Assembly: GCF_012720115.1 (NCBI RefSeq) | Contig: NZ_VNWN01000002.1 | Span: forward strand, 930,001-994,000 | DNA from: Sneathiella chinensis | GTDB lineage: Bacteria; Pseudomonadota; Alphaproteobacteria; Sneathiellales; Sneathiellaceae | DNA length: 64,000 bases | Direction: 5' to 3' | Shown here: positions 1-64,000 of the stretch, piece by piece | Position numbering within the stretch: the stretch's first letter is position 1 | Layout of the letters: every line of letters starts with the position of its first letter | The notes under the pieces: generated by a model | Databases searched by the model: none | What the model saw: only the letters and a program-made list of their open reading frames with translations | What the model was told of the DNA's origin: nothing | Program-made: the position numbers and the translations under genes

Positions 1-1328
1 ATGCGCAAGGACGGGGCGTTGGTGCCAAAACGGAAGGTCAGGTCATCCGCCGGGGTAAGGTTCAGGAACATATCCTTCAGATTGCCTGCGACCGTCAGTT
101 CAGAGACGGGGAAAGCAATCTCGCCATCCTCGATCCAGAAGCCGGAGGCCCCCCGGCTGTAATCGCCGGTAACGCCATTGACGCCAAACCCGATCAGGCT
201 GGTGATATACAGGCCGGACTTGATGTCCTTGATCATGTCGGCAAGGCTGATGTCACCCGCTTCCATATAGAGGTTGGTGGTGGAGGAACCGGGCGGGGAG
301 GCTGTGCCCCGTGACGCACGGCCATTGCTGGTCAGGTTAAGCTGCCGGGCCGAGGCGGAATTGAGGATCCAGCATTGCAGGGCACCCTCCTTCACAAGGT
401 CAAGACGGTCGTTGGCGACGCCTTCCCCGTCAAAGGGTTTTGAGGCGGCGCCCCGGATACGATGGGGATCATCCACGATATTGATCGCCGGATTGAAAAT
501 GGTCTCGCCCATGCTGTCTTTCAGGAAGCTGGTCCCACGGGCAACAGCGGCCCCGGAAATGGCCCCGGCAAAATGCCCCAGAAGGCTGCTGGAAACGCGG
601 TCACTGAAGACCACAGGAACCTTGCCACTTGGCATCTTGCGGGGGTTCAGGTTGCTGACGGCGCGCTCTCCGGCGGTTCGGCCGATTTCCTCGATATTCC
701 TGAGGTCGGCAAAATGCCGTTTGCTGTCATAATCGTGATCCCGCTCCATCTTGGTGCCTTCCCCGGCGATGACGGACACCCCGGCGGAAAAGTTGGAAGA
801 CGAATAGGCCCCGGTAAACCCGCCCGATGTGGCCAGTGCAATGCTGGAATGACCAAAGGAGGCGCTGGACCCTTCGGAGTTGGTGACGCCGTCGATGGAC
901 AGGGCCGTTTCCTCGGCGGTGCGGGCCATGTCGATCAGGGTTTCGTTGGACAATTCCTGCGGATCATAAAGATCAAGATCGGGGATGGAACGGGCCAGCA
1001 GGGCCGGATCGGCCAAACCGCAATAATCATCCTCTGGCATGTTGCGGGCCATGGAAACGGCCCGGTCCACCAGTTCATCCAGAAGTTCCGGTTTTGTGTC
1101 GTTGGAGGATACAAACGCCTGCTTCTTGCCAAACAGGACCCGAAGGCCAAGATCATGGGCTTCGGACCGTTCCACTTCCTCCACGTCGCCAAGACGCCAT
1201 GAGATACCGGTTGAGATTCCCTGAACCCGAACGGCATCTGCGGCATCCGCCCCTTTGGCGCGGGCCTTTGAGATCAGCTCATCCAGAATGTTCAGCGAGT
1301 TTTGTTCGTTTTTGCTGTAATCGGTCAT
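1..1328 (-). CDS. pmbA: TldE/PmbA family metallopeptidase subunit (3' end cut by window edge)
   Basis: Reading back from an ATG at 1328 gives about 442 codons with no stop before the window edge; E. coli PmbA has 450, so only the last few residues are missing. The protein begins MTDYSKNEQN and carries the family's glycine- and serine-rich C-terminal half, including the IGFGVNGVTGDYSRGASGFW segment split across 130-200. PmbA (TldE) pairs with TldD to form a heterodimeric protease that degrades unfolded peptides and matures some RiPPs; the metal-binding HExxxH motif lies in TldD, which is also in this window at 7146-8579. It follows the TauE-like gene by 76 bp on the same strand, so it may be the last gene of the ubiA-ubiD transcript. 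Confidence 0.93.
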   Translation of the reverse strand, partial: MTDYSKNEQNSLNILDELISKARAKGADAADAVRVQGISTGISWRLGDVEEVERSEAHDLGLRVLFGKKQAFVSSNDTKPELLDELVDRAVSMARNMPEDDYCGLADPALLARSIPDLDLYDPQELSNETLIDMARTAEETALSIDGVTNSEGSSASFGHSSIALATSGGFTGAYSSSNFSAGVSVIAGEGTKMERDHDYDSKRHFADLRNIEEIGRTAGERAVSNLNPRKMPSGKVPVVFSDRVSSSLLGHFAGAISGAAVARGTSFLKDSMGETIFNPAINIVDDPHRIRGAASKPFDGEGVANDRLDLVKEGALQCWILNSASARQLNLTSNGRASRGTASPPGSSTTNLYMEAGDISLADMIKDIKSGLYITSLIGFGVNGVTGDYSRGASGFWIEDGEIAFPVSELTVAGNLKDMFLNLTPADDLTFRFGTNAPSLR

Positions 1329-1404
1329 GATACCCTGAAACTTGGCGACGAAAAATTAGGTGACCCCGCACCTTAACGGAAGAGGCGGGCTGTGTGAAAC
1401 AAGT

Positions 1405-2169
1405 TTACAGAACAAGCGCAGTCAGCCCATCCCATAGAAGTTTCACCCCTGTAATAAATAGGAGCAAATAGGCGAGTTTGAAGAACAGGGCGTCGGATAC
1501 TTTCTTGTGGGCCTTCACACCCAGCCAGATACCCAGCGGGGCAAGCGGCAGCAGGACAAGGGAGGTTCCGATATTTTCAAGGGAGAACAGGCCAAGCGTT
1601 GTATAGGGGATCAGCTTGACATAGTTGACCACCAGATAGAACCAGACGGTGGTGCCGACGAACAGTGTCTTGTCGATTTTCTGCGGCAGCAAGTAGAATT
1701 GCAGCGGCGGCCCCCCAGCATGGGAGACAAAACTGGTAAAGCCTGAAATCATGCCCCAAAAGGAACCCTTGGCCATGTTCGGTTCCGCCGTCCGGGTGTC
1801 ATGGCGCCTGACCAGCCAGTGATTGAGCGTGAACAGAACGGCGATGGCCCCGACGGTGATGCGGATAATATCGTCATTCAGGAACTGGAACAGCAGGCTG
1901 CCTGCCAGAATGCCGAAAATGGCACCGGGCAACAGATAGGCGAGGTTGCGCCAGTGGGCCAGCCGCCGATAGGCAATCAGCCCGAAAATATCCATCAGGC
2001 AAAGAATGGGCAGGATAATGGCGGCGGCCTGTACCGGCGGGATGGCAAGGCTCATGAGGGGGACGCCCAGCATCCCGAGAGAGCCGGCAAATCCACCCTT
2101 GGAAATGCCGACAATCAGGATGGCCGGAATGGCGATCGAATAAAAAAGCGGATCGGCAATGATGTCCAT
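1405..2169 (-). CDS. TauE/SafE family sulfite/anion exporter-type permease
   Basis: A 254-residue hydrophobic protein with about eight predicted membrane segments and the family's glycine-rich N-terminal signature (ILIVGISKGGFAGSLG, about residues 14-29) and a second such repeat in the C-terminal half (FWGMISGFTSFVSHAGGPP). TauE/SafE proteins move sulfonates, sulfite or other organic anions across the inner membrane; the substrate here cannot be read from sequence. I chose the ATG at 2169, 8 bp after the ubiD stop; the same frame is open further up inside ubiD, but the preferred start gives the normal length. It is translationally close to ubiD and ends 76 bp before pmbA. Confidence 0.85.
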   Translation of the reverse strand: MDIIADPLFYSIAIPAILIVGISKGGFAGSLGMLGVPLMSLAIPPVQAAAIILPILCLMDIFGLIAYRRLAHWRNLAYLLPGAIFGILAGSLLFQFLNDDIIRITVGAIAVLFTLNHWLVRRHDTRTAEPNMAKGSFWGMISGFTSFVSHAGGPPLQFYLLPQKIDKTLFVGTTVWFYLVVNYVKLIPYTTLGLFSLENIGTSLVLLPLAPLGIWLGVKAHKKVSDALFFKLAYLLLFITGVKLLWDGLTALVL

Positions 2170-2177
2170 TGCGCCGT

Positions 2178-3686
2178 TTATTTCCAGATCGGTTTGCCGG
2201 TGCCGGGAAGGCCCATGCGGTCCCACATGTCGGAGACACGATCAATCACGTCCTGCTCCATTTCGATCTTTTCCCCCCATTCCCGTTTGGTTTCCGGCGG
2301 CAACTTGTTGGTTGCATCCAGCCCGACCTTACCACCAAGGCCTGATTCCGGCGAGGCAAAATCCAGATAGTCGATGGGGGTGTTCTCGATCATGGTGATG
2401 TCGCGCACCGGGTCCATGCGGGTGGACATGGCCCACATGACATCCTTCCAGTCGCGGGCGTCGATATCATCATCCACAATAATCAGGAACTTTGTATACA
2501 TGAACTGGCGCAGATAGGACCACGCCCCCATCATCACCCGCTTGGCATGACCGGCATAGGCCTTCTTCATGGAGATCACCGCGATCCGGTAACTGCATCC
2601 TTCAGGGGGAAGCCAGAAATCAACGATTTCAGGGAACTGCTGCTGGATGAGGGGGATGAACAATTCGTTCAGCGCCTCGCCAAGGACGCTTGGCTCGTCC
2701 GGCGGGCGTCCGGTGAAGGTGGAAAGGTAAATCGGGTTCTTGCGGCGGGTAATGGCCGTGATGGTGAAGACCGGGAAATCCTCGACGGAATTGTAATAGC
2801 CGGTGTGGTCACCGTAAGGGCCTTCCGGGCCATAGTCTTCAAGGGAGACATAGCCTTCAAGAACGATTTCAGCCGTGGCCGGTACCTGCAGGGGAACGGT
2901 TTTACAATCGACCAGTTCCACTTTCTGCCCGCGGAGCAGGCCCGCGAACTGGTATTCGGACAGGTTGTCCGGGATCGGGGTAACCGCGGCCAGAATGGTG
3001 CCGGGGTCCGCCCCGATGACAACGGCGGCGGGCAGGGGTTCCTTTTTTTCCTGTCCCCAGCGTTGATGATGCTGGGCGCCGCCCCGGTGTTTCAGCCACC
3101 GCATCAGGGTCTTGTCGCGGCCCAGCTTCTGCATCCGGTAAATACCCAGATTGAAATCATCCGTCTTGCCCTTGCCGGGCCCCTTGGTCACCACCAGCGG
3201 CCAAGTAATCAGCGGGGCCGGTTCCCCCGGCCAGCAGGTCTGGATGGGCAGATCATCCAGATTGATGTCATCGCCAGTCAGGACCACTTCCTGACAGGGG
3301 GCGTTGCGCACGGTTTTCGGTTTCATGGCCAGAACCGTTTTCAGGACCGGCAGCATGCCCATGGCCTCGCGCAGGCCTTCCGGCGGTTCCGGCTGGCGCA
3401 GAAAGGCCAGTGTCTCGCCCACCTCGCGAAGTTCCGCCGGGTTGCGGTTCATACCCATGGCAACCCGGTCCACCGTTCCGAACAGGTTGACCAGAACAGG
3501 CATGCCTGCAGGCTCGCCCCGTTCATTGACAGGGTTCTCGAACAACACGGCCGGGCCGTCCTCGGCCAGCAGGCGGGTCTGGATTTCTGTCATTTCCAGA
3601 TCGGTCGAGACAGGCTCTGTCACGCGGACAAGTTTGTCCTGTTTTTCAAGAAGGTCCAGAAACTCTCGCAAGGACGCATAAGACAT
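2178..3686 (-). CDS. ubiD: UbiD family decarboxylase (4-hydroxy-3-polyprenylbenzoate decarboxylase)
   Basis: A 502-residue protein of the UbiD family, which uses prenylated FMN and a divalent metal to decarboxylate the polyprenyl-hydroxybenzoate intermediate of ubiquinone synthesis. The cofactor-binding segment NLGIYRMQ (residues 179-186) and the [12 protein letters not shown] segment (about 288-299) match the E. coli enzyme closely. The ATG at 3686 has an AAGGG ribosome site 8 nt upstream; a GTG two codons earlier sits too close to that site. It lies 70 bp downstream of ubiA on the same strand, which supports the quinone role over other UbiD-family substrates. Confidence 0.93.
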
Positions 3687-3756
3687 GAACACAACCCTTT
3701 GTGTATGGTGACGGTCCCACCCCCGGCAGAACCGCCCGTGTAATGACCTGAACCGG

Positions 3757-4701
3757 TCAGGTCAGGATTTGAAACTTGCCGGCGATGATGGCAAACATCA
3801 CGATAGCACCAAAATTTTTGTTGGACTTGAATAAGGCAAGGCAGCGGTCGCCGTCATCAATATCCAGTTTCTGGATCTGCCAGAACAGGTGGGCTGCCGC
3901 CCCGGCCATCAGGACATAAAAGCCCGTATGAAGGCCCACAGACCAGCCGACAAAGACAACCAGCACCAAAAGCAGGCTGTAGAAGCCGAAAATCCAGTCC
4001 CGTGTGGCGGCCCCAAATTTCAGCGCCGTTGACTTCACACCAATCAGGATATCGTCTTCCTTGTCCTGATGGGCGTAAATGGTGTCATATCCCAGCGTCC
4101 ATGCAATGCCCGCGATGTAAAGCAGTACCGCTATCCAGCCAAGGTCGCCCTTGACCGCCGCCCAGCCAAGCAGCGCACCGTAATTGAAGGCCAGACCAAG
4201 GAAAACCTGCGGCCAATAGGTGAACCGCTTGGCAAAGGGATATATGGCCACAAGGATCAGGCTGGCGGCCCCCAGAAGAATGGCGAAATTGTTGAATTGC
4301 AGCAGCACAACAAGGCCGATCAGGCATTGGAAAATCAGCCACGCAAAGGCCTGTTTCAGGGAAACCTGACCGCTGGGAAGGGGGCGTTTCTTGGTTCTTT
4401 CGACCTTGCCGTCAAAATTCCGGTCGGCAATGTCGTTCAAGGTGCATCCGGCCCCGCGCATCACAAAGGCGCCAATGGCGAACAGCACAAACAGGCCCCA
4501 GTCGGGCCAGTGGCCATCCGGGGCGGCCAGTGCCACAGACCACCAGCACGGATACAGAAGCAACCATGTGCCGATGGGTCTGTCCACACGGGACAGCTTC
4601 AAATAGGGCTGAACAAATTCCGGTGCATACAGATCGACCCAGTTCTTTTTACTGGCATCGTCGATAACCCGGTCCTGTCGAATGTGCGGCGTCTTTTTCA
4701 T
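3757..4701 (-). CDS. ubiA: 4-hydroxybenzoate polyprenyltransferase
   Basis: A 314-residue polytopic membrane prenyltransferase. The first aspartate-rich motif is NDIADRNFD (89-97), followed by the KRPLPSG stretch, and the second is around YDTIYAHQD (205-213); both bind the polyprenyl diphosphate through Mg2+. The enzyme prenylates 4-hydroxybenzoate in the inner membrane, giving the substrate that UbiD next decarboxylates. The N-terminus is about 25 residues longer than the E. coli protein and is polar. It heads a minus-strand group with ubiD and diverges from rsmE, leaving 90 bp for promoters of both. Confidence 0.95.
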
Positions 4702-4791
4702 AAGCTTAGGGATTACCCCAACGGTGGGGTTACATCAATGCCCGTTTGCGGTTATATGGACCCTGTAGCCCCTAAAAATCGGGAAGGGACC

Positions 4792-5532
4792 ATGTCGCAA
4801 AAGCAATTTTCCGTTCGTCTGTTCGTGGATCAGGACCTGAAAAAGGACCTGGGTGTGGCATTGGACAAACCACAGGCCCATTACGTGGCAACCGTCATGC
4901 GGCATCAGGCCGGGGACCGGGTGGTTTTGTTCAATGGACGGGACGGCGAATGGCTGGGGGAAATCCAGGAAGCGAGAAAACAGACCGTCCTGATCCATGT
5001 GCAGGAGCAACTGCGCCCGCAACCCGAAGCAATGGATTTGCAGTTGTGGTTTGCGCCGGTCAAGAAAATCCAGAACGGCCTGATTGTCCAGAAGGCAACC
5101 GAACTGGGGGTGTCCGCGCTGGTCCCGGTCCAGACCCAGCGCACCAATGCGGATCGTCTTCGCACGGACAAGGCATACCTTCAGGCCATCGAGGCGGCGG
5201 AGCAGTCAGAACGATTGACCGTGCCAGAGGTGCGGGAACCGGTCAGGCTGGACACCATGCTGAAAGCGCTGGAGCCGGATCGGCAGTTGTTGTTCTGTCA
5301 CGAGCGACTGGACGGGGCCTCGGCGCTGGAGGTCTTGCAAAGGCAGGGCAGGGCACAGAAGTGGGCGGTTCTGGTGGGGCCGGAAGGCGGCTTCACCGAT
5401 GAGGAGCGGGAATTGATCCAGTCCTGTGAGCAGGCCCATGCCATCAGCCTTGGTCCTCGGATCCTGAGGGCGGAAACCGCAGTTATTGCCTCGTTATCTT
5501 TGCTTCAAGCGGTATGTGGCGACTGGAATTGA
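4792..5532 (+). CDS. rsmE: 16S rRNA (uracil-1498-N3)-methyltransferase
   Basis: A 246-residue SPOUT methyltransferase that methylates U1498 of 16S rRNA using S-adenosylmethionine. An N-terminal PUA-like half (about 1-75) precedes the SPOUT domain, whose knot carries LVGPEGGFTDEE (194-205) and LGPRILRAETA (220-230), both hallmarks of RsmE. The ATG at 4792 follows a GGGAAGGG ribosome site; the open frame extends far upstream antisense to ubiA, but that part is not coding. It stands next to gshA, as in many alphaproteobacteria, separated by 151 bp. Confidence 0.95.
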   Translation: MSQKQFSVRLFVDQDLKKDLGVALDKPQAHYVATVMRHQAGDRVVLFNGRDGEWLGEIQEARKQTVLIHVQEQLRPQPEAMDLQLWFAPVKKIQNGLIVQKATELGVSALVPVQTQRTNADRLRTDKAYLQAIEAAEQSERLTVPEVREPVRLDTMLKALEPDRQLLFCHERLDGASALEVLQRQGRAQKWAVLVGPEGGFTDEERELIQSCEQAHAISLGPRILRAETAVIASLSLLQAVCGDWN

Positions 5533-5683
5533 TTTATTATTGCGAATAATGCAAAACTGAATTGCCTGCAATCCGCTGCCAACGAATTGATTTGAACTTG
5601 ATGCACGGGGTCCAATCAATTAATTCAGGAAAAACACGAATGGGTGAGCGACCGTCGCGACCCGACTGAGCAAAGGGAACCGT

Positions 5684-7051
5684 ATGTCCGGACCAGCAAA
5701 AGGCGACGCCATAGAAATCGCCAACAAGACCCAACTCGTCGAATTCGCCGAAAGTGGTTGCAAGCCGATCGAAAAATGGCGCATCGGCACAGAACATGAA
5801 AAGTTCGGCTTCAATCTGGAGACGCTGGAACCGCTGCCTTACGGCGGGCCAAGCGGGATCAAGGCCATGCTGGAAGGGTTGCAGGCTTTTGGCTGGCAGC
5901 CGGTGATGGAAGGCGACAATGTTATTGCTCTCAGCATGAACGGCCATTCGGTCAGCCTTGAGCCGGGCGGGCAGCTTGAACTTTCCGGCGAGGCGCTTGA
6001 GAACCTTCACCAGACCTGCAGCGAAGTACACACCCATCTGGCGCAGGTGCGCGAGGTGGGCGACAAGATCGGCGTCGGTTTTCTAGGGCTGGGCTTCAGC
6101 CCCAAATGGACACTGGAAGAAACCCCCATCATGCCAAAGGGCCGGTATGACATCATGCGGGCCTATATGCCCACGCGGGGACAGCACGGGCTGGACATGA
6201 TGCTGCGCTCCTGCACGGTTCAGGTCAATCTGGACTATGGTTCTGAAGCGGACATGATCAAGAAGTTCCGGACGTCACTGGCCTTGCAGCCGGTTGCGAC
6301 GGCGCTGTTTGCCAATTCCCCCTTCACCGAGGGTAAGCCCAACGGCCATCTCAGTCATCGCAGTTATATCTGGACCGACACGGACCCGGATCGGACCGGG
6401 ATGCTGCCCTTCGTTTTTGAAGATGGTTTCTCGTTCGAGCAGTATGTGGACTATGCGCTTGATGTGCCCATGTATTTTGTCTATCGGGACGGTAAATATA
6501 TCGACGCCTCCGGTCAGTCTTTCCGTGATTTCATGGACGGGAACCTGCCCGCCCTGCCGGGAGAGCGCCCGAACATGGTCGATTGGGACAACCATCTGAC
6601 CACCCTGTTCCCGGAAGTCCGCATGAAGCGGTTCCTTGAAATGCGCGGTGCCGATGGCGGGCCGTGGCGCCGCCTGTGTGCCCTGCCGGCGCTTTGGGTT
6701 GGCTTGCTGTATGATGATGCGGCGCTGAACGCGGCGTGGGATCTGGTCAAGGACTGGACCGCCGAAGACCGTCAGGCCTTGCGGGATGGTGTGATCACCA
6801 CCGCGCTGGCGACGCGCACCCCGGATGGACGCACGATGCGTGATCTGGCTCATGATGTGCTGGAGATCGCGACAGAAGGCCTGAAGGCGCGCAAGCGTCT
6901 CGACAGTTTTGGCGGGGACGAGACTCACTTCCTGAATGCCCTGAAGGTGATCGTGGAAACCGGCGAAACCCCGGCGGAAGAACTGCTCCGGAAATATAAC
7001 GGCGAATGGGAACACTCTGTTGACCCGGTCTTCCGGGAATATGCCTACTGA
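5684..7051 (+). CDS. gshA: Glutamate-cysteine ligase (plant/proteobacterial class)
   Basis: A 455-residue protein of the GCS2 family, the class shared by alphaproteobacteria and plants, which joins glutamate and cysteine with ATP as the first step of glutathione synthesis. Recognisable segments are [15 protein letters not shown] (near 30-44), the [13 protein letters not shown] stretch, and [24 protein letters not shown] in the middle, split over 6165-6240. Length matches the family. It is monocistronic or paired with rsmE and ends at a strong bidirectional terminator shared with tldD. chaC, which cleaves glutathione, is also in this window at 57149. Confidence 0.95.
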
Positions 7052-7088
7052 TCCGCATCGCGCCTGACAGGCAGAAAACACCCATAAA

Positions 7089-7130
7089 AAAAGCCCCGGA
7101 AGACGATAATCTTTCCGGGGCTTTTGTTTT
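7089..7130. terminator. Bidirectional rho-independent terminator between gshA and tldD
   Basis: An 11-bp stem, AAGCCCCGGAA at 7091-7101 pairing with TTCCGGGGCTT at 7113-7123, is flanked by an A-run on the left and a T-run on the right, so it can end transcripts arriving from gshA on plus and from tldD on minus. Confidence 0.9.
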
Positions 7131-7145
7131 TGTCTGTCCGCTTGC

Positions 7146-8579
7146 TTATCCTGCGGTACCGCCGACGGTCAGGCCTTCCAGCAGCATGGTGGGTTGACCC
7201 ACGCCGACCGGCACACTCTGTCCGGCCTTGCCGCAGGTGCCAACGCCGGTATCAAGGGCCATGTCGTTGCCGATGGCGGTCACTTTTTTCAGGGCCTCGC
7301 TACCGGTGCCGATCAGGGTGGCGCCTTTGACGGGGGCGGTCAGTTTCCCATCCTCAATCAGATATGCCTCGGTGCAGGAGAAGACGAACTTCCCGGAGGT
7401 GATATCGACCTGACCACCGCCGAAGTTTCTGGTGTAGATACCCTTCTTTACGGAGGAAACGATTTCCTCAGGATCCCGGTCCCCGCCCAGCATATAGGTA
7501 TTGGTCATGCGGGGCATGGGCATGTGGGCGAAACTTTCGCGGCGCCCGTTGCCTGTGGGCTCCACACCCATCAGGCGGGCATTTTGCCGGTCCTGCATGT
7601 AGCCGACCAGAATGCCATCCTCGATCAGGGTGGTGCAGGAAGTGGCGGTGCCTTCGTCATCCACGCTGAGGGAGCCGCGCCGATCGGGCAGGGTTCCGTC
7701 ATCGACGACCGTGACGCCGGGGGCGGCGACCCGCTCCCCGATCAGGCCGGAGAAGACGGATGTTTTCTTGCGGTTGAAGTCGCCTTCAAGACCATGACCG
7801 ACGGCTTCATGAAGGATGATGCCGGGCCAGCCGGGGCCCAGAACAACCGGCATTTCACCGGCCGGGGCCTCGACAGAGTCCAGATTGACGAGGGCTTGCC
7901 GCAGGGCTTCATCAACGGCCCCCTCCCATGTGGCTTCCTCCAGATAGAAGCCGTATCCGGTACGGGCACCCATACCGTGGCTGCCGGTTTCGCGGCGGCC
8001 GTTCTTTTCCACGACAACCGAGACATTCAGCCGGACGAGGGGGCGGATATCGCCGCTGCGGGCGCCGCCGCTGCGAATGATTTCCACCGCCTGCCATGAG
8101 CCTGCCAGTGACGCGGAGACCTGAACCACCCGGCTGTCTCTGGCGCGGGCATAGGCATCGATATCTGCGAGTGCCTTGACCTTGGCATCGAAGGGGATTT
8201 CGTTCAGCGGATTTTCATCGGTATAGAGGGAGCGGTTGGCGCCTGCGGGCGGCAGGGCGAGAACGCCGGATTTCCCCTGCGTCACCGCCGAAACGGTCCC
8301 CGAAGCGCGCTTGATGGCTTCCTCGCTCAGTTCTGATGCGTGGGCAAACCCGGTTGCCTCGCCGGAAACGGCACGCAGGCCGAACCCCTGCGTGGTGTCG
8401 AAGCTGGCGCTTTTCAGTCGGCCATCATCAAAGGAGAACCCCTCGGACTGGCGGTATTCCAGAAACAGTTCGCCGTCATCGGCCCCTTCCAGAGACTGGG
8501 TGACCTGCTTTGTAATCAATTCCCGGTCCATTCCCGTGGGCTCAAAGAAGATTTTGTTGGCGGTATTGATATCTGTCAC
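7146..8579 (-). CDS. tldD: Metalloprotease TldD
   Basis: 477 residues from a GTG at 8579, against 481 in E. coli TldD. The zinc-binding HEAVGHGLEGD motif lies around 260-270 and is followed by family stretches (FSGLIGERV, PTGNGRRESFAHMPMPRMTNTY, NFGGGQVDITSGKF). TldD and PmbA/TldE together form a barrel-shaped protease in which TldD supplies the active site. The GTG has a CGGAG ribosome site 7 nt upstream; the frame runs a further 54 codons upstream, but that extension has no homology to the family. It is divergent from the oxidase operon and ends at the terminator shared with gshA. Confidence 0.95.
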   Translation of the reverse strand: MTDINTANKIFFEPTGMDRELITKQVTQSLEGADDGELFLEYRQSEGFSFDDGRLKSASFDTTQGFGLRAVSGEATGFAHASELSEEAIKRASGTVSAVTQGKSGVLALPPAGANRSLYTDENPLNEIPFDAKVKALADIDAYARARDSRVVQVSASLAGSWQAVEIIRSGGARSGDIRPLVRLNVSVVVEKNGRRETGSHGMGARTGYGFYLEEATWEGAVDEALRQALVNLDSVEAPAGEMPVVLGPGWPGIILHEAVGHGLEGDFNRKKTSVFSGLIGERVAAPGVTVVDDGTLPDRRGSLSVDDEGTATSCTTLIEDGILVGYMQDRQNARLMGVEPTGNGRRESFAHMPMPRMTNTYMLGGDRDPEEIVSSVKKGIYTRNFGGGQVDITSGKFVFSCTEAYLIEDGKLTAPVKGATLIGTGSEALKKVTAIGNDMALDTGVGTCGKAGQSVPVGVGQPTMLLEGLTVGGTAG

Positions 8580-9050
8580 TGATAGGCTCCGAACTGATGC
8601 TGTGTCTTGAGTGTTAAAACCATGACCCTGAATATGTGACTTCCGGGACGGAATGTCGAGAGGCTGCGAAGCGGCAGGGGGAAATGCGCAACCAGAGGAC
8701 GGGATCGTAACCCAGTGCGACATTATGTCACAACTTGACAAGGGAAATGTGCGATTTTTCGCATATTTAACTATTTCCGATTTGTGTGTTTGGCGGTAAA
8801 CTATTGTAAAAAATAAAGTATTCGCTTGTCATGTAAGGGGTGGCCGGAAAGCAGGGAGCATCGAGGCGTTAGTTTTTGTTACTTTAGCTTGTTCAATCAC
8901 GCTTCGTTGGTGTAGTTTTCGCCCCGAATTGATCTGAATCATTTTTGATTTGAATCAATTGTCTGGGTATAAGCAATAATGAGAATAAAACTGCAGGAAG
9001 CCTGTTCTGTCAGGTTTTTGAGCAATGTAAGTGATTGAAAACGGGATAAA
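8580..9050. other. 471-bp AT-rich intergenic region between tldD and ctaC
   Basis: No gene is supported. The region holds the promoters of both divergent genes and is visibly richer in A and T than its surroundings. Two FNR/FixK-type palindromes lie at 8929-8958, followed by a possible -10 element TATAAG at 8968-8973. A small inverted repeat, GCGA-TTTTT-TCGC-like, is seen near 8752-8764. The ctaC leader is long, about 70 nt from any start near 8980. Confidence 0.7.
8929..8958. promoter_or_regulatory. Two FNR/FixK/Anr-type boxes upstream of the aa3 oxidase operon
   Basis: TTGATTTGAATCAA at 8945-8958 is a perfect TTGAT-N4-ATCAA palindrome. TTGATCTGAATCAT at 8929-8942 matches the same consensus at nine of ten positions. 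The two are centred 16 bp apart. With a -10 at 8968-8973 the nearer box would overlap the -35 region, a position typical of repression. The CRP/FNR-family regulator itself is not in the window. Confidence 0.7.
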
Positions 9051-9902
9051 ATGATGGCTATGGTAAGAAAAATTGTCGCACTATTTGCTGTACTCGCAGC
9101 AAGCACGCTGACAATGGGGAGCGCCGTTGCAGCCCAGGGGCAAGCGTCCCCGTGGCAGCTTGGATTGCAGGAAGCATTTTCACCTGTCGCGCGTGACATG
9201 CACGACTTTCACCAACTGCTGCTGGTCATTATCACGGCAATTACGGTGCTGGTGCTGGTGCTTCTGGTTTACGTTGTTGTACGGTTCAACAGAAAAGCCA
9301 ATCCAAACCCTTCCAAAACATCTCACAATACACTCATTGAAATCATCTGGACGGTTGTTCCGGTCCTGATTCTGGTCGTGATTGCCATCCCGTCCTTCAA
9401 TCTGTTGTATTTCGGGGACCGTGTCGAAAAGGCTGACATGACCCTCAAGGCGATCGGATACCAGTGGTACTGGGGTTACGAGTATATGGACGAGGACGGT
9501 CTTGCCTTCGAAGCGGTCATGCTTGAAGACAACGAACTGAAAGAGGGCCAACCCCGCCTGCTTGCCACGGACAACACGGTTGTGGTGCCGGTCGATACCA
9601 ATATCCGTCTGCTGATCACTGCCGAGGATGTGATTCACTCTTGGGCCATGCCGGCTCTGGGCGTGAAAATGGATGCGGTTCCCGGTCGTTTGAACGAAAC
9701 CTGGATGCGTGTTGAAAAGGAAGGCATGTACTACGGACAGTGTTCCGAACTGTGCGGTGCCCGCCACGGTTTCATGCCGATTGCCGTCAAGGCGGTCAGC
9801 AAGGAAGAATATGCAAAATGGCTTGTTGAGGCCAAAAAGAAATATGCCGGGATCGATGCACCTGTGATGAAAGTCGCCGACGCATCCGTCGCAGCGCAAT
9901 AA
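9051..9902 (+). CDS. ctaC: Cytochrome c oxidase subunit II (CuA-bearing)
   Basis: 283 residues with a signal peptide (about 1-28, ending AVAA), two membrane helices (about 55-77 and 98-120), and a periplasmic cupredoxin domain. All CuA ligands are present: H196, C231, E233, C235, H239 and M242 in the block CSELCGARHGFMP. The aromatic stretch GYQWYWGYEY (136-145), where electrons enter from cytochrome c, is intact. There is no fused C-terminal cytochrome c domain. The first two codons are both ATG and either could start. It heads the operon ctaC-ctaD-ctaB-coxF-ctaG-ctaE and is followed by ctaD after 22 bp. Confidence 0.97.
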   Translation: MMAMVRKIVALFAVLAASTLTMGSAVAAQGQASPWQLGLQEAFSPVARDMHDFHQLLLVIITAITVLVLVLLVYVVVRFNRKANPNPSKTSHNTLIEIIWTVVPVLILVVIAIPSFNLLYFGDRVEKADMTLKAIGYQWYWGYEYMDEDGLAFEAVMLEDNELKEGQPRLLATDNTVVVPVDTNIRLLITAEDVIHSWAMPALGVKMDAVPGRLNETWMRVEKEGMYYGQCSELCGARHGFMPIAVKAVSKEEYAKWLVEAKKKYAGIDAPVMKVADASVAAQ

Positions 9903-9909
9903 CGGTTAG

Positions 9910-11529
<1,620 letters not shown>

Positions 11530-11541
11530 GTAACGGAGACT

Positions 11542-11558
11542 CTTGTGTCTGACACAAG
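11542..11558. repeat. Perfect 17-bp palindrome covering the ctaB start codon
   Basis: CTTGTGTCTGACACAAG has perfect 8-bp arms around one central base, and the GTG start of ctaB (11545-11547) lies in its left arm. As RNA it can fold into a 7-bp stem with a 3-nt loop that would hide the start codon. Confidence 0.75.
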
Positions 11559-12456
11559 TATCATAAATGAAACAGCAGCCCGGGCCGTGTCGGCCCGGGC
11601 AAGCGACTATTTCGCCTTGCTGAAGCCGCGGGTCATGTCGCTTGTTGTCTTTACCGGACTGGTCGGTATGGCGGTTGCGCCTGGGGACCTGCACCCGGTT
11701 CTTGGCTTCACGGCCCTCCTGTGCATCGCGATCGGTGCCGGGGCTTCCGGTGCCATCAATATGTGGTACGACGCGGATATTGATGAAGTGATGGAACGGA
11801 CGAAGAACCGTCCCATCCCGGCAGGCAAGATCGGCGCCGGTGAGGCGCTGGGGATTGGTGTCAGCCTGTCCGTTGCGTCGGTTCTGTTGATGGGACTGGC
11901 TGTCAACTATGTGGCGGCGGCCCTGCTTGCCATCACAATCGGTTTCTATGTTTTTATCTATACAATGTGGCTGAAACGCCGGACCCCCCAGAATATTGTC
12001 ATTGGCGGCGCGTCCGGGGCGTTTCCTCCCATGATTGGCTGGGCGGCGGTTACAGGGGATGTCAGTGTTGAATCGCTGGTCCTGTTCGCCATCATTTTCA
12101 TGTGGACCCCGCCTCATTTCTGGGCCCTGTCGCTGTGGCGCGATATTGACTACGCCAATGCCGGGGTTCCCATGCTGCCTGTTGTGGCTGGCCGCGAGGC
12201 GACCCGCCGTCAGGTGGTTATCTATAGTGTGTTGCTGTTCCCGATTGCGGTCATGCCGTATTTTCTGGGATATGCCGGTATTTTCTACGGGATCGGCTCG
12301 GTTATCCTTGGTGCCATCTTCCTGTTCGGTGCGCTGAAAGTCTGGCGCAAGAAGGATGAAAAAAGCGCCAAGCAGCTTTTTGCCTATTCCATTCTGTATC
12401 TGTTCCTGATCTTTGCCATCCTGTTGGGTGAAAGCATCTTCACGGGGGTCTTCTGA
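11545..12456 (+). CDS. ctaB: Protoheme IX farnesyltransferase (heme o synthase)
   Basis: 303 residues, UbiA superfamily, with about nine membrane helices. The aspartate-rich motif is [20 protein letters not shown] in the region 11758-11817, giving N-x3-D-x3-D followed by the R-T-K-x-R-P stretch. It adds a farnesyl group to heme b to make heme o, the precursor of heme a needed by the oxidase. Translation starts at GTG, inside a perfect palindrome, which is unusual for this operon. It sits between ctaD and the small CoxF-like gene. Confidence 0.95.
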
Positions 12457-12458
12457 TT

Positions 12459-12587
12459 ATGTCTGCACATGATGATGAAAAGAAAAAGCACAAGAACAGG
12501 AACCTTGTCGTTGGTGGCATTCTGTTTGCGCTGGTGATTCTGTTTTACCTGATCACCGTGGTGAAAATGACGGGAGGAGCTGGATAA
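12459..12587 (+). CDS. 42-residue single-helix CoxF-like protein of the oxidase operon
   Basis: An ATG at 12459, 2 bp after the ctaB stop, opens a 42-codon frame ending TAA at 12585-12587, whose last base is the first base of the ctaG ATG. The peptide has a charged N-terminus rich in Lys and His (residues 4-14), one membrane helix (about 16-35, containing LFALVILFYLITVVK) and a short polar tail. Many alphaproteobacterial oxidase operons carry a similar tiny gene, called coxF, between ctaB and ctaG; its role in assembly is not well defined. The tight packing at both ends supports translation. Confidence 0.8.
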   Translation: MSAHDDEKKKHKNRNLVVGGILFALVILFYLITVVKMTGGAG

Positions 12588-13186
12588 TGGCCGATCAGGC
12601 GGGGAAATCGAAGAAGCTGGCAATCGGGTTGGTTGGTGTCGTCGCCGGGATGGTGGGGCTGGCCTATGCCTCTGTGCCTCTTTACGATCTTTTCTGTCGC
12701 GTGACAGGATATGGGGGCACCACGCAGGAAGCGGATATGGCGCCGGATGTGGTGCTGGATCGGCAGATGACTGTCCGGTTCGATGCCAATACCGCCCGCC
12801 AGATGCCGTGGGACTTCAAGCCGGTTCAGGCGTCCGTCACCCTGAAGGTCGGCGAGACGGGACTGGCCTTTTATGAGGCCTATAACCCGACCGACAAGGA
12901 AATCACGGGCACGGCCACCTTCAACGTCACACCGCAGAAGGTAGGCCAGTATTTCACAAAGATCGATTGCTTCTGTTTTACAGAGCAAACCCTGAAGCCC
13001 GGTGAGCGGGTGGATATGCCGGTAACCTTCTTTGTGGACCCGGAAATTGCGGAAGATGTAAACGCGAGGGAAGTGGAGACCATTACATTGTCCTACACCT
13101 TCTTCGTGATGAAAGATGAGACTGAGGAGGAAACCACCGTTTCAGGGATGCTGACAGACGGCGGGGACAACTTGAAAACCAATTGA
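12587..13186 (+). CDS. ctaG: Cytochrome c oxidase assembly protein CtaG/Cox11
   Basis: 199 residues, one N-terminal membrane helix (about 11-30) and a periplasmic immunoglobulin-like domain. The copper-binding CFCF motif is at 128-131, with a further cysteine at C37 in [15 protein letters not shown]. CtaG delivers copper to the CuB site of subunit I. The acidic C-terminal segment (about 165-195) is variable in the family. Its start overlaps the preceding stop by one base, and 62 bp separate it from ctaE. Confidence 0.96.
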
Positions 13187-13248
13187 TCCCGAGGGGGGTC
13201 TTTTATGATGACAACCGGGGGCAACCCGGAATTATGCAGGAGTATATA

Positions 13249-14046
13249 ATGGCAGATTCGCACGCGAAGCAGCACGATTACCATCTTGTAGACCCAAGCC
13301 CGTGGCCGGCTCTGGCGTCACTGTCGGCCTTCATCATGGCGATCGGCGCGGTGATGTGGATGCACGACAAGGGCTTTGCCGTCTTTGTGATCGGTTCCAT
13401 CATGTTGCTGTATACAGCCTTTGTCTGGTGGCGCGATGTGGTCAAGGAAGGCGAACATCAGGGGCATCACACACCGGTGGTCCAGTTGGGCCTGCGGTAC
13501 GGCATGATCATGTTCATTGCCTCCGAAGTGATGTTCTTCGTGGCTTGGTTCTGGGCCTATTTCTCTGCGGCGTTCTTCCCGTCAGAAGTGGGCGGCAGTG
13601 TCTGGCCGCCGGAAGGGATTGAAACCTTTGATCCGTGGCACCTGCCGTTCGTCAATACCCTGATCCTGCTGACTTCTGGTACAACAGTGACATGGGCGCA
13701 CCATGCCTTGCAGCATGGCGACCGCAAGGGGCTGATTCAGGGTCTGACCCTGACCGTGCTTCTGGGCGTTCTGTTCAGTATCGTGCAGGTCTACGAATAT
13801 ACCCACGCGACCTTTGCCTTCACGGACGGCATTTATGCGTCCACTTTCTATATGGCAACGGGCTTCCACGGGGCGCACGTCTTCATCGGGACCATCTTCC
13901 TTCTGGTTTGCCTTGTTCGGGCAATGAAGGGGCATTTCACACAGACCCACCATTTCGGGTTCGAGGCAGCCGCCTGGTACTGGCACTTTGTTGATGTGGT
14001 TTGGTTGTTCCTGTTCGCTTCCATTTACTGGTGGGGCGCAGCCTGA
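13249..14046 (+). CDS. ctaE: Cytochrome c oxidase subunit III
   Basis: 265 residues with seven membrane helices. Family landmarks include [20 protein letters not shown], split around 13495-13560, and the C-terminal [18 protein letters not shown]. Subunit III stabilises subunit I and supports proton uptake. I chose the ATG at 13249, which has AGGAG 8 nt upstream; the frame is open 22 codons further, overlapping the ctaG end. It is followed by a 270-bp structured gap before the SURF1 gene. Confidence 0.96.
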
Positions 14047-14316
14047 TCCATCACTCCCTGTTTCGGCAGGGATGATAAACAGGACAGTTTCCCCGGTGGT
14101 ATCGGGTGTTACCTGCAAATACCCATCCTGAGGGAGAGGGAAATGGTCAAGGGCTTCCCCGGTATCCGGGGAGGCCTGTCCTGTTTCTGGGGGAGGCTTT
14201 TCGGCAAATCCGACAGGCGCGGCCAACCGGACCCCAAGTTACCCCCCTTTTAAAAGCAGCCGTACTACCGTACAGTTTCCCATTAAAGTCACCGTAGAGA
14301 TTGCAAGCAGTTCATC
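14047..14316 (+). other. Structured non-coding gap between ctaE and SURF1
   Basis: No convincing gene is present; a 63-codon frame at 14106 has no recognisable content. Just after the ctaE stop, ATCA-C-TCCCTG at 14050-14060 pairs with CAGGGATGAT at 14067-14076 around a 6-nt loop. A perfect 11-bp inverted repeat follows: AAACAGGACAG at 14077-14087 and CTGTCCTGTTT at 14176-14186. Between these arms, two copies of a TTCCCCGGT motif begin near 14088 and 14155. No U-tract follows the first hairpin, so it looks more like an mRNA processing or stabilising element than a terminator. Confidence 0.6.
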
Positions 14317-15039
14317 ATGAAAAAATTCTCCCCCGGAATTCTACCGACCCTGATCACGGTTCCGGTGATCGTTATCCTTCTGGCCCTCAGCCTTTGGCAG
14401 GCAAACCGGTATTTCTGGAAGGTGGATCTTCTTGAAGGGGTGCAGCAGCAACTGGCCGCAGACCCGGTTGTCCTGCCGGAGGCGATCAAGGATGTGGAGG
14501 CATGGATTTATCGGCGGGTGACCCTGACGGGAACTTACGATCATTCACGGGAAATTCACCTGTTCGCCCATACGGAAAAAGGGCGCAAGGGCTTTCAGAT
14601 CATTACCCCTTTCGTCCGGCAGGATGGAGGCCAGACGGTTCTTGTCAATCGGGGCTGGGTGCCTGAGGGTTTGAAGGAGCCGGCCTCCCGACAGGAAGGC
14701 CTGATCGAGGGGGCGCAAGCCATCTCCGGGATTGTTCGCAAGCCGTGGTTCAAGAGCATGTCCTTCCTGCCGGAAAGCAACGAGGAAACCAATGTCTGGC
14801 TGTATGGTGAACTGGACAGGATGGCCGCACATCTTGGGCTAGAGGTCGCGCCTGTCTTTGTTGAACTGGATGACAGCCCGGTGCCGGGCGGTTGGCCGAA
14901 GGGCGGGCAGACCCGCGTGTCCGTTCCCAACAATCATATTGAATATGCCATCACCTGGTTCGGTCTGGCCATGGCCATGGCGGCTATTTATGGCCTCTAC
15001 GGGGTGCGCCGCGCCAGCCGCCGGAAGGATGACGCCTGA
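14317..15039 (+). CDS. SURF1 family cytochrome oxidase biogenesis protein
   Basis: 240 residues with the SURF1 layout: an N-terminal membrane helix (about 9-27, followed by LALSLWQANRYFWK), a central soluble part with TLTGTYD and TVLVNRGWVP, and a C-terminal helix (about 208-226). SURF1 proteins help insert heme a into subunit I. Its place at the end of the oxidase operon fits. The stop overlaps the start of the M32 peptidase gene by one base, so the two are translationally coupled. Confidence 0.93.
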   Translation: MKKFSPGILPTLITVPVIVILLALSLWQANRYFWKVDLLEGVQQQLAADPVVLPEAIKDVEAWIYRRVTLTGTYDHSREIHLFAHTEKGRKGFQIITPFVRQDGGQTVLVNRGWVPEGLKEPASRQEGLIEGAQAISGIVRKPWFKSMSFLPESNEETNVWLYGELDRMAAHLGLEVAPVFVELDDSPVPGGWPKGGQTRVSVPNNHIEYAITWFGLAMAMAAIYGLYGVRRASRRKDDA

Positions 15040-16526
15040 TGAGCGCGTATTCTGCCCTTGAAGCCCGCTTTCGCAAGCGTTCCATTCTTGGCGGGGCCAG
15101 TGCCATGCTGGGCTGGGACAATGCGGTGATCATGCCGGATGGCGGCGCAGAGGAGCGGGCCGAGCAACTGGCCGTTCTTGGCGTGATGGGACACGAGATG
15201 ATGGTCGATCCCGCCATCGCCGATTTTCTGGATGCGGCGGAAACGGAAGAACTGGATGCGTGGCAACAGGCCAATGTGGCCGAGATGCGCCGTCAGTGGC
15301 GCCATGCCACCGCCCTTGATGCCGATCTTGTGGAGGCTTTGTCAAAAGCCACATCCCGATGTGAAATGATCTGGCGACGTGCCCGTGCGGACAATGACTT
15401 CGCGGCCCTTGGCCCTAGTCTGGAGGAAGTGATTTCCCTGACACGGCAAGGAGGTCAGGCAAAGGCGGCGGCATTCGGCACCTCCTGCTACGCGGCGCTG
15501 CTGGACGAATATGAGCCGGGATGCACCGAGGCAGAGATTGACCGGTTGTTCCGTGATCTTGAGGCTTTCCTGCCCCCGTTTTTGAGCGCGGTGCTGGAAA
15601 AACAGGCGGCAGGACCGGGCTTTTCCAGACCGGGAGGCCCTTTTGCCGAGGACACCCAGAAAGCGGTTGGGCTTGACCTGATGAAGGCGCTTGGCTTTGA
15701 CTTCAATCGCGGGCGACTGGATACAAGTCATCATCCCTTTACAGGCGGCATTCCCGACGATGTGCGCCTGACGACCCGCTATGAGGCGGATGATTTTACC
15801 CAAAGCCTGATGGGCACCCTGCATGAAACGGGGCATGCCCTGTATGAACAGAACCTGCCCCGGCAGTGGCGCCACCAACCGGTGGGCGCGGCGCGGGGCA
15901 TGGCGCTGCATGAAAGTCAGTCCCTGCTGGTGGAAATGCAGCTGTCGCGGAGCCCAGCCTTTCTGTCCTACGTGATTCCGAAATTGCAAAAGGCGTTTGG
16001 CGGTACCGGACCAGATTGGGAATTTGAGAACCTGATGCGGCTCTATCATCATGTGGAACCCGGTTTCATCCGGGTCGATGCGGATGAAGTGACATATCCC
16101 CTGCATGTGATTCTGCGCTACCGTCTGGAAAAGGCCCTGTTGTCCGGGGATTTGCCGCTTGGCGAGTTGCCGGGGGCATGGAATGACGGCATGAAGGAAT
16201 TGCTGGGGGTAACACCGCCGGATGACCGGCTTGGCTGTTTGCAGGATATCCACTGGCCCGGCGGGGCGATCGGCTATTTCCCGACCTATACCATGGGGGC
16301 ACTGGCAGCGGCACAGTTCTACAATGCGGCGGAACAGGCCATCGGCACCCTGCCGGAACAGGTGGAGCGCGGGGAATTTACCGCCCTCACAGACTGGCTT
16401 CGGACCAAGGTTCACGAGGTCGGCAGTTCAAGGTCCACCAACCAGATACTTGAGGCGGCAACGGGCCAGCCGCTCGGGACGGAGGCCTTCAAGGCCCATC
16501 TGAAACGCCGGTATCTGACGGAATAG
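15039..16526 (+). CDS. M32 family carboxypeptidase (Taq-type)
   Basis: 495 residues, a metallocarboxypeptidase of family M32. The zinc motif HETGH is at 262-266, and the third ligand is expected at E292 in the conserved HESQSLL stretch. The GxxxDVRLTTRY segment (about 237-248) and the C-terminal ALAAAQFYNAA also fit. It removes C-terminal amino acids from peptides in the cytoplasm. Coupling to SURF1 by a TGATGA overlap places it in the oxidase transcript, though no functional link is known. Confidence 0.94.
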   Translation: MSAYSALEARFRKRSILGGASAMLGWDNAVIMPDGGAEERAEQLAVLGVMGHEMMVDPAIADFLDAAETEELDAWQQANVAEMRRQWRHATALDADLVEALSKATSRCEMIWRRARADNDFAALGPSLEEVISLTRQGGQAKAAAFGTSCYAALLDEYEPGCTEAEIDRLFRDLEAFLPPFLSAVLEKQAAGPGFSRPGGPFAEDTQKAVGLDLMKALGFDFNRGRLDTSHHPFTGGIPDDVRLTTRYEADDFTQSLMGTLHETGHALYEQNLPRQWRHQPVGAARGMALHESQSLLVEMQLSRSPAFLSYVIPKLQKAFGGTGPDWEFENLMRLYHHVEPGFIRVDADEVTYPLHVILRYRLEKALLSGDLPLGELPGAWNDGMKELLGVTPPDDRLGCLQDIHWPGGAIGYFPTYTMGALAAAQFYNAAEQAIGTLPEQVERGEFTALTDWLRTKVHEVGSSRSTNQILEAATGQPLGTEAFKAHLKRRYLTE

Positions 16527-16631
16527 GGAAAAATCCCGCAACCGGGCTGTCTTCTTGTGGTTTCCGGGGTTGTCAGAGCGTTGCCATTGTGATTAACCTC
16601 TTCCGCCCTTAATCTAATTGGAGAGACAGCG

Positions 16632-18032
16632 TTGCGGTATGTCAGCACGCGCGGAGAAGCGCCGGTTTTGAACTTTGAGGAAGTCGTTCTGACGGGTCTG
16701 GCCCGGGATGGAGGACTATATGTTCCGGAAACCTGGCCGCAAATGTCAAAGGACGATATTCGTGCGCTGGCGGGAATGTCCTATGCGGATGCGGCTGCCG
16801 TTATCCTGCAACCGTTCCTTGGGGATTGTATTTCCAAGGAAGATTTCCGGGAAATGACCCGGAAGGCCTATGGCACCTTTGCCCATAAGGCGGTAGTCCC
16901 CCTCAGCCAGTTGGGGCCGAACGATTTCCTGATGGAGCTGTATCACGGTCCGACGCTGGCCTTCAAGGATGTGGCCCTGCAGTTGCTGGGGCTTCTGTAT
17001 GATCATCTTCTTGGCAAGCAGGGCAAGAAGGTCACCATCGTTGGCGCCACCTCCGGCGACACGGGGTCGGCCGCGATCGAGGCATGCCGCGGACGGGACG
17101 CGGTGGATATCTTTATCCTGCATCCGGCCGGGCGCGTATCAGAAGTGCAGCGCCGCCAGATGACCACGGTGCTGGACAGCAATGTCCACAATATTGCCGT
17201 CGAGGGCGACTTCGATGACTGTCAGGCCATGGTCAAGGCCATGTTCAATGATCATGATTTCCGGGACCGTCTGGCTGTTTCCGCTGTGAACTCCATCAAC
17301 TGGGCCCGTGTCATGGCACAGATTGTGTATTACTTCACGGCAGCCGTCTCCCTTGGCGGACCGGACCGGCCGGTTTCCTTCTCGGTTCCAAGTGGCAATT
17401 TCGGGGATGTGTATGCCGGTTATGCTGCCAGCCGCATGGGCCTGCCCATCGATCAGTTGCTGGTGGCAACCAACCGCAACGATATCCTGTCCCGTTTCTT
17501 CAATACCGGGGAGTATCGCAAGGCCAGCGTGGAGCCGACGATCAGCCCGAGCATGGACATTCAGGTTTCCAGCAACTTCGAACGCTTCCTGTTTGATCTG
17601 GAAGGCCGGGAAGGGGCACAGGTTAAACAACTGATGGCCGATCTGGATACCGAGGGGGGATTTGCCGTTGAACTGTCCCGCCTGAACGATTGTATCTTCG
17701 GGGCCGGAATGTGCGACGAGAAAACAACCCTTGAGACCATTCGCCAAACCCTGAAGGACAGCGCCAAGCTGGTTGATCCGCATACGGCCGTTGGCCTGCA
17801 TGTGGCGGATACGGCCCGCAAGGATGAAAAGGCCCCCATGGTCACCCTGTCCACCGCCCATCCGGCCAAGTTCCCGGCTGCGGTGAAAGAGGCAACCGGC
17901 GTCCACCCTGATCTGCCGGACCATATGGCGGATCTTTTCGAGCGGGAGGAGCGCATGGTCACATTGCCTAATGAATTGGAAGCCGTGAAGTCCCATATAG
18001 TGAAGAATGCACGCATTCTTGAAACAAACTGA
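16632..18032 (+). CDS. thrC: Threonine synthase
   Basis: 466 residues, a PLP enzyme that converts O-phosphohomoserine to threonine. The PLP lysine is K112 in HGPTLAFKD (105-113), and the phosphate-binding loop is GATSGDTGSAA. The N-terminus MRYVSTRG is the standard alphaproteobacterial one, so translation begins at the rare start codon TTG (16632), which has a GGAGA ribosome site 7 nt upstream. The M16 peptidase gene follows after 14 bp. The kinase that makes its substrate, ThrB, is at 23642-24622 on the other strand. Confidence 0.96.
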   Translation: MRYVSTRGEAPVLNFEEVVLTGLARDGGLYVPETWPQMSKDDIRALAGMSYADAAAVILQPFLGDCISKEDFREMTRKAYGTFAHKAVVPLSQLGPNDFLMELYHGPTLAFKDVALQLLGLLYDHLLGKQGKKVTIVGATSGDTGSAAIEACRGRDAVDIFILHPAGRVSEVQRRQMTTVLDSNVHNIAVEGDFDDCQAMVKAMFNDHDFRDRLAVSAVNSINWARVMAQIVYYFTAAVSLGGPDRPVSFSVPSGNFGDVYAGYAASRMGLPIDQLLVATNRNDILSRFFNTGEYRKASVEPTISPSMDIQVSSNFERFLFDLEGREGAQVKQLMADLDTEGGFAVELSRLNDCIFGAGMCDEKTTLETIRQTLKDSAKLVDPHTAVGLHVADTARKDEKAPMVTLSTAHPAKFPAAVKEATGVHPDLPDHMADLFEREERMVTLPNELEAVKSHIVKNARILETN

Positions 18033-18046
18033 TTTGAAAGATTTTC

Positions 18047-19309
18047 ATGACCGTTGAGGTAACCACGTTGGAAAATGGCATGCGGGTTGTCACCGACCCC
18101 ATGCCGCATCTTGAAACTGCCGCCGTTGGCGTGTGGGTTGATACCGGTGCGCGCCACGAGACGATTGAACAGAATGGAATCTCCCATGTGTTGGAACACA
18201 TGGCGTTCAAGGGAACCGAAAAGCGGACAGCCTTGCAGATTGCCGAGACCATCGAGGCCGTGGGCGGTCACCTGAACGCCTATACCAGCCGGGACCAGAC
18301 AGCCTATTACGCGCGGGTCCTGAAAGAGGATGTGCCGCTGGCGCTGGATATTCTGGCGGATATTCTTCAGAACTCCACTTTCGATGAAGAAGAATTGCGG
18401 CGTGAAAAGGAAGTGATCGTTCAGGAGATCGGGCAGACCAACGATACGCCGGACGACATCATTTTCGACCATCTGCAGGAAACGGCCTTCCCCGGACAGG
18501 CCCTTGGTCGGTCTATTCTGGGAACCACCGAACGGGTCAGGGGATTTTCCCGTGACGTGATCGCAGGCTATATGCGGGACCGGTATCTGGCCCCGAGCAT
18601 GGTCCTGAGTGCCTCCGGGGCGGTCAATCATCAGGAAATGGTGACATTGGCCAGCCGTCTGTTCGAGACACTGCCAGCCACTGGACAGGAAGGCATGGAT
18701 GGGGCCGTCTATACGGGCGGTGACTATCGTGAGGACCGGGATCTGGAGCAGGTGCATTACGCCCTGTCCATTCCGGGAGTCTCCTATCTGGATGATGATT
18801 TCTATGCGGTTCAGATTCTGTCCGGCCTGCTGGGCGGGGGCATGTCTTCGCGCCTGTTTCAGGAAGTGCGGGAGCGCCGCGGGCTTTGTTATTCGGTGTT
18901 CTCTTTCCCGTCTTCCTTCATGGATTCCGGGCTCTTTACCGTTTATGCCGGTACGGGCCGGGATCAGGTGCGGGAGTTGAGCGACGTTGTCATTGACGAG
19001 CTTTTGAAGTCTACCGAAGGTGTAAGCGTTGCCGAGATCGACCGGGCCAAGGCCCAGAACAAGGCGGGCCTGCTGATGGGGCAGGAAAGCCCGGCGTCAC
19101 GGTGTGAGGTTCATGCGCGGCAGATGCTGATCTATGAGCGCATTGTCTCCCCGCAGGAGATTACCGAGGAAATCGACCGGGTAACACCGGAGCGGGTGGT
19201 ATCCCTTGCCAAGCGCCTGTTCGAAGGGGCGGTGCCGACCATTGCGGCCCTTGGGCCTGTCAAAAACCTTGAAACCTATGACCGACTTGCGGCAAGATTT
19301 AACGGATAA
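18047..19309 (+). CDS. M16 family zinc peptidase (processing-peptidase-like)
   Basis: 420 residues, about half of the full M16 fold repeated, as in the bacterial relatives of mitochondrial processing peptidase. The inverted zinc motif HVLEH is at 47-51 and the third ligand E127 lies exactly 76 residues after H51. The C-terminal half carries the LLGGGMSSRLFQEVRERRGLCY region that binds substrate. It lies 14 bp after thrC, a conserved alphaproteobacterial pairing. Its natural substrates in bacteria are poorly known. Confidence 0.93.
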   Translation: MTVEVTTLENGMRVVTDPMPHLETAAVGVWVDTGARHETIEQNGISHVLEHMAFKGTEKRTALQIAETIEAVGGHLNAYTSRDQTAYYARVLKEDVPLALDILADILQNSTFDEEELRREKEVIVQEIGQTNDTPDDIIFDHLQETAFPGQALGRSILGTTERVRGFSRDVIAGYMRDRYLAPSMVLSASGAVNHQEMVTLASRLFETLPATGQEGMDGAVYTGGDYREDRDLEQVHYALSIPGVSYLDDDFYAVQILSGLLGGGMSSRLFQEVRERRGLCYSVFSFPSSFMDSGLFTVYAGTGRDQVRELSDVVIDELLKSTEGVSVAEIDRAKAQNKAGLLMGQESPASRCEVHARQMLIYERIVSPQEITEEIDRVTPERVVSLAKRLFEGAVPTIAALGPVKNLETYDRLAARFNG

Positions 19310-19353
19310 ATCTTGAAAATTCGCCCCTTGGGGCGCTCGCAGGCGGGTTGGGA

Positions 19354-19962
19354 ATGGTTCTGGAGCGGTTTTCATTTCCCGGAAAAGAATACCGGGTCAC
19401 AGCCAGAAAAGTATATCTGCGGACACCGCGCCTGTCTGACTGGCGGGCGTGGGCCGAGGTTCGCGCCGTCAGCCGTAACCATCTTGTCCCGTGGGAGCCC
19501 GTTTGGGCACCGGACACCTTGACCAAGGCCAGTTTTCGAAACCGCCTGCGCCGGTACGCACGGGATGCCCGTGACGATATGGGGCAGGCGTTTTTCATTT
19601 TCCGTCATGAGGATGACCAGATCGTTGGCAGTGTGACCCTGAGTAATATTCGGCGCGGGGTGGCGCAAACGGGGACCATCGGATACTGGACCGGGCTGCC
19701 TTATGCGCGGCAGGGATATATGTATGATGCGCTGACCGCGCTTTTACCGGTCTTGTTCCGGCAGTATGGCCTGCGCCGGGTCGAGGCCGCCTGCGTGCCT
19801 GAGAACGACGCCAGCGCCGCGCTGCTGGAAAAGGTGGGCTTTATCCGGGAGGGACGGGCGCGGGAGTATCTGTGCATTAATGGGGAATGGCGGGACCATC
19901 TGCTATTTGCCTGCCTGAAAGACGACCCCTTGCCCTTGTATTACGCAGGTGATAACGACTGA
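19354..19962 (+). CDS. GNAT family N-acetyltransferase (RimJ/RimL-like)
   Basis: 202 residues. The RimJ/RimL layout is clear: an N-terminal VYLRTPRLSDWRAW, the beta-strand IVGSVTLSNI, the acetyl-CoA loop in TGLPYARQGYMYDAL, and the C-terminal EAACVPENDASAALLEKVGFIREGRAREYLCINGEWRDH, split over 19785-19900. Such enzymes acetylate N-terminal amines of ribosomal proteins or small molecules; the substrate here is unknown. A TTG two codons upstream is an alternative start. It follows the M16 gene by 44 bp and converges with the YqgE gene. Confidence 0.88.
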   Translation: MVLERFSFPGKEYRVTARKVYLRTPRLSDWRAWAEVRAVSRNHLVPWEPVWAPDTLTKASFRNRLRRYARDARDDMGQAFFIFRHEDDQIVGSVTLSNIRRGVAQTGTIGYWTGLPYARQGYMYDALTALLPVLFRQYGLRRVEAACVPENDASAALLEKVGFIREGRAREYLCINGEWRDHLLFACLKDDPLPLYYAGDND

Positions 19963-19995
19963 CAGGGGCGGTAGAGGTCAGCGGGCAAGCGTGGA

Positions 19996-20571
19996 TCAGG
20001 CGTGGCCGGCATCGCCGGACAGAAGCCCCGGATCAAAGCCCAGCTTGCCGATCGCGGAAGACCACATGGTCTCCATGCCTTCCTTGAAAACCAGCTCATA
20101 GTCGGTATCCACGACCAACCAGCCGTTATCCTGAATTTCCTGTTCCAGTTGGCCGGGCCCCCATCCGGCATAGCCAAGGGCAAGGAAACTGTCCTGCGGG
20201 CCGGTGCCGTCTGCGACACGCTTTAACATGTCTATGGTGGCGGTCAGGGCAATGCCGTTTCCGACCGTCATGGAATTGTCGTGGAGTTGATCCGTGGAAT
20301 GCAGAACGAACCCGCGTTCCGTTTCCACCGGGCCGCCGAAATGGAGGATCTGGTCCGATGGCTGAGACGGAGTGGGAATGTCAAGTTGTTCCAGCAACTC
20401 GTTGAAGGACAGCAGACCAAGATTCTTGTTCAGGACGATCCCCATGGCCCCATCCGGAGAATGGGCGCACAGAAGAATGACCGATTTCTTGAACCGGGGG
20501 TCCGACATGGTTGGCATGGCAACCAGCAATTGCCCTTCAAAAAAACCGTCGTCCTTGATGGCCTTAGCCAT
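19996..20571 (-). CDS. YqgE/AlgH family (UPF0301) protein
   Basis: 191 residues. Hallmarks are GQLLVAMPTMSDPRF and VILLCAHSPDGAMGIVLNK near the N-terminus, and LALGYAGWGPGQLEQEI in the second half. The biochemical function of the family is not established, although a homologue influences alginate expression in Pseudomonas. The ATG at 20571 has GGAGAG 6 nt upstream; an in-frame start 11 codons earlier is less well placed. It is divergent from the DsbD-alpha-like gene, with which it shares a 143-bp promoter region. Confidence 0.9.
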   Translation of the reverse strand: MAKAIKDDGFFEGQLLVAMPTMSDPRFKKSVILLCAHSPDGAMGIVLNKNLGLLSFNELLEQLDIPTPSQPSDQILHFGGPVETERGFVLHSTDQLHDNSMTVGNGIALTATIDMLKRVADGTGPQDSFLALGYAGWGPGQLEQEIQDNGWLVVDTDYELVFKEGMETMWSSAIGKLGFDPGLLSGDAGHA

Positions 20572-20714
20572 GTCACTCTCCAGTCTTGGTAACGGAAAAT
20601 CCACGGATTTCCGCGAAGATAAAGAAAATGTGACCTGAAAAGGTCTCGATCTGATTTATATATATGTCTGAATATTGGGAACCAAAGAGAAATCTGGACA
20701 CAAGGTTATCCTGC

Positions 20715-21563
20715 ATGTTGAAGAAACGTTGCCTCAGTATGTTCATTGCGGTTTGCCTGATGGCGGGTTCCGCGGCCTCCAAGGTCCATGCGACAGACGG
20801 GCCGATCGGCTTTCAGGCGCCCCGTGCGCCCGTGCAGACGGACCTCATTTTCGAGAGAAGCGGGACCGACAACCGATCAGAAGTCGTGCTGGGGGTTCAG
20901 TTCGTCCTTGATCCCGGCTGGAAAACCTATTGGCGCAGTCCGGGCGATGCAGGCATTCCGCCCCAGTTTGACTGGGACGGGTCCAGCAATATCGAGAAGG
21001 TGGAAATCCTTTGGCCCCGGCCAACACGTATTGAAAGTTTCGGCCTGACCACGTGGGGCTATGAGAACGAGGTGGTCCTGCCTGTAAAGCTGACCCTGGC
21101 AGATCCGGAAAAACCGCTTCAGGTGCGGATGAGTGCCTATTTCGGGGTGTGCAAGGATGTCTGCATTCCGGTGAACCGGGATTTACAGGCTGACCTTCCT
21201 GCGGGGGAAGGGGATGCAACCTATCATGCCCGTGTGATTTCCGACTATCGTGCTCTTGTGCCGCCAAAAGCAACGGAAGGCACGGCCATTCATCAGGTGA
21301 CCGCCCAAATTCGTACCAAGGACCAGATCAGTGTCACGGTTGCCGGATCATCCGGTTTCAAGAACCCGTCCCTTATTCTGGAGGGGGAGGAAGGGGACCT
21401 GTTCACGGTCCGAGACGTGACCTATTCCGACAATGGGAAAAAGGCCGTTTTCCAGATTGAGGCTGATCTTGCCAGAAAGGAGAGGAGCCTGTCCGGGTAT
21501 CCACTTGTGGCAACGATCGTGGATGGGGAGCAGGCCGCCGAGGCGGATATTCTGCTGGAGTGA
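20715..21563 (+). CDS. Secreted stand-alone DsbD N-terminal (alpha)-like domain protein
   Basis: 282 residues with a signal peptide (about 1-26). The mature part matches the N-terminal immunoglobulin-like domain of DsbD/ScsB: LDPGWKTYWRSPGDAGIPP (65-83) and YFGVCKDVCIP (142-152), with the redox pair C146 and C150. There are no membrane helices and no C-terminal thioredoxin domain, so it lacks the parts that bring electrons across the membrane. It may act as a periplasmic thiol carrier reduced by a separate partner such as CcdA. The chosen ATG gives a clean signal peptide; the frame is open 17 codons upstream. Confidence 0.82.
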   Translation: MLKKRCLSMFIAVCLMAGSAASKVHATDGPIGFQAPRAPVQTDLIFERSGTDNRSEVVLGVQFVLDPGWKTYWRSPGDAGIPPQFDWDGSSNIEKVEILWPRPTRIESFGLTTWGYENEVVLPVKLTLADPEKPLQVRMSAYFGVCKDVCIPVNRDLQADLPAGEGDATYHARVISDYRALVPPKATEGTAIHQVTAQIRTKDQISVTVAGSSGFKNPSLILEGEEGDLFTVRDVTYSDNGKKAVFQIEADLARKERSLSGYPLVATIVDGEQAAEADILLE

Positions 21564-21682
21564 CAAGACGGGGTGAGATTAAAATATTTCCTGTCTTTTC
21601 ATACAGGGTAATGAAAACCATGTTATTAATCTGGATACGCCCGCAAGAACGGGGCTGAAACCACTATTTATGGGGAATGAGA

Positions 21683-22162
21683 ATGACAATCAAAGTAGGC
21701 GACAAACTTCCGGAAGCAACATTGATGGAAATGACCGAAAGCGGACCGTCCAAGGTTTCCGTAGCCGATCTTTTCGGTGGCAAGAAAGTCGCCCTGTTTG
21801 CTGTACCGGGTGCCTTCACACCGACTTGCTCCGCCAAGCACCTTCCCGGTTTTATTGACAATCTTGATGCCCTGAAAGCAAAAGGCGTTGACGAGGTTGT
21901 GTGCCTGTCCGTCAACGACCCGTTTGTCATGGCCGCCTGGGGCAAGGCCCAGAATTCCGGTGATATCCGTATGGTCGCCGACCCGGACGCCGCGTTCACC
22001 AAGGCAATGAGTGTTGAGTTTGACGCCTCCGGTGCCGGTCTGGGTGTCCGCTCCCGTCGTTACTCCATGCTGATCGACAATGGTGTTGTCAGCCAGTTGA
22101 ACCTTGAAGAAACCGGCGGCTTTGAAGTCTCTGACGCCGGTACCCTGCTGGGCCAGATCTGA
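21683..22162 (+). CDS. Peroxiredoxin (Prx5/AhpE-type, glutaredoxin-dependent class)
   Basis: 159 residues of the Prx5 subfamily. The peroxidatic cysteine is C49 in VPGAFTPTCSAKH (41-53), with C74 as the only other cysteine nearby. It reduces hydrogen peroxide and organic peroxides in the cytoplasm, usually with glutathione and glutaredoxin. The ATG at 21683 has GGGGA 6 nt upstream; an ATG two codons earlier abuts the ribosome site. It converges on rnhA, with a GC-rich hairpin between them. Confidence 0.95.
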   Translation: MTIKVGDKLPEATLMEMTESGPSKVSVADLFGGKKVALFAVPGAFTPTCSAKHLPGFIDNLDALKAKGVDEVVCLSVNDPFVMAAWGKAQNSGDIRMVADPDAAFTKAMSVEFDASGAGLGVRSRRYSMLIDNGVVSQLNLEETGGFEVSDAGTLLGQI

Positions 22163-22168
22163 TTTGGG

Positions 22169-22192
22169 CGGGGGAGGGAATACCTCCCCCCG
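22169..22192. terminator. GC-rich hairpin between the peroxiredoxin gene and rnhA
   Basis: GGGGGAGG at 22170-22177 pairs with CCTCCCCC at 22183-22190 around a 5-nt loop. It sits 8 bp after the peroxiredoxin stop. There is no clear U-run on either side, so termination efficiency is uncertain. Confidence 0.45.
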
Positions 22193-22212
22193 TTCCTTGG
22201 GGTGGGGCCGGT

Positions 22213-22656
22213 TCAGCCCTTGAATTTCTCCATCCCCTGATTGGCGAGCGCGTCCGCCTTTTCGTTGCCGGGATGTCCGGCATGTCCCTTGACCCATTTC
22301 CAGACAATCTGGTGACGTTGAATGGCCTCATCAAGCGCCATCCACAAATCCTGATTCTTGACCGGTTTGCGAGCCGCAGTTTTCCAACCGTTTTTCTTCC
22401 AGTTGGCCATCCACTTGGTGATCCCGTCCTTTACATAGGTGCTGTCCGTGTGCAGTTCGACATTCGAGGGATGTTTCAGGGCATCAAGGGCCTGAATGGC
22501 CGCTGTCAGTTCCATGCGGTTGTTGGTGGTTTCGGACTCGCCGCCGCATATTTCCTTGGTTTTGCCATTGCTTTCCAGCAACGCCCCCCAGCCGCCGGGG
22601 CCGGGATTGCCTGAACAGGCGCCGTCAGTATAAATCGTTACGAAAAATCGGGACAC
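22213..22656 (-). CDS. rnhA: Ribonuclease HI
   Basis: 147 residues. The active-site carboxylates are D11 ([10 protein letters not shown]), E49 (RMELTAA), D71 (HTDSTYV) and D135 (NEKADALA), with H125 in WVKGHAG. It degrades RNA in RNA-DNA hybrids. I chose the GTG at 22656, with GGAAGG just upstream and the standard N-terminus; the frame is open 12 codons further. thrB and ispH, its usual operon partners, lie further up on the same strand but the cheZ-like gene intervenes on plus. Confidence 0.95.
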
Positions 22657-22784
22657 GGACCTTCCTTCTGTAAATGTAAATCGGCCCGGCAATGTAAGGG
22701 CTTCCCGTCATGATGTCATGTGTTTCCCGCGCCGGGCAAGCCTGTCCCGTGTGACAGGGGGCGGATCGGGAAAATTTTATCCAG

Positions 22785-22799
22785 TTAACCGATTGTTAG
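22785..22799 (+). promoter_or_regulatory. CtrA-like box upstream of the cheZ-like gene
   Basis: TTAACCGATTGTTAG fits the CtrA consensus TTAA-N7-TTAA with one mismatch in eight and the correct 7-nt spacer. It lies about 80 bp before the cheZ-like start. CtrA controls motility genes in many alphaproteobacteria. Confidence 0.45.
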
Positions 22800-22875
22800 G
22801 CGCTCATATGCAGACTTGGGCCATGATTTGTAACGTCATGAAACAATGACGAGGGTTGGGAGCGCAGAACTGAAG

Positions 22876-23607
22876 ATGACACAAAAGAAGATTTATTCCG
22901 CTGAAGCACGGCGGATGCGTCAGGATGGCCTTCCCGCCCCGGACATGACTGCCAGCGCTGGCATGAGCGAGGAACAGTATCAGGGCCTGCTTGGGGCGAT
23001 TGATGCCCTTCGCAATGATATTGCTGGCGGTTTGGCCAAGCCGGCGATTGATGAGACCGTGATGGAGAATTTCCGCAAGGAAGTGACGGAAAGTGTTCAG
23101 TTGCGGACGGAACTGGAAGAACTGTCGCGGGTGATCATTGAAACCCGCCGGGAAATTGCCTCCCTCCAGAGTGTTGGTGAAGCGCCGAAAATCCATGCCA
23201 TGACCGATCAACTGGATGCGGTTGTGGGGGATACGGAAGGGGCGACAAACGCCATTCTTGAAGCGGTCGAGATTATCGAGGACAAGAATGAGAGTCTGGA
23301 ACTGAACGCCACCGACCCGGATCAGCTGGAAATCACCGAAGCCATCAGCACGGCCGTCATGAAGATTTACGAGGCCTGCAACTTTCAGGATATTACAGGG
23401 CAGCGCATTTCAAAGGTGGTCGGGACCCTGAAATTCGTTGAAGACCGGATTTCGACCATGATCGATATTCTGGGCGGCGAGCAGGAGCTGGGCGAGTTGG
23501 AACGGATCGAACAGGCCCTGCATCTGGACGGCGACGTGGAATTGAACGGACCGCGTCCGGAAGGCCACGAGATTTCACAGGCGGAAATCGACGCACTGTT
23601 TGATTAG
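22876..23607 (+). CDS. cheZ: CheZ family CheY-P phosphatase
   Basis: 243 residues, largely helical. The catalytic signature ACNFQDITGQRISK (167-180) matches CheZ, with Q171 as the expected catalytic glutamine. A long helical hairpin precedes it (about 60-165). After an acidic linker the protein ends HEISQAEIDALFD (231-243), which resembles the CheY-P-binding peptide at the N-terminus of FliM rather than the E. coli CheZ tail. CheZ dephosphorylates CheY-P to reset the flagellar motor. No che operon is adjacent. The ATG at 22876 is preferred over one ten codons upstream, but the ribosome site is weak in both cases. Confidence 0.88.
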   Translation: MTQKKIYSAEARRMRQDGLPAPDMTASAGMSEEQYQGLLGAIDALRNDIAGGLAKPAIDETVMENFRKEVTESVQLRTELEELSRVIIETRREIASLQSVGEAPKIHAMTDQLDAVVGDTEGATNAILEAVEIIEDKNESLELNATDPDQLEITEAISTAVMKIYEACNFQDITGQRISKVVGTLKFVEDRISTMIDILGGEQELGELERIEQALHLDGDVELNGPRPEGHEISQAEIDALFD

Positions 23608-23617
23608 GAGTGAGACT

Positions 23618-23644
23618 TGAGCCGTTCCCTGTCAGAACGGCTTA
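23618..23644. terminator. Hairpin between convergent cheZ-like gene and thrB
   Basis: AGCCGTTC at 23620-23627 pairs with GAACGGCT at 23635-23642, 7-nt loop, extended by two more pairs. It overlaps the thrB stop codon and lacks a U-tract, so it is only a possible terminator. Confidence 0.4.
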
Positions 23645-24622
23645 GGCCCGGTCCAGATCAAAGCCATAGGCGACAACAGACGCCACATCCTTGTGAAAGC
23701 GGATTTTCTTCAGGTATTCGCCGGGGTCCTTGGGCTTGACCAATGCCCCTTCAACCTGATTGATCCAGTCATACAGCCGGGTCAGGTAGAACCGCAGCGC
23801 CGCCCCCTGACAGAGCAGGGGCAGTGCCTCAAGTTCGCGGTCGGTGAGTTGGCGAACAGACTGATAGCCATTTAACAGGCGACGCGCCTTTGTAATGTTG
23901 AAGCTGCCGTCATTTTCAAAGCACCACGCATTCAGGCAGATCGCAAGGTCATAGGCGAGGAAGTCATTACAGGCGAAATAATAGTCAATGACGCCGCTGA
24001 CGGTTTCCTTCAGAAAGAAGATATTGTCCGGGAACAGGTCCGCATGAATGACGCCGGATGGCAGGTCCGTTGGCCAGTTCTGTTCCAGATGGGCCAGTTC
24101 AGCGGCAATCTCGTCGGCTTCTGCAGGGGGAATGGCGGGAATTCTACCGTCCTGAAAACAGCTTTCGAACAGGGGCCGCCAGCCGTCGATGGACAGGGTA
24201 TTCCTGCGGGTCAGGGTAAAGTCACCGGCCGTTACATGAAGGCGGGCCAGTGTCTGGCCCAGTTTCTGGCAATGATCCGGTGTGATCCGCTTGATCGACC
24301 GCCCTTCCAGAAACTGGATGATGGCGGCAGGGCGCCCGGCGGCTTCGGTCAGGGTCTTGCCTTCGCGGGTTGGGACCGGCGTTGGCGAGACAAAGCCCTT
24401 GGCAGCCAGATGTTCCATCAACCCGAGAAAGAACGGCAAATCGTCCCTGTTCACCCGCTTTTCATAGAGGGTCAGGATGTAATATCCCGCCTCGGTATGC
24501 AGCAGGAAGTTGGAATTCTCCACCCCCTCGGCAATACCCTTGCAGGAAAGGACCTCGCCCACATCATAGCGGGCCAGCAGGTCGTCCAGTTCTTCGTCGG
24601 AAATATCAGTATAAACAGCCAT
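23642..24622 (-). CDS. thrB: Homoserine kinase (ThrB2, aminoglycoside-phosphotransferase fold)
   Basis: 326 residues, the alphaproteobacterial type of homoserine kinase. The start MAVYTDISDEELDDLLARYD is typical of the family. The catalytic Brenner motif is VIHADLFPDNIFF (around 191-203), and the second aspartate lies in SGVIDYYFACNDFLAYDLA. It phosphorylates homoserine, giving the substrate of ThrC (16632-18032). It follows ispH by 43 bp, a frequent pairing in this class. Confidence 0.95.
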   Translation of the reverse strand: MAVYTDISDEELDDLLARYDVGEVLSCKGIAEGVENSNFLLHTEAGYYILTLYEKRVNRDDLPFFLGLMEHLAAKGFVSPTPVPTREGKTLTEAAGRPAAIIQFLEGRSIKRITPDHCQKLGQTLARLHVTAGDFTLTRRNTLSIDGWRPLFESCFQDGRIPAIPPAEADEIAAELAHLEQNWPTDLPSGVIHADLFPDNIFFLKETVSGVIDYYFACNDFLAYDLAICLNAWCFENDGSFNITKARRLLNGYQSVRQLTDRELEALPLLCQGAALRFYLTRLYDWINQVEGALVKPKDPGEYLKKIRFHKDVASVVAYGFDLDRA

Positions 24623-24665
24623 TTGATATCAATACTTTGGCATTGTGTTGCCTGCAACGGCTATT

Positions 24666-25622
24666 TTATGCCTGACCTGCTTCCAGCACACGGGGGAGTT
24701 TGAAGGTCACCTGCTCTTCACTGGTGACGACTTCCTCAACCGTGACATCAAAGCGTTTTGAAAAGGCCTCGACCACTTCCTCAACCAGTGTTTCCGGTGC
24801 GGATGCGCCCGCCGTAATCCCGACGGTTGTGGTATTCTCAAATTCCGCCCACGGAATATCGGTTGCGCGCTGGACAAGAAACACTTTCTCGCATCCCTGC
24901 TTGCGGCCAACCTCGACCAGACGCATGGAGTTTGACGAGTTGGGCGCGCCAATCACCAACATGCCATCGCAGCGGTCCGCCAGTTGCTTGACGGCGGCCT
25001 GCCTGTTGGTCGTGGCGTAGCAGATATCTTCCTTTTTCGGGCTGGCAATGTTGGGGAAGCGTTCCTGCAGGGCGGCCACAATGTCTTTTGTTTCATCAAC
25101 GGACAAGGTGGTCTGGGTCAGGTAGGCAAGGCCCGTACCCGGTTGCTTGGGCGTGAACTCCCGGGCGTCCTCAACGGTTTCCACCAGACTGATGCGGCCT
25201 TCTTCAAGCTGGCCCATGGTGCCGATGACTTCCGGATGGCCTTTGTGCCCGATCAGGACGATTTCCAGATTGTCCTTGTCGTGACGTTCGGCCTCCCGGT
25301 GGACCTTGCTGACCAATGGGCAGGTGGCGTCGATATAGAACATGTCCCGCTGCTCTGCTTCGGCGGGGACGGATTTCGCGACCCCGTGGGCGGAGAAGAT
25401 GACCGGAACGTCCTTGGGAACCTCGCTCAGTTCATCCACAAAGACGGCGCCCTTCTTTTCCAGATTTTCAACCACATACCGGTTATGGACGATTTCATGG
25501 CGGACATAGACCGGCGCCCCGTATTTCTCAAGGGTGCGTTCGACGATCTGGATGGCACGGTCAACCCCTGCACAAAAACCGCGGGGGGCTGCCAATAGAA
25601 GGGTTTTACGGGATCCGGTCAT
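24666..25622 (-). CDS. ispH: 4-hydroxy-3-methylbut-2-enyl diphosphate reductase
   Basis: 318 residues. IspH is a [4Fe-4S] enzyme that makes IPP and DMAPP in the last step of the MEP pathway. The three cluster cysteines lie in [11 protein letters not shown] (C17), [13 protein letters not shown] (near 100) and [10 protein letters not shown] (near 202), and the active-site glutamate in the GHPEVIGT region. ispE of the same pathway is at 52708-53589. It heads an ispH-thrB pair, and 193 bp separate it from the divergent lipoprotein gene. Confidence 0.96.
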
Positions 25623-25815
25623 GATACTGCCTGCCAGTTGGAACGGTCCGGGAGGTTCCCGGTTTACTGATTCAATCCTAGGGGATGGTCCGGGCTGCTT
25701 GCTAAAAGGCGCGGAGCATCCTAAATTCGGCGCATTGTTACATCAATTTGATACCAATTACCAGTAGGTGCGGGGACCGGTACGGTTTCGCAGGGTTTGG
25801 GGAAGGCAACGATCG

Positions 25816-26382
25816 ATGAAGAAATTTGGGCGGATACTGAAAGCCGGTGCGGTTCTGGCGCCTGTTGCGTTGACAGCCTGTAGCGGGTCAATTGACGCGG
25901 GGCTTGGGGATATGTTCTCAACCCGGGAACCGTTGCCCTGTCCGCAAGTCGCCGTATTGCCCCATGCCGATGCGATCACCATTTTCCGCCCTGGACAGGG
26001 ACGTGACCTTGTGGATGTCCAGTATGAAGGGGTGATTGCCCCGGTTAGCGGTGAATGTTCCTACGAGGATGATGATTCGGTCATTGCCGTTGATCTCATT
26101 TTGCGGATTGGCGCCATCAAGGGCCCGGCAGCCACCTCCCAGACGCAGGAATTCCCCTATTTCATCGCGGTTGCGGACCGGAACAAGAAAATCCTGAACA
26201 AGAAGGTTTTCACCAGCCCTGTCTCTGTGCCGGAAGGCCGCAGGCGCGGCGGTGTCGAAGAGGAAACCGTCCAGCGTATTCCCCTTCCCACAGGGCGTTT
26301 CGGACCGGATTACACGATCATTCTCGGCTTTCAGCTAACGCAGGAGCAGTTGGATTATAACCGCTCCGCCGCCGGTCTCTGA
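25816..26382 (+). CDS. Uncharacterised alphaproteobacterial lipoprotein
   Basis: 188 residues with a lipoprotein signal peptide and lipobox LTAC, giving lipidated C22. The mature part is beta-rich, with a patch of charged residues at about 138-150 (EGRRRGGVEEE) and two further cysteines, one in PLPCPQVAV and one in SGECSYEDDD, that could form a disulfide in the periplasm. I do not recognise a named family. The ATG at 25816 follows GGAAGG by 9 nt. It ends at a strong terminator and is divergent from ispH. Confidence 0.75.
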   Translation: MKKFGRILKAGAVLAPVALTACSGSIDAGLGDMFSTREPLPCPQVAVLPHADAITIFRPGQGRDLVDVQYEGVIAPVSGECSYEDDDSVIAVDLILRIGAIKGPAATSQTQEFPYFIAVADRNKKILNKKVFTSPVSVPEGRRRGGVEEETVQRIPLPTGRFGPDYTIILGFQLTQEQLDYNRSAAGL

Positions 26383-26402
26383 TAGGGGCAGACGCACAAA
26401 AC

Positions 26403-26437
26403 AAAAAAGGCCGGGAAAAATCCCGGCCTTTCTTTTT
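26403..26437. terminator. Bidirectional terminator between the lipoprotein gene and the chemoreceptor gene
   Basis: AAAGGCCGGGA at 26406-26416 pairs with TCCCGGCCTTT at 26421-26431 around an AAAA loop, with an A-run to the left and T-run to the right. Confidence 0.92.
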
Positions 26438-26454
26438 GATCGCGCTCTTTGGGA

Positions 26455-27855
26455 TCAGATGACTTTTCGCACATCCTGAAGGAAGGCGGTCACATTGTCC
26501 TCCAGCCCGCGGGATTGCTGCTGCAGGGTGGTGGCTTCCTTGAGCAGGCTCTCACTGGTCTGGGAGGTTTCCTCGGCAGAGGAGCGGACAATGGCGATAT
26601 TCTCGGACACGGTGACCGTATCGTTGGACGCAGTGTGAACGCTTTGGGCGATTTCCCGTGTGGCGGAGTTCTGCTCGTTCATGGCGCCGGAAATGGCGGA
26701 CACGGCATTGTTGATATCGTTGACCGTGGTGCCGATATTCTCCATTGAGGCGACGGCCTCGCTGGTGGCACTTTGAATTTCCACGATCTGCTTGCTGATA
26801 TCCTCGGTTGCGCGGGCGGTCTGGCTGGCCAGATTTTTCACCTCGTTGGCAACAACCGCAAACCCCTTGCCGGCATCGCCCGCCCGGGCCGCCTCGATGG
26901 TGGCGTTGAGGGCCAGAAGGTTGGTCTGGTTGGCGATATCCTCGATCAGCTTGACCACCTCGCCAATGGATTTGGCCGCTTCCGCCAGACCGCGAATTTT
27001 CACATTGCCGCTTTGGGCGGCTTCGCTGGCGGAATTGATGTTGCTCAGGGAATTCTGGATCTGCCGGTCAATTTCCTGAATGGAGGCGGACATTTCCTCG
27101 GCGGAACTGGCCACGGTCTGAACACTGGCGGACGCACTGTCGGCGGCATTGTTCACATTCTGGGCCTTGGTCGCCGTATTGCCCGCTGCGCTGGACAGGG
27201 TCGTTGCCACATCCTGCAGGGAGCGGGAGGATTCAGAAATGGAATGGGACACCGACCCGATGTTGGTTTCAAAAGACCGGATGATGTTTTCGAAATTGCG
27301 GGTCCGCTGTTCAAAGGAACTGGTGCATTCGTTGATGATGCCAGCCGTCCGGCGGAAGGAGCCGCTCATGTCGTTGTTGAGGATGCGGCGATAGTATTTC
27401 TGCTCGGCCACATGCTGCATGGAGGCTTCGGCCTCGCGCAGGAAGGCATCAATGCGATCCACCAGTTCGTTGATGGCCCACTGAATGTCGCTGAGGGGGC
27501 TGGCATTGTCGATTTCCGAGATACGCAGCTCGAAATTCCCTTTTGCGATTCCCTCACAGATTTCCCGTGTACGGTTGATCTCGGCGGTAAGGTCAGCCTG
27601 CAGCGGCTGCGGCGCGGCAGTGTCCCCGGTCTGGTCTTGACGGCCTTGATCCTCCTGCGCGCTTTCCAGCAGGGCGTTGCGCTGCCCGCGGAAATAAAAG
27701 GCTGCGCCTGCGGGGAGCAGGAAGGCCACGGCCACAAAGGCCGCCAGCAGGGTGTCCGTGGGTTGCAGAAGTTCATATCCGACAAAAACGATGCCGGAGA
27801 CAAGCAGGGCAATCAGCGGAGCCATGAGCCGGTTAGAGGGAGAAGAACCATTCAT
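26455..27855 (-). CDS. Methyl-accepting chemotaxis protein without periplasmic sensor (Aer-like membrane/signalling half)
   Basis: 466 residues. Two membrane helices (about 9-29 and 35-55) are joined by a loop of only five or so residues, so there is no periplasmic ligand domain. A HAMP-like region follows (about 85-140), then a long cytoplasmic coiled coil with the kinase-control tip [20 protein letters not shown] in the region 26880-26945. It signals to CheA-CheW. The start ATG overlaps the end of the upstream PAS gene by 23 nt in another frame, with AAGGTGG nearby as ribosome site. The pair together has the layout of E. coli Aer. Confidence 0.92.
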
Positions 27856-28357
27856 CGTAATTGCCACCTTGTTCTGTGATAAACGCACTGAGTTGTTGCA
27901 TACCGGCTTCCAGTCCGGCCTTGGGCGAGCTTTCCGCCTTTTCCGTTGCGAGAAGCTGGGCGTAGAGCGGCTGAACGACGTTCTTGATCAGCGTCTTGTT
28001 CACCGCGCGCCGGTTGGAATGGTATCCAAGGACAGAACCGTCTTCTGCAATGGAGGGGGTAACGTGGGCAAGAACCCAGTAATTGTCACCGGTCTTGCCC
28101 AGGTTGTTGACATAGGCAAAGACTTCTTTGCGCTCTTTCAGGGTATCCCAGAGGAACTTGAATATACAACGAGGCATGTCCGGGTGACGGATGGCATTGT
28201 GCTGCACACCCAGTACCTCGGCCTCGTCAAACCCCGAGATGTCGAGGAACGTCTTGTTGGCGTAGGTAATCTTTCCTGTCAGGTCAGTTTTACTGACAAT
28301 GATATCTTTTTCGCCAAGCGTTCGCTCGTTACCAGTAGGAGAAATAGTCGGTCGCAT
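27833..28357 (-). CDS. Aer-like PAS domain protein (redox/aerotaxis sensor half)
   Basis: 174 residues with one PAS domain (about 18-118). It aligns with the E. coli Aer PAS without gaps over the core: TYANKTF (31-37), [10 protein letters not shown] (53-62) and TGDNYWV (89-95). The Aer residues needed for FAD binding, N34, R57, H58 and D60, and the tryptophan W70 are all present at the same numbers. There is no membrane or signalling domain; those are encoded by the overlapping downstream gene. After residue 120 a helical, acidic tail follows. The ATG at 28357 has GGA 8 nt upstream. Confidence 0.88.
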
Positions 28358-28485
28358 GATCCTGATCCAAAGTTTTTTGTGCATTATGACTTTCAAAAGT
28401 TAAGGCTTGGTAACCGGTTAGGTTGAAAGTAAAATGAAAGGCGGAAAATATTCCGACCAACATGCGGGCAGGAATGCGTTGCTAT

Positions 28486-28513
28486 TTGACAGACCAAAAA
28501 GCATGTCTATTAT
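28486..28513 (+). promoter_or_regulatory. Consensus-like sigma70 promoter of the gcv operon
   Basis: TTGACA at 28486-28491 and TATTAT at 28508-28513 are separated by 16 bp, predicting a start near 28520, about 20 bp before the first riboswitch aptamer. Confidence 0.75.
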
Positions 28514-28540
28514 CTGACCCGTTCATACAGATGATCCCTG

Positions 28541-28730
28541 CGGGAGAGATGGCTTCGGGCCATCGCCGAAGGAGCAACCGCCCCGGAAACTCTCAGGCAC
28601 CCGGACCGCAGGGGGATGAAACTCTGGAAAGAAAACTGCTGGGCAGTTTCACCGAAGGGGTAAGCAGCAGGACGATGCCATTGGCTTTCCTGATGTCAAT
28701 TCTCTCAGGTTCGTAAGACAGAGGGGGTGG
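28541..28730 (+). promoter_or_regulatory. Tandem glycine riboswitch
   Basis: Two glycine aptamers in series. Aptamer I shows GGAGAGA near 28543, GCCGAAGGAGCAA at 28565-28577 and the AAACTCTCAGGCA block at 28587-28599, closing with CTCTGGAAAG near 28623. Aptamer II shows ACCGAAGGGGTAA at 28651-28663 and CTCTCAGG at 28702-28709. This is the typical glycine-activated element in front of glycine cleavage genes. The 50 bp between the second aptamer and the gcvT start would hold the expression platform. Confidence 0.93.
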
Positions 28731-28782
28731 TTTCCGACACTTTGTGCCGGAACTCAATTCCTTTGCTAGAACGAGAGAAAAA

Positions 28783-29892
28783 ATGGGCGACACTTCCGCA
28801 ATATCGAGAACGGTCCTTTACGACCTCCACGTGGGCCTTGGTGCCAAGATGGTTCCGTTTGCCGGGTATGACATGCCGGTTCAATATCCCGATGGCATTC
28901 TGAAGGAACATTTGCACACCCGCGATGCCGCAGGATTGTTCGATGTGTCCCATATGGGCCAACTGGTGATCAGCGGAGAGGCGCCGGACAAGGCCATTGA
29001 AAGCCTGATCCCCGGCGATATCCAGTCCCTGAAACCGGGCGAGATGCGCTATAGCTTCCTGACCAACGACAAGGGCGGCATTCTGGATGACCTGATCGTG
29101 ACCCGCCGGGAAAATGACCTGTTCGTGGTGGTCAATGCAGGATGCAAGCAGCAGGACATTCGCCTGCTGACCGAGGGGCTGGCCGGACAGGCAACCGTGA
29201 CCGAACTGAAAGACCGGGCGCTGGTTGCCCTGCAGGGGCCGAAAGCCGCGGCGGTATTGGCCCGTTTTGCCCCGGACAGCGCAGACATGACCTTCATGAC
29301 CTACCGGGAAATGGATGTGAACGGTGTGCCCTGCTTTATCACCCGCTCCGGCTATACCGGGGAGGACGGGTTCGAGATTTCCATCCCTGCAGATCAGGCG
29401 GTTGCCCTTTGCACGGCCCTGCTGGCCGAGGAAGAAGTCGCACCGGTCGGCCTTGGGGCCAGAGATTCGCTCCGCCTTGAAGCGGGGCTGTGCCTTTATG
29501 GTCATGACCTGACCGAGGAGACCACCCCCGCATCGGCAGGATTGCTTTGGTCTATCAGCAAGCGCCGCCGCGAGGACGGGAATTTCCCGGGTGCAGAGGT
29601 GATTCTGGCGGAAATCGCCAACAAGCCGACCATGAAACGGGTGGGTATCCTGCCTGAGGGGCGTGCCCCGGCCCGCGAACATACGGAAATTGCCGACATG
29701 AACGGCAATGTGGTTGGGGAAGTCACATCGGGCGGTTTCGCACCGAGCTTGCAGGCCCCGATCGCCATGGGCTATGTGCCTGCAGAATTGTCCGCCGTGG
29801 GGACGGAATTACAACTGATTGTCCGGGGCAAGGCCCGGGCAGCTAAAGTCGCAAAAATGCCCTTTGTCGAACAAAGGTATTATCGAGGCTGA
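28783..29892 (+). CDS. gcvT: Aminomethyltransferase (glycine cleavage T protein)
   Basis: 369 residues. It transfers the aminomethyl carbon from the H protein to tetrahydrofolate, releasing ammonia. Characteristic parts are MVPFAGYDMPVQY near the N-terminus, LFDVSHMGQ with the folate-site aspartate, and SGYTGEDGFEI in the middle. The ATG at 28783 follows GAGAG; the frame extends 13 codons upstream into the riboswitch tail. It heads the operon gcvT-H-PA-PB, controlled by the tandem glycine riboswitch. Confidence 0.96.
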   Translation: MGDTSAISRTVLYDLHVGLGAKMVPFAGYDMPVQYPDGILKEHLHTRDAAGLFDVSHMGQLVISGEAPDKAIESLIPGDIQSLKPGEMRYSFLTNDKGGILDDLIVTRRENDLFVVVNAGCKQQDIRLLTEGLAGQATVTELKDRALVALQGPKAAAVLARFAPDSADMTFMTYREMDVNGVPCFITRSGYTGEDGFEISIPADQAVALCTALLAEEEVAPVGLGARDSLRLEAGLCLYGHDLTEETTPASAGLLWSISKRRREDGNFPGAEVILAEIANKPTMKRVGILPEGRAPAREHTEIADMNGNVVGEVTSGGFAPSLQAPIAMGYVPAELSAVGTELQLIVRGKARAAKVAKMPFVEQRYYRG

Positions 29893-29931
29893 TCAGCCAC
29901 CCTTTAATCATTGAAGTCTGGGAAATAAAAA

Positions 29932-30306
29932 ATGACCATCAAATATAGCAAAGATCACGAATGGGTAACCTTGGACGGCGATGTCGCAACCGTCGGGATC
30001 AGTAATTACGCGCAGGAGCAGCTGGGCGATGTGGTGTTCGTCGAGGTGCCCGAAGTGGGCGCGGAGATGTCCAAGGGCGATGAACTGGCCGTTGTGGAAA
30101 GCGTGAAAGCTGCGTCCGAAGTTTACGCACCGGTCGCCGGCGAAGTGGTCGAGGTCAATCAGGACCTGGAAGACAACCCGTCTTTCGTCAACGAGGATGC
30201 AACAGGGCAGGGCTGGTTCGCCCGCATCAAGGTTGCGAACGCGTCCGATCTGGATGAACTGATGAGCGAGGACGAGTACAAGTCCTTTGTTGAAGGTCTG
30301 GAATAA
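29932..30306 (+). CDS. gcvH: Glycine cleavage system H protein
   Basis: 124 residues, a lipoyl-carrier protein. The lipoylated lysine is K59 in [14 protein letters not shown] (54-67). It shuttles the aminomethyl group between the P, T and L proteins. The start is 39 bp after gcvT, and its stop codon overlaps the gcvPA start by one base. Confidence 0.97.
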
Positions 30307-31646
30307 TGAGATATCTGCCGCATACGGATGACGAGCGGCGTGCCATGCTGGAGGCAATCGGTGTCGGGTCCGTGGATGACCTGTTCACCGATATTCCGGA
30401 AGAGGCACGGTTGAACGGATTGCTCGACCTGCCGGGGCATGCCACGGAAATGGAAGTCGATGCAAGGATGCGGGCCTTCGGTGCGGAAAACCTGTCACCG
30501 GCGGCGGCCCCGTCTTTTCTTGGGGCAGGGGCCTATCGGCACCATGTTCCGTCCGTGGTGGATCACCTGATCCAGCGGTCGGAATTCCTGACCGCCTATA
30601 CGCCTTACCAGCCGGAAATTAGTCAGGGCACATTGCAGGCCCTGTTTGAATTCCAGACGCAGGTGGCCATGATCACCGGCATGGATGTGGCCAACGCCTC
30701 CATGTATGACGGGGCAACTTCCTGCGCAGAGGCGGTCCTGATGGCCTGCCGGGTGACCCGTCGGAAACACGCCATTCTGTCCGGTAACCTGCATCCCCAT
30801 TATCGGGATGTGACCCGGACCACGCTGCAATATACGGAATTTTCTGTCGAGGAAACGGATGTTGATCCGCAGGGCAAGACTGACATTCCGGAAATTGGCA
30901 AGGACATCGCCTGTGTGGTTGTTCAGAACCCCGACTTTTTTGGCCGGATTCAGGACCTGACCGCGCTGGCGGAACGCTGCCATGAGGCAGGTGCGCTGCT
31001 GGTTGTGGTGGTGACGGAAGTGGTCTCGCTGGGGGCCATGATGTCACCGGGCGAGATGGGGGCGGATATTGTGGTTGGCGAAGGCCAGTCCATTGGTGTT
31101 CCGCTGTCTTTTGGTGGTCCTTATGTGGGATTGCTGGCAACCCGCCAGAAATTTGTTCGTCAGATGCCGGGCCGGTTATGCGGCGAAACAGTGGATCAGG
31201 AAGGCAAACGCGGTTTTGTCCTGACCCTGTCCACCCGCGAGCAGCATATCCGCCGCGAGAAGGCGACCAGCAATATCTGTACGAATGCGGGTCTGTGCTC
31301 ACTGGCGTTCAGCATTCACATGAGCCTGCTGGGGGAAGCCGGTTTCACCAAGCTGGCCGAGATCAATCACGCCGCCGCCGTTGCCGCCGCCGAGGAAATT
31401 GACGGAATTGAGGGCGTTTCCGTTCTCAATGACAGTTTCTTCAACGAATTCACGGTTGCGCTGCCGGTTCCTGCCGAGAAGGTTGTGAGCCAACTGGCGG
31501 ATCAGGGAATTCTGGGTGGGGTACCGGTCAGCCGGTTGGTGCCGTCCCAAAAAGACCTTGAAAATCTTCTGCTGGTAACCGTGACCGAGACCAACAGTTC
31601 TGATGATGTGGCCAAGCTGGTCGCAGCTTTGAAGGAGGTGATCTGA
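30306..31646 (+). CDS. gcvPA: Glycine dehydrogenase (decarboxylating) subunit 1
   Basis: 446 residues, the N-terminal half of the two-subunit P protein. The start [15 protein letters not shown] and [18 protein letters not shown] are typical, and the [15 protein letters not shown] region forms part of the substrate site. With GcvPB it decarboxylates glycine and passes the aminomethyl group to H. Start and stop codons overlap those of gcvH and gcvPB, so the three are translationally coupled. Confidence 0.96.
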
Positions 31647-33199
31647 TGCTGAATAATGTAGGGCGCCAGACACGGCCGGAAGGGGCAGGCGGCGATACGG
31701 AGATGCCGGAAACCTTTACCGGGAACCGGGCTCTTAACCTTGAAACCCCGCTGATTTTCGAGCAGGGCGTTCCGGGTCGGATCGGTGTGGATTTGCCTGA
31801 GCCGAAAAAGGTGAAGGCAAAGCTGGGCGGATTGGCGAGGAAGGGCCGTATCGGTCTTCCCGACCTGTCAGAGCCACAAGTGCTGCGGCACTATGTGCGG
31901 CTGAGCCGGCAGAACTATTCCATTGATGCCGGTTTCTATCCGCTTGGCTCCTGTACCATGAAGCATAACCCGCGGATCAACGAGAAAGCCGCCCGTATGC
32001 CGGGGCTTGGGGATATCCACCCCTTGCAACCGGAAAGCACGGTTCAGGGTGCGCTGGCGCTGGTCTATGAACTGGCGGAATGGCTGAAAACCATTACCGG
32101 GATGCCAGCCGTTGCCATGTCTCCCGCAGCGGGGGCCCATGGCGAGCTTTGCGGTGTCATGGCCATGCGGGCTGCGCATGAGGCCAGAGGCGAGGTTCGG
32201 ACCCGCATTCTGGTACCTGAATCAGCCCATGGAACCAACCCTGCCACGGCCGCACTTTGCGGGTACAAGGTGGATTCGGTTCCGGCGCGGGCGGATGGCC
32301 GCATGGATCTGGAAGCGTTCGAGGCCAAGCTGGGCCCGGATGTGGCTGGCGTCATGCTGACAAACCCCAATACCTGCGGTCTGTTCGAGAACGACATTCG
32401 AAAGATTGCCGATCTGGTTCATGCGGCTGGCGGGTATTTCTATTGCGATGGTGCCAACTTCAACGCCATCCTTGGGCGGACCCGTCCGGGGGACCTTGGC
32501 GTCGATGCCATGCACATCAATCTGCACAAGACATTCTCCACCCCGCATGGTGGCGGTGGTCCGGGTTCCGGTCCGGTTGTCCTGTCAGACGCACTGGCCC
32601 CGTTTGCGCCGGTCCCCTATGTGGTCAAGGACGACAACGGGTACCGCTTGCAGGAAGATGTTGAGGGTGATGCCGCCCAGAGCTTTGGCCGCATGAAAAC
32701 CTTCCATGGTCAGATGGGCATGTTCATTCGGGCGCTGGCCTATATGCTCAGTCATGGTGCGGATGGCTTGAAGCAGATCGCAGAGGATGCGGTTCTCAAT
32801 GCCAACTATATCCGGGTGGGGCTGAAGGATGTGCTGCATACACCGTTTGACGGGGTGTGTATGCATGAGGCCCTGTTTGATGATTCCACCCTCAAGGATA
32901 CCGGCGTCAGCACCTTGGATATCGCCAAGGCCATGATTGATGAGGGGTACCACCCCATGACCATGTATTTCCCACTGGTTGTCCATGGGGCCATGCTGGT
33001 GGAACCGACCGAGAGTGAAACCAAGGAAACGCTGGACCTGTTTATCGGGACCATGCGGCATCTGGTGGACAAGGCGCGGACCGGGAATGATCCGGACTTC
33101 TTCAAGAATGCGCCCCGCTATTCTCCGCGGCGGCGTCTGGATGAAACCGGGGCAGCCCGTAAACCCATCCTGAGATGGGCGCCAGAAGGCACTGAGTAG
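31646..33199 (+). CDS. gcvPB: Glycine dehydrogenase (decarboxylating) subunit 2
   Basis: 517 residues, the PLP-binding half of glycine dehydrogenase. The PLP lysine is K295 in MHINLHKTFSTPHGGGG (289-305). The C-terminus ends in a loosely conserved tail of about 30 residues. No L-protein (dihydrolipoyl dehydrogenase) gene is adjacent, so it is presumably shared with other complexes. A terminator follows the stop by about 35 bp. Confidence 0.96.
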   Translation: MLNNVGRQTRPEGAGGDTEMPETFTGNRALNLETPLIFEQGVPGRIGVDLPEPKKVKAKLGGLARKGRIGLPDLSEPQVLRHYVRLSRQNYSIDAGFYPLGSCTMKHNPRINEKAARMPGLGDIHPLQPESTVQGALALVYELAEWLKTITGMPAVAMSPAAGAHGELCGVMAMRAAHEARGEVRTRILVPESAHGTNPATAALCGYKVDSVPARADGRMDLEAFEAKLGPDVAGVMLTNPNTCGLFENDIRKIADLVHAAGGYFYCDGANFNAILGRTRPGDLGVDAMHINLHKTFSTPHGGGGPGSGPVVLSDALAPFAPVPYVVKDDNGYRLQEDVEGDAAQSFGRMKTFHGQMGMFIRALAYMLSHGADGLKQIAEDAVLNANYIRVGLKDVLHTPFDGVCMHEALFDDSTLKDTGVSTLDIAKAMIDEGYHPMTMYFPLVVHGAMLVEPTESETKETLDLFIGTMRHLVDKARTGNDPDFFKNAPRYSPRRRLDETGAARKPILRWAPEGTE

Positions 33200-33232
33200 T
33201 CTTTGACGTCAATCTGGGGTCCGCACCCTACC

Positions 33233-33266
33233 AAGCCTCGCAACGACGGTTGCGGGGCTTTTTTTA
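33233..33266 (+). terminator. Rho-independent terminator of the gcv operon
   Basis: AAGCCTCGCAAC at 33233-33244 pairs with GTTGCGGGGCTT at 33249-33260 with one G-T pair, followed by TTTTT. The 150 bp beyond it are purine-rich and hold no supported gene. Confidence 0.9.
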
Positions 33267-33415
33267 TGGACTGCGGAAAGGTTCAGACCCGGACGGTCGT
33301 GGCAGGAGGGTTTTTGTGTCGTTGGAGGGAAGGGGATCAGGAGGATGCCCCGCAGCTGTGAGGAGAGGGGCCTCTGTCGCCTGCAAGGGGGGCGGAGGGA
33401 AGCTGATTGCAGGCA

Positions 33416-33444
33416 AGAAAAAACCCGCCACAATGGGCGGGTTT
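33416..33444 (-). terminator. Rho-independent terminator of the F0 operon
   Basis: AAACCCGCC at 33421-33429 pairs with GGCGGGTTT at 33436-33444. On the minus strand the stem is followed by a T-run (the A-run at 33418-33423), 24 bp after the atpF stop. Confidence 0.9.
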
Positions 33445-33467
33445 CTTTGCGGTCACTCAAGTGAACC

Positions 33468-33953
33468 TTAGTTCAGCTTGGAACCCAGTTCCTTGATTGA
33501 TTCATCGATCAGAGCACCAGCTTCCTTGGCTTTCAGGCCGTCCTTCATCAGTTTCTCTGCTGCGGCAATGGAGACCTCAACAGCAACTGATTGAACTTCA
33601 GCAAGAGCCTTCTCTTCGGCCTGCCTGATTTTGGCTTCGGCCAATTGCTGGCGGCGTGCAAGAGTAGCCTGAAGCTCGGCTTCGCTTTCCTCGCGAATGA
33701 TCTTGGCATCTTCTTTCGCCTTGGCGACGATTTCCTCGGCTGTGGCGAGGGCGTCGCGCTGGCGGCGCTGATACTCGGCAAACATGGCCTGCGCTTCTTC
33801 ACGCAGTTTCTGTGCCTCGTCCAGTTCGTTTCTGATGCGGTCAGCCCGATCATCGAGCTGCTTGGCGATCATCCCCGGGACCTTGAAGTAGAGAACAACC
33901 CCAATGAAGCCGGCAAAGGCGATAGCTACCCAAAATGTCGGATCGCTAAGCAT
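33468..33953 (-). CDS. atpF: F0F1 ATP synthase subunit b
   Basis: 161 residues: an N-terminal membrane helix (about 6-24) and a long charged amphipathic helix, the stator stalk. The helix is rich in the pattern of alanine, glutamate and lysine expected of a coiled coil. Alphaproteobacteria carry two unlike b subunits that pair; this is b and the preceding gene is b'. It overlaps that gene by one base and is last in the operon. The F1 genes are not in the window, as is usual in this class, where F0 and F1 operons are separate. Confidence 0.93.
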   Translation of the reverse strand: MLSDPTFWVAIAFAGFIGVVLYFKVPGMIAKQLDDRADRIRNELDEAQKLREEAQAMFAEYQRRQRDALATAEEIVAKAKEDAKIIREESEAELQATLARRQQLAEAKIRQAEEKALAEVQSVAVEVSIAAAEKLMKDGLKAKEAGALIDESIKELGSKLN

Positions 33954-34444
33954 TATGCTTTTCCTTTCAAGTTGGCTTCAACAGCAGCGTTCAGGTCCGC
34001 GTCGGAAACATCCAGGGAAACAAGTTTGGAAACCGCAGCTTTGGCAGCTTCACCAGCAATGCTCTTGACGTTGGCAAGTGCTGTTTCCTTGGCGTTTGCG
34101 ATGCTTTCTTCGGCTGCTTTGGCATTGTCCGCAAGTTTGGCTTCAAGCTCGGCTTTACTGGCGTCCTGCTCTTTTGCAAGCTCGGCCTTCAATCCCGCAA
34201 CCATTGTGTGGGCTTTTGAGCGGGCCTCTTCCAGTGCGGCTTCATATTCCGTCTTTGCCTGTTCGGATTCTTCACTCAGCCGTCTGGCTTCGTCCAGATC
34301 CTTGGCAATACGGTCCTGACGCCCTTCCAACACCTCAGAAATGCGGGGGATCGCAATCTTGGCCATCGCGATATACAGGATCACGAAGCTGATAGCGAGC
34401 CACACCAACTGGGGCGGGAAATCTGCAAAATTAAGCTGCGGCAT
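33953..34444 (-). CDS. atpF': F0F1 ATP synthase subunit b'
   Basis: 163 residues: starts MPQLNFADFPPQLVWLAISFVILY, the standard b' N-terminus, with a membrane helix at about 13-31, then an alanine- and glutamate-rich stalk helix to the C-terminus. It forms the peripheral stalk with subunit b, linking F0 to F1 through delta. It lies 53 bp after atpE and overlaps atpF by one base. Confidence 0.93.
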   Translation of the reverse strand: MPQLNFADFPPQLVWLAISFVILYIAMAKIAIPRISEVLEGRQDRIAKDLDEARRLSEESEQAKTEYEAALEEARSKAHTMVAGLKAELAKEQDASKAELEAKLADNAKAAEESIANAKETALANVKSIAGEAAKAAVSKLVSLDVSDADLNAAVEANLKGKA

Positions 34445-34497
34445 AACCGTTCCTAAATCCTAGAGTTCAGAAATTCTTCAACGAAGTGTTGAAGGAC

Positions 34498-34722
34498 TTA
34501 AGCAAACAGGATCAGGAATGCGATAACCAGAGCGAACAGAGCAACAGCTTCTGTCAGGGCGAATGCCAGCAGAACGTTACCGAATACTTTCGGAGCTGCA
34601 GCCGGGTTACGCAGGGAACCTGAAATGTAGGATCCGAAGATGTTACCGAGACCAAGACCAACACCAGCAAGGGCGATAGTGGCCAGACCGGCACCAATCA
34701 TTTTTGCGGCTTCTACTTCCAT
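34498..34722 (-). CDS. atpE: F0F1 ATP synthase subunit c
   Basis: 74 residues forming a helical hairpin. The proton-carrying carboxylate is E58 (LTEAVALF) in the second helix and the polar loop is RNPAAAPK (38-45). The first helix carries the glycine repeats of the ring packing motif ([11 protein letters not shown]). Glutamate rather than a sodium-type site pattern indicates proton coupling. Gaps of 57 and 53 bp flank it. Confidence 0.97.
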
Positions 34723-34779
34723 GATTTTCTTCCTTCTTTAATCAAGAACTTAGTTCAAGTGTGAAACGAAAATTTAAAC

Positions 34780-35517
34780 TCAGTGATGCAGATGAATGGC
34801 ATCATTCAGATACAGGCATGACAGGATTGCAAACACATATGCCTGCAGGAAGGCCACGAGGAACTCAAGGCCAGTCAGAGCCGTGATAAACGCGAGGGGG
34901 ACCCAGCCACCCCACCAGCTCAGTGCAATCACGAAAGCGCCAAACACTTTCAACAGGGTGTGACCAGCCAGCATGTTCGCGAACAGACGAACGGAAAGGC
35001 TGATCGGCCGTACGAAATAAGAGATGATTTCGATCGGCACCAGGAGAACCAGCAGAACAGCCGGTACGTCACTGGGAACGAAGAATGACAGGAATTTGAA
35101 ACCGTGCCGGAAAATACCAACCAGCGTTACGGTGACAAAAACAGTCGCCGCCAGACCAAAGGTGACAATGATGTGGCTTGTTACGGTGAAGCTGTACGGG
35201 ATCATCCCGATCAGGTTACAGAACAGGACAAACATGAACACGGAGAAGATGAACGGGAAATATTTGCGCCCTTCGGAGCCCACGTTCTCTTTCAGCATGT
35301 TGGCAATAAACTCGTAACTGAGTTCCGCCATTGACTGCATCCGGCCCGGAACCATGGCGCGTCCACGCATGCTCAATGTCAAAAACAGCGTAATCGCTGC
35401 GATAACGATGATCATGAACAGGGAGGAGTTGGTGAAGGAAACGTCGACACCACCAACATTCATTTCAACCAGTCGTTTGATCTCAAACTGTGCTAAGGGG
35501 CTATGACCTTCTGCCAC
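34780..35517 (-). CDS. atpB: F0F1 ATP synthase subunit a
   Basis: 245 residues with five to six membrane helices. The essential arginine is R177 in the segment PISLSVRLFANMLAGH (171-186). It forms the two proton half-channels next to the c-ring. The C-terminal helix QAYVFAILSCLYLNDAIHLHH is also typical. It is the second gene of the F0 operon, 56 bp after atpI. Confidence 0.96.
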   Translation of the reverse strand: MAEGHSPLAQFEIKRLVEMNVGGVDVSFTNSSLFMIIVIAAITLFLTLSMRGRAMVPGRMQSMAELSYEFIANMLKENVGSEGRKYFPFIFSVFMFVLFCNLIGMIPYSFTVTSHIIVTFGLAATVFVTVTLVGIFRHGFKFLSFFVPSDVPAVLLVLLVPIEIISYFVRPISLSVRLFANMLAGHTLLKVFGAFVIALSWWGGWVPLAFITALTGLEFLVAFLQAYVFAILSCLYLNDAIHLHH

Positions 35518-35573
35518 GATACTGTTCCCGCCTTGTCTGTTTCATACTAAAGGAGAGTAGCGCGCCACTCTCC

Positions 35574-35888
35574 TCAATCCTTAAAATCATCCGGGTTCAT
35601 CGCTTTGGCAACCTTGAATACGTTATAAACGCCGACAATCATGCCAAGTACAACAAACACCAACAAAAAAACAGGCCGGGTGTCCAACCAATTATCGAGC
35701 AACCAGCCTAACCAGCCACAGACAAGAAAAGCAGCGATGATCTCCACCGATAATCGCCAGGCTCTGCCTGCTGCACCCGCTCGCTCGGCTCTCAGGCTGC
35801 CATCCCAGGAATTTTCTTCCTGTCGTTGACGGGCCTTTTCCAGCCGGGCTTTGAATTCTTCTTTTTCAGGGAGGTTTGGCTCAGTCAT
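35574..35888 (-). CDS. atpI: AtpI family protein (F0F1 ATP synthase subunit I)
   Basis: 104 residues: a charged N-terminal third (about 1-35) and two membrane helices (about 44-62 and 70-90, GWLGWLLDNWLDTRPVFLLVFVVLGMIVG). AtpI-type proteins help c-ring assembly or magnesium handling and commonly lead the F0 operon. The ATG at 35888 is preferred; an in-frame start 8 codons earlier is possible. Confidence 0.88.
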   Translation of the reverse strand: MTEPNLPEKEEFKARLEKARQRQEENSWDGSLRAERAGAAGRAWRLSVEIIAAFLVCGWLGWLLDNWLDTRPVFLLVFVVLGMIVGVYNVFKVAKAMNPDDFKD

Positions 35889-35944
35889 TTCCGCCTGCTT
35901 CACGAAAATCAAACATTATCCATCCCCCTACTGAAAGCGCGGGA

Positions 35945-35973
35945 AACATACGGTCTGCCCACGTCACTGTCAA
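35945..35973 (-). promoter_or_regulatory. Sigma70-like promoter for the F0 operon
   Basis: On the minus strand TTGACA (35973-35968) and TATGTT (35950-35945) are separated by 17 bp, placing a start near 35938, 50 bp before the atpI ATG. Confidence 0.6.
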
Positions 35974-36046
35974 GAACCAAACAATACCGACCTGTTCAGA
36001 CAAAACAAATGATTACTTTATTGTCAATTCTTCAATGATTGCAGGG

Positions 36047-39000
36047 CTATGTGACTTCATTGGTCATCAACTGCGCCTTTGTCAGGTCGACGCTGACCAA
36101 CTGGGAAATACCGCGTTCCGCCATGGTTACACCATAAAGGCGATCCATCCGCGCCATTGTTATGGGGTGGTGGGTCACAACCAGAAAGCGGGTGTCCGAA
36201 TGTTCCCGGATGCTGTCCAGCAGGTTACAGAGACGCTCCACATTGACATCATCAAGGGGGGCGTCCACCTCGTCCAGTACACAGATCGGTGCCGGATTGG
36301 TCAGGAAAACCGCAAACAACAGGGCCACGGCCGTGAGGGCCTGCTCTCCCCCCGACAGAAGGGACATCAGTTGCAGTCTTTTCCCCGGAGGGCTGGCCAT
36401 AATCTCAAGCCCGGCGGCCAGCGGATCATCAGATTCGGTCAGGGTCAGGTGGGCGTGGCCACCGCCAAAAACCCGTTTGAACAACTCTTGAAAATGGGCA
36501 TCAACCTGCGTGAAGGCGGCCAGAAGGCGTTCGCGCCCCTCCCGGTTCAGGCTGGCAATGCCCTGCCTTAGGCGGGCGATGGCGGCCTCAAGGTCCTCCC
36601 GTTCCTTCTGCAGGGTGGTCAGTTGTTCGTCCACTTCGCGGGCCTCAATTTCGGCGCGGAGGTTCACCGGACCCATGCCGTCCCGCTCTTTCCGAAGGCG
36701 CTCGACCGTCCGCTCGCTTGCCTCGATCGGGGGGATATCCTCATCCTTTGCGATGCCCCCCACCTGAAGGATCCGCTCCGGCGCGCATTCCAGCCGGTCG
36801 AAAATCTGGGCTGCAAGGTTTTTCAGGGTGTCGGCCGCATGCTCCACATCGGCCTGATGGCGAACCCGTTCCTCCCGGCAGGCGCCAAGGGCATCCTGAC
36901 AGTCCCGCAAGGCACGGTCGCATTGTTGCTGTACTGATTCGGCTTCGGCCACATGGTCGCGCGCCGTGGCACGGCCCCCTTCCGCACGGGCGATTTCGTC
37001 CATCAGGATGCCGCGTTTTTCAGCCAGTTGGGCAGGGCGGTCGGCAAGTTCCTGCAGTTCCTGTTCGGTCGAGGAGAAACGAATTTCCAATTGTCCAAAA
37101 TGCTGGACCATATTCTCACTTCGCTGCAGCCAGCCCTGCCGTTCCTGATCAATGGAGGCGAGGCGATCCCGTCGGATTGCTGATTCGCGGAGCAACCGGT
37201 CATGGTCTGATCGGATATTGCCAAGGGATTCGCGTTTTTCCCGCAGACTGTTTTTCAGGCTGTCGAGCGCGGCCTGTTCCGCGCCAATGTCGGGAAGGCC
37301 GGTCAGTTCCCCGTTCAGGAGGGAGAATTGTTCCTGTCCTTCCCTGTATTCGCGGGACAGGGCACTGGCACTTTCCTGCAGGGAGGTCAGGCGGGATTGC
37401 TTCGCGGCCAGTGTCCGGCTGTGTTCGGCTTGTCGGGACCGGAGGTCGGACAGAACCTGTTCCTGTTGACGTCGGTCGCCGCGAAAGGACTTTTCCTGAT
37501 CGATCAGTGTCTGCAGGGTGTTTTCAGCGGCACGCAGGGTGTCTTGGGCCTGTTCCCGGACGGTTTCCAGTGCCTGACGGTCTTTCTCCAGGGATAAAAG
37601 CCGGTTGCGCTGTTCCAATCGGACGGTGGCCGCTGTTTTCGCGCCGGCCTTGCGGGTGAAGCCGTCCCACCGCCACAAGTCGCCCTGCTTCGAGACCAGC
37701 CTTTGCCCCGGTTGCAGGCTTTGCGCCAGCAGGGGGCCGTCTTCCGGGGTGACAAGACCCACATGGGAGAGACGCAGATCAAGAGCAACATTCCCGTCAA
37801 CATACTGATCAAGCGTCTCAATTCCCGCAGGAAAGGGGGCAGGCGCATGACCCGCGGACGGGGGGGGGTGCCAAAAAGCCGGGGCGGCAGGATCGGTTGG
37901 CGCTTCCAGATCATCACCGAGCGCGGCACCGAGGGCGGTCTCAAACCCCTTCACGACTTTCAGGCTTTCCGCCACGGGGGACCAGTTCCCTTCCTCGTCG
38001 GTTTCCAGCAGGGATTGAAGGGTTTTGATTTCGGTTTGTACGGCGGTGACCGCCTGTTCCGCAGCGCTGGCGCTTTGGCGCGCCTCTCGAACCCGGGTGT
38101 CGGCGGACTGCTTTTCCGTGTCCAGACTGTTCAGCCTTGCGGTGAGGGCTTCTGCCGCAGCAATCGCCTGTTTTATCTCGCCGTCCAACCCGGACTCTTT
38201 TTCAAGGGTTTCAAGGCTGTGCTCAAGGACCAGTTTCTCTTTTTCAAGATCCGTGATTCGGGTTTTCAGGCGGTTGGCGGCCTGCTCCAGATTCTTGAGT
38301 TGCTGGAGAAGGCTGTTCTGGCGAGCTTTCTCGGATGCCAGTTTTTCCGTCTGCAGGTCAAAGTCGGCCTGCACCGCCCGAACAATCGATTGCTGTTCCT
38401 GAATGGAGGTTTGCAAGGCTTCAAGTTTCGGCGCTTCCTGTTCGGCCAGCCGGGTCAGGTCGGTTTTCTCCCGTGCCAGACGCTCTGCGGCGTCGGCAGC
38501 GTCCTTCTCAAGGCTCTTTTCCCGCTCCATATCACTGGAAATCTGCAGTTTGCGGTCTTCAAGCTGCTTTTTGGCCTTCTTGAGCCGTTCTTCCTCGGCA
38601 TCCAGATTTTCCCGCTCCAGCGTCAGGCGCTGTACCTTGGCCGCGGCGGAGGCTTCGGCGTTTCGAAGGGGGGTAAGGGCTTCTGCCGCTTTCAGGCTGG
38701 CAGTTTCCGCAATGGCGGTTTGCTTGGTCAGTTCGGCAACGGCGAAGGAGGTTTCTTCCAGTTTCTTCTTCGCGGTCTGCTCGGCTTCAAAGGCCTGCTC
38801 GTATTTTCGGAAAAAGAGCATGGCCTCGGCCTTGCGGATGTGGCCTGAAATATTGCGATAGCGGGTTGCCTGCCGGGCCTGACGCTTCAGGCTGTTGAGC
38901 TGGACTTCAAGCTGTCCGGTGACATCGTCCACGCGTTCAAGATTGATTTCCGCATTCTTGAGGCGGAGTTCCGCTTCGTGCCGCCGGGAATGCAGGCCGG

Positions 39001-39511
39001 AAATGCCGGCGGCTTCCTCCAGCAGGTGGCGGCGGTCCTTGGGCTTGGCATTGATAAGGGAGCCGACACGGCCCTGACTGACGATGGCGGTGGAATGGGC
39101 CCCGGTTGCAAGATCGGCGAACAGGAGCTGAACATCCCGGGCTCGGGTGACCTTGCCCCCGATCCGGTAGTCCGACCCGGTGTCGCGCCGGATGCGCCGG
39201 GTGATATCCAGTTCCGCCAGATCGTTATAGGCGGGCGGGGCCTCTCTTTTGTGGTTGTCGAGAGACAGGGTCACTTCAGCCATGTTGCGGGGGGGGCGGG
39301 AGGTCGTCCCGGCAAAGATCACATCATCCATGGCACCGCCACGCATGTTCTTTGCCGAGGTCTCGCCCATCACCCAGCGGAGGGCTTCGACCAGATTGGA
39401 TTTACCGCATCCGTTCGGGCCGACAATACCGGTGAGGCCGTCCTTGATCAAAAGTTCCGTCGGTTCCACAAAAGACTTGAAACCGGACAGACGCAATTGT
39501 GTGAATTTCAC
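36047..39511 (-). CDS. smc: Chromosome segregation protein SMC
   Basis: 1154 residues. The Walker A motif GPNGCGKS is at 31-38; the C-terminal head carries the ABC signature LLSGGEQALTAVALLFA and the Walker B CVLDEVDAPLDD. Between them, two long coiled coils (about 165-500 and 660-1000) flank a hinge near 510-640. The hinge includes a proline- and histidine-rich stretch, AFWHPPPSAGHAPAPFPAG, not typical of model SMCs. SMC with ScpA and ScpB compacts the chromosome; those partners are not in the window. It lies 23 bp after the dsbA-like gene. Confidence 0.97.
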   Translation of the reverse strand: MKFTQLRLSGFKSFVEPTELLIKDGLTGIVGPNGCGKSNLVEALRWVMGETSAKNMRGGAMDDVIFAGTTSRPPRNMAEVTLSLDNHKREAPPAYNDLAELDITRRIRRDTGSDYRIGGKVTRARDVQLLFADLATGAHSTAIVSQGRVGSLINAKPKDRRHLLEEAAGISGLHSRRHEAELRLKNAEINLERVDDVTGQLEVQLNSLKRQARQATRYRNISGHIRKAEAMLFFRKYEQAFEAEQTAKKKLEETSFAVAELTKQTAIAETASLKAAEALTPLRNAEASAAAKVQRLTLERENLDAEEERLKKAKKQLEDRKLQISSDMEREKSLEKDAADAAERLAREKTDLTRLAEQEAPKLEALQTSIQEQQSIVRAVQADFDLQTEKLASEKARQNSLLQQLKNLEQAANRLKTRITDLEKEKLVLEHSLETLEKESGLDGEIKQAIAAAEALTARLNSLDTEKQSADTRVREARQSASAAEQAVTAVQTEIKTLQSLLETDEEGNWSPVAESLKVVKGFETALGAALGDDLEAPTDPAAPAFWHPPPSAGHAPAPFPAGIETLDQYVDGNVALDLRLSHVGLVTPEDGPLLAQSLQPGQRLVSKQGDLWRWDGFTRKAGAKTAATVRLEQRNRLLSLEKDRQALETVREQAQDTLRAAENTLQTLIDQEKSFRGDRRQQEQVLSDLRSRQAEHSRTLAAKQSRLTSLQESASALSREYREGQEQFSLLNGELTGLPDIGAEQAALDSLKNSLREKRESLGNIRSDHDRLLRESAIRRDRLASIDQERQGWLQRSENMVQHFGQLEIRFSSTEQELQELADRPAQLAEKRGILMDEIARAEGGRATARDHVAEAESVQQQCDRALRDCQDALGACREERVRHQADVEHAADTLKNLAAQIFDRLECAPERILQVGGIAKDEDIPPIEASERTVERLRKERDGMGPVNLRAEIEAREVDEQLTTLQKEREDLEAAIARLRQGIASLNREGRERLLAAFTQVDAHFQELFKRVFGGGHAHLTLTESDDPLAAGLEIMASPPGKRLQLMSLLSGGEQALTAVALLFAVFLTNPAPICVLDEVDAPLDDVNVERLCNLLDSIREHSDTRFLVVTHHPITMARMDRLYGVTMAERGISQLVSVDLTKAQLMTNEVT

Positions 39512-39534
39512 GGCCCCTCCCTTGTTGCAGTCCC

Positions 39535-40206
39535 TTATAGACCCTGTAGATAGTCGTTCAGGGCGGTGTAATCATCCGGACGCCCGGTGTATAGGTCCCC
39601 GTTGATGAACAGGGTCGGTGTGGCGCTGACCTGATAGTCATTCTGCCCCACCATGCGATCCTTCAGGATGCTTTCACCCAGTTGCGTGTTGGCAAGGGCT
39701 TCTTCGAACTTGGCTTGGGAGATGCCGACCATTTTCCCGATCTTGGTCAGTTCTTCCGTCGGGTTGGAAGCACCGCGCCACTCAGCCTGTTTTTCATAGA
39801 GGATTTTCAGGACGGCAAAGAACCGCATTTCACCGGCGGTATGGGCCAGAATGGCCGCCTGAAGGGCGAAGCGATCCAGCGGAAAATCACGATAGATCAG
39901 AAAAGCCTTGCCGGTATCAATATAGTCCTTGGTCAGGCCGGGCAGGGACTTTTTATGGAATTCGGCGCAGTGCGGACAGGTGAGGGACGCATATTCGACA
40001 ATACCGATGGGGGCGTTGCGGTCCCCAAGAACCATGTCATCTTCCTGAATATCCATCACGCTTGCCTGTGCGATGGAGGGCGTGAGGAGAGAGGCACCGG
40101 CGCCAAGCGCCAGGGTGGTCAGGGCCGTGGAGGCAACAAAATGTCTGCGATTTAGTGTCAATGTGTCGTCTTTCATACTAGATGTTGTGTCAGTATACCT
40201 TTTCAT
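39535..40206 (-). CDS. DsbA family thioredoxin-fold protein with Tat-type signal
   Basis: 223 residues. The active-site motif is CPHC (77-80) in EYASLTCPHCAEFH, and the cis-proline loop is SATPTLFINGD near 195. The N-terminus has a twin-arginine motif (NRRHF, 19-23) and a hydrophobic run ending at SIAQA, so it is probably exported folded. Such proteins oxidise or shuffle disulfides in the periplasm. The ATG at 40206 has GAGGA upstream; ATGs 10 codons later or 6 earlier are alternatives. It lies between dciA and smc, a conserved alphaproteobacterial order. Confidence 0.92.
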   Translation of the reverse strand: MKRYTDTTSSMKDDTLTLNRRHFVASTALTTLALGAGASLLTPSIAQASVMDIQEDDMVLGDRNAPIGIVEYASLTCPHCAEFHKKSLPGLTKDYIDTGKAFLIYRDFPLDRFALQAAILAHTAGEMRFFAVLKILYEKQAEWRGASNPTEELTKIGKMVGISQAKFEEALANTQLGESILKDRMVGQNDYQVSATPTLFINGDLYTGRPDDYTALNDYLQGL

Positions 40207-40263
40207 TCCTGTTTCCTCAAACATTTCAATATCAAGGTTCTTTAATGTATAAAAATCGCAGTT

Positions 40264-40797
40264 TTACGGCTGTTTGGGTGGCGGCTGACGGGTGTTCTTC
40301 TCCGCTTCCTTCTGGTTTTGCGTCCTGAGAAGGGAGGTGCCAAGGGCTTGCAGCCGCTCTCTCAATTCCGGATCGGGGACCCCTGTCAGGACCTCTTCCA
40401 GCCACTGCTTCTGCTCTTCGGTTGGGGGCGGAGGCTCTATTTTCCGCTTTTTCTCAGGGCGCTTGACCGGGGCCTGAATAATCTGGATGCGCCCGACCGC
40501 CCGAAATCCGAAGAAGCTGTTGATTCGTTCAATGATCAGCGGTTCGAAATGCTGGAATTCAGGCGCATGCCCCGGCATGACCCGCACCTTCAACGAGGCG
40601 TCGTTGTTTTTGTGGCGGGTGAAATTGAGGCGTTCCGGGCTTGAAACATTGGCAAGGGTCGGGCCGACAATGGTTTCCCAATTGGACAGGATATCCGCAT
40701 GGGCAAAGCCTCGTTTCACAAGCGTTGCCCGGGTCGAAGCGCCCAGAAAGCGGCCAATCGCCTTCGGACCGGCCTGTTGTCGGAATTTTCTCACCAT
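40264..40797 (-). CDS. DUF721/DciA family protein
   Basis: 177 residues. The DUF721 core is at about 10-110 and includes FAHADILSNWETIVGPTLANVSSPERL. The C-terminal part is a charged, proline-rich tail (EKKRKIEPPPPTEEQKQW, about 113-130) with a predicted disordered end. DciA proteins act as helicase operators that help load DnaB at replication forks. It heads dciA-dsbA-smc and is divergent from mutY, with 94 bp between. Confidence 0.88.
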   Translation of the reverse strand: MVRKFRQQAGPKAIGRFLGASTRATLVKRGFAHADILSNWETIVGPTLANVSSPERLNFTRHKNNDASLKVRVMPGHAPEFQHFEPLIIERINSFFGFRAVGRIQIIQAPVKRPEKKRKIEPPPPTEEQKQWLEEVLTGVPDPELRERLQALGTSLLRTQNQKEAEKNTRQPPPKQP

Positions 40798-40891
40798 TGG
40801 CTGTTGTCTCTGTTACCCCTGTTACTTGCGCCAGACTGCCTTAGCATATAGGTGGTGTTTCGTCCTCTGAGAATGATAGTGTCACAAAATT

Positions 40892-41995
40892 ATGAAAAGT
40901 AACATGAACAGAAAAGACGGATTTTCCCAAGCCATTCTGGACTGGTATGACCGGAACGCCCGCGAATTGCCGTGGCGACGTCTGGGCGGGGCCCATCCCG
41001 AGCCGTATCATGTGTGGCTGAGCGAGATCATGTTGCAACAAACCACCGTCGTGACCGTCAAACCCTATTTCAACCATTTTATCTCCCGGTGGCCACAGGT
41101 CAGTGATCTTGCCGCCGCCGAACTGGACGAGGTCCTGACGGCGTGGGCAGGGCTTGGATATTACGCGCGGGCCCGCAACCTTCACAAATGTGCGGTGGCA
41201 GTTTGTCACAATTATGGCGGGTCTTTTCCGGCGGATGAGGCAGAGCTTCTGTCCCTGCCGGGAATTGGTGACTATACCGCTGCGGCGGTGTCCTCCATCG
41301 CCTTCGGCAAGCGGGCCGTGGTTGTGGATGGCAATATCGAGCGGGTCGTGTCCCGCGTCTACCGGATTGCCGATGCCTTGCCGCAAGCCAAGCCGGTCAT
41401 CAAGGCACATGCGGATGTTCTGACACCGTCGGATCGGGCGGGGGATTATGCGCAGGCCCTGATGGATATCGGGTCCGGGGTTTGTACCCCGCGCAATCCG
41501 AAATGCGAGCTTTGTCCGGTCGCTTCTTTTTGTGACGGGTTTTCAGCGGGGGATGCGGAAACCTTTCCGCAGAAGGCACCAAAGAAAAAGAAACCGACCC
41601 GCAAGGCGCATATTTTCTGGATCGAGAACGGGCGCGGAGAGGTTCTGGTCCGCCGCCGCGAGGAAAGCGGGCTGCTTGGCGGCATGATGGAATTCCCGTC
41701 GACTGCGTGGCAGGAACAGGCCCCGGTCCCCGACGAAGTCGAGGCCCTTTTGACCCAGATAGGTGTGGAGGGAACGTCGAAGCCACCGGTGACAACCGAA
41801 CTGGTCCGGCATACCTTCACCCATTTTCATCTGGAACTGACGCCCCATGTGGTGAAGGCCGGTGAGGCAGGGGGAAGCGGTTCCAATGACGCTTTCTGGC
41901 TCGCTCCCGATGCGTTTTCAACAATCGCCCTGCCGACCCTGATGAAAAAGGTGGTGCAATCCGTTTTCAAGGGGCAGGGCAGTCTTGATCTTTGA
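40892..41995 (+). CDS. mutY: A/G-specific adenine glycosylase
   Basis: 367 residues. It removes adenine mispaired with 8-oxoguanine. The catalytic glutamate is E45 in WLSEIMLQQTTV, the helix-hairpin-helix is LPGIGDYTAAAV, and the catalytic aspartate is in VVDGNIERV. The [4Fe-4S] ligands are C198, C205, C208 and C214, with the exact C-X6-C-X2-C-X5-C spacing. A C-terminal NUDIX-like domain (about 230-360) recognises 8-oxoG. An ATG four codons in is an alternative start. It ends at a terminator shared with ccrM. Confidence 0.97.
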   Translation: MKSNMNRKDGFSQAILDWYDRNARELPWRRLGGAHPEPYHVWLSEIMLQQTTVVTVKPYFNHFISRWPQVSDLAAAELDEVLTAWAGLGYYARARNLHKCAVAVCHNYGGSFPADEAELLSLPGIGDYTAAAVSSIAFGKRAVVVDGNIERVVSRVYRIADALPQAKPVIKAHADVLTPSDRAGDYAQALMDIGSGVCTPRNPKCELCPVASFCDGFSAGDAETFPQKAPKKKKPTRKAHIFWIENGRGEVLVRRREESGLLGGMMEFPSTAWQEQAPVPDEVEALLTQIGVEGTSKPPVTTELVRHTFTHFHLELTPHVVKAGEAGGSGSNDAFWLAPDAFSTIALPTLMKKVVQSVFKGQGSLDL

Positions 41996-42035
41996 CGGGG
42001 AGGCCATTCGGCGGCCTGATTAGGGAAGAAAGCAT

Positions 42036-42076
42036 AAAAAAAACCGCGCTTCCTAATGAGGCGCGGTTTTCTTTTT
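42036..42076. terminator. Bidirectional terminator between mutY and ccrM
   Basis: AAAACCGCGC at 42040-42049 pairs with GCGCGGTTTT at 42061-42070, flanked by an A-run on the left and CTTTTT on the right. Confidence 0.9.
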
Positions 42077-42097
42077 CCCGGTTGTCCGGCTTTTGCG

Positions 42098-43192
<1,095 letters not shown>

Positions 43193-43199
43193 TCACTGG

Positions 43200-43257
43200 T
43201 TAACGTTCCCTCAATAGTGATTCGCCCGATTCGCGCCGTCAATAGGTATGTTGAATC
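43200..43257 (-). promoter_or_regulatory. GANTC cluster and CtrA-like box upstream of ccrM
   Basis: Three GANTC sites lie within 39 bp: 43219-43223, 43228-43232 and 43253-43257, which is 36-74 nt before the ccrM start. A CtrA-like element, TTGA-N7-TTAA on the minus strand (43214-43200), lies between them and the start. In Caulobacter the ccrM promoter region is controlled by both CtrA and GANTC methylation. Confidence 0.5.
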
Positions 43258-43276
43258 AGTACGTTAGAGAACGCTG

Positions 43277-43900
43277 TTAATTTCCAGTCTTATTTTTTGA
43301 CAGAATTTCACGAATTGGGGCAAAACTTCGCCTATGTTGTGGTGTGATTCCAAAAAGACTCAAGCCCTTGCGGTGTTCAGCCGTTCCGTACCCGGAATTA
43401 TTCTGCCATCCATAGTGCGGATATTGCTCCGCCAGCCTGCACATTTTTCTGTCGCGTGTCACTTTTGCAACAATAGACGCCGCTGCAATGGACAGGGAAA
43501 GGCTATCCCCTTTCACAATCAGCCGGGTTGGCAGGCCTAGTTTGGGGTCCCGGTTGCCATCCACCAGAAGGGCATCGGGGCGCACCGGTAACTGTTCCAC
43601 GGCCCGTCGCATGGCAAGGAAAGTCGCCTGCAGGATGTTCAGGTTGTCGATTTCCTCGGGTGAGGCTTCGCCAATGCCGACGCGGGATGTTTCCAGAATG
43701 GCGTTGAAGACCTGTTCCCGTTTGGATTTGGCGATTTTTTTTGAGTCCTGTATCCCGTCAGGGATATTCGCCGGGTCTAGGATCACCGCCGCGGCCACAA
43801 CCGGCCCGGCAAAGGGGCCGCGCCCCACTTCGTCGATGCCGGCGACAAGGCCTGTTTCCTCATTTTCAAGGGAAAGGTCGGGAAGGCTTTTGGAACTCAT
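43277..43900 (-). CDS. rnhB: Ribonuclease HII
   Basis: 207 residues. The active site begins AGIDEVGRGPFAGPV (20-34) with D23 and E24, and continues in LLVDGN and the AASIVAKVTRD helix. The C-terminus has SGYGTAEHRKGLSLFGITPQHRRSF, spread over 43330-43405, the substrate-binding tail. It cuts at single ribonucleotides in DNA. A GTG four codons upstream is an alternative start. It lies between the radical SAM gene and ccrM, all on minus. Confidence 0.95.
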   Translation of the reverse strand: MSSKSLPDLSLENEETGLVAGIDEVGRGPFAGPVVAAAVILDPANIPDGIQDSKKIAKSKREQVFNAILETSRVGIGEASPEEIDNLNILQATFLAMRRAVEQLPVRPDALLVDGNRDPKLGLPTRLIVKGDSLSLSIAAASIVAKVTRDRKMCRLAEQYPHYGWQNNSGYGTAEHRKGLSLFGITPQHRRSFAPIREILSKNKTGN

Positions 43901-43957
43901 TCGAACGGACACCCTGTCATGTTACTTCAGGGGCCGATTATGCCCGCCCGGTTCGCT

Positions 43958-45049
43958 TCAAAAAAGGGAAAGTTGGTTTTCGTCGCGGGCAGGCGGCCTG
44001 AAATGCTGCGTTGGCAGATCATACTTGGATTTGACAAGGCCAGTTTTGCGAAGCGCCAGCGTAAAACGCCGTTCGATCATTTCCGCATAGGGGCCGGTGC
44101 CCCGCATCCGTGTGCCGAAGGTGCTTTCATAATCCTTTCCGCCGCGCATGGAACGAACCAGATTAATGACCTTCGGGGCCCGGTCGGGGAAATTTTCCTC
44201 CAGCCATGCATGGAACAGGTCCGCAACCTCGCCCGGCAATCGCAATAAAAGATAGAGGGCACCGTGAGCCCCCCTTTCTTTTGCTGTGCGAAGAATGGCC
44301 TCGATCTCGTGATCATTGATGGCGGGGACAATGGGCGCCACCTGCACGATCGTGTTGATCCCTGCGCGGGAAAGTTCGGAAATGGCCCGAAGCCGTCTGT
44401 GGGGGGCGCTGGCTCGTGGCTCCATGATGCGGGACAGGCGATTGTCGAGGCTGGTGACCGACAGGCTGACGGATACAAGCCGTTTGCGCCCCAGCGGCGC
44501 AAGAAGGTCAAGATCGCGAAGAACAAGGTCCGATTTGGTAGTGATGGTAAAGGGGTGACGCGCCTTGCCGAGGACCTCAATAATGGAACGGGTGACCCGG
44601 TATTCCTTTTCAAGGGGTTGGTAAGGGTCCGTATTGGTTCCAAGGGCGATGGGCTTACAGATATAACCGGGTTTCGAGATTTCCTTCTTGAGAAGGTCCG
44701 CCGCATCGGGTTTCACGGTCAGGCGACTTTCAAAATCAAGACCCGGTGACAGGTTCAGATAGGCATGGGTTGGCCGTGCATAACAATAGATGCAGCCATG
44801 TTCACACCCCCGGTAGGCATTGACGGATTGGTCGAACGGCAGGTCGGGGGATGAGTTTTTGGAAATGACGGTCTTGGGATGCTCGATGCTTACCGTTGTG
44901 CGGCAGGGAGGGGGCGGACCCTCTGCCGGATCCCATCCGTCCGAGACAAGGGATCGCTCATTGGGTTCAAAGCGGCCGGTCGGGTTCACCGTTGCGCCGC
45001 GGCCCCGTCTGGCATCCTCAGGAATGGGAATGGCATCTGTTGTCATCAT
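43958..45049 (-). CDS. PA0069-type radical SAM protein
   Basis: 363 residues. The cluster cysteines are C82, C86 and C89 in RGCEHGCIYCYARP (80-93). The following THAYLNLSPGLDFESRLTVK and the C-terminal GTGPYAEMIERRF are typical of this subgroup, whose reaction is not established; it is related to spore photoproduct lyase. Two adjacent ATGs (45049 and 45046) are the likely starts. The frame stays open about 48 codons upstream through a hexanucleotide repeat, where it would encode a Ser-Pro repeat, but that extension is unlikely to be translated. rnhB follows after 57 bp. Confidence 0.9.
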   Translation of the reverse strand: MMTTDAIPIPEDARRGRGATVNPTGRFEPNERSLVSDGWDPAEGPPPPCRTTVSIEHPKTVISKNSSPDLPFDQSVNAYRGCEHGCIYCYARPTHAYLNLSPGLDFESRLTVKPDAADLLKKEISKPGYICKPIALGTNTDPYQPLEKEYRVTRSIIEVLGKARHPFTITTKSDLVLRDLDLLAPLGRKRLVSVSLSVTSLDNRLSRIMEPRASAPHRRLRAISELSRAGINTIVQVAPIVPAINDHEIEAILRTAKERGAHGALYLLLRLPGEVADLFHAWLEENFPDRAPKVINLVRSMRGGKDYESTFGTRMRGTGPYAEMIERRFTLALRKTGLVKSKYDLPTQHFRPPARDENQLSLF

Positions 45050-45128
45050 GTCAAAAATATAATGCAACAAAAAGAACGAAACAAGAACAAAAAGGGTGGG
45101 GCGGGGCGACTGGCAGGAGGGGATGAAT

Positions 45129-45168
45129 GGAGAGGGAGAGGGAGAGGGAGAGGGAGAGGGAGAGGGAG
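45129..45168 (+). repeat. Hexanucleotide tandem repeat (GGAGAG), G-quadruplex-type
   Basis: Six perfect GGAGAG units run from 45129 to 45164, followed by GGAG. The plus strand shows a series of GGG runs separated by AGA, which fits the canonical G3-N3 quadruplex pattern; the tract is purely purine on one strand. It lies between the PilZ gene and the radical SAM gene, about 80 bp before the latter's start. Confidence 0.95.
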
Positions 45169-45204
45169 TGAGTAGGGAAAGCGGGGCAGGCAAAAGCCTG
45201 CAGG

Positions 45205-45573
45205 TTAATCGCTGTCGTGCCCGGCCAGAAGGGCCAGACGGTGCATGCTGGCATTTTCAAGGAACTTGAACGCGGCTTCGTCCATTTTGTTGAAGGCGAA
45301 GGCGACCTGGTTTTTGCCAAGGACAATCCGTGTCACGGTCGCCTTGCAATTAACCGCGACCTTTGCATCGGGGGAATAGGAAAGTTCGCTGATGGTCACG
45401 GTGTCGCCAACCGGGGGGCGGCCGGGGAAATCATCAATGCGGAACCCGCCAAGGCTCCAGTCGTAGGTTTCAAATCGATGGGTGTCGAGAACCAGCGAAA
45501 GGCGCGGTATCTGAAACCGTTGATCCTTTCGGCTGTGGGCCCTGTATTTTCCAACAGTGAAAAATCTCGACAT
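45205..45573 (-). CDS. PilZ domain protein (predicted c-di-GMP binding)
   Basis: 122 residues, essentially one PilZ domain. Both c-di-GMP motifs are present: RKDQR (15-19, the RxxxR motif) and DWSLGG (38-43, the D/N-x-S-x-x-G motif). There is no output domain, so it probably acts by binding a partner, for example at the flagellar motor. The ATG at 45573 is preferred; a TTG 12 codons upstream is possible. The next gene on the same strand is the radical SAM gene, beyond the hexanucleotide repeat. Confidence 0.87.
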   Translation of the reverse strand: MSRFFTVGKYRAHSRKDQRFQIPRLSLVLDTHRFETYDWSLGGFRIDDFPGRPPVGDTVTISELSYSPDAKVAVNCKATVTRIVLGKNQVAFAFNKMDEAAFKFLENASMHRLALLAGHDSD

Positions 45574-45662
45574 GAAGGGGGTGCGCTTCCTTTTTCTGAT
45601 TACCCCCAACTATCCGGTTAAAAAATTAACAAAGTGTATTCAACCTTTATGATTTATGAAAA

Positions 45663-46211
45663 TCAGCTCTTTGTCCGTTTCTGGTGTTCTTGCAACCGGT
45701 CAAACAATTCAACGAAATTGCAGGGCATGAAGCGATAGTCAAGCTGGTGGATCAGGATATCATCCCAGGCATCCTTGACCGCCCCGGTGGAGCCGGGCAG
45801 GGCGAACAGGTAGGTGCCGCCAGCCACCCCGGCCGTTGCGCGGGACTGAATGGTGGATGTGCCAATCTTCTGATAGCTGAGCATGCGGAACAATTCGCCA
45901 AAGCCGGGAATGTCCTTTTCATAGAGGGCGGAAAAGGCTTCGGGGGTGACGTCCCGCCCCGTCACGCCGGTCCCGCCTGTTGAAATGATCACGTCCACAT
46001 CAGGGGCAGCGATCCAGCCTTTCAGGATGTCCTGAATATCCCCGACTTCGTCCCGGACGATTTTCCGGTCGGCGACCGTGTGGCCAGCGGCCTCGATCCG
46101 GTCCACCAGTGTCCGCCCGGATTTGTCCTCTGCAAGGCCACGGGTGTCCGAGACGGTCAGGACCGCAATCCTGACAGCAATAAAGGGTCTGCTTTCATCA
46201 ATTCCAGGCAC
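45663..46211 (-). CDS. moaB: Molybdenum cofactor biosynthesis protein MoaB
   Basis: 182 residues. The MoCF-binding core includes [11 protein letters not shown] (15-25), the [17 protein letters not shown] loop (76-92) that binds molybdopterin, and the [23 protein letters not shown] region. It adenylylates molybdopterin before metal insertion. Translation starts at GTG (46211) with GGAAAGG upstream. Its start overlaps the end of the lytic transglycosylase gene by 14 nt, so the two are probably coupled despite no obvious shared role. Confidence 0.93.
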
Positions 46212-48015
46212 GGTCAGCCACCTTTCCAAGTTTGTTGTCTTGCGGACGATACAGTGGCCACTTGCCTTCGGCAATATCATCAAGGCCGGGCAGGTCCTGT
46301 CCCAAACGATGCCGGTAGATCCAGAAGTTTGTCAGGACCCGTTTCAGGAAGGCGCGTGTCTCGCGGCTGTGCATGGCTTCCACAAAGAACAAGGGATCGT
46401 CCGAGGATTGCGCCCGTTTCTTCCATTTGATCAGGTTTCCGGGCCCCCCGTTATAGGCGATGGTCAGGTGAAACAGGTTCTGCCCCACATCGTCATAATT
46501 CATCAGGTAGGACAGGTATTTCTGCCCCAGTTCCAGATTATAATCGGGATTGAACAGTTTTCGGTTCGACCTTTTCTTCAGGGACGGGTCCTTGGCAAGA
46601 TAGCTGGCTGTTGCCGGCATGATCTGCATCAGCCCCTTTGCCCCGGCCGGGCTTTCAGCGCGGGGGTAAAACCCGGATTCCTGCCTCATGAACGCATAGA
46701 TAAGCGCCCGGTCCAGTTTGTATCCATTCAGCGGCTTCCATTGCGGCAGCGGGTAAATGGCAGAATCCCATGTGGTGTCCCGATGTTCCCAAAGATACAG
46801 CCCCATGCGCATGGCGACCGACGGGGTTCCGATCCGTTCGGACAGGGCGATGAGAAGCGGGGCCTGATCCGGTTTGATCCGGCTGAAGGTGGAGCGGATT
46901 TCCTGTTCGGCCAGATAGAACTGACCGGCTTCACTAAGGGCAATGGCGCGCCGGACGGACGGGGTTTTTAAAAGCCACTGGCGTTTATTTTCGCTGATGA
47001 CCGGCAGGTCCCAACTGAAGGGCTTCTTGACCCCAAGCTGGCGAAGAGCCAACAGGCCATAGAAGGTCCGCGGGTAACTGGCCGCCCGTTTCAGATAGTC
47101 AACGGACTTGGTCGGTTGGCCCAGCTTCAGGTAAGTGCGGGAGGCCCACCAGTTTGCCCGGCTGGCGGTCCAGCCGGAAATTCTGGACGCCTTGCCAAGC
47201 CGCGCGAAATGCTTGGCGGCTTTTTCAAGATGTCCCTGCCGCCACGAGGCAAGGCCCACCGTCCAGTCGGCAAGCGGGACATATTTCCGTGACCGGGCAA
47301 GGGCAGCATCGGCAAATTCAACGGCCAAATCATCCTTTTGATACAGGAAATAGCTGTGGGCGATCTTGGCGCGAATACGGTCATATTCAACAGGGTCCAG
47401 CAGGGTCTTGATCTTGTCCTTGGCGATATACTCGGCGGCGGGGGTCGGTTGCCCGCGATAGAGGTAGCGGCGCACGACCCGTTCCGCATGGTTCACCTCG
47501 TTCACCGTGGTCGCGGACCGTTTGCGCTTGCTTTTATAGGGGCGGGACAGATGGAACGGCTGTCCCGGTCCGGTCCCCCCAAGATAGCCACCGTTCTCGG
47601 GCCGCGGGGTTGGTTTCCAGTCGGACCGGTGGCGGGTGATGGCAAGGCGGTACAAATCATCCGCGCCCGGATGGTCGGCATAATCCTTCATCCACATATG
47701 CAGTTCCGGATAGGTGGATGTATAGAGGGTGGGGTGCATGTAGCGTTGGTATTGTACATGCCCGAGAAGAATACGGTTTTCCAGTTTGCCGATCAGTTCA
47801 TTGGCAGCCCGCCAGTTTCCGTCCTCCTGCTGGCGAAAAATCTGCTGATACAGGGCGGCGTCCCTGTCGCTCAGGATTTGTGGCAGGTCGTTGGCGTGAC
47901 TGGTTCCGGGCAGCGAGAAAACCGCCAACGCCAAAAGCATCAGGGCCATCACAGGACGGTGCAGTCGAGAGGGGCGGGGGAGGCGATTGAACATACGGGA
48001 AATCCGTGACGGCAT
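46198..48015 (-). CDS. Soluble lytic murein transglycosylase (Slt70-like)
   Basis: About 605 residues: signal peptide (about 1-40 from this start), a long superhelical alpha domain, then a C-terminal lysozyme-like SLT domain. The catalytic glutamate is E446 in FMRQESGFYP, followed by PAGAKGLMQIMPATA and the AYNGGPGN motif. It cleaves peptidoglycan to 1,6-anhydromuropeptides in the periplasm. An ATG seven codons later (47994), with a better ribosome site, is an equally good start. It lies 58 bp after the uracil-DNA glycosylase gene. Confidence 0.93.
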   Translation of the reverse strand: MPSRISRMFNRLPRPSRLHRPVMALMLLALAVFSLPGTSHANDLPQILSDRDAALYQQIFRQQEDGNWRAANELIGKLENRILLGHVQYQRYMHPTLYTSTYPELHMWMKDYADHPGADDLYRLAITRHRSDWKPTPRPENGGYLGGTGPGQPFHLSRPYKSKRKRSATTVNEVNHAERVVRRYLYRGQPTPAAEYIAKDKIKTLLDPVEYDRIRAKIAHSYFLYQKDDLAVEFADAALARSRKYVPLADWTVGLASWRQGHLEKAAKHFARLGKASRISGWTASRANWWASRTYLKLGQPTKSVDYLKRAASYPRTFYGLLALRQLGVKKPFSWDLPVISENKRQWLLKTPSVRRAIALSEAGQFYLAEQEIRSTFSRIKPDQAPLLIALSERIGTPSVAMRMGLYLWEHRDTTWDSAIYPLPQWKPLNGYKLDRALIYAFMRQESGFYPRAESPAGAKGLMQIMPATASYLAKDPSLKKRSNRKLFNPDYNLELGQKYLSYLMNYDDVGQNLFHLTIAYNGGPGNLIKWKKRAQSSDDPLFFVEAMHSRETRAFLKRVLTNFWIYRHRLGQDLPGLDDIAEGKWPLYRPQDNKLGKVADRAWN

Positions 48016-48073
48016 GCTGATACTGTTCGCTTTCTGTTTTTCCGGGGTTCGGCGGGCGGGTTTCAAGTCCCGG

Positions 48074-48895
48074 TTACGTAGACATTTCCGCCTTCAGTTT
48101 CAACAAATCCTGCCACGCCATTTTTTTCGAGGCGGGGTATTCGATCAGAAAGGACGGGTGCAGCATGGGCAGGGCCCGGACCGGCCCCTTGCCGAATTCC
48201 AGATCGGTCCACTGGCCTCGCAACTTGTTGATGGCCCTTTTTTCTTCCAGAAGATACGGGGCGGCATCCCCGAACAGGATAAGGGTTCGGGGCGCGACCA
48301 GTTCCATATATCGTTTTATGAGCGGGCGGCAGACGGCTTGCTCTTCCAGATTGGCGCGGCGCCCGCCGGGCGGGCGCCAGGGCAGGGCGCTTGCAATATA
48401 GGTGGTTTCCACATCGATCCCGATGGCCGCCAGCATTTTCCTGAGCATATCACCAGAGGCCCCGGCCATGGGGCGGCCTGTCCGGTCTTCGTCCGAAGTC
48501 GGGACCCGGTCAATGATCATCAGGTCCGCGTCCTTGTTGCCAAGGCCAAGGACCGTGTTCATGGCGGTTTTTCTGAGGGCGCAGTCTTCAAACCCGGCGA
48601 TGGCGGCGTGCAATTCTTCCAGCGTGTTGCAGGCCGCTGCAAGGGAGGCCGCTTTTTGTATCAGCTCGGTATTGCTGGCGATCTTTGGCTGGGCCGCCGC
48701 CGTCGGCGCGGCTGCCGGCAGGGGACGGCCGGCGGATGGGCGCTGGTGGGCCGCCGCAGGGGACGGCGGTGCGGCTCTCTCCGCCTCACGCTCCACAAGG
48801 TCGAAACGGTTGACCGGTTCGTTGCCGATTGCCTCGTCCACGCCTGCCCCGGCATAGAAGCCGAGTATTTCCTGAATGTCTGCCAAGGTTTGCAT
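48074..48895 (-). CDS. Family 4-type uracil-DNA glycosylase homologue with altered active-site motif
   Basis: 273 residues. An alanine- and proline-rich N-terminal third (about 30-72) precedes a UDG-superfamily fold. The usual motif GEAPG-x3-D is replaced by DRVPTSDED (129-137); only the proline and the downstream acidic residues remain. The second motif HPSFLIEYPASKK (246-258) and the ALPWRPPGGRR segment (170-180) are conserved. Of the four Fe-S cysteines in the classical family, only C105 and C189 are clearly in place. Such alphaproteobacterial variants are common, but the first motif here looks too changed for normal catalysis. It is divergent from the ETF-QO gene. Confidence 0.8.
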   Translation of the reverse strand: MQTLADIQEILGFYAGAGVDEAIGNEPVNRFDLVEREAERAAPPSPAAAHQRPSAGRPLPAAAPTAAAQPKIASNTELIQKAASLAAACNTLEELHAAIAGFEDCALRKTAMNTVLGLGNKDADLMIIDRVPTSDEDRTGRPMAGASGDMLRKMLAAIGIDVETTYIASALPWRPPGGRRANLEEQAVCRPLIKRYMELVAPRTLILFGDAAPYLLEEKRAINKLRGQWTDLEFGKGPVRALPMLHPSFLIEYPASKKMAWQDLLKLKAEMST

Positions 48896-49208
48896 ACCCT
48901 ATCATAGCAACAGTTCAGCCTGCTTTAGAAGAGGGTCCGTGAAAGCCGGATGAATTTTGTTGCGGATTGCCATGAAACCCAGCGTCAAACTTGGTTTTTT
49001 TGTGAACTGCCGTGTAATTGTCCAGATGTCTGCTGTAAAAAGGCGCTGAAAACTGCCAAAGTCGATGTAAATCGGGATTGACGCACCGCAAAAAAAATAT
49101 AGTGTCATCTGAAAAAATAATACGGGTGGGTGACTTGTTCCTTGTTCAATGGATGAATTGGCTGCCAATCCTGTCGGTGTATAAGAATAATGCTAGATGA
49201 GGCTTAAT
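48896..49208. other. 313-bp divergent promoter region between UDG and ETF-QO genes
   Basis: AT-rich, with poly-A tracts near 49091 and 49115. A possible plus-strand promoter is TTGGCT at 49158-49163 and TATAAG at 49180-49185, spacer 16 bp, 24 bp before the ETF-QO ATG. No gene is supported; an 88-codon minus-strand frame here lacks any recognisable content. Confidence 0.55.
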
Positions 49209-50858
49209 ATGGAACGCGAATCTATGGAATTTGATGTCGTAATCGTCGGAGGCGGGCCTGCCGGGCTTTCCGCTGCGATCAAGTTACGGCAACTCAGCAT
49301 GGAAGCCGATATCGATATCAGTGTTTGCGTTCTGGAAAAAGGGTCCGAGATCGGCGCCCACATCCTGTCCGGGAACGTGTTCGAGCCGCGGGCCCTGAAC
49401 GAACTTATTCCGGACTGGAAGGAAAAAGGCGCACCGCTGAACACGCCGGTGCAGTCAGAGAATTTCTATTTCCTGACACAGGAAAGCCACCTGACCTTCC
49501 CGACCTTCCTGTTGCCAAAGCAGCTTCACAACAAGGGCAACTATATCATCAGCCTTGGCAACCTGTGCCGCTGGCTGGCAGAACAGGCCGAAGAGCTGGG
49601 CGTTGAAGTCTATCCGGGGTTCGCTGCTGCGGAAGTCCTCTATAATGACGATGGCAGTGTCCGCGGTGTTGCCACAGGTGACATGGGCATCGGCCGGGAT
49701 GGCGAGAAAAAGCCTTCCTATGAGCCGGGCATGGAACTGCTGGCGAAATATACCCTCTTTGCTGAAGGGGTGCGCGGCTCCCTGACCAAGGGCCTGTTCG
49801 AGAAATTTGACCTGCGCAGCGATTGCGATCCGCAGTCTTTTGGTATCGGTATCAAGGAACTGTGGGAACTGGACCCGGAAAAGCACCGCGAAGGACACAT
49901 CTTCCACACGGCCGGTTACCCCATGGACAGCAAGACCTATGGTGGTTCGTTCGTGTATCATCTGGAAAACAATCAGGCCTATGTGGGTTATGTTGTGGCC
50001 CTCGATTACGAGAACCCGTACCTGTCACCGTATGACGAGTTCCAGCGGTTCAAGAGCCATCCGATGCTGAAGGACATGCTGACCGGCGGCAAGCGGATTG
50101 CCTACGGCGCACGGGCCATTAACGAAGGCGGCTTCCAGGCCATTCCGAAACTTGTCTTCCCGGGCGGTGCGCTGGTGGGGTGTTCCGCCGGTTTCGTCAA
50201 CGTGCCGAAGATCAAGGGCTCGCACACAGCCATGAAGACCGGCATGATGGCAGCCGAAGCCATTATGGCCGAGTTTAAGGAAAATGCGGAAAATCCGGCC
50301 AAGGTGCTGGAAACCTATCCGAAACTGTTCGAGGCGTCCTGGGTTTACGACGAACTCAAGAAGGTTCGGAACTCTCGTCCGGCCTTCCGCAAAGGACTGA
50401 TTGCCGGCACCCTTTACACCGGTATTTCCCTCAAGATCATGCAGGGCAAGGAGCCGTGGACCTTCAAGATCCATGACGACCACAGTGCGCTCAAGAAGGC
50501 GAAAGACTGCAAGAAGATCGAGTATCCGAAATATGATGGTGTCTATACCTTTGACAAGCCGTCATCCGTGTTCCTGTCCAACACCAACCACGAGGAGGAT
50601 CAACCGATCCACCTGACGTTGAAGGATCCGTCTGTTCCTGTTGATATCAACTACAAGGAATATGCAGGACCGGAACAGCGTTTCTGTCCGGCCGGGGTTT
50701 ACGAGTTCCTGACCGATGACGACGGGTCCAACCCGCGTCTTCAGATCAACGCCCAGAACTGCGTTCACTGTAAAACCTGTGATATCAAGGACCCGACCCA
50801 GAATATCAACTGGGTTGTGCCGGAAGGGGCGGGTGGTCCGAACTACCCGAACATGTAA
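49209..50858 (+). CDS. Electron transfer flavoprotein-ubiquinone oxidoreductase
   Basis: 549 residues. FAD binding begins with [14 protein letters not shown] (10-23). The [4Fe-4S] ligands are C493, C518, C521 and C524, the last three in [16 protein letters not shown] hydrophobic patch in the middle anchors it to the membrane. It passes electrons from ETF, reduced by acyl-CoA and other dehydrogenases, to ubiquinone. The ATG at 49209 has GAGG 6 nt upstream, better than an ATG four codons earlier. An acyl-CoA dehydrogenase gene is at 59241-60446. Confidence 0.97.
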
Positions 50859-50960
50859 AAAAAGGTCGTCAAAGACAAAAAAAAATTTATCTCTGTTATC
50901 AAGTTGCTAGAGTGTCCCTCATTCGGGAAGAACCTGGACTTGATAACAGAGGTAGTGAAT

Positions 50961-52724
50961 ATGGCGGTGCTTAAAAAAGGAAGTTTCAGAACAATACTGA
51001 CAAGTCTTGTATTGTTGGGAACACTTGATGCATGCGCCGGAACCAATGGTTCATACGGAAAGGAACCTGTTCCTTTTCTTTTCCTTGATGAAGGCGGAAC
51101 GGCGGTGGAATCCCCGCCTTCGCTGGAAGGCAACTATCTGGCCGGTCGTCAGGCCCTGCGCGAGCAGGATATGGAGGCGGCCTCCGGTTTCTTCAACAAG
51201 GCCCTCACCTTTCAAAATGAAGATGAATATCTGAAGCAAAGCGCGTTTCAGGCGGCTCTTGCCAGCGGTGATATGGACAAGGCGCTGGAACTGGCGGCTG
51301 AACTGGCGGCTGACCCGGACAATCGCATCGATGCCGCGTGGCTGGTGCTGGCCATTGATGCCATGCGGAATGGCGACCTGACAGAAGCCAGAACCATGCT
51401 GGACAAGACAACGCCGTCCGGCTTTAATTCTTTCCTGAAACCGGTTCTGATGGCGTGGGTTATTCTGGGGCAGGGGGATGTTGAAGGCGCCGTCGCGGCG
51501 CTGGACGGTCTGGATCGGAATGAAGGGTTCAGTGTCCTGAAATCCTATCATCTTGGTCTGCTGGCTCATGCCTCCGGGGATGCGGAACTGGCGCGCTCGC
51601 AATATGAGGCGGCCATGAAGGGGCCCGCGGCCCGCGCTGTCCGTCTGGTTCAGTCCTACGGGATTTTCCTGATGGAGCAGGGCGAGGTTGACGCTGCCAG
51701 AAACCTTTATGAGGGGTATCTGGAGCGGTACCCCCTTAGCCCGACCATTAACCAGATGCTGACCGACATGGATGCCGGAAAACCGGTGGAGCCGCTTATC
51801 CGCAATCCGGTCGAAGGCATGGCCGAAGCCCTGTACAGTTCTGCCACCATTGTCGGGCAGGAGAAAATCAACGGCGTGGCATCGACCTATGCCCATTTTG
51901 CCCTGATGCTGAAGCCGGATTTCCCCGTGGCCATTTCGTTGCTGGCCGAGATTGCCGAGGATCGCCGCAACTGGGGTAAGGCGCTGGAATTGTACCGGAA
52001 AATTCCGCCTACCTCCCAGTTTGGTGTGAATGCGGAAACCCGTGCCGCATGGGCCGAACACAAGATTGGTGGAAGCGAGGCCGCCATTCGCAAGCTGGAG
52101 GTACTGGCAAAAGACAACCCGGACCAGATCGAGCCGCTGGTTGTTCTGGCGGACCTGTTCCGGGATAACAAGGACTGGAAAAACGCCGCCGACGCCTATG
52201 GCCGCGCCATCGACAAGTCGGAAGGGTTCCCGGATCGTTTGTGGTCGCTTTATTATGCCCGTGGTATTGCCTATGAGCGGATGGATGAATGGCCCGCCGC
52301 CGAGGAGGATCTGCTGCGTGCCCTGAAGCTGCGCCCGGACCATCCGCAAATCCTGAACTATCTTGGATATTCGTGGGCCGATCGGGGCGAGAAGCTGGAA
52401 CAGGCCAAGGACATGCTCATTAAGGCGGTGTCTCTCCGCCCTCGGGATGGCTATATCGTGGACAGTCTGGGCTGGCTCTATTACCGGCTGAATGATTTCG
52501 ACAATGCGGTAACCCAGTTGGAGAATGCCGTCTCGCTGGTGCCCGCTGATCCCACCATCAATGATCACCTTGGCGATGCCTATTGGCGGGTTGGCCGGTA
52601 TGACGAGGCCCGGTATCAGTGGCAACGGTCCCTGTGGCTGGAGCCGGAGGAGGACATGATCCCCCTGATTGAGGAAAAGCTGAAATCGGGTCTGGAAGGT
52701 CTGCCGGATGACGCAACCCGGTAA
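50961..52724 (+). CDS. Tetratricopeptide-repeat lipoprotein
   Basis: 587 residues. A lipoprotein signal peptide ends at the lipobox LDAC (C25). The rest is a chain of TPR-type helical pairs from about residue 50 to the end; the clearest repeats are in the last third, for example HPQILNYLGYSWADRG and DPTINDHLGDAYWRVGRYDEA. It probably scaffolds a complex in the envelope. The end overlaps ispE by 17 nt. The same pairing of a TPR protein with ispE recurs in alphaproteobacteria. Confidence 0.88.
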   Translation: MAVLKKGSFRTILTSLVLLGTLDACAGTNGSYGKEPVPFLFLDEGGTAVESPPSLEGNYLAGRQALREQDMEAASGFFNKALTFQNEDEYLKQSAFQAALASGDMDKALELAAELAADPDNRIDAAWLVLAIDAMRNGDLTEARTMLDKTTPSGFNSFLKPVLMAWVILGQGDVEGAVAALDGLDRNEGFSVLKSYHLGLLAHASGDAELARSQYEAAMKGPAARAVRLVQSYGIFLMEQGEVDAARNLYEGYLERYPLSPTINQMLTDMDAGKPVEPLIRNPVEGMAEALYSSATIVGQEKINGVASTYAHFALMLKPDFPVAISLLAEIAEDRRNWGKALELYRKIPPTSQFGVNAETRAAWAEHKIGGSEAAIRKLEVLAKDNPDQIEPLVVLADLFRDNKDWKNAADAYGRAIDKSEGFPDRLWSLYYARGIAYERMDEWPAAEEDLLRALKLRPDHPQILNYLGYSWADRGEKLEQAKDMLIKAVSLRPRDGYIVDSLGWLYYRLNDFDNAVTQLENAVSLVPADPTINDHLGDAYWRVGRYDEARYQWQRSLWLEPEEDMIPLIEEKLKSGLEGLPDDATR

Positions 52725-53589
52725 CTTGTTTGAAGTCGCGCCGCCCAAGATCAATCTTTTCCTGCATGTCACCGGCCGGCGAGAGGATGGCTATCATTTG
52801 CTGGAAAGCCTCGCGGTTTTCCTGACCCACGGGGACCGGGTTTCCGCACAGGCGGACACGGCGGTATCGCTGGCGGTGGCCGGGCCGTTTGCCGCTCCCT
52901 TGCAAGGTGACGGTTCCAATCTGGTGACACAGGCAGCCGCACTTCTGCAAAGCCGGTATCCGCAGGCCGCCGGGGCAGGGGCAAGGCTTACGCTCAAGAA
53001 GGTTCTGCCCGTCGCCTCCGGTATTGGTGGTGGGTCTGCTGATGCGGCGGCGACTTTACGTCTACTCAATCGCTTGTGGGGCCTTGGGCTTGGCAGGGAG
53101 GCCCTGTCCGCTCTTGGCGAGGAGCTGGGCGCGGATGTCCCGGTTTGTGTGCGGGGGCGGCCCGCTCTGATGTCCGGGATTGGGGAAACGCTGATTGATG
53201 TCCCCGGATTGCCCGAGGCGGGTATCCTGCTCGTCAATCCGGGGGTCGAGGTTTCCACACCGCAGGTTTTCAAGGCGCTGGGACCGCTGAAAGGGGCGCG
53301 GCCTGTGCCGGACTTTTCAGGGGTGTCGTTTGCTGGCCTGATTGACGGATTGCGGCAATGCGAAAATGACCTGCAACCGGCGGCTATCCGCCTCTGCCCG
53401 GAAATCAAACAGGTGCTTGCTGTTCTTGATGGATTGGAGGGCGCCCGCCTTACCCGGATGAGCGGCAGCGGGGCGACCTGTTTTGCCCTGTTCAGTTCAG
53501 AGGAAGAGGCCCGGCAGGCAGCTCAAAAAATTGCATCAGACCATCCGCGCTGGTGGGGCATGGCAGGGCGACTGGATACAGGGGCGTAA
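52708..53589 (+). CDS. ispE: 4-diphosphocytidyl-2-C-methyl-D-erythritol kinase
   Basis: 293 residues, a GHMP kinase of the MEP pathway. The N-terminal APPKINLFLHVTGRREDGYHLL (11-32) carries the catalytic lysine region and the glycine-rich ATP loop is PVASGIGGGSADAAA (101-115). It phosphorylates CDP-methylerythritol. ispH, the last step, is at 24666-25622. Overlap with the TPR gene suggests translational coupling, and the next lipoprotein gene begins 21 bp after its stop. Confidence 0.96.
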   Translation: MTQPGNLFEVAPPKINLFLHVTGRREDGYHLLESLAVFLTHGDRVSAQADTAVSLAVAGPFAAPLQGDGSNLVTQAAALLQSRYPQAAGAGARLTLKKVLPVASGIGGGSADAAATLRLLNRLWGLGLGREALSALGEELGADVPVCVRGRPALMSGIGETLIDVPGLPEAGILLVNPGVEVSTPQVFKALGPLKGARPVPDFSGVSFAGLIDGLRQCENDLQPAAIRLCPEIKQVLAVLDGLEGARLTRMSGSGATCFALFSSEEEARQAAQKIASDHPRWWGMAGRLDTGA

Positions 53590-53610
53590 AGAAACAAACG
53601 GGGGGAGACG

Positions 53611-54465
53611 ATGAGAAAGCAGGCATCTTTGTTGCTGCTCATGCTGGCGGTTCTTCTTCCCGCTTGCGGGGGAGGGGGCACGCACCGGACCGAGACCCGA
53701 CCCTGGGGTCCGGGGCCGATGGATGACCTTTCTGATCCCGAGCGGGAATGGAGAAACGCGCTTGTCGTGCTGCCGCTTCGCGGTTCGGCGGGGTCCATGA
53801 TCACGGTGAATGATGGTGGATTGGCCTTCGGTGCCCTGACCGGGGCCAGCCATGCGACCCGGTGGCCGGTGATTGTCTTGATTGCCGGGTGTGAGCGGCC
53901 GGTCTCGCCGCGTCTGATGCGGGCACTGGCCGAACAGGGCTATGTCACCTTCGCCCCGGACAGCCGGGCCCGCCTGCGGCAACCGCTTCACTGCGAGGGG
54001 GAGGTGCTTTCCGATCTGGACCGGGCGACCAGAAACCTCGCGCCGCGGCAGGCGACAATCAATTACACCTTCCAAAAACTGCAGGCGCAGGATTGGGTCG
54101 ATACGGACCGTATGTTCCTGATTGGCGAGCGGGATGGCGCGGCCGCCGTGGCAACCCTGTCCGGCGCCGGAATTGCGGGCCGGGTGCTGGCGGAATGGGA
54201 TTGCCTGCCAACGGACGCAGGGCATGGGGCCGACAGGGTCGCGACCAGCGCTGCCAGCGGTATTCGCAACGCCGCCGTGGCCCCTGTTTTTGCGGTGACC
54301 TCAGCCGTGGTCCCAACCCATGCCGGGGACTGCTCACCGTTTCTTGGGGACAGCCCGCACTCCGCCGTTTTGGCCCTTCACGCCAAGCATTCCCCGGACG
54401 TCCTGACAGAACCGGTCGTATTTACGGAATTGCTCAAGTTTCTCGATCGTCGCATTTTCAGATAA
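53611..54465 (+). CDS. Lipoprotein with degenerate alpha/beta-hydrolase (dienelactone hydrolase-like) fold
   Basis: 284 residues. The lipobox is LPAC (C19), followed by a glycine run. The order of strands and helices, the RWPVIVLIAGCERPVSP and LAEQGYVTFAPDSRA segments, and the expected nucleophile elbow suggest an alpha/beta-hydrolase. At the elbow the sequence is MFLIGERDGAAAV, so the GxSxG motif reads G-E-R-D-G (172-176) and the serine is missing. Histidines near the C-terminus (LALHAKHSP) remain. It may bind rather than cleave a ligand. Assignment to the fold is inference from pattern only. Confidence 0.6.
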   Translation: MRKQASLLLLMLAVLLPACGGGGTHRTETRPWGPGPMDDLSDPEREWRNALVVLPLRGSAGSMITVNDGGLAFGALTGASHATRWPVIVLIAGCERPVSPRLMRALAEQGYVTFAPDSRARLRQPLHCEGEVLSDLDRATRNLAPRQATINYTFQKLQAQDWVDTDRMFLIGERDGAAAVATLSGAGIAGRVLAEWDCLPTDAGHGADRVATSAASGIRNAAVAPVFAVTSAVVPTHAGDCSPFLGDSPHSAVLALHAKHSPDVLTEPVVFTELLKFLDRRIFR

Positions 54466-54532
54466 CCACACGAAAAAATTAAATTTAGGACTTGAGATTG
54501 TGATCCTCTTTGGATAGAAAAGGGCTCCTCGT

Positions 54533-54607
54533 TGGGGTGTAGCCAAGCGGTAAGGCAGCGGTTTTTGGTATCGCCATGCGCAGGTTCGAATCCTGCCACC
54601 CCAGCCA
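54533..54607 (+). tRNA. tRNA-Gln (anticodon TTG)
   Basis: A full cloverleaf: acceptor TGGGGTG/CACCCCA, D-arm GCC-AAGCGGTAA-GGC, anticodon stem GCGGT/ATCGC around loop TTTTGGT with anticodon TTG, variable loop CATGC, and T-arm GCAGG-TTCGAAT-CCTGC. The discriminator base is G and the CCA end is encoded. It closely resembles E. coli tRNA-Gln. It marks the left edge of an AT-rich accessory segment. Confidence 0.97.
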
Positions 54608-55032
54608 CTCACTTTCCTCTCAATATTCATCCGTGACAGTTTGCTTCATTCTTGGGCTGGAAGCTGTAGTGGTCGTTCTCTTTTGCCTTAGGTTCCCGTT
54701 TGTGACTGCTATGCGGTAGCGGTGTGAACTTTATCGGGCTTAAGGTCTTGATTCGGCGCGGGGACAATTTTCAGGAAATTTGTTCTATAAAAATATTACA
54801 ATAATGTTGTTTAAAGTAATAATTTAGTTTCACAAAGAAGTTTAATGTATCTTGGTGTGGTTAATTAAGACATATTGAAATACATCCATAATTATAGATA
54901 AACTTTTGTCTTCGTGGAAATAAATTTTTTCTAATTTTTCTTGTCATTTATTTTGAAAACACAGATACTCCGTCCCAGTTGAGCGACTGATCATCGGTCA
55001 ACGGGATATCCCCCCCGATATCCAAAAGATTT

Positions 55033-55165
55033 TAGTAACGAGTACAGTATCGCGTACCCTAGTATTGAGTACAGTATCGAGTACCCCAGTATTGAGTATC
55101 TATTAGTTGCGTATTCAGTATTGATTACATTAGTACCAAGTACCCCAAATACCTCAAGTACCCCA
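55033..55165. repeat. Degenerate GTA-rich direct repeats with a 27-bp tandem pair
   Basis: Two adjacent 27-bp copies at 55045-55071 and 55072-55098 agree at 25 of 27 positions. Related shorter pieces, mostly variants of GAGTACAGTAT and AAGTACCCC, extend the array on both sides. The tetramer GTAC recurs about seven times in 130 bp. It is not a CRISPR: there are no spacers. Confidence 0.8.
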
Positions 55166-55200
55166 CTGGCTTCAGGCTTCCTGCTGTCAGACTTGATATG

Positions 55201-55240
55201 ATCCCGGCACCGACCCCTCGTGCCGGGATTATTGCTTTTT
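55201..55240 (+). terminator. Terminator-like hairpin in the accessory segment
   Basis: ATCCCGGCAC at 55201-55210 pairs perfectly with GTGCCGGGAT at 55220-55229, 9-nt loop, then TATTGCTTTTT. It may end read-through from the tRNA side and insulate the following gene. Confidence 0.65.
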
Positions 55241-55424
55241 GGAGTGGTCGTGCCGGACAAACACCGGGGACGTCGTTTCAAACCGCCAAGACAATGTTGT
55301 TGGAAATGGGCGCTCATTAGTAAGCGGATTTCTACTAGACTTTTATGTCCAGATCGGGCGGACATCAGACCAGATTAAATCACGCAAACCATTCTTGGCT
55401 AAATCAATTTTTTTCCGGGGACTT

Positions 55425-56963
55425 ATGCTGTGTTCTTTCAGTTTAGTTGAGGTATTTGTAATTTTATGGTGTAGTTTTGGCTATCTATGGTCAGTCGGTG
55501 GGCTTGAAGAAGGTAGTTTTATTGTGGTGGCTTTATTCGAATGGGAATGTTTTGAAGGTCTCATAAATGATGGTGACTATGAGCTGCATGATGATAGTAT
55601 TTTGCATGCTCCGGTATCTGACATATCGATTAAAAGAAGTGATGATTTTCAAATTTATGTAACAACAAAGTCTCGAGAAGCAGTTCGCTGTAATAGGGTG
55701 AATTACCCTTTGGGCACAGTCAGGGAGAACCAAGAGACGACGAAAATAGTATCTAAATTTAGTTCAAGAGAGATCGTTTTAAGAGGAGTTGGAGCAACAA
55801 GTTATACTATTTCAAGTGACTTTCGACAAGGTGGTGTTTTTGAAGAAACAGCTTATATTCACTCTGTTGAAGGTTGTTTTTTGTCCCCGGAGAATGGTTG
55901 CTATCTATTTGAATGGGTGGAGAACATAGACGCTTCCTATTTTTATTGGCCGCGCATCATAACGCTTAGTAGGGAAGAAACAATAACGGTTAGTTTTGAA
56001 GATGAAGTGCCGGAAATTTGTTTGAGTGAGAAAAAAATAGGTAAAGGTGGTTCTGAGAGAAGGGGTGTCAAATTATCTATTGATGGGAATGAATTGTATG
56101 TTTCGAAAGTCAGTGGTGAAAGGTCTGGGAGGGCATTTATTATGTATAAGGGGTGCCCATCAGATGAGGTAAGGAATAAAATAAGGGATTGTATATCATT
56201 TTGTTTGGGAAGACCTATCATTTATTTAGGTAACACAATTCTTGATAAAAAATTATCTTTGGTTTCTTTCTCTGCAATCAGTGCGTATAGCTTCAATGGA
56301 GCCGCAATCAACTTACCTATATGTCCGCCCGTATGTTTAGGTGAGAGAGATAAAACTAAAATTAGTGAGATTAAACTAAATCTATTGGTTAAGGGATTGT
56401 ACGGAATTTACGATAAGCATAATGTTAGGGGCCTTTTTTGGCAGTATTGGCACGCCGTATGTTCTCCTGTGCATTCTGCGCCTGTGCAGTTCGGATCTTG
56501 TATTGAAGCATTAACAAACTCTATTCTTCGTATTAACAAGAGAGCAGTAAAAACTAAGATATTAGAAGAAATGGATTGGAAAGCGTTTGCCAAAGAAGCA
56601 GATAAAATGCTTCTGCATCTTGATATATGTGAAGAAGGGAAGAAGGTAATACGAAAAAAAATAAGCTCACTTAACAGCGCGCCACAGAAACTTGTAAACG
56701 AAAGGGTTTATGAATTTCTTAATCTTGAATTTACGGAAATGGAAAAAGTCGTTTGGGAAAGGAGGAATGCTGCGGCCCATGGAAGGGGGGGCGAAGAAAA
56801 AAATCATGCAGCTCTAATACGGGAAAACAAAATTTTAAGAATTTTATTCCACAGGCTTCTAATAAAGGTCTCAGGGGGATGTGACCAGTATATTGATTTT
56901 TATACCATAAATCATCCAATAAGACTTATAGAAACAGGTATTCCATCAGACGTAGTCGACTAG
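55425..56963 (+). CDS. AT-rich HEPN-domain protein, candidate ApeA-like anti-phage nuclease
   Basis: 512 residues from the ATG at 55425. The C-terminal 150 residues look like a HEPN domain: mostly helical, with WERRNAAAHGRGG holding an R447-X4-H452 motif, the RNase motif of HEPN proteins. The preceding 300 or so residues are beta-rich and unlike any enzyme I recognise; that order, a beta-rich N-terminal domain before HEPN, is the layout of ApeA defence proteins. Base composition is far more AT-rich than all neighbours, with many AAA, ATA and TTA codons, so recent transfer is likely. No partner gene is adjacent. The first 25 residues are hydrophobic and the true start is uncertain; a GTG near 55527 is another option. 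Confidence 0.7.
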   Translation: MLCSFSLVEVFVILWCSFGYLWSVGGLEEGSFIVVALFEWECFEGLINDGDYELHDDSILHAPVSDISIKRSDDFQIYVTTKSREAVRCNRVNYPLGTVRENQETTKIVSKFSSREIVLRGVGATSYTISSDFRQGGVFEETAYIHSVEGCFLSPENGCYLFEWVENIDASYFYWPRIITLSREETITVSFEDEVPEICLSEKKIGKGGSERRGVKLSIDGNELYVSKVSGERSGRAFIMYKGCPSDEVRNKIRDCISFCLGRPIIYLGNTILDKKLSLVSFSAISAYSFNGAAINLPICPPVCLGERDKTKISEIKLNLLVKGLYGIYDKHNVRGLFWQYWHAVCSPVHSAPVQFGSCIEALTNSILRINKRAVKTKILEEMDWKAFAKEADKMLLHLDICEEGKKVIRKKISSLNSAPQKLVNERVYEFLNLEFTEMEKVVWERRNAAAHGRGGEEKNHAALIRENKILRILFHRLLIKVSGGCDQYIDFYTINHPIRLIETGIPSDVVD

Positions 56964-57148
56964 CTTGCGGTTTCAATGACACTGAGGCAGATGTTTTTTG
57001 AGTATTAAATGGTTTCTCTGGGTTTTGTCTCATAAATAGTTTGAATATATTTCTCCGAAGTCTTTGGAATGATACTGAAGGCTGCTCTTGTGTTGTTTAT
57101 CATTGAATACGGCAATAGTAGCAAGTTAGCGCAGGACATGCCCTTGCA

Positions 57149-57877
57149 CTATGTTCCATTGGCTTGGGAAAGCTCGTTGATCAGCTTCCGTTCCACCCCA
57201 GACTCTTCCAGGTCCCTGAGCAACTCGTGAAGATAGCTGTCGACCACGTTGATTTCGTCAAGATGGGCCACGGTGTTTTCAAGATATTGCCGGCAGGAGC
57301 CAAGATAGCCTTCACCCCGGGCGATGCGCTGGAGCGTTTCTTCCCGGCTCATCTGCTGGACGTAGCGGGGATGGTCCCGGTTGACCACAAAGGTCATGCC
57401 CGTGAACATGTGCCCGTCCGACTGGAGGCGGCACCATTTCGGCTTATAGGCCCCGGTCAGCATCTCCCGCATCCAGAGGATCGTTGTCTCGCTTTCCACC
57501 AGTTCTTCCGGGATATAGAAGGCCCGCCCGTTGCAGGAGCCCCCGGTATCGAGGGCCAGCATCAATCCCGGCTTGTCCGGGCTGCCCCGTCCCATGGTGA
57601 GGGACAGGCAGAACCGCCGGCGATAGCCAAAAAGGCGGGCAGGGCGGGACTGTTCGAACTCGAACGCCGGGTTCCAGAGAAGCGAGCCATAGCCGAACAC
57701 CCAAAGGCCCTGTTGCTTACCCTGCCGGTCTTGAGGGTGCTTTTCTTTCTGCCCAAGAAATTGCAGCCTGTTTTCTGCCCTTTCTTCATGGGTGAGGGCG
57801 TGATAAGGGCCGTGCTTTCGGGCCTCGGCGATAATTTGATCAATGCGTTGAGGGGTGAAATCCTCTCGTTTCAGCAT
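57149..57877 (-). CDS. chaC: ChaC-type glutathione-specific gamma-glutamylcyclotransferase
   Basis: 242 residues. The substrate loop is VFGYGSLLWNP (60-70) and the likely catalytic glutamate is E124 or E125 in FYIPEELVESE. The C-terminal GEGYLGSCRQYLENTVAHL also fits. It cleaves glutathione to 5-oxoproline and Cys-Gly in the cytoplasm. An N-terminal extension of about 50 residues is charged. It is the first ordinary gene after the AT-rich segment, ending 185 bp from the HEPN gene, and returns to the normal GC-rich composition. Confidence 0.93.
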   Translation of the reverse strand: MLKREDFTPQRIDQIIAEARKHGPYHALTHEERAENRLQFLGQKEKHPQDRQGKQQGLWVFGYGSLLWNPAFEFEQSRPARLFGYRRRFCLSLTMGRGSPDKPGLMLALDTGGSCNGRAFYIPEELVESETTILWMREMLTGAYKPKWCRLQSDGHMFTGMTFVVNRDHPRYVQQMSREETLQRIARGEGYLGSCRQYLENTVAHLDEINVVDSYLHELLRDLEESGVERKLINELSQANGT

Positions 57878-57955
57878 GGTGTTCCTGTTCTTGTGCGTGC
57901 TTTTTCATTATTGAACCCGGTTATGGTACGGTAGCTTTTAATTTAGGGTCAAGGC

Positions 57956-58453
57956 GTGAGAGGTCTATTTTCGAGTATGCTTAAATTCCTGTTGAAAGGG
58001 GTGCGCCGGTTGCCGATCGAGTTTGGTGACCTGGAAAAACCGCGCACACCGAACAGTTTTCTGATGGCACCGGAGGGAGTATGCCATAAGGCCGTACCCG
58101 ATGCAGGGAGCCCGGCCTTTCCTGTGCCCGTAGAGACCCTGCGGGAGGTCTTCAAAGTGGTGGCGCTGTCGCACCCACGGGTGGAGGCCTTGCCGGAGAA
58201 CCTTCCAGAGAACTTCCCGGAAAGTCTGCCGGATAATCCGCCAGGCGAAGTGCCGCTTCAGGATGAATATGTGCAATATTCGAAAGGGATCGGCTTTCCC
58301 GATACGATTACCGTCCGGTTCTTACCGGCGGGAGAGGGCGGCTCCACCCTTGCGGTGTTCAGCCGGGCCCATTACGGCATTCGCGATTTCGGGGTGAACC
58401 GCAATCGGGTGCTGTTGTGGATCGAAGAGCTGCGGAACAGGCTTAAAGCGTGA
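57956..58453 (+). CDS. DUF1499 domain protein
   Basis: 165 residues. The DUF1499 signature is the C-terminal ITVRFLPAGEG and STLAVFSRAHYG, then DFGVNRNRVLLWIEEL (about 108-160). A proline-rich run of PEN-type repeats (about 79-100, ENLPENFPESLPDNPP) interrupts the domain. Function of the family is unknown. I chose the GTG at 57956, with AGGG 7 nt upstream; an ATG seven codons later is possible. It is divergent from chaC, and its 3' end overlaps that of the convergent sulfotransferase gene by 11 nt. Confidence 0.83.
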   Translation: MRGLFSSMLKFLLKGVRRLPIEFGDLEKPRTPNSFLMAPEGVCHKAVPDAGSPAFPVPVETLREVFKVVALSHPRVEALPENLPENFPESLPDNPPGEVPLQDEYVQYSKGIGFPDTITVRFLPAGEGGSTLAVFSRAHYGIRDFGVNRNRVLLWIEELRNRLKA

Positions 58454-59186
58454 TCTTGCGCGCTTTCATGGCTTCATAGCTGGGCCGCAACTGGTCCGCC
58501 AGTTTTTCGAGGGCGGGGGGTAACTCAACCTCTCGCGGGGTATATTTCTGGAACCCGGTCGAGGCCTCGACAGCGCCGTACCAGTGCTTGCCCCAGACGC
58601 CGTCGGCGGGATGGGGGCCGGACGGCCACTCCAGCATGGCCTCATCGAAGGGGAGCCCGCATTCCTGACACAGCAATTCCAGCATTTCACGGGGCTGGCG
58701 AAGGATATCCTCCCCCTCCACCACAACAACGGGGTTGGGGCTGTGGGCCGCGAAATAGGTGTAAAGTTCGACCTGCCGCTCAAATCCGGTGGCATCGGCG
58801 GAAACCTGATCCCACTTGGCGGCGAAGGAGGCAATGACCAGCCGCGGGTCCCGAAGCAGGAAACAATGGGTATGATGGGCGAGGGCCGACAGGTCGATTT
58901 CATCCAGCATATGTTGTGACATATGTTTGATGTAGAGGAGCGTTTTCCCATCCGAAAGGGGACCGTTCAGCGTGTCGGTTACCGTCTGCCAGCGGGTTGG
59001 CTGGCTGGCGATCACGGCTTCCTTCATGGGATGATCAAGGCCCGTTTTCTTCAGGTACCAGGCGTAATAGGGTTCATCAACCGGCAGGCAATCGGAACGG
59101 TTGCCGAAGGACCGCATCATGGCGGTGGAGATATTTCGGGGCCCGGACCACATGGACAGGCGCGTTTCGGGAAAGGTTTCTGTCAT
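58443..59186 (-). CDS. Sulfotransferase-like domain protein
   Basis: 247 residues. The N-terminal RLSMWSGPRNISTAMMRSFGNR (9-30) resembles the PAPS 5'-phosphosulfate loop of the sulfotransferase fold, and HCFLLRDPRLVIASFAAKW (about 107-125) resembles the 3'-phosphate-binding region. These proteins are common in bacteria, but their substrates are mostly unknown. It follows the acyl-CoA dehydrogenase gene by 54 bp on the same strand, so the two may be co-transcribed. Confidence 0.82.
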   Translation of the reverse strand: MTETFPETRLSMWSGPRNISTAMMRSFGNRSDCLPVDEPYYAWYLKKTGLDHPMKEAVIASQPTRWQTVTDTLNGPLSDGKTLLYIKHMSQHMLDEIDLSALAHHTHCFLLRDPRLVIASFAAKWDQVSADATGFERQVELYTYFAAHSPNPVVVVEGEDILRQPREMLELLCQECGLPFDEAMLEWPSGPHPADGVWGKHWYGAVEASTGFQKYTPREVELPPALEKLADQLRPSYEAMKARKITL

Positions 59187-59240
59187 GGCAAGGTCCCTGA
59201 TGGGCGGGGCAGCCTTTTGGAACTGCCCCGGTTCGTCGGA

Positions 59241-60446
59241 TCAAAGGCCAAGGATCAGTTTGGCCATGATGTTACGCTGGATCTCGTTCGATCCACCATA
59301 GATGGACACCTTGCGGGCGTTGAAGTAGCGGGGCGCCACGCCGCTGGCGTAATCGGCACCCACCGGTTCTTCATTCTGGCCCGGACGCAGGGGCAGGAAA
59401 GGCACCGCCGTAGTGCCTACGGCCTCAAGGGCCAGTTCCACAACCGCCTGATAGAGGTCCGTCCCCCGGCATTTCATCAGGGACGAGGCCGGGCCCATAT
59501 TCTGGCCGGACCCCAGTTTGCTGAGAATGCGAAGTTCGGTCATCTCAAGCGCTTGAACCTCGACTTCCAGCTTGGCCAGTTTCTGGCGGAAGTCCGGGTT
59601 TTCGATGACGGGACTGTTGCCGTCGGTTTCGCTGAACGCGATGGTGCGGATTTTCTCCACACCCCGTTTCAACCGGCCCGCATAGGCGTTGCCCCGCTCA
59701 AATTCGAGCAGGTACTTGGCGTAGGTCCATCCCTGATTGACCTCGCCAATCAGGTTTTCCTTAGGCACCTTCACATCATCGAAGAACACCTGATTGACCT
59801 CCTGCATGCCGGAGACCGGCAGGTCCAGGGTCTGGATCGGGTCGATCTTGATACCGGGGGTCTTCATATCGATCAGCAGGAAGGAAATGCCTTCCTGTCG
59901 CTTGCCCTCGGTCGAGGTGCGGACCAGACAGAAAATCCAGTCAGCATACTGGGCGAGGGTGGTCCAGATCTTGGAGCCGTTGCAGAGGAAATGATCGCCC
60001 TTGTCCTCGGCCTTCATCTGGAGCGAGGCAAGGTCGGAGCCGGAACCCGGTTCGGAATATCCCTGACACCACCAGTCCTCGTTCGAGAGGATGCGGGGCA
60101 GGAAGCGCTTTTTCTGTTCCTCGTTGCCAAACTTCATAATGACCGGGGCGCACATTTTCAGGCCGAAGGGCATGATCCCGGGTGCATTGGCGTTGGCCAT
60201 TTCGGTTTCGAAGATATATTTCTGGGTGGGGGTCCAGCCCGGCCCACCATATTCAACCGGCCAGTCGGTCGCCAGCCATCCTTTTTTCGCCAATGCGTTC
60301 TGCCATTTGACATGGTCTTCCTTGGGCAGATAGCTGTTGCGGTTCGTAGCCATCTTCCCGCGCAGGTCGTCGTCAAAATTCTCGCTGATGAAATCAACCA
60401 CTTCCTGACGGAATTCTGCATCAGTTTTTGTGAATGAAAGGTCCAT
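59241..60446 (-). CDS. Acyl-CoA dehydrogenase
   Basis: 401 residues. The FAD and substrate region shows WWCQGYSEPGSGSDLASLQ and GSKIWTTLAQYADW; the C-terminus ends with the FAD-contacting KVSIYGGSNEIQRNIMAK. It belongs to the group active on medium or unusual acyl-CoAs, related to FadE17-type enzymes, but substrate cannot be read. Electrons go to ETF and then to ETF-QO (49209). The ATG at 60446 follows GGGAG; the frame extends 25 codons upstream without family homology. Confidence 0.92.
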   Translation of the reverse strand: MDLSFTKTDAEFRQEVVDFISENFDDDLRGKMATNRNSYLPKEDHVKWQNALAKKGWLATDWPVEYGGPGWTPTQKYIFETEMANANAPGIMPFGLKMCAPVIMKFGNEEQKKRFLPRILSNEDWWCQGYSEPGSGSDLASLQMKAEDKGDHFLCNGSKIWTTLAQYADWIFCLVRTSTEGKRQEGISFLLIDMKTPGIKIDPIQTLDLPVSGMQEVNQVFFDDVKVPKENLIGEVNQGWTYAKYLLEFERGNAYAGRLKRGVEKIRTIAFSETDGNSPVIENPDFRQKLAKLEVEVQALEMTELRILSKLGSGQNMGPASSLMKCRGTDLYQAVVELALEAVGTTAVPFLPLRPGQNEEPVGADYASGVAPRYFNARKVSIYGGSNEIQRNIMAKLILGL

Positions 60447-60567
60447 ATCTCCCTCGCTTTTTTTTCGCTTTTTATAGGCTGGTCTACACCTCCCTGAGAT
60501 AGTAGCATCAACCCCGGACATTTTCGGATGTACATTATCATAATCTCATCACGACACTGGAGCAAAA

Positions 60568-60963
60568 ATGAAAAAAACAGTCAAACAGTTGGTCGCGGAA
60601 GCAAATTCACGCATTGAAACCCTTTCCGTTGAGCAGGCGATCGGCCTGCATGGTACGGATGGTGTGACTTTTGTTGACATTCGTGATGTTCGGGAGCTGG
60701 AGCGGGACGGTCAGGTTCCCGGTGCCGTTCATGCGCCGCGCGGGATGCTGGAATTCTGGGTGGACCCGGAAAGCCCTTATCACCGGGACGTGTTCGCCAG
60801 CGGAAACCGCTTTGTCTTTTTCTGTGCCGCCGGTTGGCGCAGTGCCCTTGCAACGGATGCGGTTCGCAATATGGGGCTTGAAAATATCTGCCATATCGAT
60901 GGCGGGTTTGGTGCCTGGAAAAAAGCGGGCGGCCCGGTCGAAGAAAGAAAACCCAAGGGCTGA
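60568..60963 (+). CDS. Single-domain rhodanese-like protein
   Basis: 131 residues. The active cysteine is C86 in the loop FFCAAGWRSA (84-93), with VDIRDVRELERDG (36-48) before it and GLENICHIDGGFGAWKKAGGPV after. It would transfer sulfane sulfur in the cytoplasm. It is divergent from the acyl-CoA dehydrogenase gene and ends at a strong terminator shared with the AsmA gene. Confidence 0.92.
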   Translation: MKKTVKQLVAEANSRIETLSVEQAIGLHGTDGVTFVDIRDVRELERDGQVPGAVHAPRGMLEFWVDPESPYHRDVFASGNRFVFFCAAGWRSALATDAVRNMGLENICHIDGGFGAWKKAGGPVEERKPKG

Positions 60964-60982
60964 CATTCCAGATAACGACACT

Positions 60983-61015
60983 AAAAAAGGGCAGCAACCG
61001 CTGCCCTTTTTGTTT
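60983..61015. terminator. Bidirectional terminator between the rhodanese and AsmA genes
   Basis: AAAAAGGGCAGC at 60984-60995 pairs with GCTGCCCTTTTT at 61000-61011 around an AACC loop. Confidence 0.92.
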
Positions 61016-61029
61016 GGCCTGTGGCCGGA

Positions 61030-63024
61030 TCAGTTCTTGGAGCCACCAAGGAAACCGCCCAGGCCCTTTTTCAGGGTGTCCTTGACAGCATCGCCGCCGC
61101 CCTTGCCAAGATCCTCCAGCGTTTTCTTGCCGGAGCCTTCCAGCGTATCTTTCAGTTTGGAAGGATCGGCAACATTTTTGAGGGCGCCCGCAAGGTCCGG
61201 TGCGAATTTGGGATCGTCCCAACCGCCGGTGATCTTGATGGGAACCATGATGCCGCCAGCCTGTCCGCCGCCCTGACCTTCTGAACTGGCGACCAGTTTC
61301 GGCTCCAGACGATAGTCAAGGGTTTGCGGCGGCATGTTGACCGTTCCGGACCCTGTCAGGCGGATGAAGGGGTTCTTCATCAACAGGTCGGAGTTGGTGA
61401 GCAGGCCGTTCTTGATGTCGAAGGTGCCGGAAAGTTCAGCGAAGTCGGTTTTCTGTTCGTCGCCGCTGCCCTGGAAGGCGTTGGTTACATTCCGGGCCAT
61501 GGCCGCAAGGTTGATACCCTTGATGGCGCCGTCTTCAAACAGGATCCGGCCATTGCCGTTCAGCTTTTCAACCATCTGTTTCTGGGAATTCCCGGTGGCC
61601 GCCAGATCGAACTGGATCAGGCCGGTGCCTTCAAGGCGATCGAAATCCGCCGCATCGGTCAGCAAGGGGTTCAGGCTGATCCCTTCCATGGTGAAGGATT
61701 TCTTGATGGACGGGGTTTTTCCGGACGCGTTCAGGACAACCTGACCACGGCCCACACCTTCATACAGGTTCAGTTCCTTGAGCTCTGCATTCAGTACACC
61801 GTTTTTCAGAACCGTGGACAGGGCGCTTTTACCGATCTTGATTTCCTGCACCAGAATTTTGCCGACGGTAAGGTCAAATTTGGCGTTGGCGGCTTTCAGG
61901 CCGGAAAAATCAAACGGGGTATCATCCCATTTCTGGCCGTCTGCTTTTGCCGGGGTTGCCTTGGTATCGGCTTTTTCGCCTTGATCTTCCGGCAGGTACG
62001 GATTGACATCCAGTTCCGGAATATCGAGACGCCCTTCAAGCGAGGGAACCTTGCCGGCAAGGCTGACCTTGAAGTCGCCGTCCGCAGTGATCTTGTCGAA
62101 GGCAATCTTTGAGTTGGTAAAGGTATAGAGAGTATCCTTTACGCCAACAGCGCCTTCAATTGTCAGGGTTTCAAACGTGCCGTCCCGGGCTTCGAGGGGC
62201 GCGCCGACCCAACCGGCCAGCGACTTGACGGACGGAACCTCAAGGTTTGTCTGGCCTGTCACTGCAATCGGGGTCAGGGTGGCAATTTCACCGTCAAATG
62301 TCAGGCGAAGCGGATTGCCGGACAGTTCGGCAGAGACAGACGTCGCCTTGTTTTCAAGAATGGCCCGGAGCTTGCCAACACTGGTCTTGATGTTGATGGT
62401 TTCGTTGTTCCAGTCGGCGCGACCTTCTGCGCTGAACGGCTGGTCCAGCCCCTTCAGGACGAGGGCCAGATTGACATTGTCCAGAACTTCGGCGGTGCCG
62501 GATGCCTGATCGGTATAGGAAATACGGGCGTTCTTAAGCTGGACGTCACCAAGGCTGAGATCGCTGATCCCGAGGGAGTCCGCACCGGAGGCAGCATCAT
62601 CAGCCTTGGCATCCTTTGCCGGTGCTTCTCCGCTGGCCGTATCAAAGACCCAGTTCTGTTTTCCGGTCTTGTCGACCTCAAGATTGACAACCAGTCCGTC
62701 GAGGACAAACTTGTCCACCTCGACCTGACCGCCAAGCAGGGGCAGCAGTTTCAATTCCACCGTCAGGGTGTTGATTTCCGCCATGTTGGGCTGGCTGCTG
62801 CTGGGGGCATTGGAAAAAGAAACCTTTGATGAGTTCAGGCCCAGAACCGGGAAAACACTGATCCCGAAATCTCCGTCAATGGCGAGGGTGCGCCCGGTGG
62901 CATCGTTGGTTGCGATGATCAGTTCTTCCTTGATCCGGTCTGCCGGCACAAGAAAGGGAATGGCAATTACTGCCGCGACCAGAAGGACGATCAGCCCCAA
63001 AAGTCCATAGAATATCTTTTTCAT
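61030..63024 (-). CDS. AsmA family protein
   Basis: 664 residues. One N-terminal membrane helix (about 3-24) is followed by the AsmA N-terminal domain (VPADRIKEELIIATNDATGRTLAIDGDF) and a large beta-rich periplasmic part. The C-terminal AsmA domain carries the LDYRLEPKLVASSEG stretch and a glycine-rich end. Such proteins bridge the envelope and affect outer-membrane lipid traffic. The ATG at 63024 has GGGG 6 nt upstream; an in-frame extension upstream is not needed. Confidence 0.92.
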   Translation of the reverse strand: MKKIFYGLLGLIVLLVAAVIAIPFLVPADRIKEELIIATNDATGRTLAIDGDFGISVFPVLGLNSSKVSFSNAPSSSQPNMAEINTLTVELKLLPLLGGQVEVDKFVLDGLVVNLEVDKTGKQNWVFDTASGEAPAKDAKADDAASGADSLGISDLSLGDVQLKNARISYTDQASGTAEVLDNVNLALVLKGLDQPFSAEGRADWNNETINIKTSVGKLRAILENKATSVSAELSGNPLRLTFDGEIATLTPIAVTGQTNLEVPSVKSLAGWVGAPLEARDGTFETLTIEGAVGVKDTLYTFTNSKIAFDKITADGDFKVSLAGKVPSLEGRLDIPELDVNPYLPEDQGEKADTKATPAKADGQKWDDTPFDFSGLKAANAKFDLTVGKILVQEIKIGKSALSTVLKNGVLNAELKELNLYEGVGRGQVVLNASGKTPSIKKSFTMEGISLNPLLTDAADFDRLEGTGLIQFDLAATGNSQKQMVEKLNGNGRILFEDGAIKGINLAAMARNVTNAFQGSGDEQKTDFAELSGTFDIKNGLLTNSDLLMKNPFIRLTGSGTVNMPPQTLDYRLEPKLVASSEGQGGGQAGGIMVPIKITGGWDDPKFAPDLAGALKNVADPSKLKDTLEGSGKKTLEDLGKGGGDAVKDTLKKGLGGFLGGSKN

Positions 63025-63232
63025 TACAAGCCCCATCAAATGATTGAAAACGCCGCTCAAGGTTCTGGGGGGAAACATTTCGGAACGTCCCCTGAAGGCA
63101 CAGGACCGGCGTCTGAGTATACTGTTTCTACTCTTACACGAATTTGTGACTGAAAGAAGACCCGTTTACAATTAACTGGGGTTGGAAAGAGCCGGAATCA
63201 ACTCTTCTGGGGTCTTCTTCAGTCTTCTCTGC

Positions 63233-64000
63233 CTATTTGGATTTACTCACCATGTATAATCCGCAGAAGATGAGGGCAACCGCCCCCCAGACATACCATT
63301 GCAGGCTTTCCCCGAACAGGAAGAAGCCGAAGGCCATGGTTGTCAGGGTGATGAAATAGGAAATTTGGCTGAAATAGACGGGGCCAGCGATCCGCTGCAA
63401 TTCGAAATAGGCAATAAAGCCGATGAAGGACAGCAGGATACTGACCAGCAGAATTTTGTTGGCGGATGACCCGCTAAGGTCGGGTACATACAGGTTGTCG
63501 GTGAAATAGACGACCGGCAACAGCATCAGGGCCGTTGCCAGCAGCATCCCAGCCGCCAGCGGCAAGGAACCGGTACCCGGAGGCCAGTCGCGGGAGCGAT
63601 AGACATTCCCGCAGGCCAGAAACAGCGGCACGGTAAAGGCCAGCGCCACCCAGAGCGGCGGCGCCGCATCAAGGGCGTCCGTATTCCCAAGCAGAAGCGG
63701 TGTGACAATGATGATAAGGGCACCGATAAAGCCCAGCATCAGGCCAAAGATTTTCTTGGGAGCGGCCCGGTCCATGCCAAACAGCACGGCAAGGGCGAAG
63801 GTGGCAACCGGTGACAGCGGATAGGCAAGACCCGCCAGACCCGCCCCGATCTTTGAGGCGGCCATGAAGGACAGGGTTGTCGGAAAGGCATTCCCGAGAA
63901 TGCCGGCAATGACATAGTAGCGCAGATGACGCGGGGCAAGGCGGGGGCGCTGGCCCTTGAGGGAGGCCGTCAGCGCCAGCAACAATCCGGCCCCCAGCAT
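63233..64000 (-). CDS. EamA/DMT family transporter (5' end cut by window edge)
   Basis: 256 codons are visible, ending in about eight membrane helices and a short KSK tail; the family averages about 300 residues, so some 40-50 N-terminal residues lie beyond the window and the Met at 64000 is probably internal. The second EamA repeat (ANKILLVSILLSFIGFIAYFELQRIAGPVYFSQ) is intact, with the loop LFGESLQWYVWGA typical of these exporters. Substrate is unknown. Confidence 0.88.
   Translation of the reverse strand: MLGAGLLLALTASLKGQRPRLAPRHLRYYVIAGILGNAFPTTLSFMAASKIGAGLAGLAYPLSPVATFALAVLFGMDRAAPKKIFGLMLGFIGALIIIVTPLLLGNTDALDAAPPLWVALAFTVPLFLACGNVYRSRDWPPGTGSLPLAAGMLLATALMLLPVVYFTDNLYVPDLSGSSANKILLVSILLSFIGFIAYFELQRIAGPVYFSQISYFITLTTMAFGFFLFGESLQWYVWGAVALIFCGLYMVSKSK

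Follow-up and report, generated by a model that had tools for sequence, protein, structure and literature searches.

A candidate stand-alone HEPN defence gene, ApeA-like in layout, next to chaC in Sneathiella chinensis

The locus and its apparent insert

The window analyzed here, i.e., the whole 64,000-nucleotide stretch of the Sneathiella chinensis genome, contains a HEPN gene whose GC content of 37.7% (GC3 31%, both counted from GTG 55527) contrasts with a mean of 56.9% elsewhere in the 64 kb (standard deviation 2.5 and minimum 49.0% in 1.43-kb windows). In five nearby genes (ispE, a hydrolase-like gene, chaC, a sulfotransferase gene and an acyl-CoA dehydrogenase gene), GC3 is 65–73%. The first-pass annotation had singled it out as a much AT-richer gene standing alone between a tRNA and a core gene, and this description holds (Table 1). 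Two more low-GC stretches are seen in the window, at 8501–9500 (0.47) and 34001–36000 (about 0.50).

Table 1. Features of the HEPN gene and its surroundings, in window coordinates
Feature	Position	Strand	Basis or remark
tRNA-Gln(TTG)	54533..54607	+	apparent integration site in related species
Hairpin, GTACTAGGGTAC-like repeats and GGATATC palindrome (GGATATCGGGGGGGATATCC)	55004..55240		comparison with relatives
Inferred single-gene insert between chaC-downstream tract and chaC	55241..57149		comparison with G011, G014, G009
Open reading frame, 512 aa	55425..56963	+	from ATG 55425
HEPN gene, 478 aa from GTG 55527 (GTG 55524 equally possible)	55527..56963	+	start from homologue alignment
Beta-rich N-terminal half, putative sensor, residues 1–254	55527..56288	+	no family match
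HEPN domain (predicted), about residues 281–460	56367..56906	+	C-terminal model, second-look rows, profile match to ApeA HEPN
RNAAAHG, R-x4-H motif, R413–G419	56763..56783	+	homologue alignments
ChaC-family gene, 242 aa, altered 3' end	57149..57877	-	versus eight relatives

In the 512-aa frame, the conservation of the family begins at about residue 36–41 in the homologue alignment, and tblastn matches to homologues start at residues 23–41. With a GAAGAAGG stretch lying 5' of GTG 55524/55527, one of these two codons is probably the true start. Given the late onset of conservation and this stretch before the GTG, the hydrophobic first 25 residues of the longer frame are most likely untranslated upstream DNA that happens to read in frame; two homologues (L007 and L033) have 15–19 additional N-terminal residues, which are non-hydrophobic. 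Thus, of the two explanations previously offered for this hydrophobic segment, the homologue alignment favors a wrongly assigned start over a membrane anchor. Residues are numbered here from GTG 55527, such that R413 and H418 correspond to R447 and H452 counted from ATG 55425.

The immediate surroundings of the gene can be compared with those of chaC in eight same-genus relatives, in which the chaC product measures 219–225 aa as against 242 aa in the window. In three of the eight (G011, G014 and G009), the chaC stop is followed within ~1–25 bases by a hairpin and GTACTAGGGTAC-like repeats, with G011 additionally showing a GGATATC palindrome identical to that of the window; the remaining five have other sequence after chaC. 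A like tract lies ~1.9 kb from chaC in the window, with the HEPN gene as the sole occupant of the space between. Since the tract that directly follows chaC in those three relatives is upstream of the gene here, the insertion point appears to be the 3' end of chaC rather than the tRNA, and the plain reading of these comparisons is that a single foreign gene was inserted there, the right edge of the insert being uncertain (57149–57220). The gene does stand between tRNA-Gln and chaC, as had been annotated, with 0.9 kb separating it from the tRNA and chaC as its immediate neighbor. No repeat of the tRNA-Gln 3' end was found in the window, and the HEPN gene was found neither in 23 same-genus genomes (some of them incomplete) nor in one genome of the same family.

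The interval from tRNA-Gln to chaC varies within the genus. In G011 (L036, 623–3703), a repeat of the tRNA-Gln 3' end 3 kb downstream encloses two genes, coding for a GMT-wHTH-type protein and a DUF5131 protein that match the PADLOC candidates PDC-M30A and PDC-M41B/M30B; these repeat-bounded ~3 kb may be regarded as a small candidate defence element that a related species carries at this site. In G009 (L057, 1182–10786), an AT-richer 9.5-kb element is present at the same tRNA-Gln, with the tRNA 3'-end repeat 9.5 kb downstream and with ORFs that by eye are integrase-like (after the tRNA), resolvase-like and restriction-endonuclease-like.

Domain architecture and relation to known HEPN proteins

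The window protein has no match worth keeping in Pfam, NCBIfam, PADLOC 2.0 or PHROGs, fits none of the curated models for HEPN families and has no useful sequence match in the PDB; its homologue L033 matches HEPN_Apea, RiboL-PSP and MAE_28990, each time below the cut-off. The R-X4-H motif noticed at the outset is conserved through the homologues in the form R-(N/H)-x-A-A-H-G, which is kept across 18 homologous loci and agrees with the R-x4-6-H motif of the HEPN superfamily, in which a polar residue comes after R. In 15 aligned rows (the window and 14 of the 18 homologues), R413, A416, A417, H418 and G419 are invariant and N414 is present in at least 90%, whereas L065 has H in place of N after the motif R; in a second set of 14 rows, which includes the other four homologues, RNxAAHG is invariant. 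The C-terminal domain is predicted to adopt a helical HEPN fold, in keeping with the original expectation: HEPN structures rank first in the second-look alignment of its model, the seven best rows being all HEPN proteins, while Foldseek alone was not significant and a single model of the five was confident. The best rows are HEPN folds of the HepT, AbiV and Csx1 types, which differ from the window gene in possessing partner or sensor parts that are not seen there, namely the MNT antitoxin (HepT-type), the AbiV partner and the CARF domain (Csx1).

The closest parallel in layout is with ApeA (ApeA_NTD1, PF18862, plus HEPN_Apea, PF18739), which protects against phage alone and reportedly responds to deoxydinucleotides as activators: both are single proteins of similar size with a mostly-beta N-terminus and a C-terminal HEPN domain bearing R-x4-H. 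The HEPN part of the family also matches that of ApeA distantly by profile–profile comparison (P 5e-5 to 2e-3), and L033, the one homologue to match HEPN_Apea, reaches 20.1 and 23.2 bits against a cut-off of 24.4, with no match for the window protein. In contrast, the beta-rich N-terminal half has no recognizable ApeA_NTD1: this domain was found neither in the window protein nor in six homologues and two remoter relatives, while the same search recovered it in all five of the whole proteins selected via HEPN_Apea, as well as in one N-terminal piece. Comparison of the N-terminal halves with ApeA by hhalign gave P values of 0.33 and 0.49, i.e., at the level of the reversed controls (0.39 and 0.64). 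Membership in ApeA is consequently rejected by the tests run, and of the earlier suggestion of an ApeA-like or new HEPN protein, it is the new protein with an ApeA-like layout that stands. The family is best read as a new one of HEPN abortive-infection proteins that resembles ApeA in layout without belonging to it.

A further parallel might be struck with Tha, an anti-phage HEPN protein that staphylococcal prophages encode and that phage tail protein activates (PMC11087260, available text), with which the family shares a HEPN RNase-type domain, R-N-x3-H near the C-terminus and occurrence in prophages; as described in the same text, Tha differs in being 301 aa long and in having no discernible N-terminal domain. 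Two remoter relatives, encoded by L006 (3437–4840, Leptospira interrogans plasmids) and L044 (1820–3205, in G183), have the HEPN part in common with the window family (profile P 1e-12 and 3e-8), extending in the Leptospira protein to ~60 residues before it, whereas their N-terminal parts do not match those of the family. This combination of a common HEPN part with non-matching N-terminal parts suggests that sensor domains have been exchanged between HEPN relatives. The neighbor of the L006 gene codes for an ATP-binding protein that partially matches Avs1b.

Spread and genomic neighborhoods of the family

Searches recovered two homologues on plasmids (tblastn, 29–32% identity), 12 homologous loci on genome contigs (alignment search) and six on viral contigs; with identical proteins counted once (L002 = L007 = L008; L066 = L067), there are 18 distinct loci besides the window, 27–34% identical to its protein. 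Among 398 genomes of the phylum, the gene or a homologue was encountered in the window's genome, in G678 and in one apparently that of L018. Copies from Burkholderiales (L013–L015) share 83–95% protein identity with alphaproteobacterial ones (L003, L010–L012, L016 and L017), which indicates movement of the gene between bacterial classes. The dN/dS ratio is 0.08–0.26 in eight pairs, all from the closer group (one branch of the family), and is saturated in two wider pairs.

Two of the 18 loci are plasmid-borne and four lie among phage genes: L065 is flanked by the terminase large subunit and a tyrosine integrase, L066 adjoins a baseplate gene, and L068 and L070 adjoin genes recognized by eye as coding for primase, integrase, tail or repressor proteins, although, with all four coming from a viral collection, such surroundings are in part due to selection. 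Recognized defence genes are found in the examined flanks of six of the 18: a CD-NTase at a distance of 78 nt upstream along with a second cyclase, the PtuA-like PDC-M01A and PDC-M01B in G678; a SAVED-HNH effector, E1-E2, type I R-M, SIR2 and HerA in L011; a GajB-type (Gabija) helicase, placed at the locus via its Walker A motif, in L012; an ATPase-TOPRIM gene near the homologue in L014; the PADLOC candidate PDC-M02B near that in L015; and a SMODS CD-NTase over cut-off near that in L069. Near the homologue and the helicase, L012 (4909–6642) also codes for a 577-aa protein whose start looks TIR-like by eye and which has no Pfam or PADLOC match.

A PADLOC scan of 85 flanking ORFs from nine loci, covering loci other than L065–L070, gave 32 family matches, one member each, which among the matches listed (the best 25 of the 32) are mostly to GajB models, with DrmD, PD-T4-7, mad3 and RTasHel also present there without assignment to a locus. 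As a control, 50 other window ORFs (at least 150 aa, picked by length, with three antisense picks swapped by hand for real genes) gave six family matches, one at 1.7e-53, which counts against enrichment. The objection that such a gene might consistently occupy a core locus is answered by plasmids, viral contigs and defence neighborhoods, while the link to defence genes is direct at only six of the 18 homologous loci.

Proposed action and its alternatives

The location of some relatives on plasmids, in viral DNA and beside phage-defence genes makes a one-gene virus alarm the probable role of the protein, and we consider it likely that it is a stand-alone, horizontally acquired HEPN RNase with its own sensor, acting by abortive infection. 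The HEPN domain would form a dimeric RNase cutting cellular RNA via R413 and H418, and the beta-rich N-terminal half would hold it silent while sensing a product of phage infection. Upon infection, the RNase would be released and translation would stop, with the cell dying or going dormant before the phage spreads. We infer the RNase activity, dimer, sensing, trigger and phage protection, the outline of action being most likely that of ApeA or Tha. In a more specific version, which appears very unlikely, a tail-tube/Hcp-like barrel would make up the N-terminal half and would mimic, or assemble together with, the tail-tube subunits that phages produce during infection, so that a structural fold of the phage would itself be the sensor by which the RNase is released.

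That the protein is instead the toxin of a toxin–antitoxin or plasmid-stabilizing module might be argued from the two plasmid-borne relatives and from the HEPN/MNT toxin–antitoxin pairs, described as very abundant in the available part of PMC7641770. However, no partner gene common to the loci emerged, the sole recurring upstream one being an HNH-type gene or remnant (L010, L003, L016 and L017), and the insert in the window has no second ORF over 130 aa, although it does have antisense ORFs of 124 and 92 aa; this makes the proposal improbable. We are about equally disinclined to view the C-terminal domain as one that binds RNA or nucleotides without cutting, in a regulatory or decaying gene: some HEPN families have lost the motif, according to the portion of PMC3710099 available, and selection on the window copy lacks a close relative against which to be gauged, but none of the 15 rows departs from the motif R, A, A, H and G, the 478-aa frame is intact and dN/dS among the relatives is low. 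A role as a CBASS effector, with the cyclic nucleotide of a CD-NTase binding the N-terminal half to activate the RNase, can be entertained because SMODS genes over cut-off occur in four of the 18 homologue records and, strikingly, within ~2.5 kb of the homologue in three (G678, where it is on the same strand, L069, where it is upstream and a two-transmembrane-type gene (by eye) intervenes, and L011). Yet, the remaining 14 records, of which the viral ones are fragments, have none, and in G678 the second cyclase is divergently paired with a membrane-type protein (by eye) as a separate unit. Since the window's own genome, 99.27% complete, yields no SMODS match, dependence of this protein on a SMODS-family CD-NTase is unlikely, and the effector role as a whole is highly doubtful.

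It is not known what the majority of stand-alone HEPN proteins respond to. A family that is unnamed in the four family databases searched, occurs on plasmids and viral contigs and as nearly identical copies in two bacterial classes, and has its HEPN part in common with two proteins of different N-termini offers a compact system in which to ask what is recognized by the sensor and how HEPN RNases stay silent. With CD-NTases adjacent in three of the 18 records, one may further ask whether part of the family now belongs to CBASS. In L069 (4087–7241), an IMG/VR contig with an integrase-like ORF, the CD-NTase, the two-transmembrane-type gene and the HEPN homologue lie in a row on one strand, a trio that might possibly constitute a CBASS with an extra HEPN effector.
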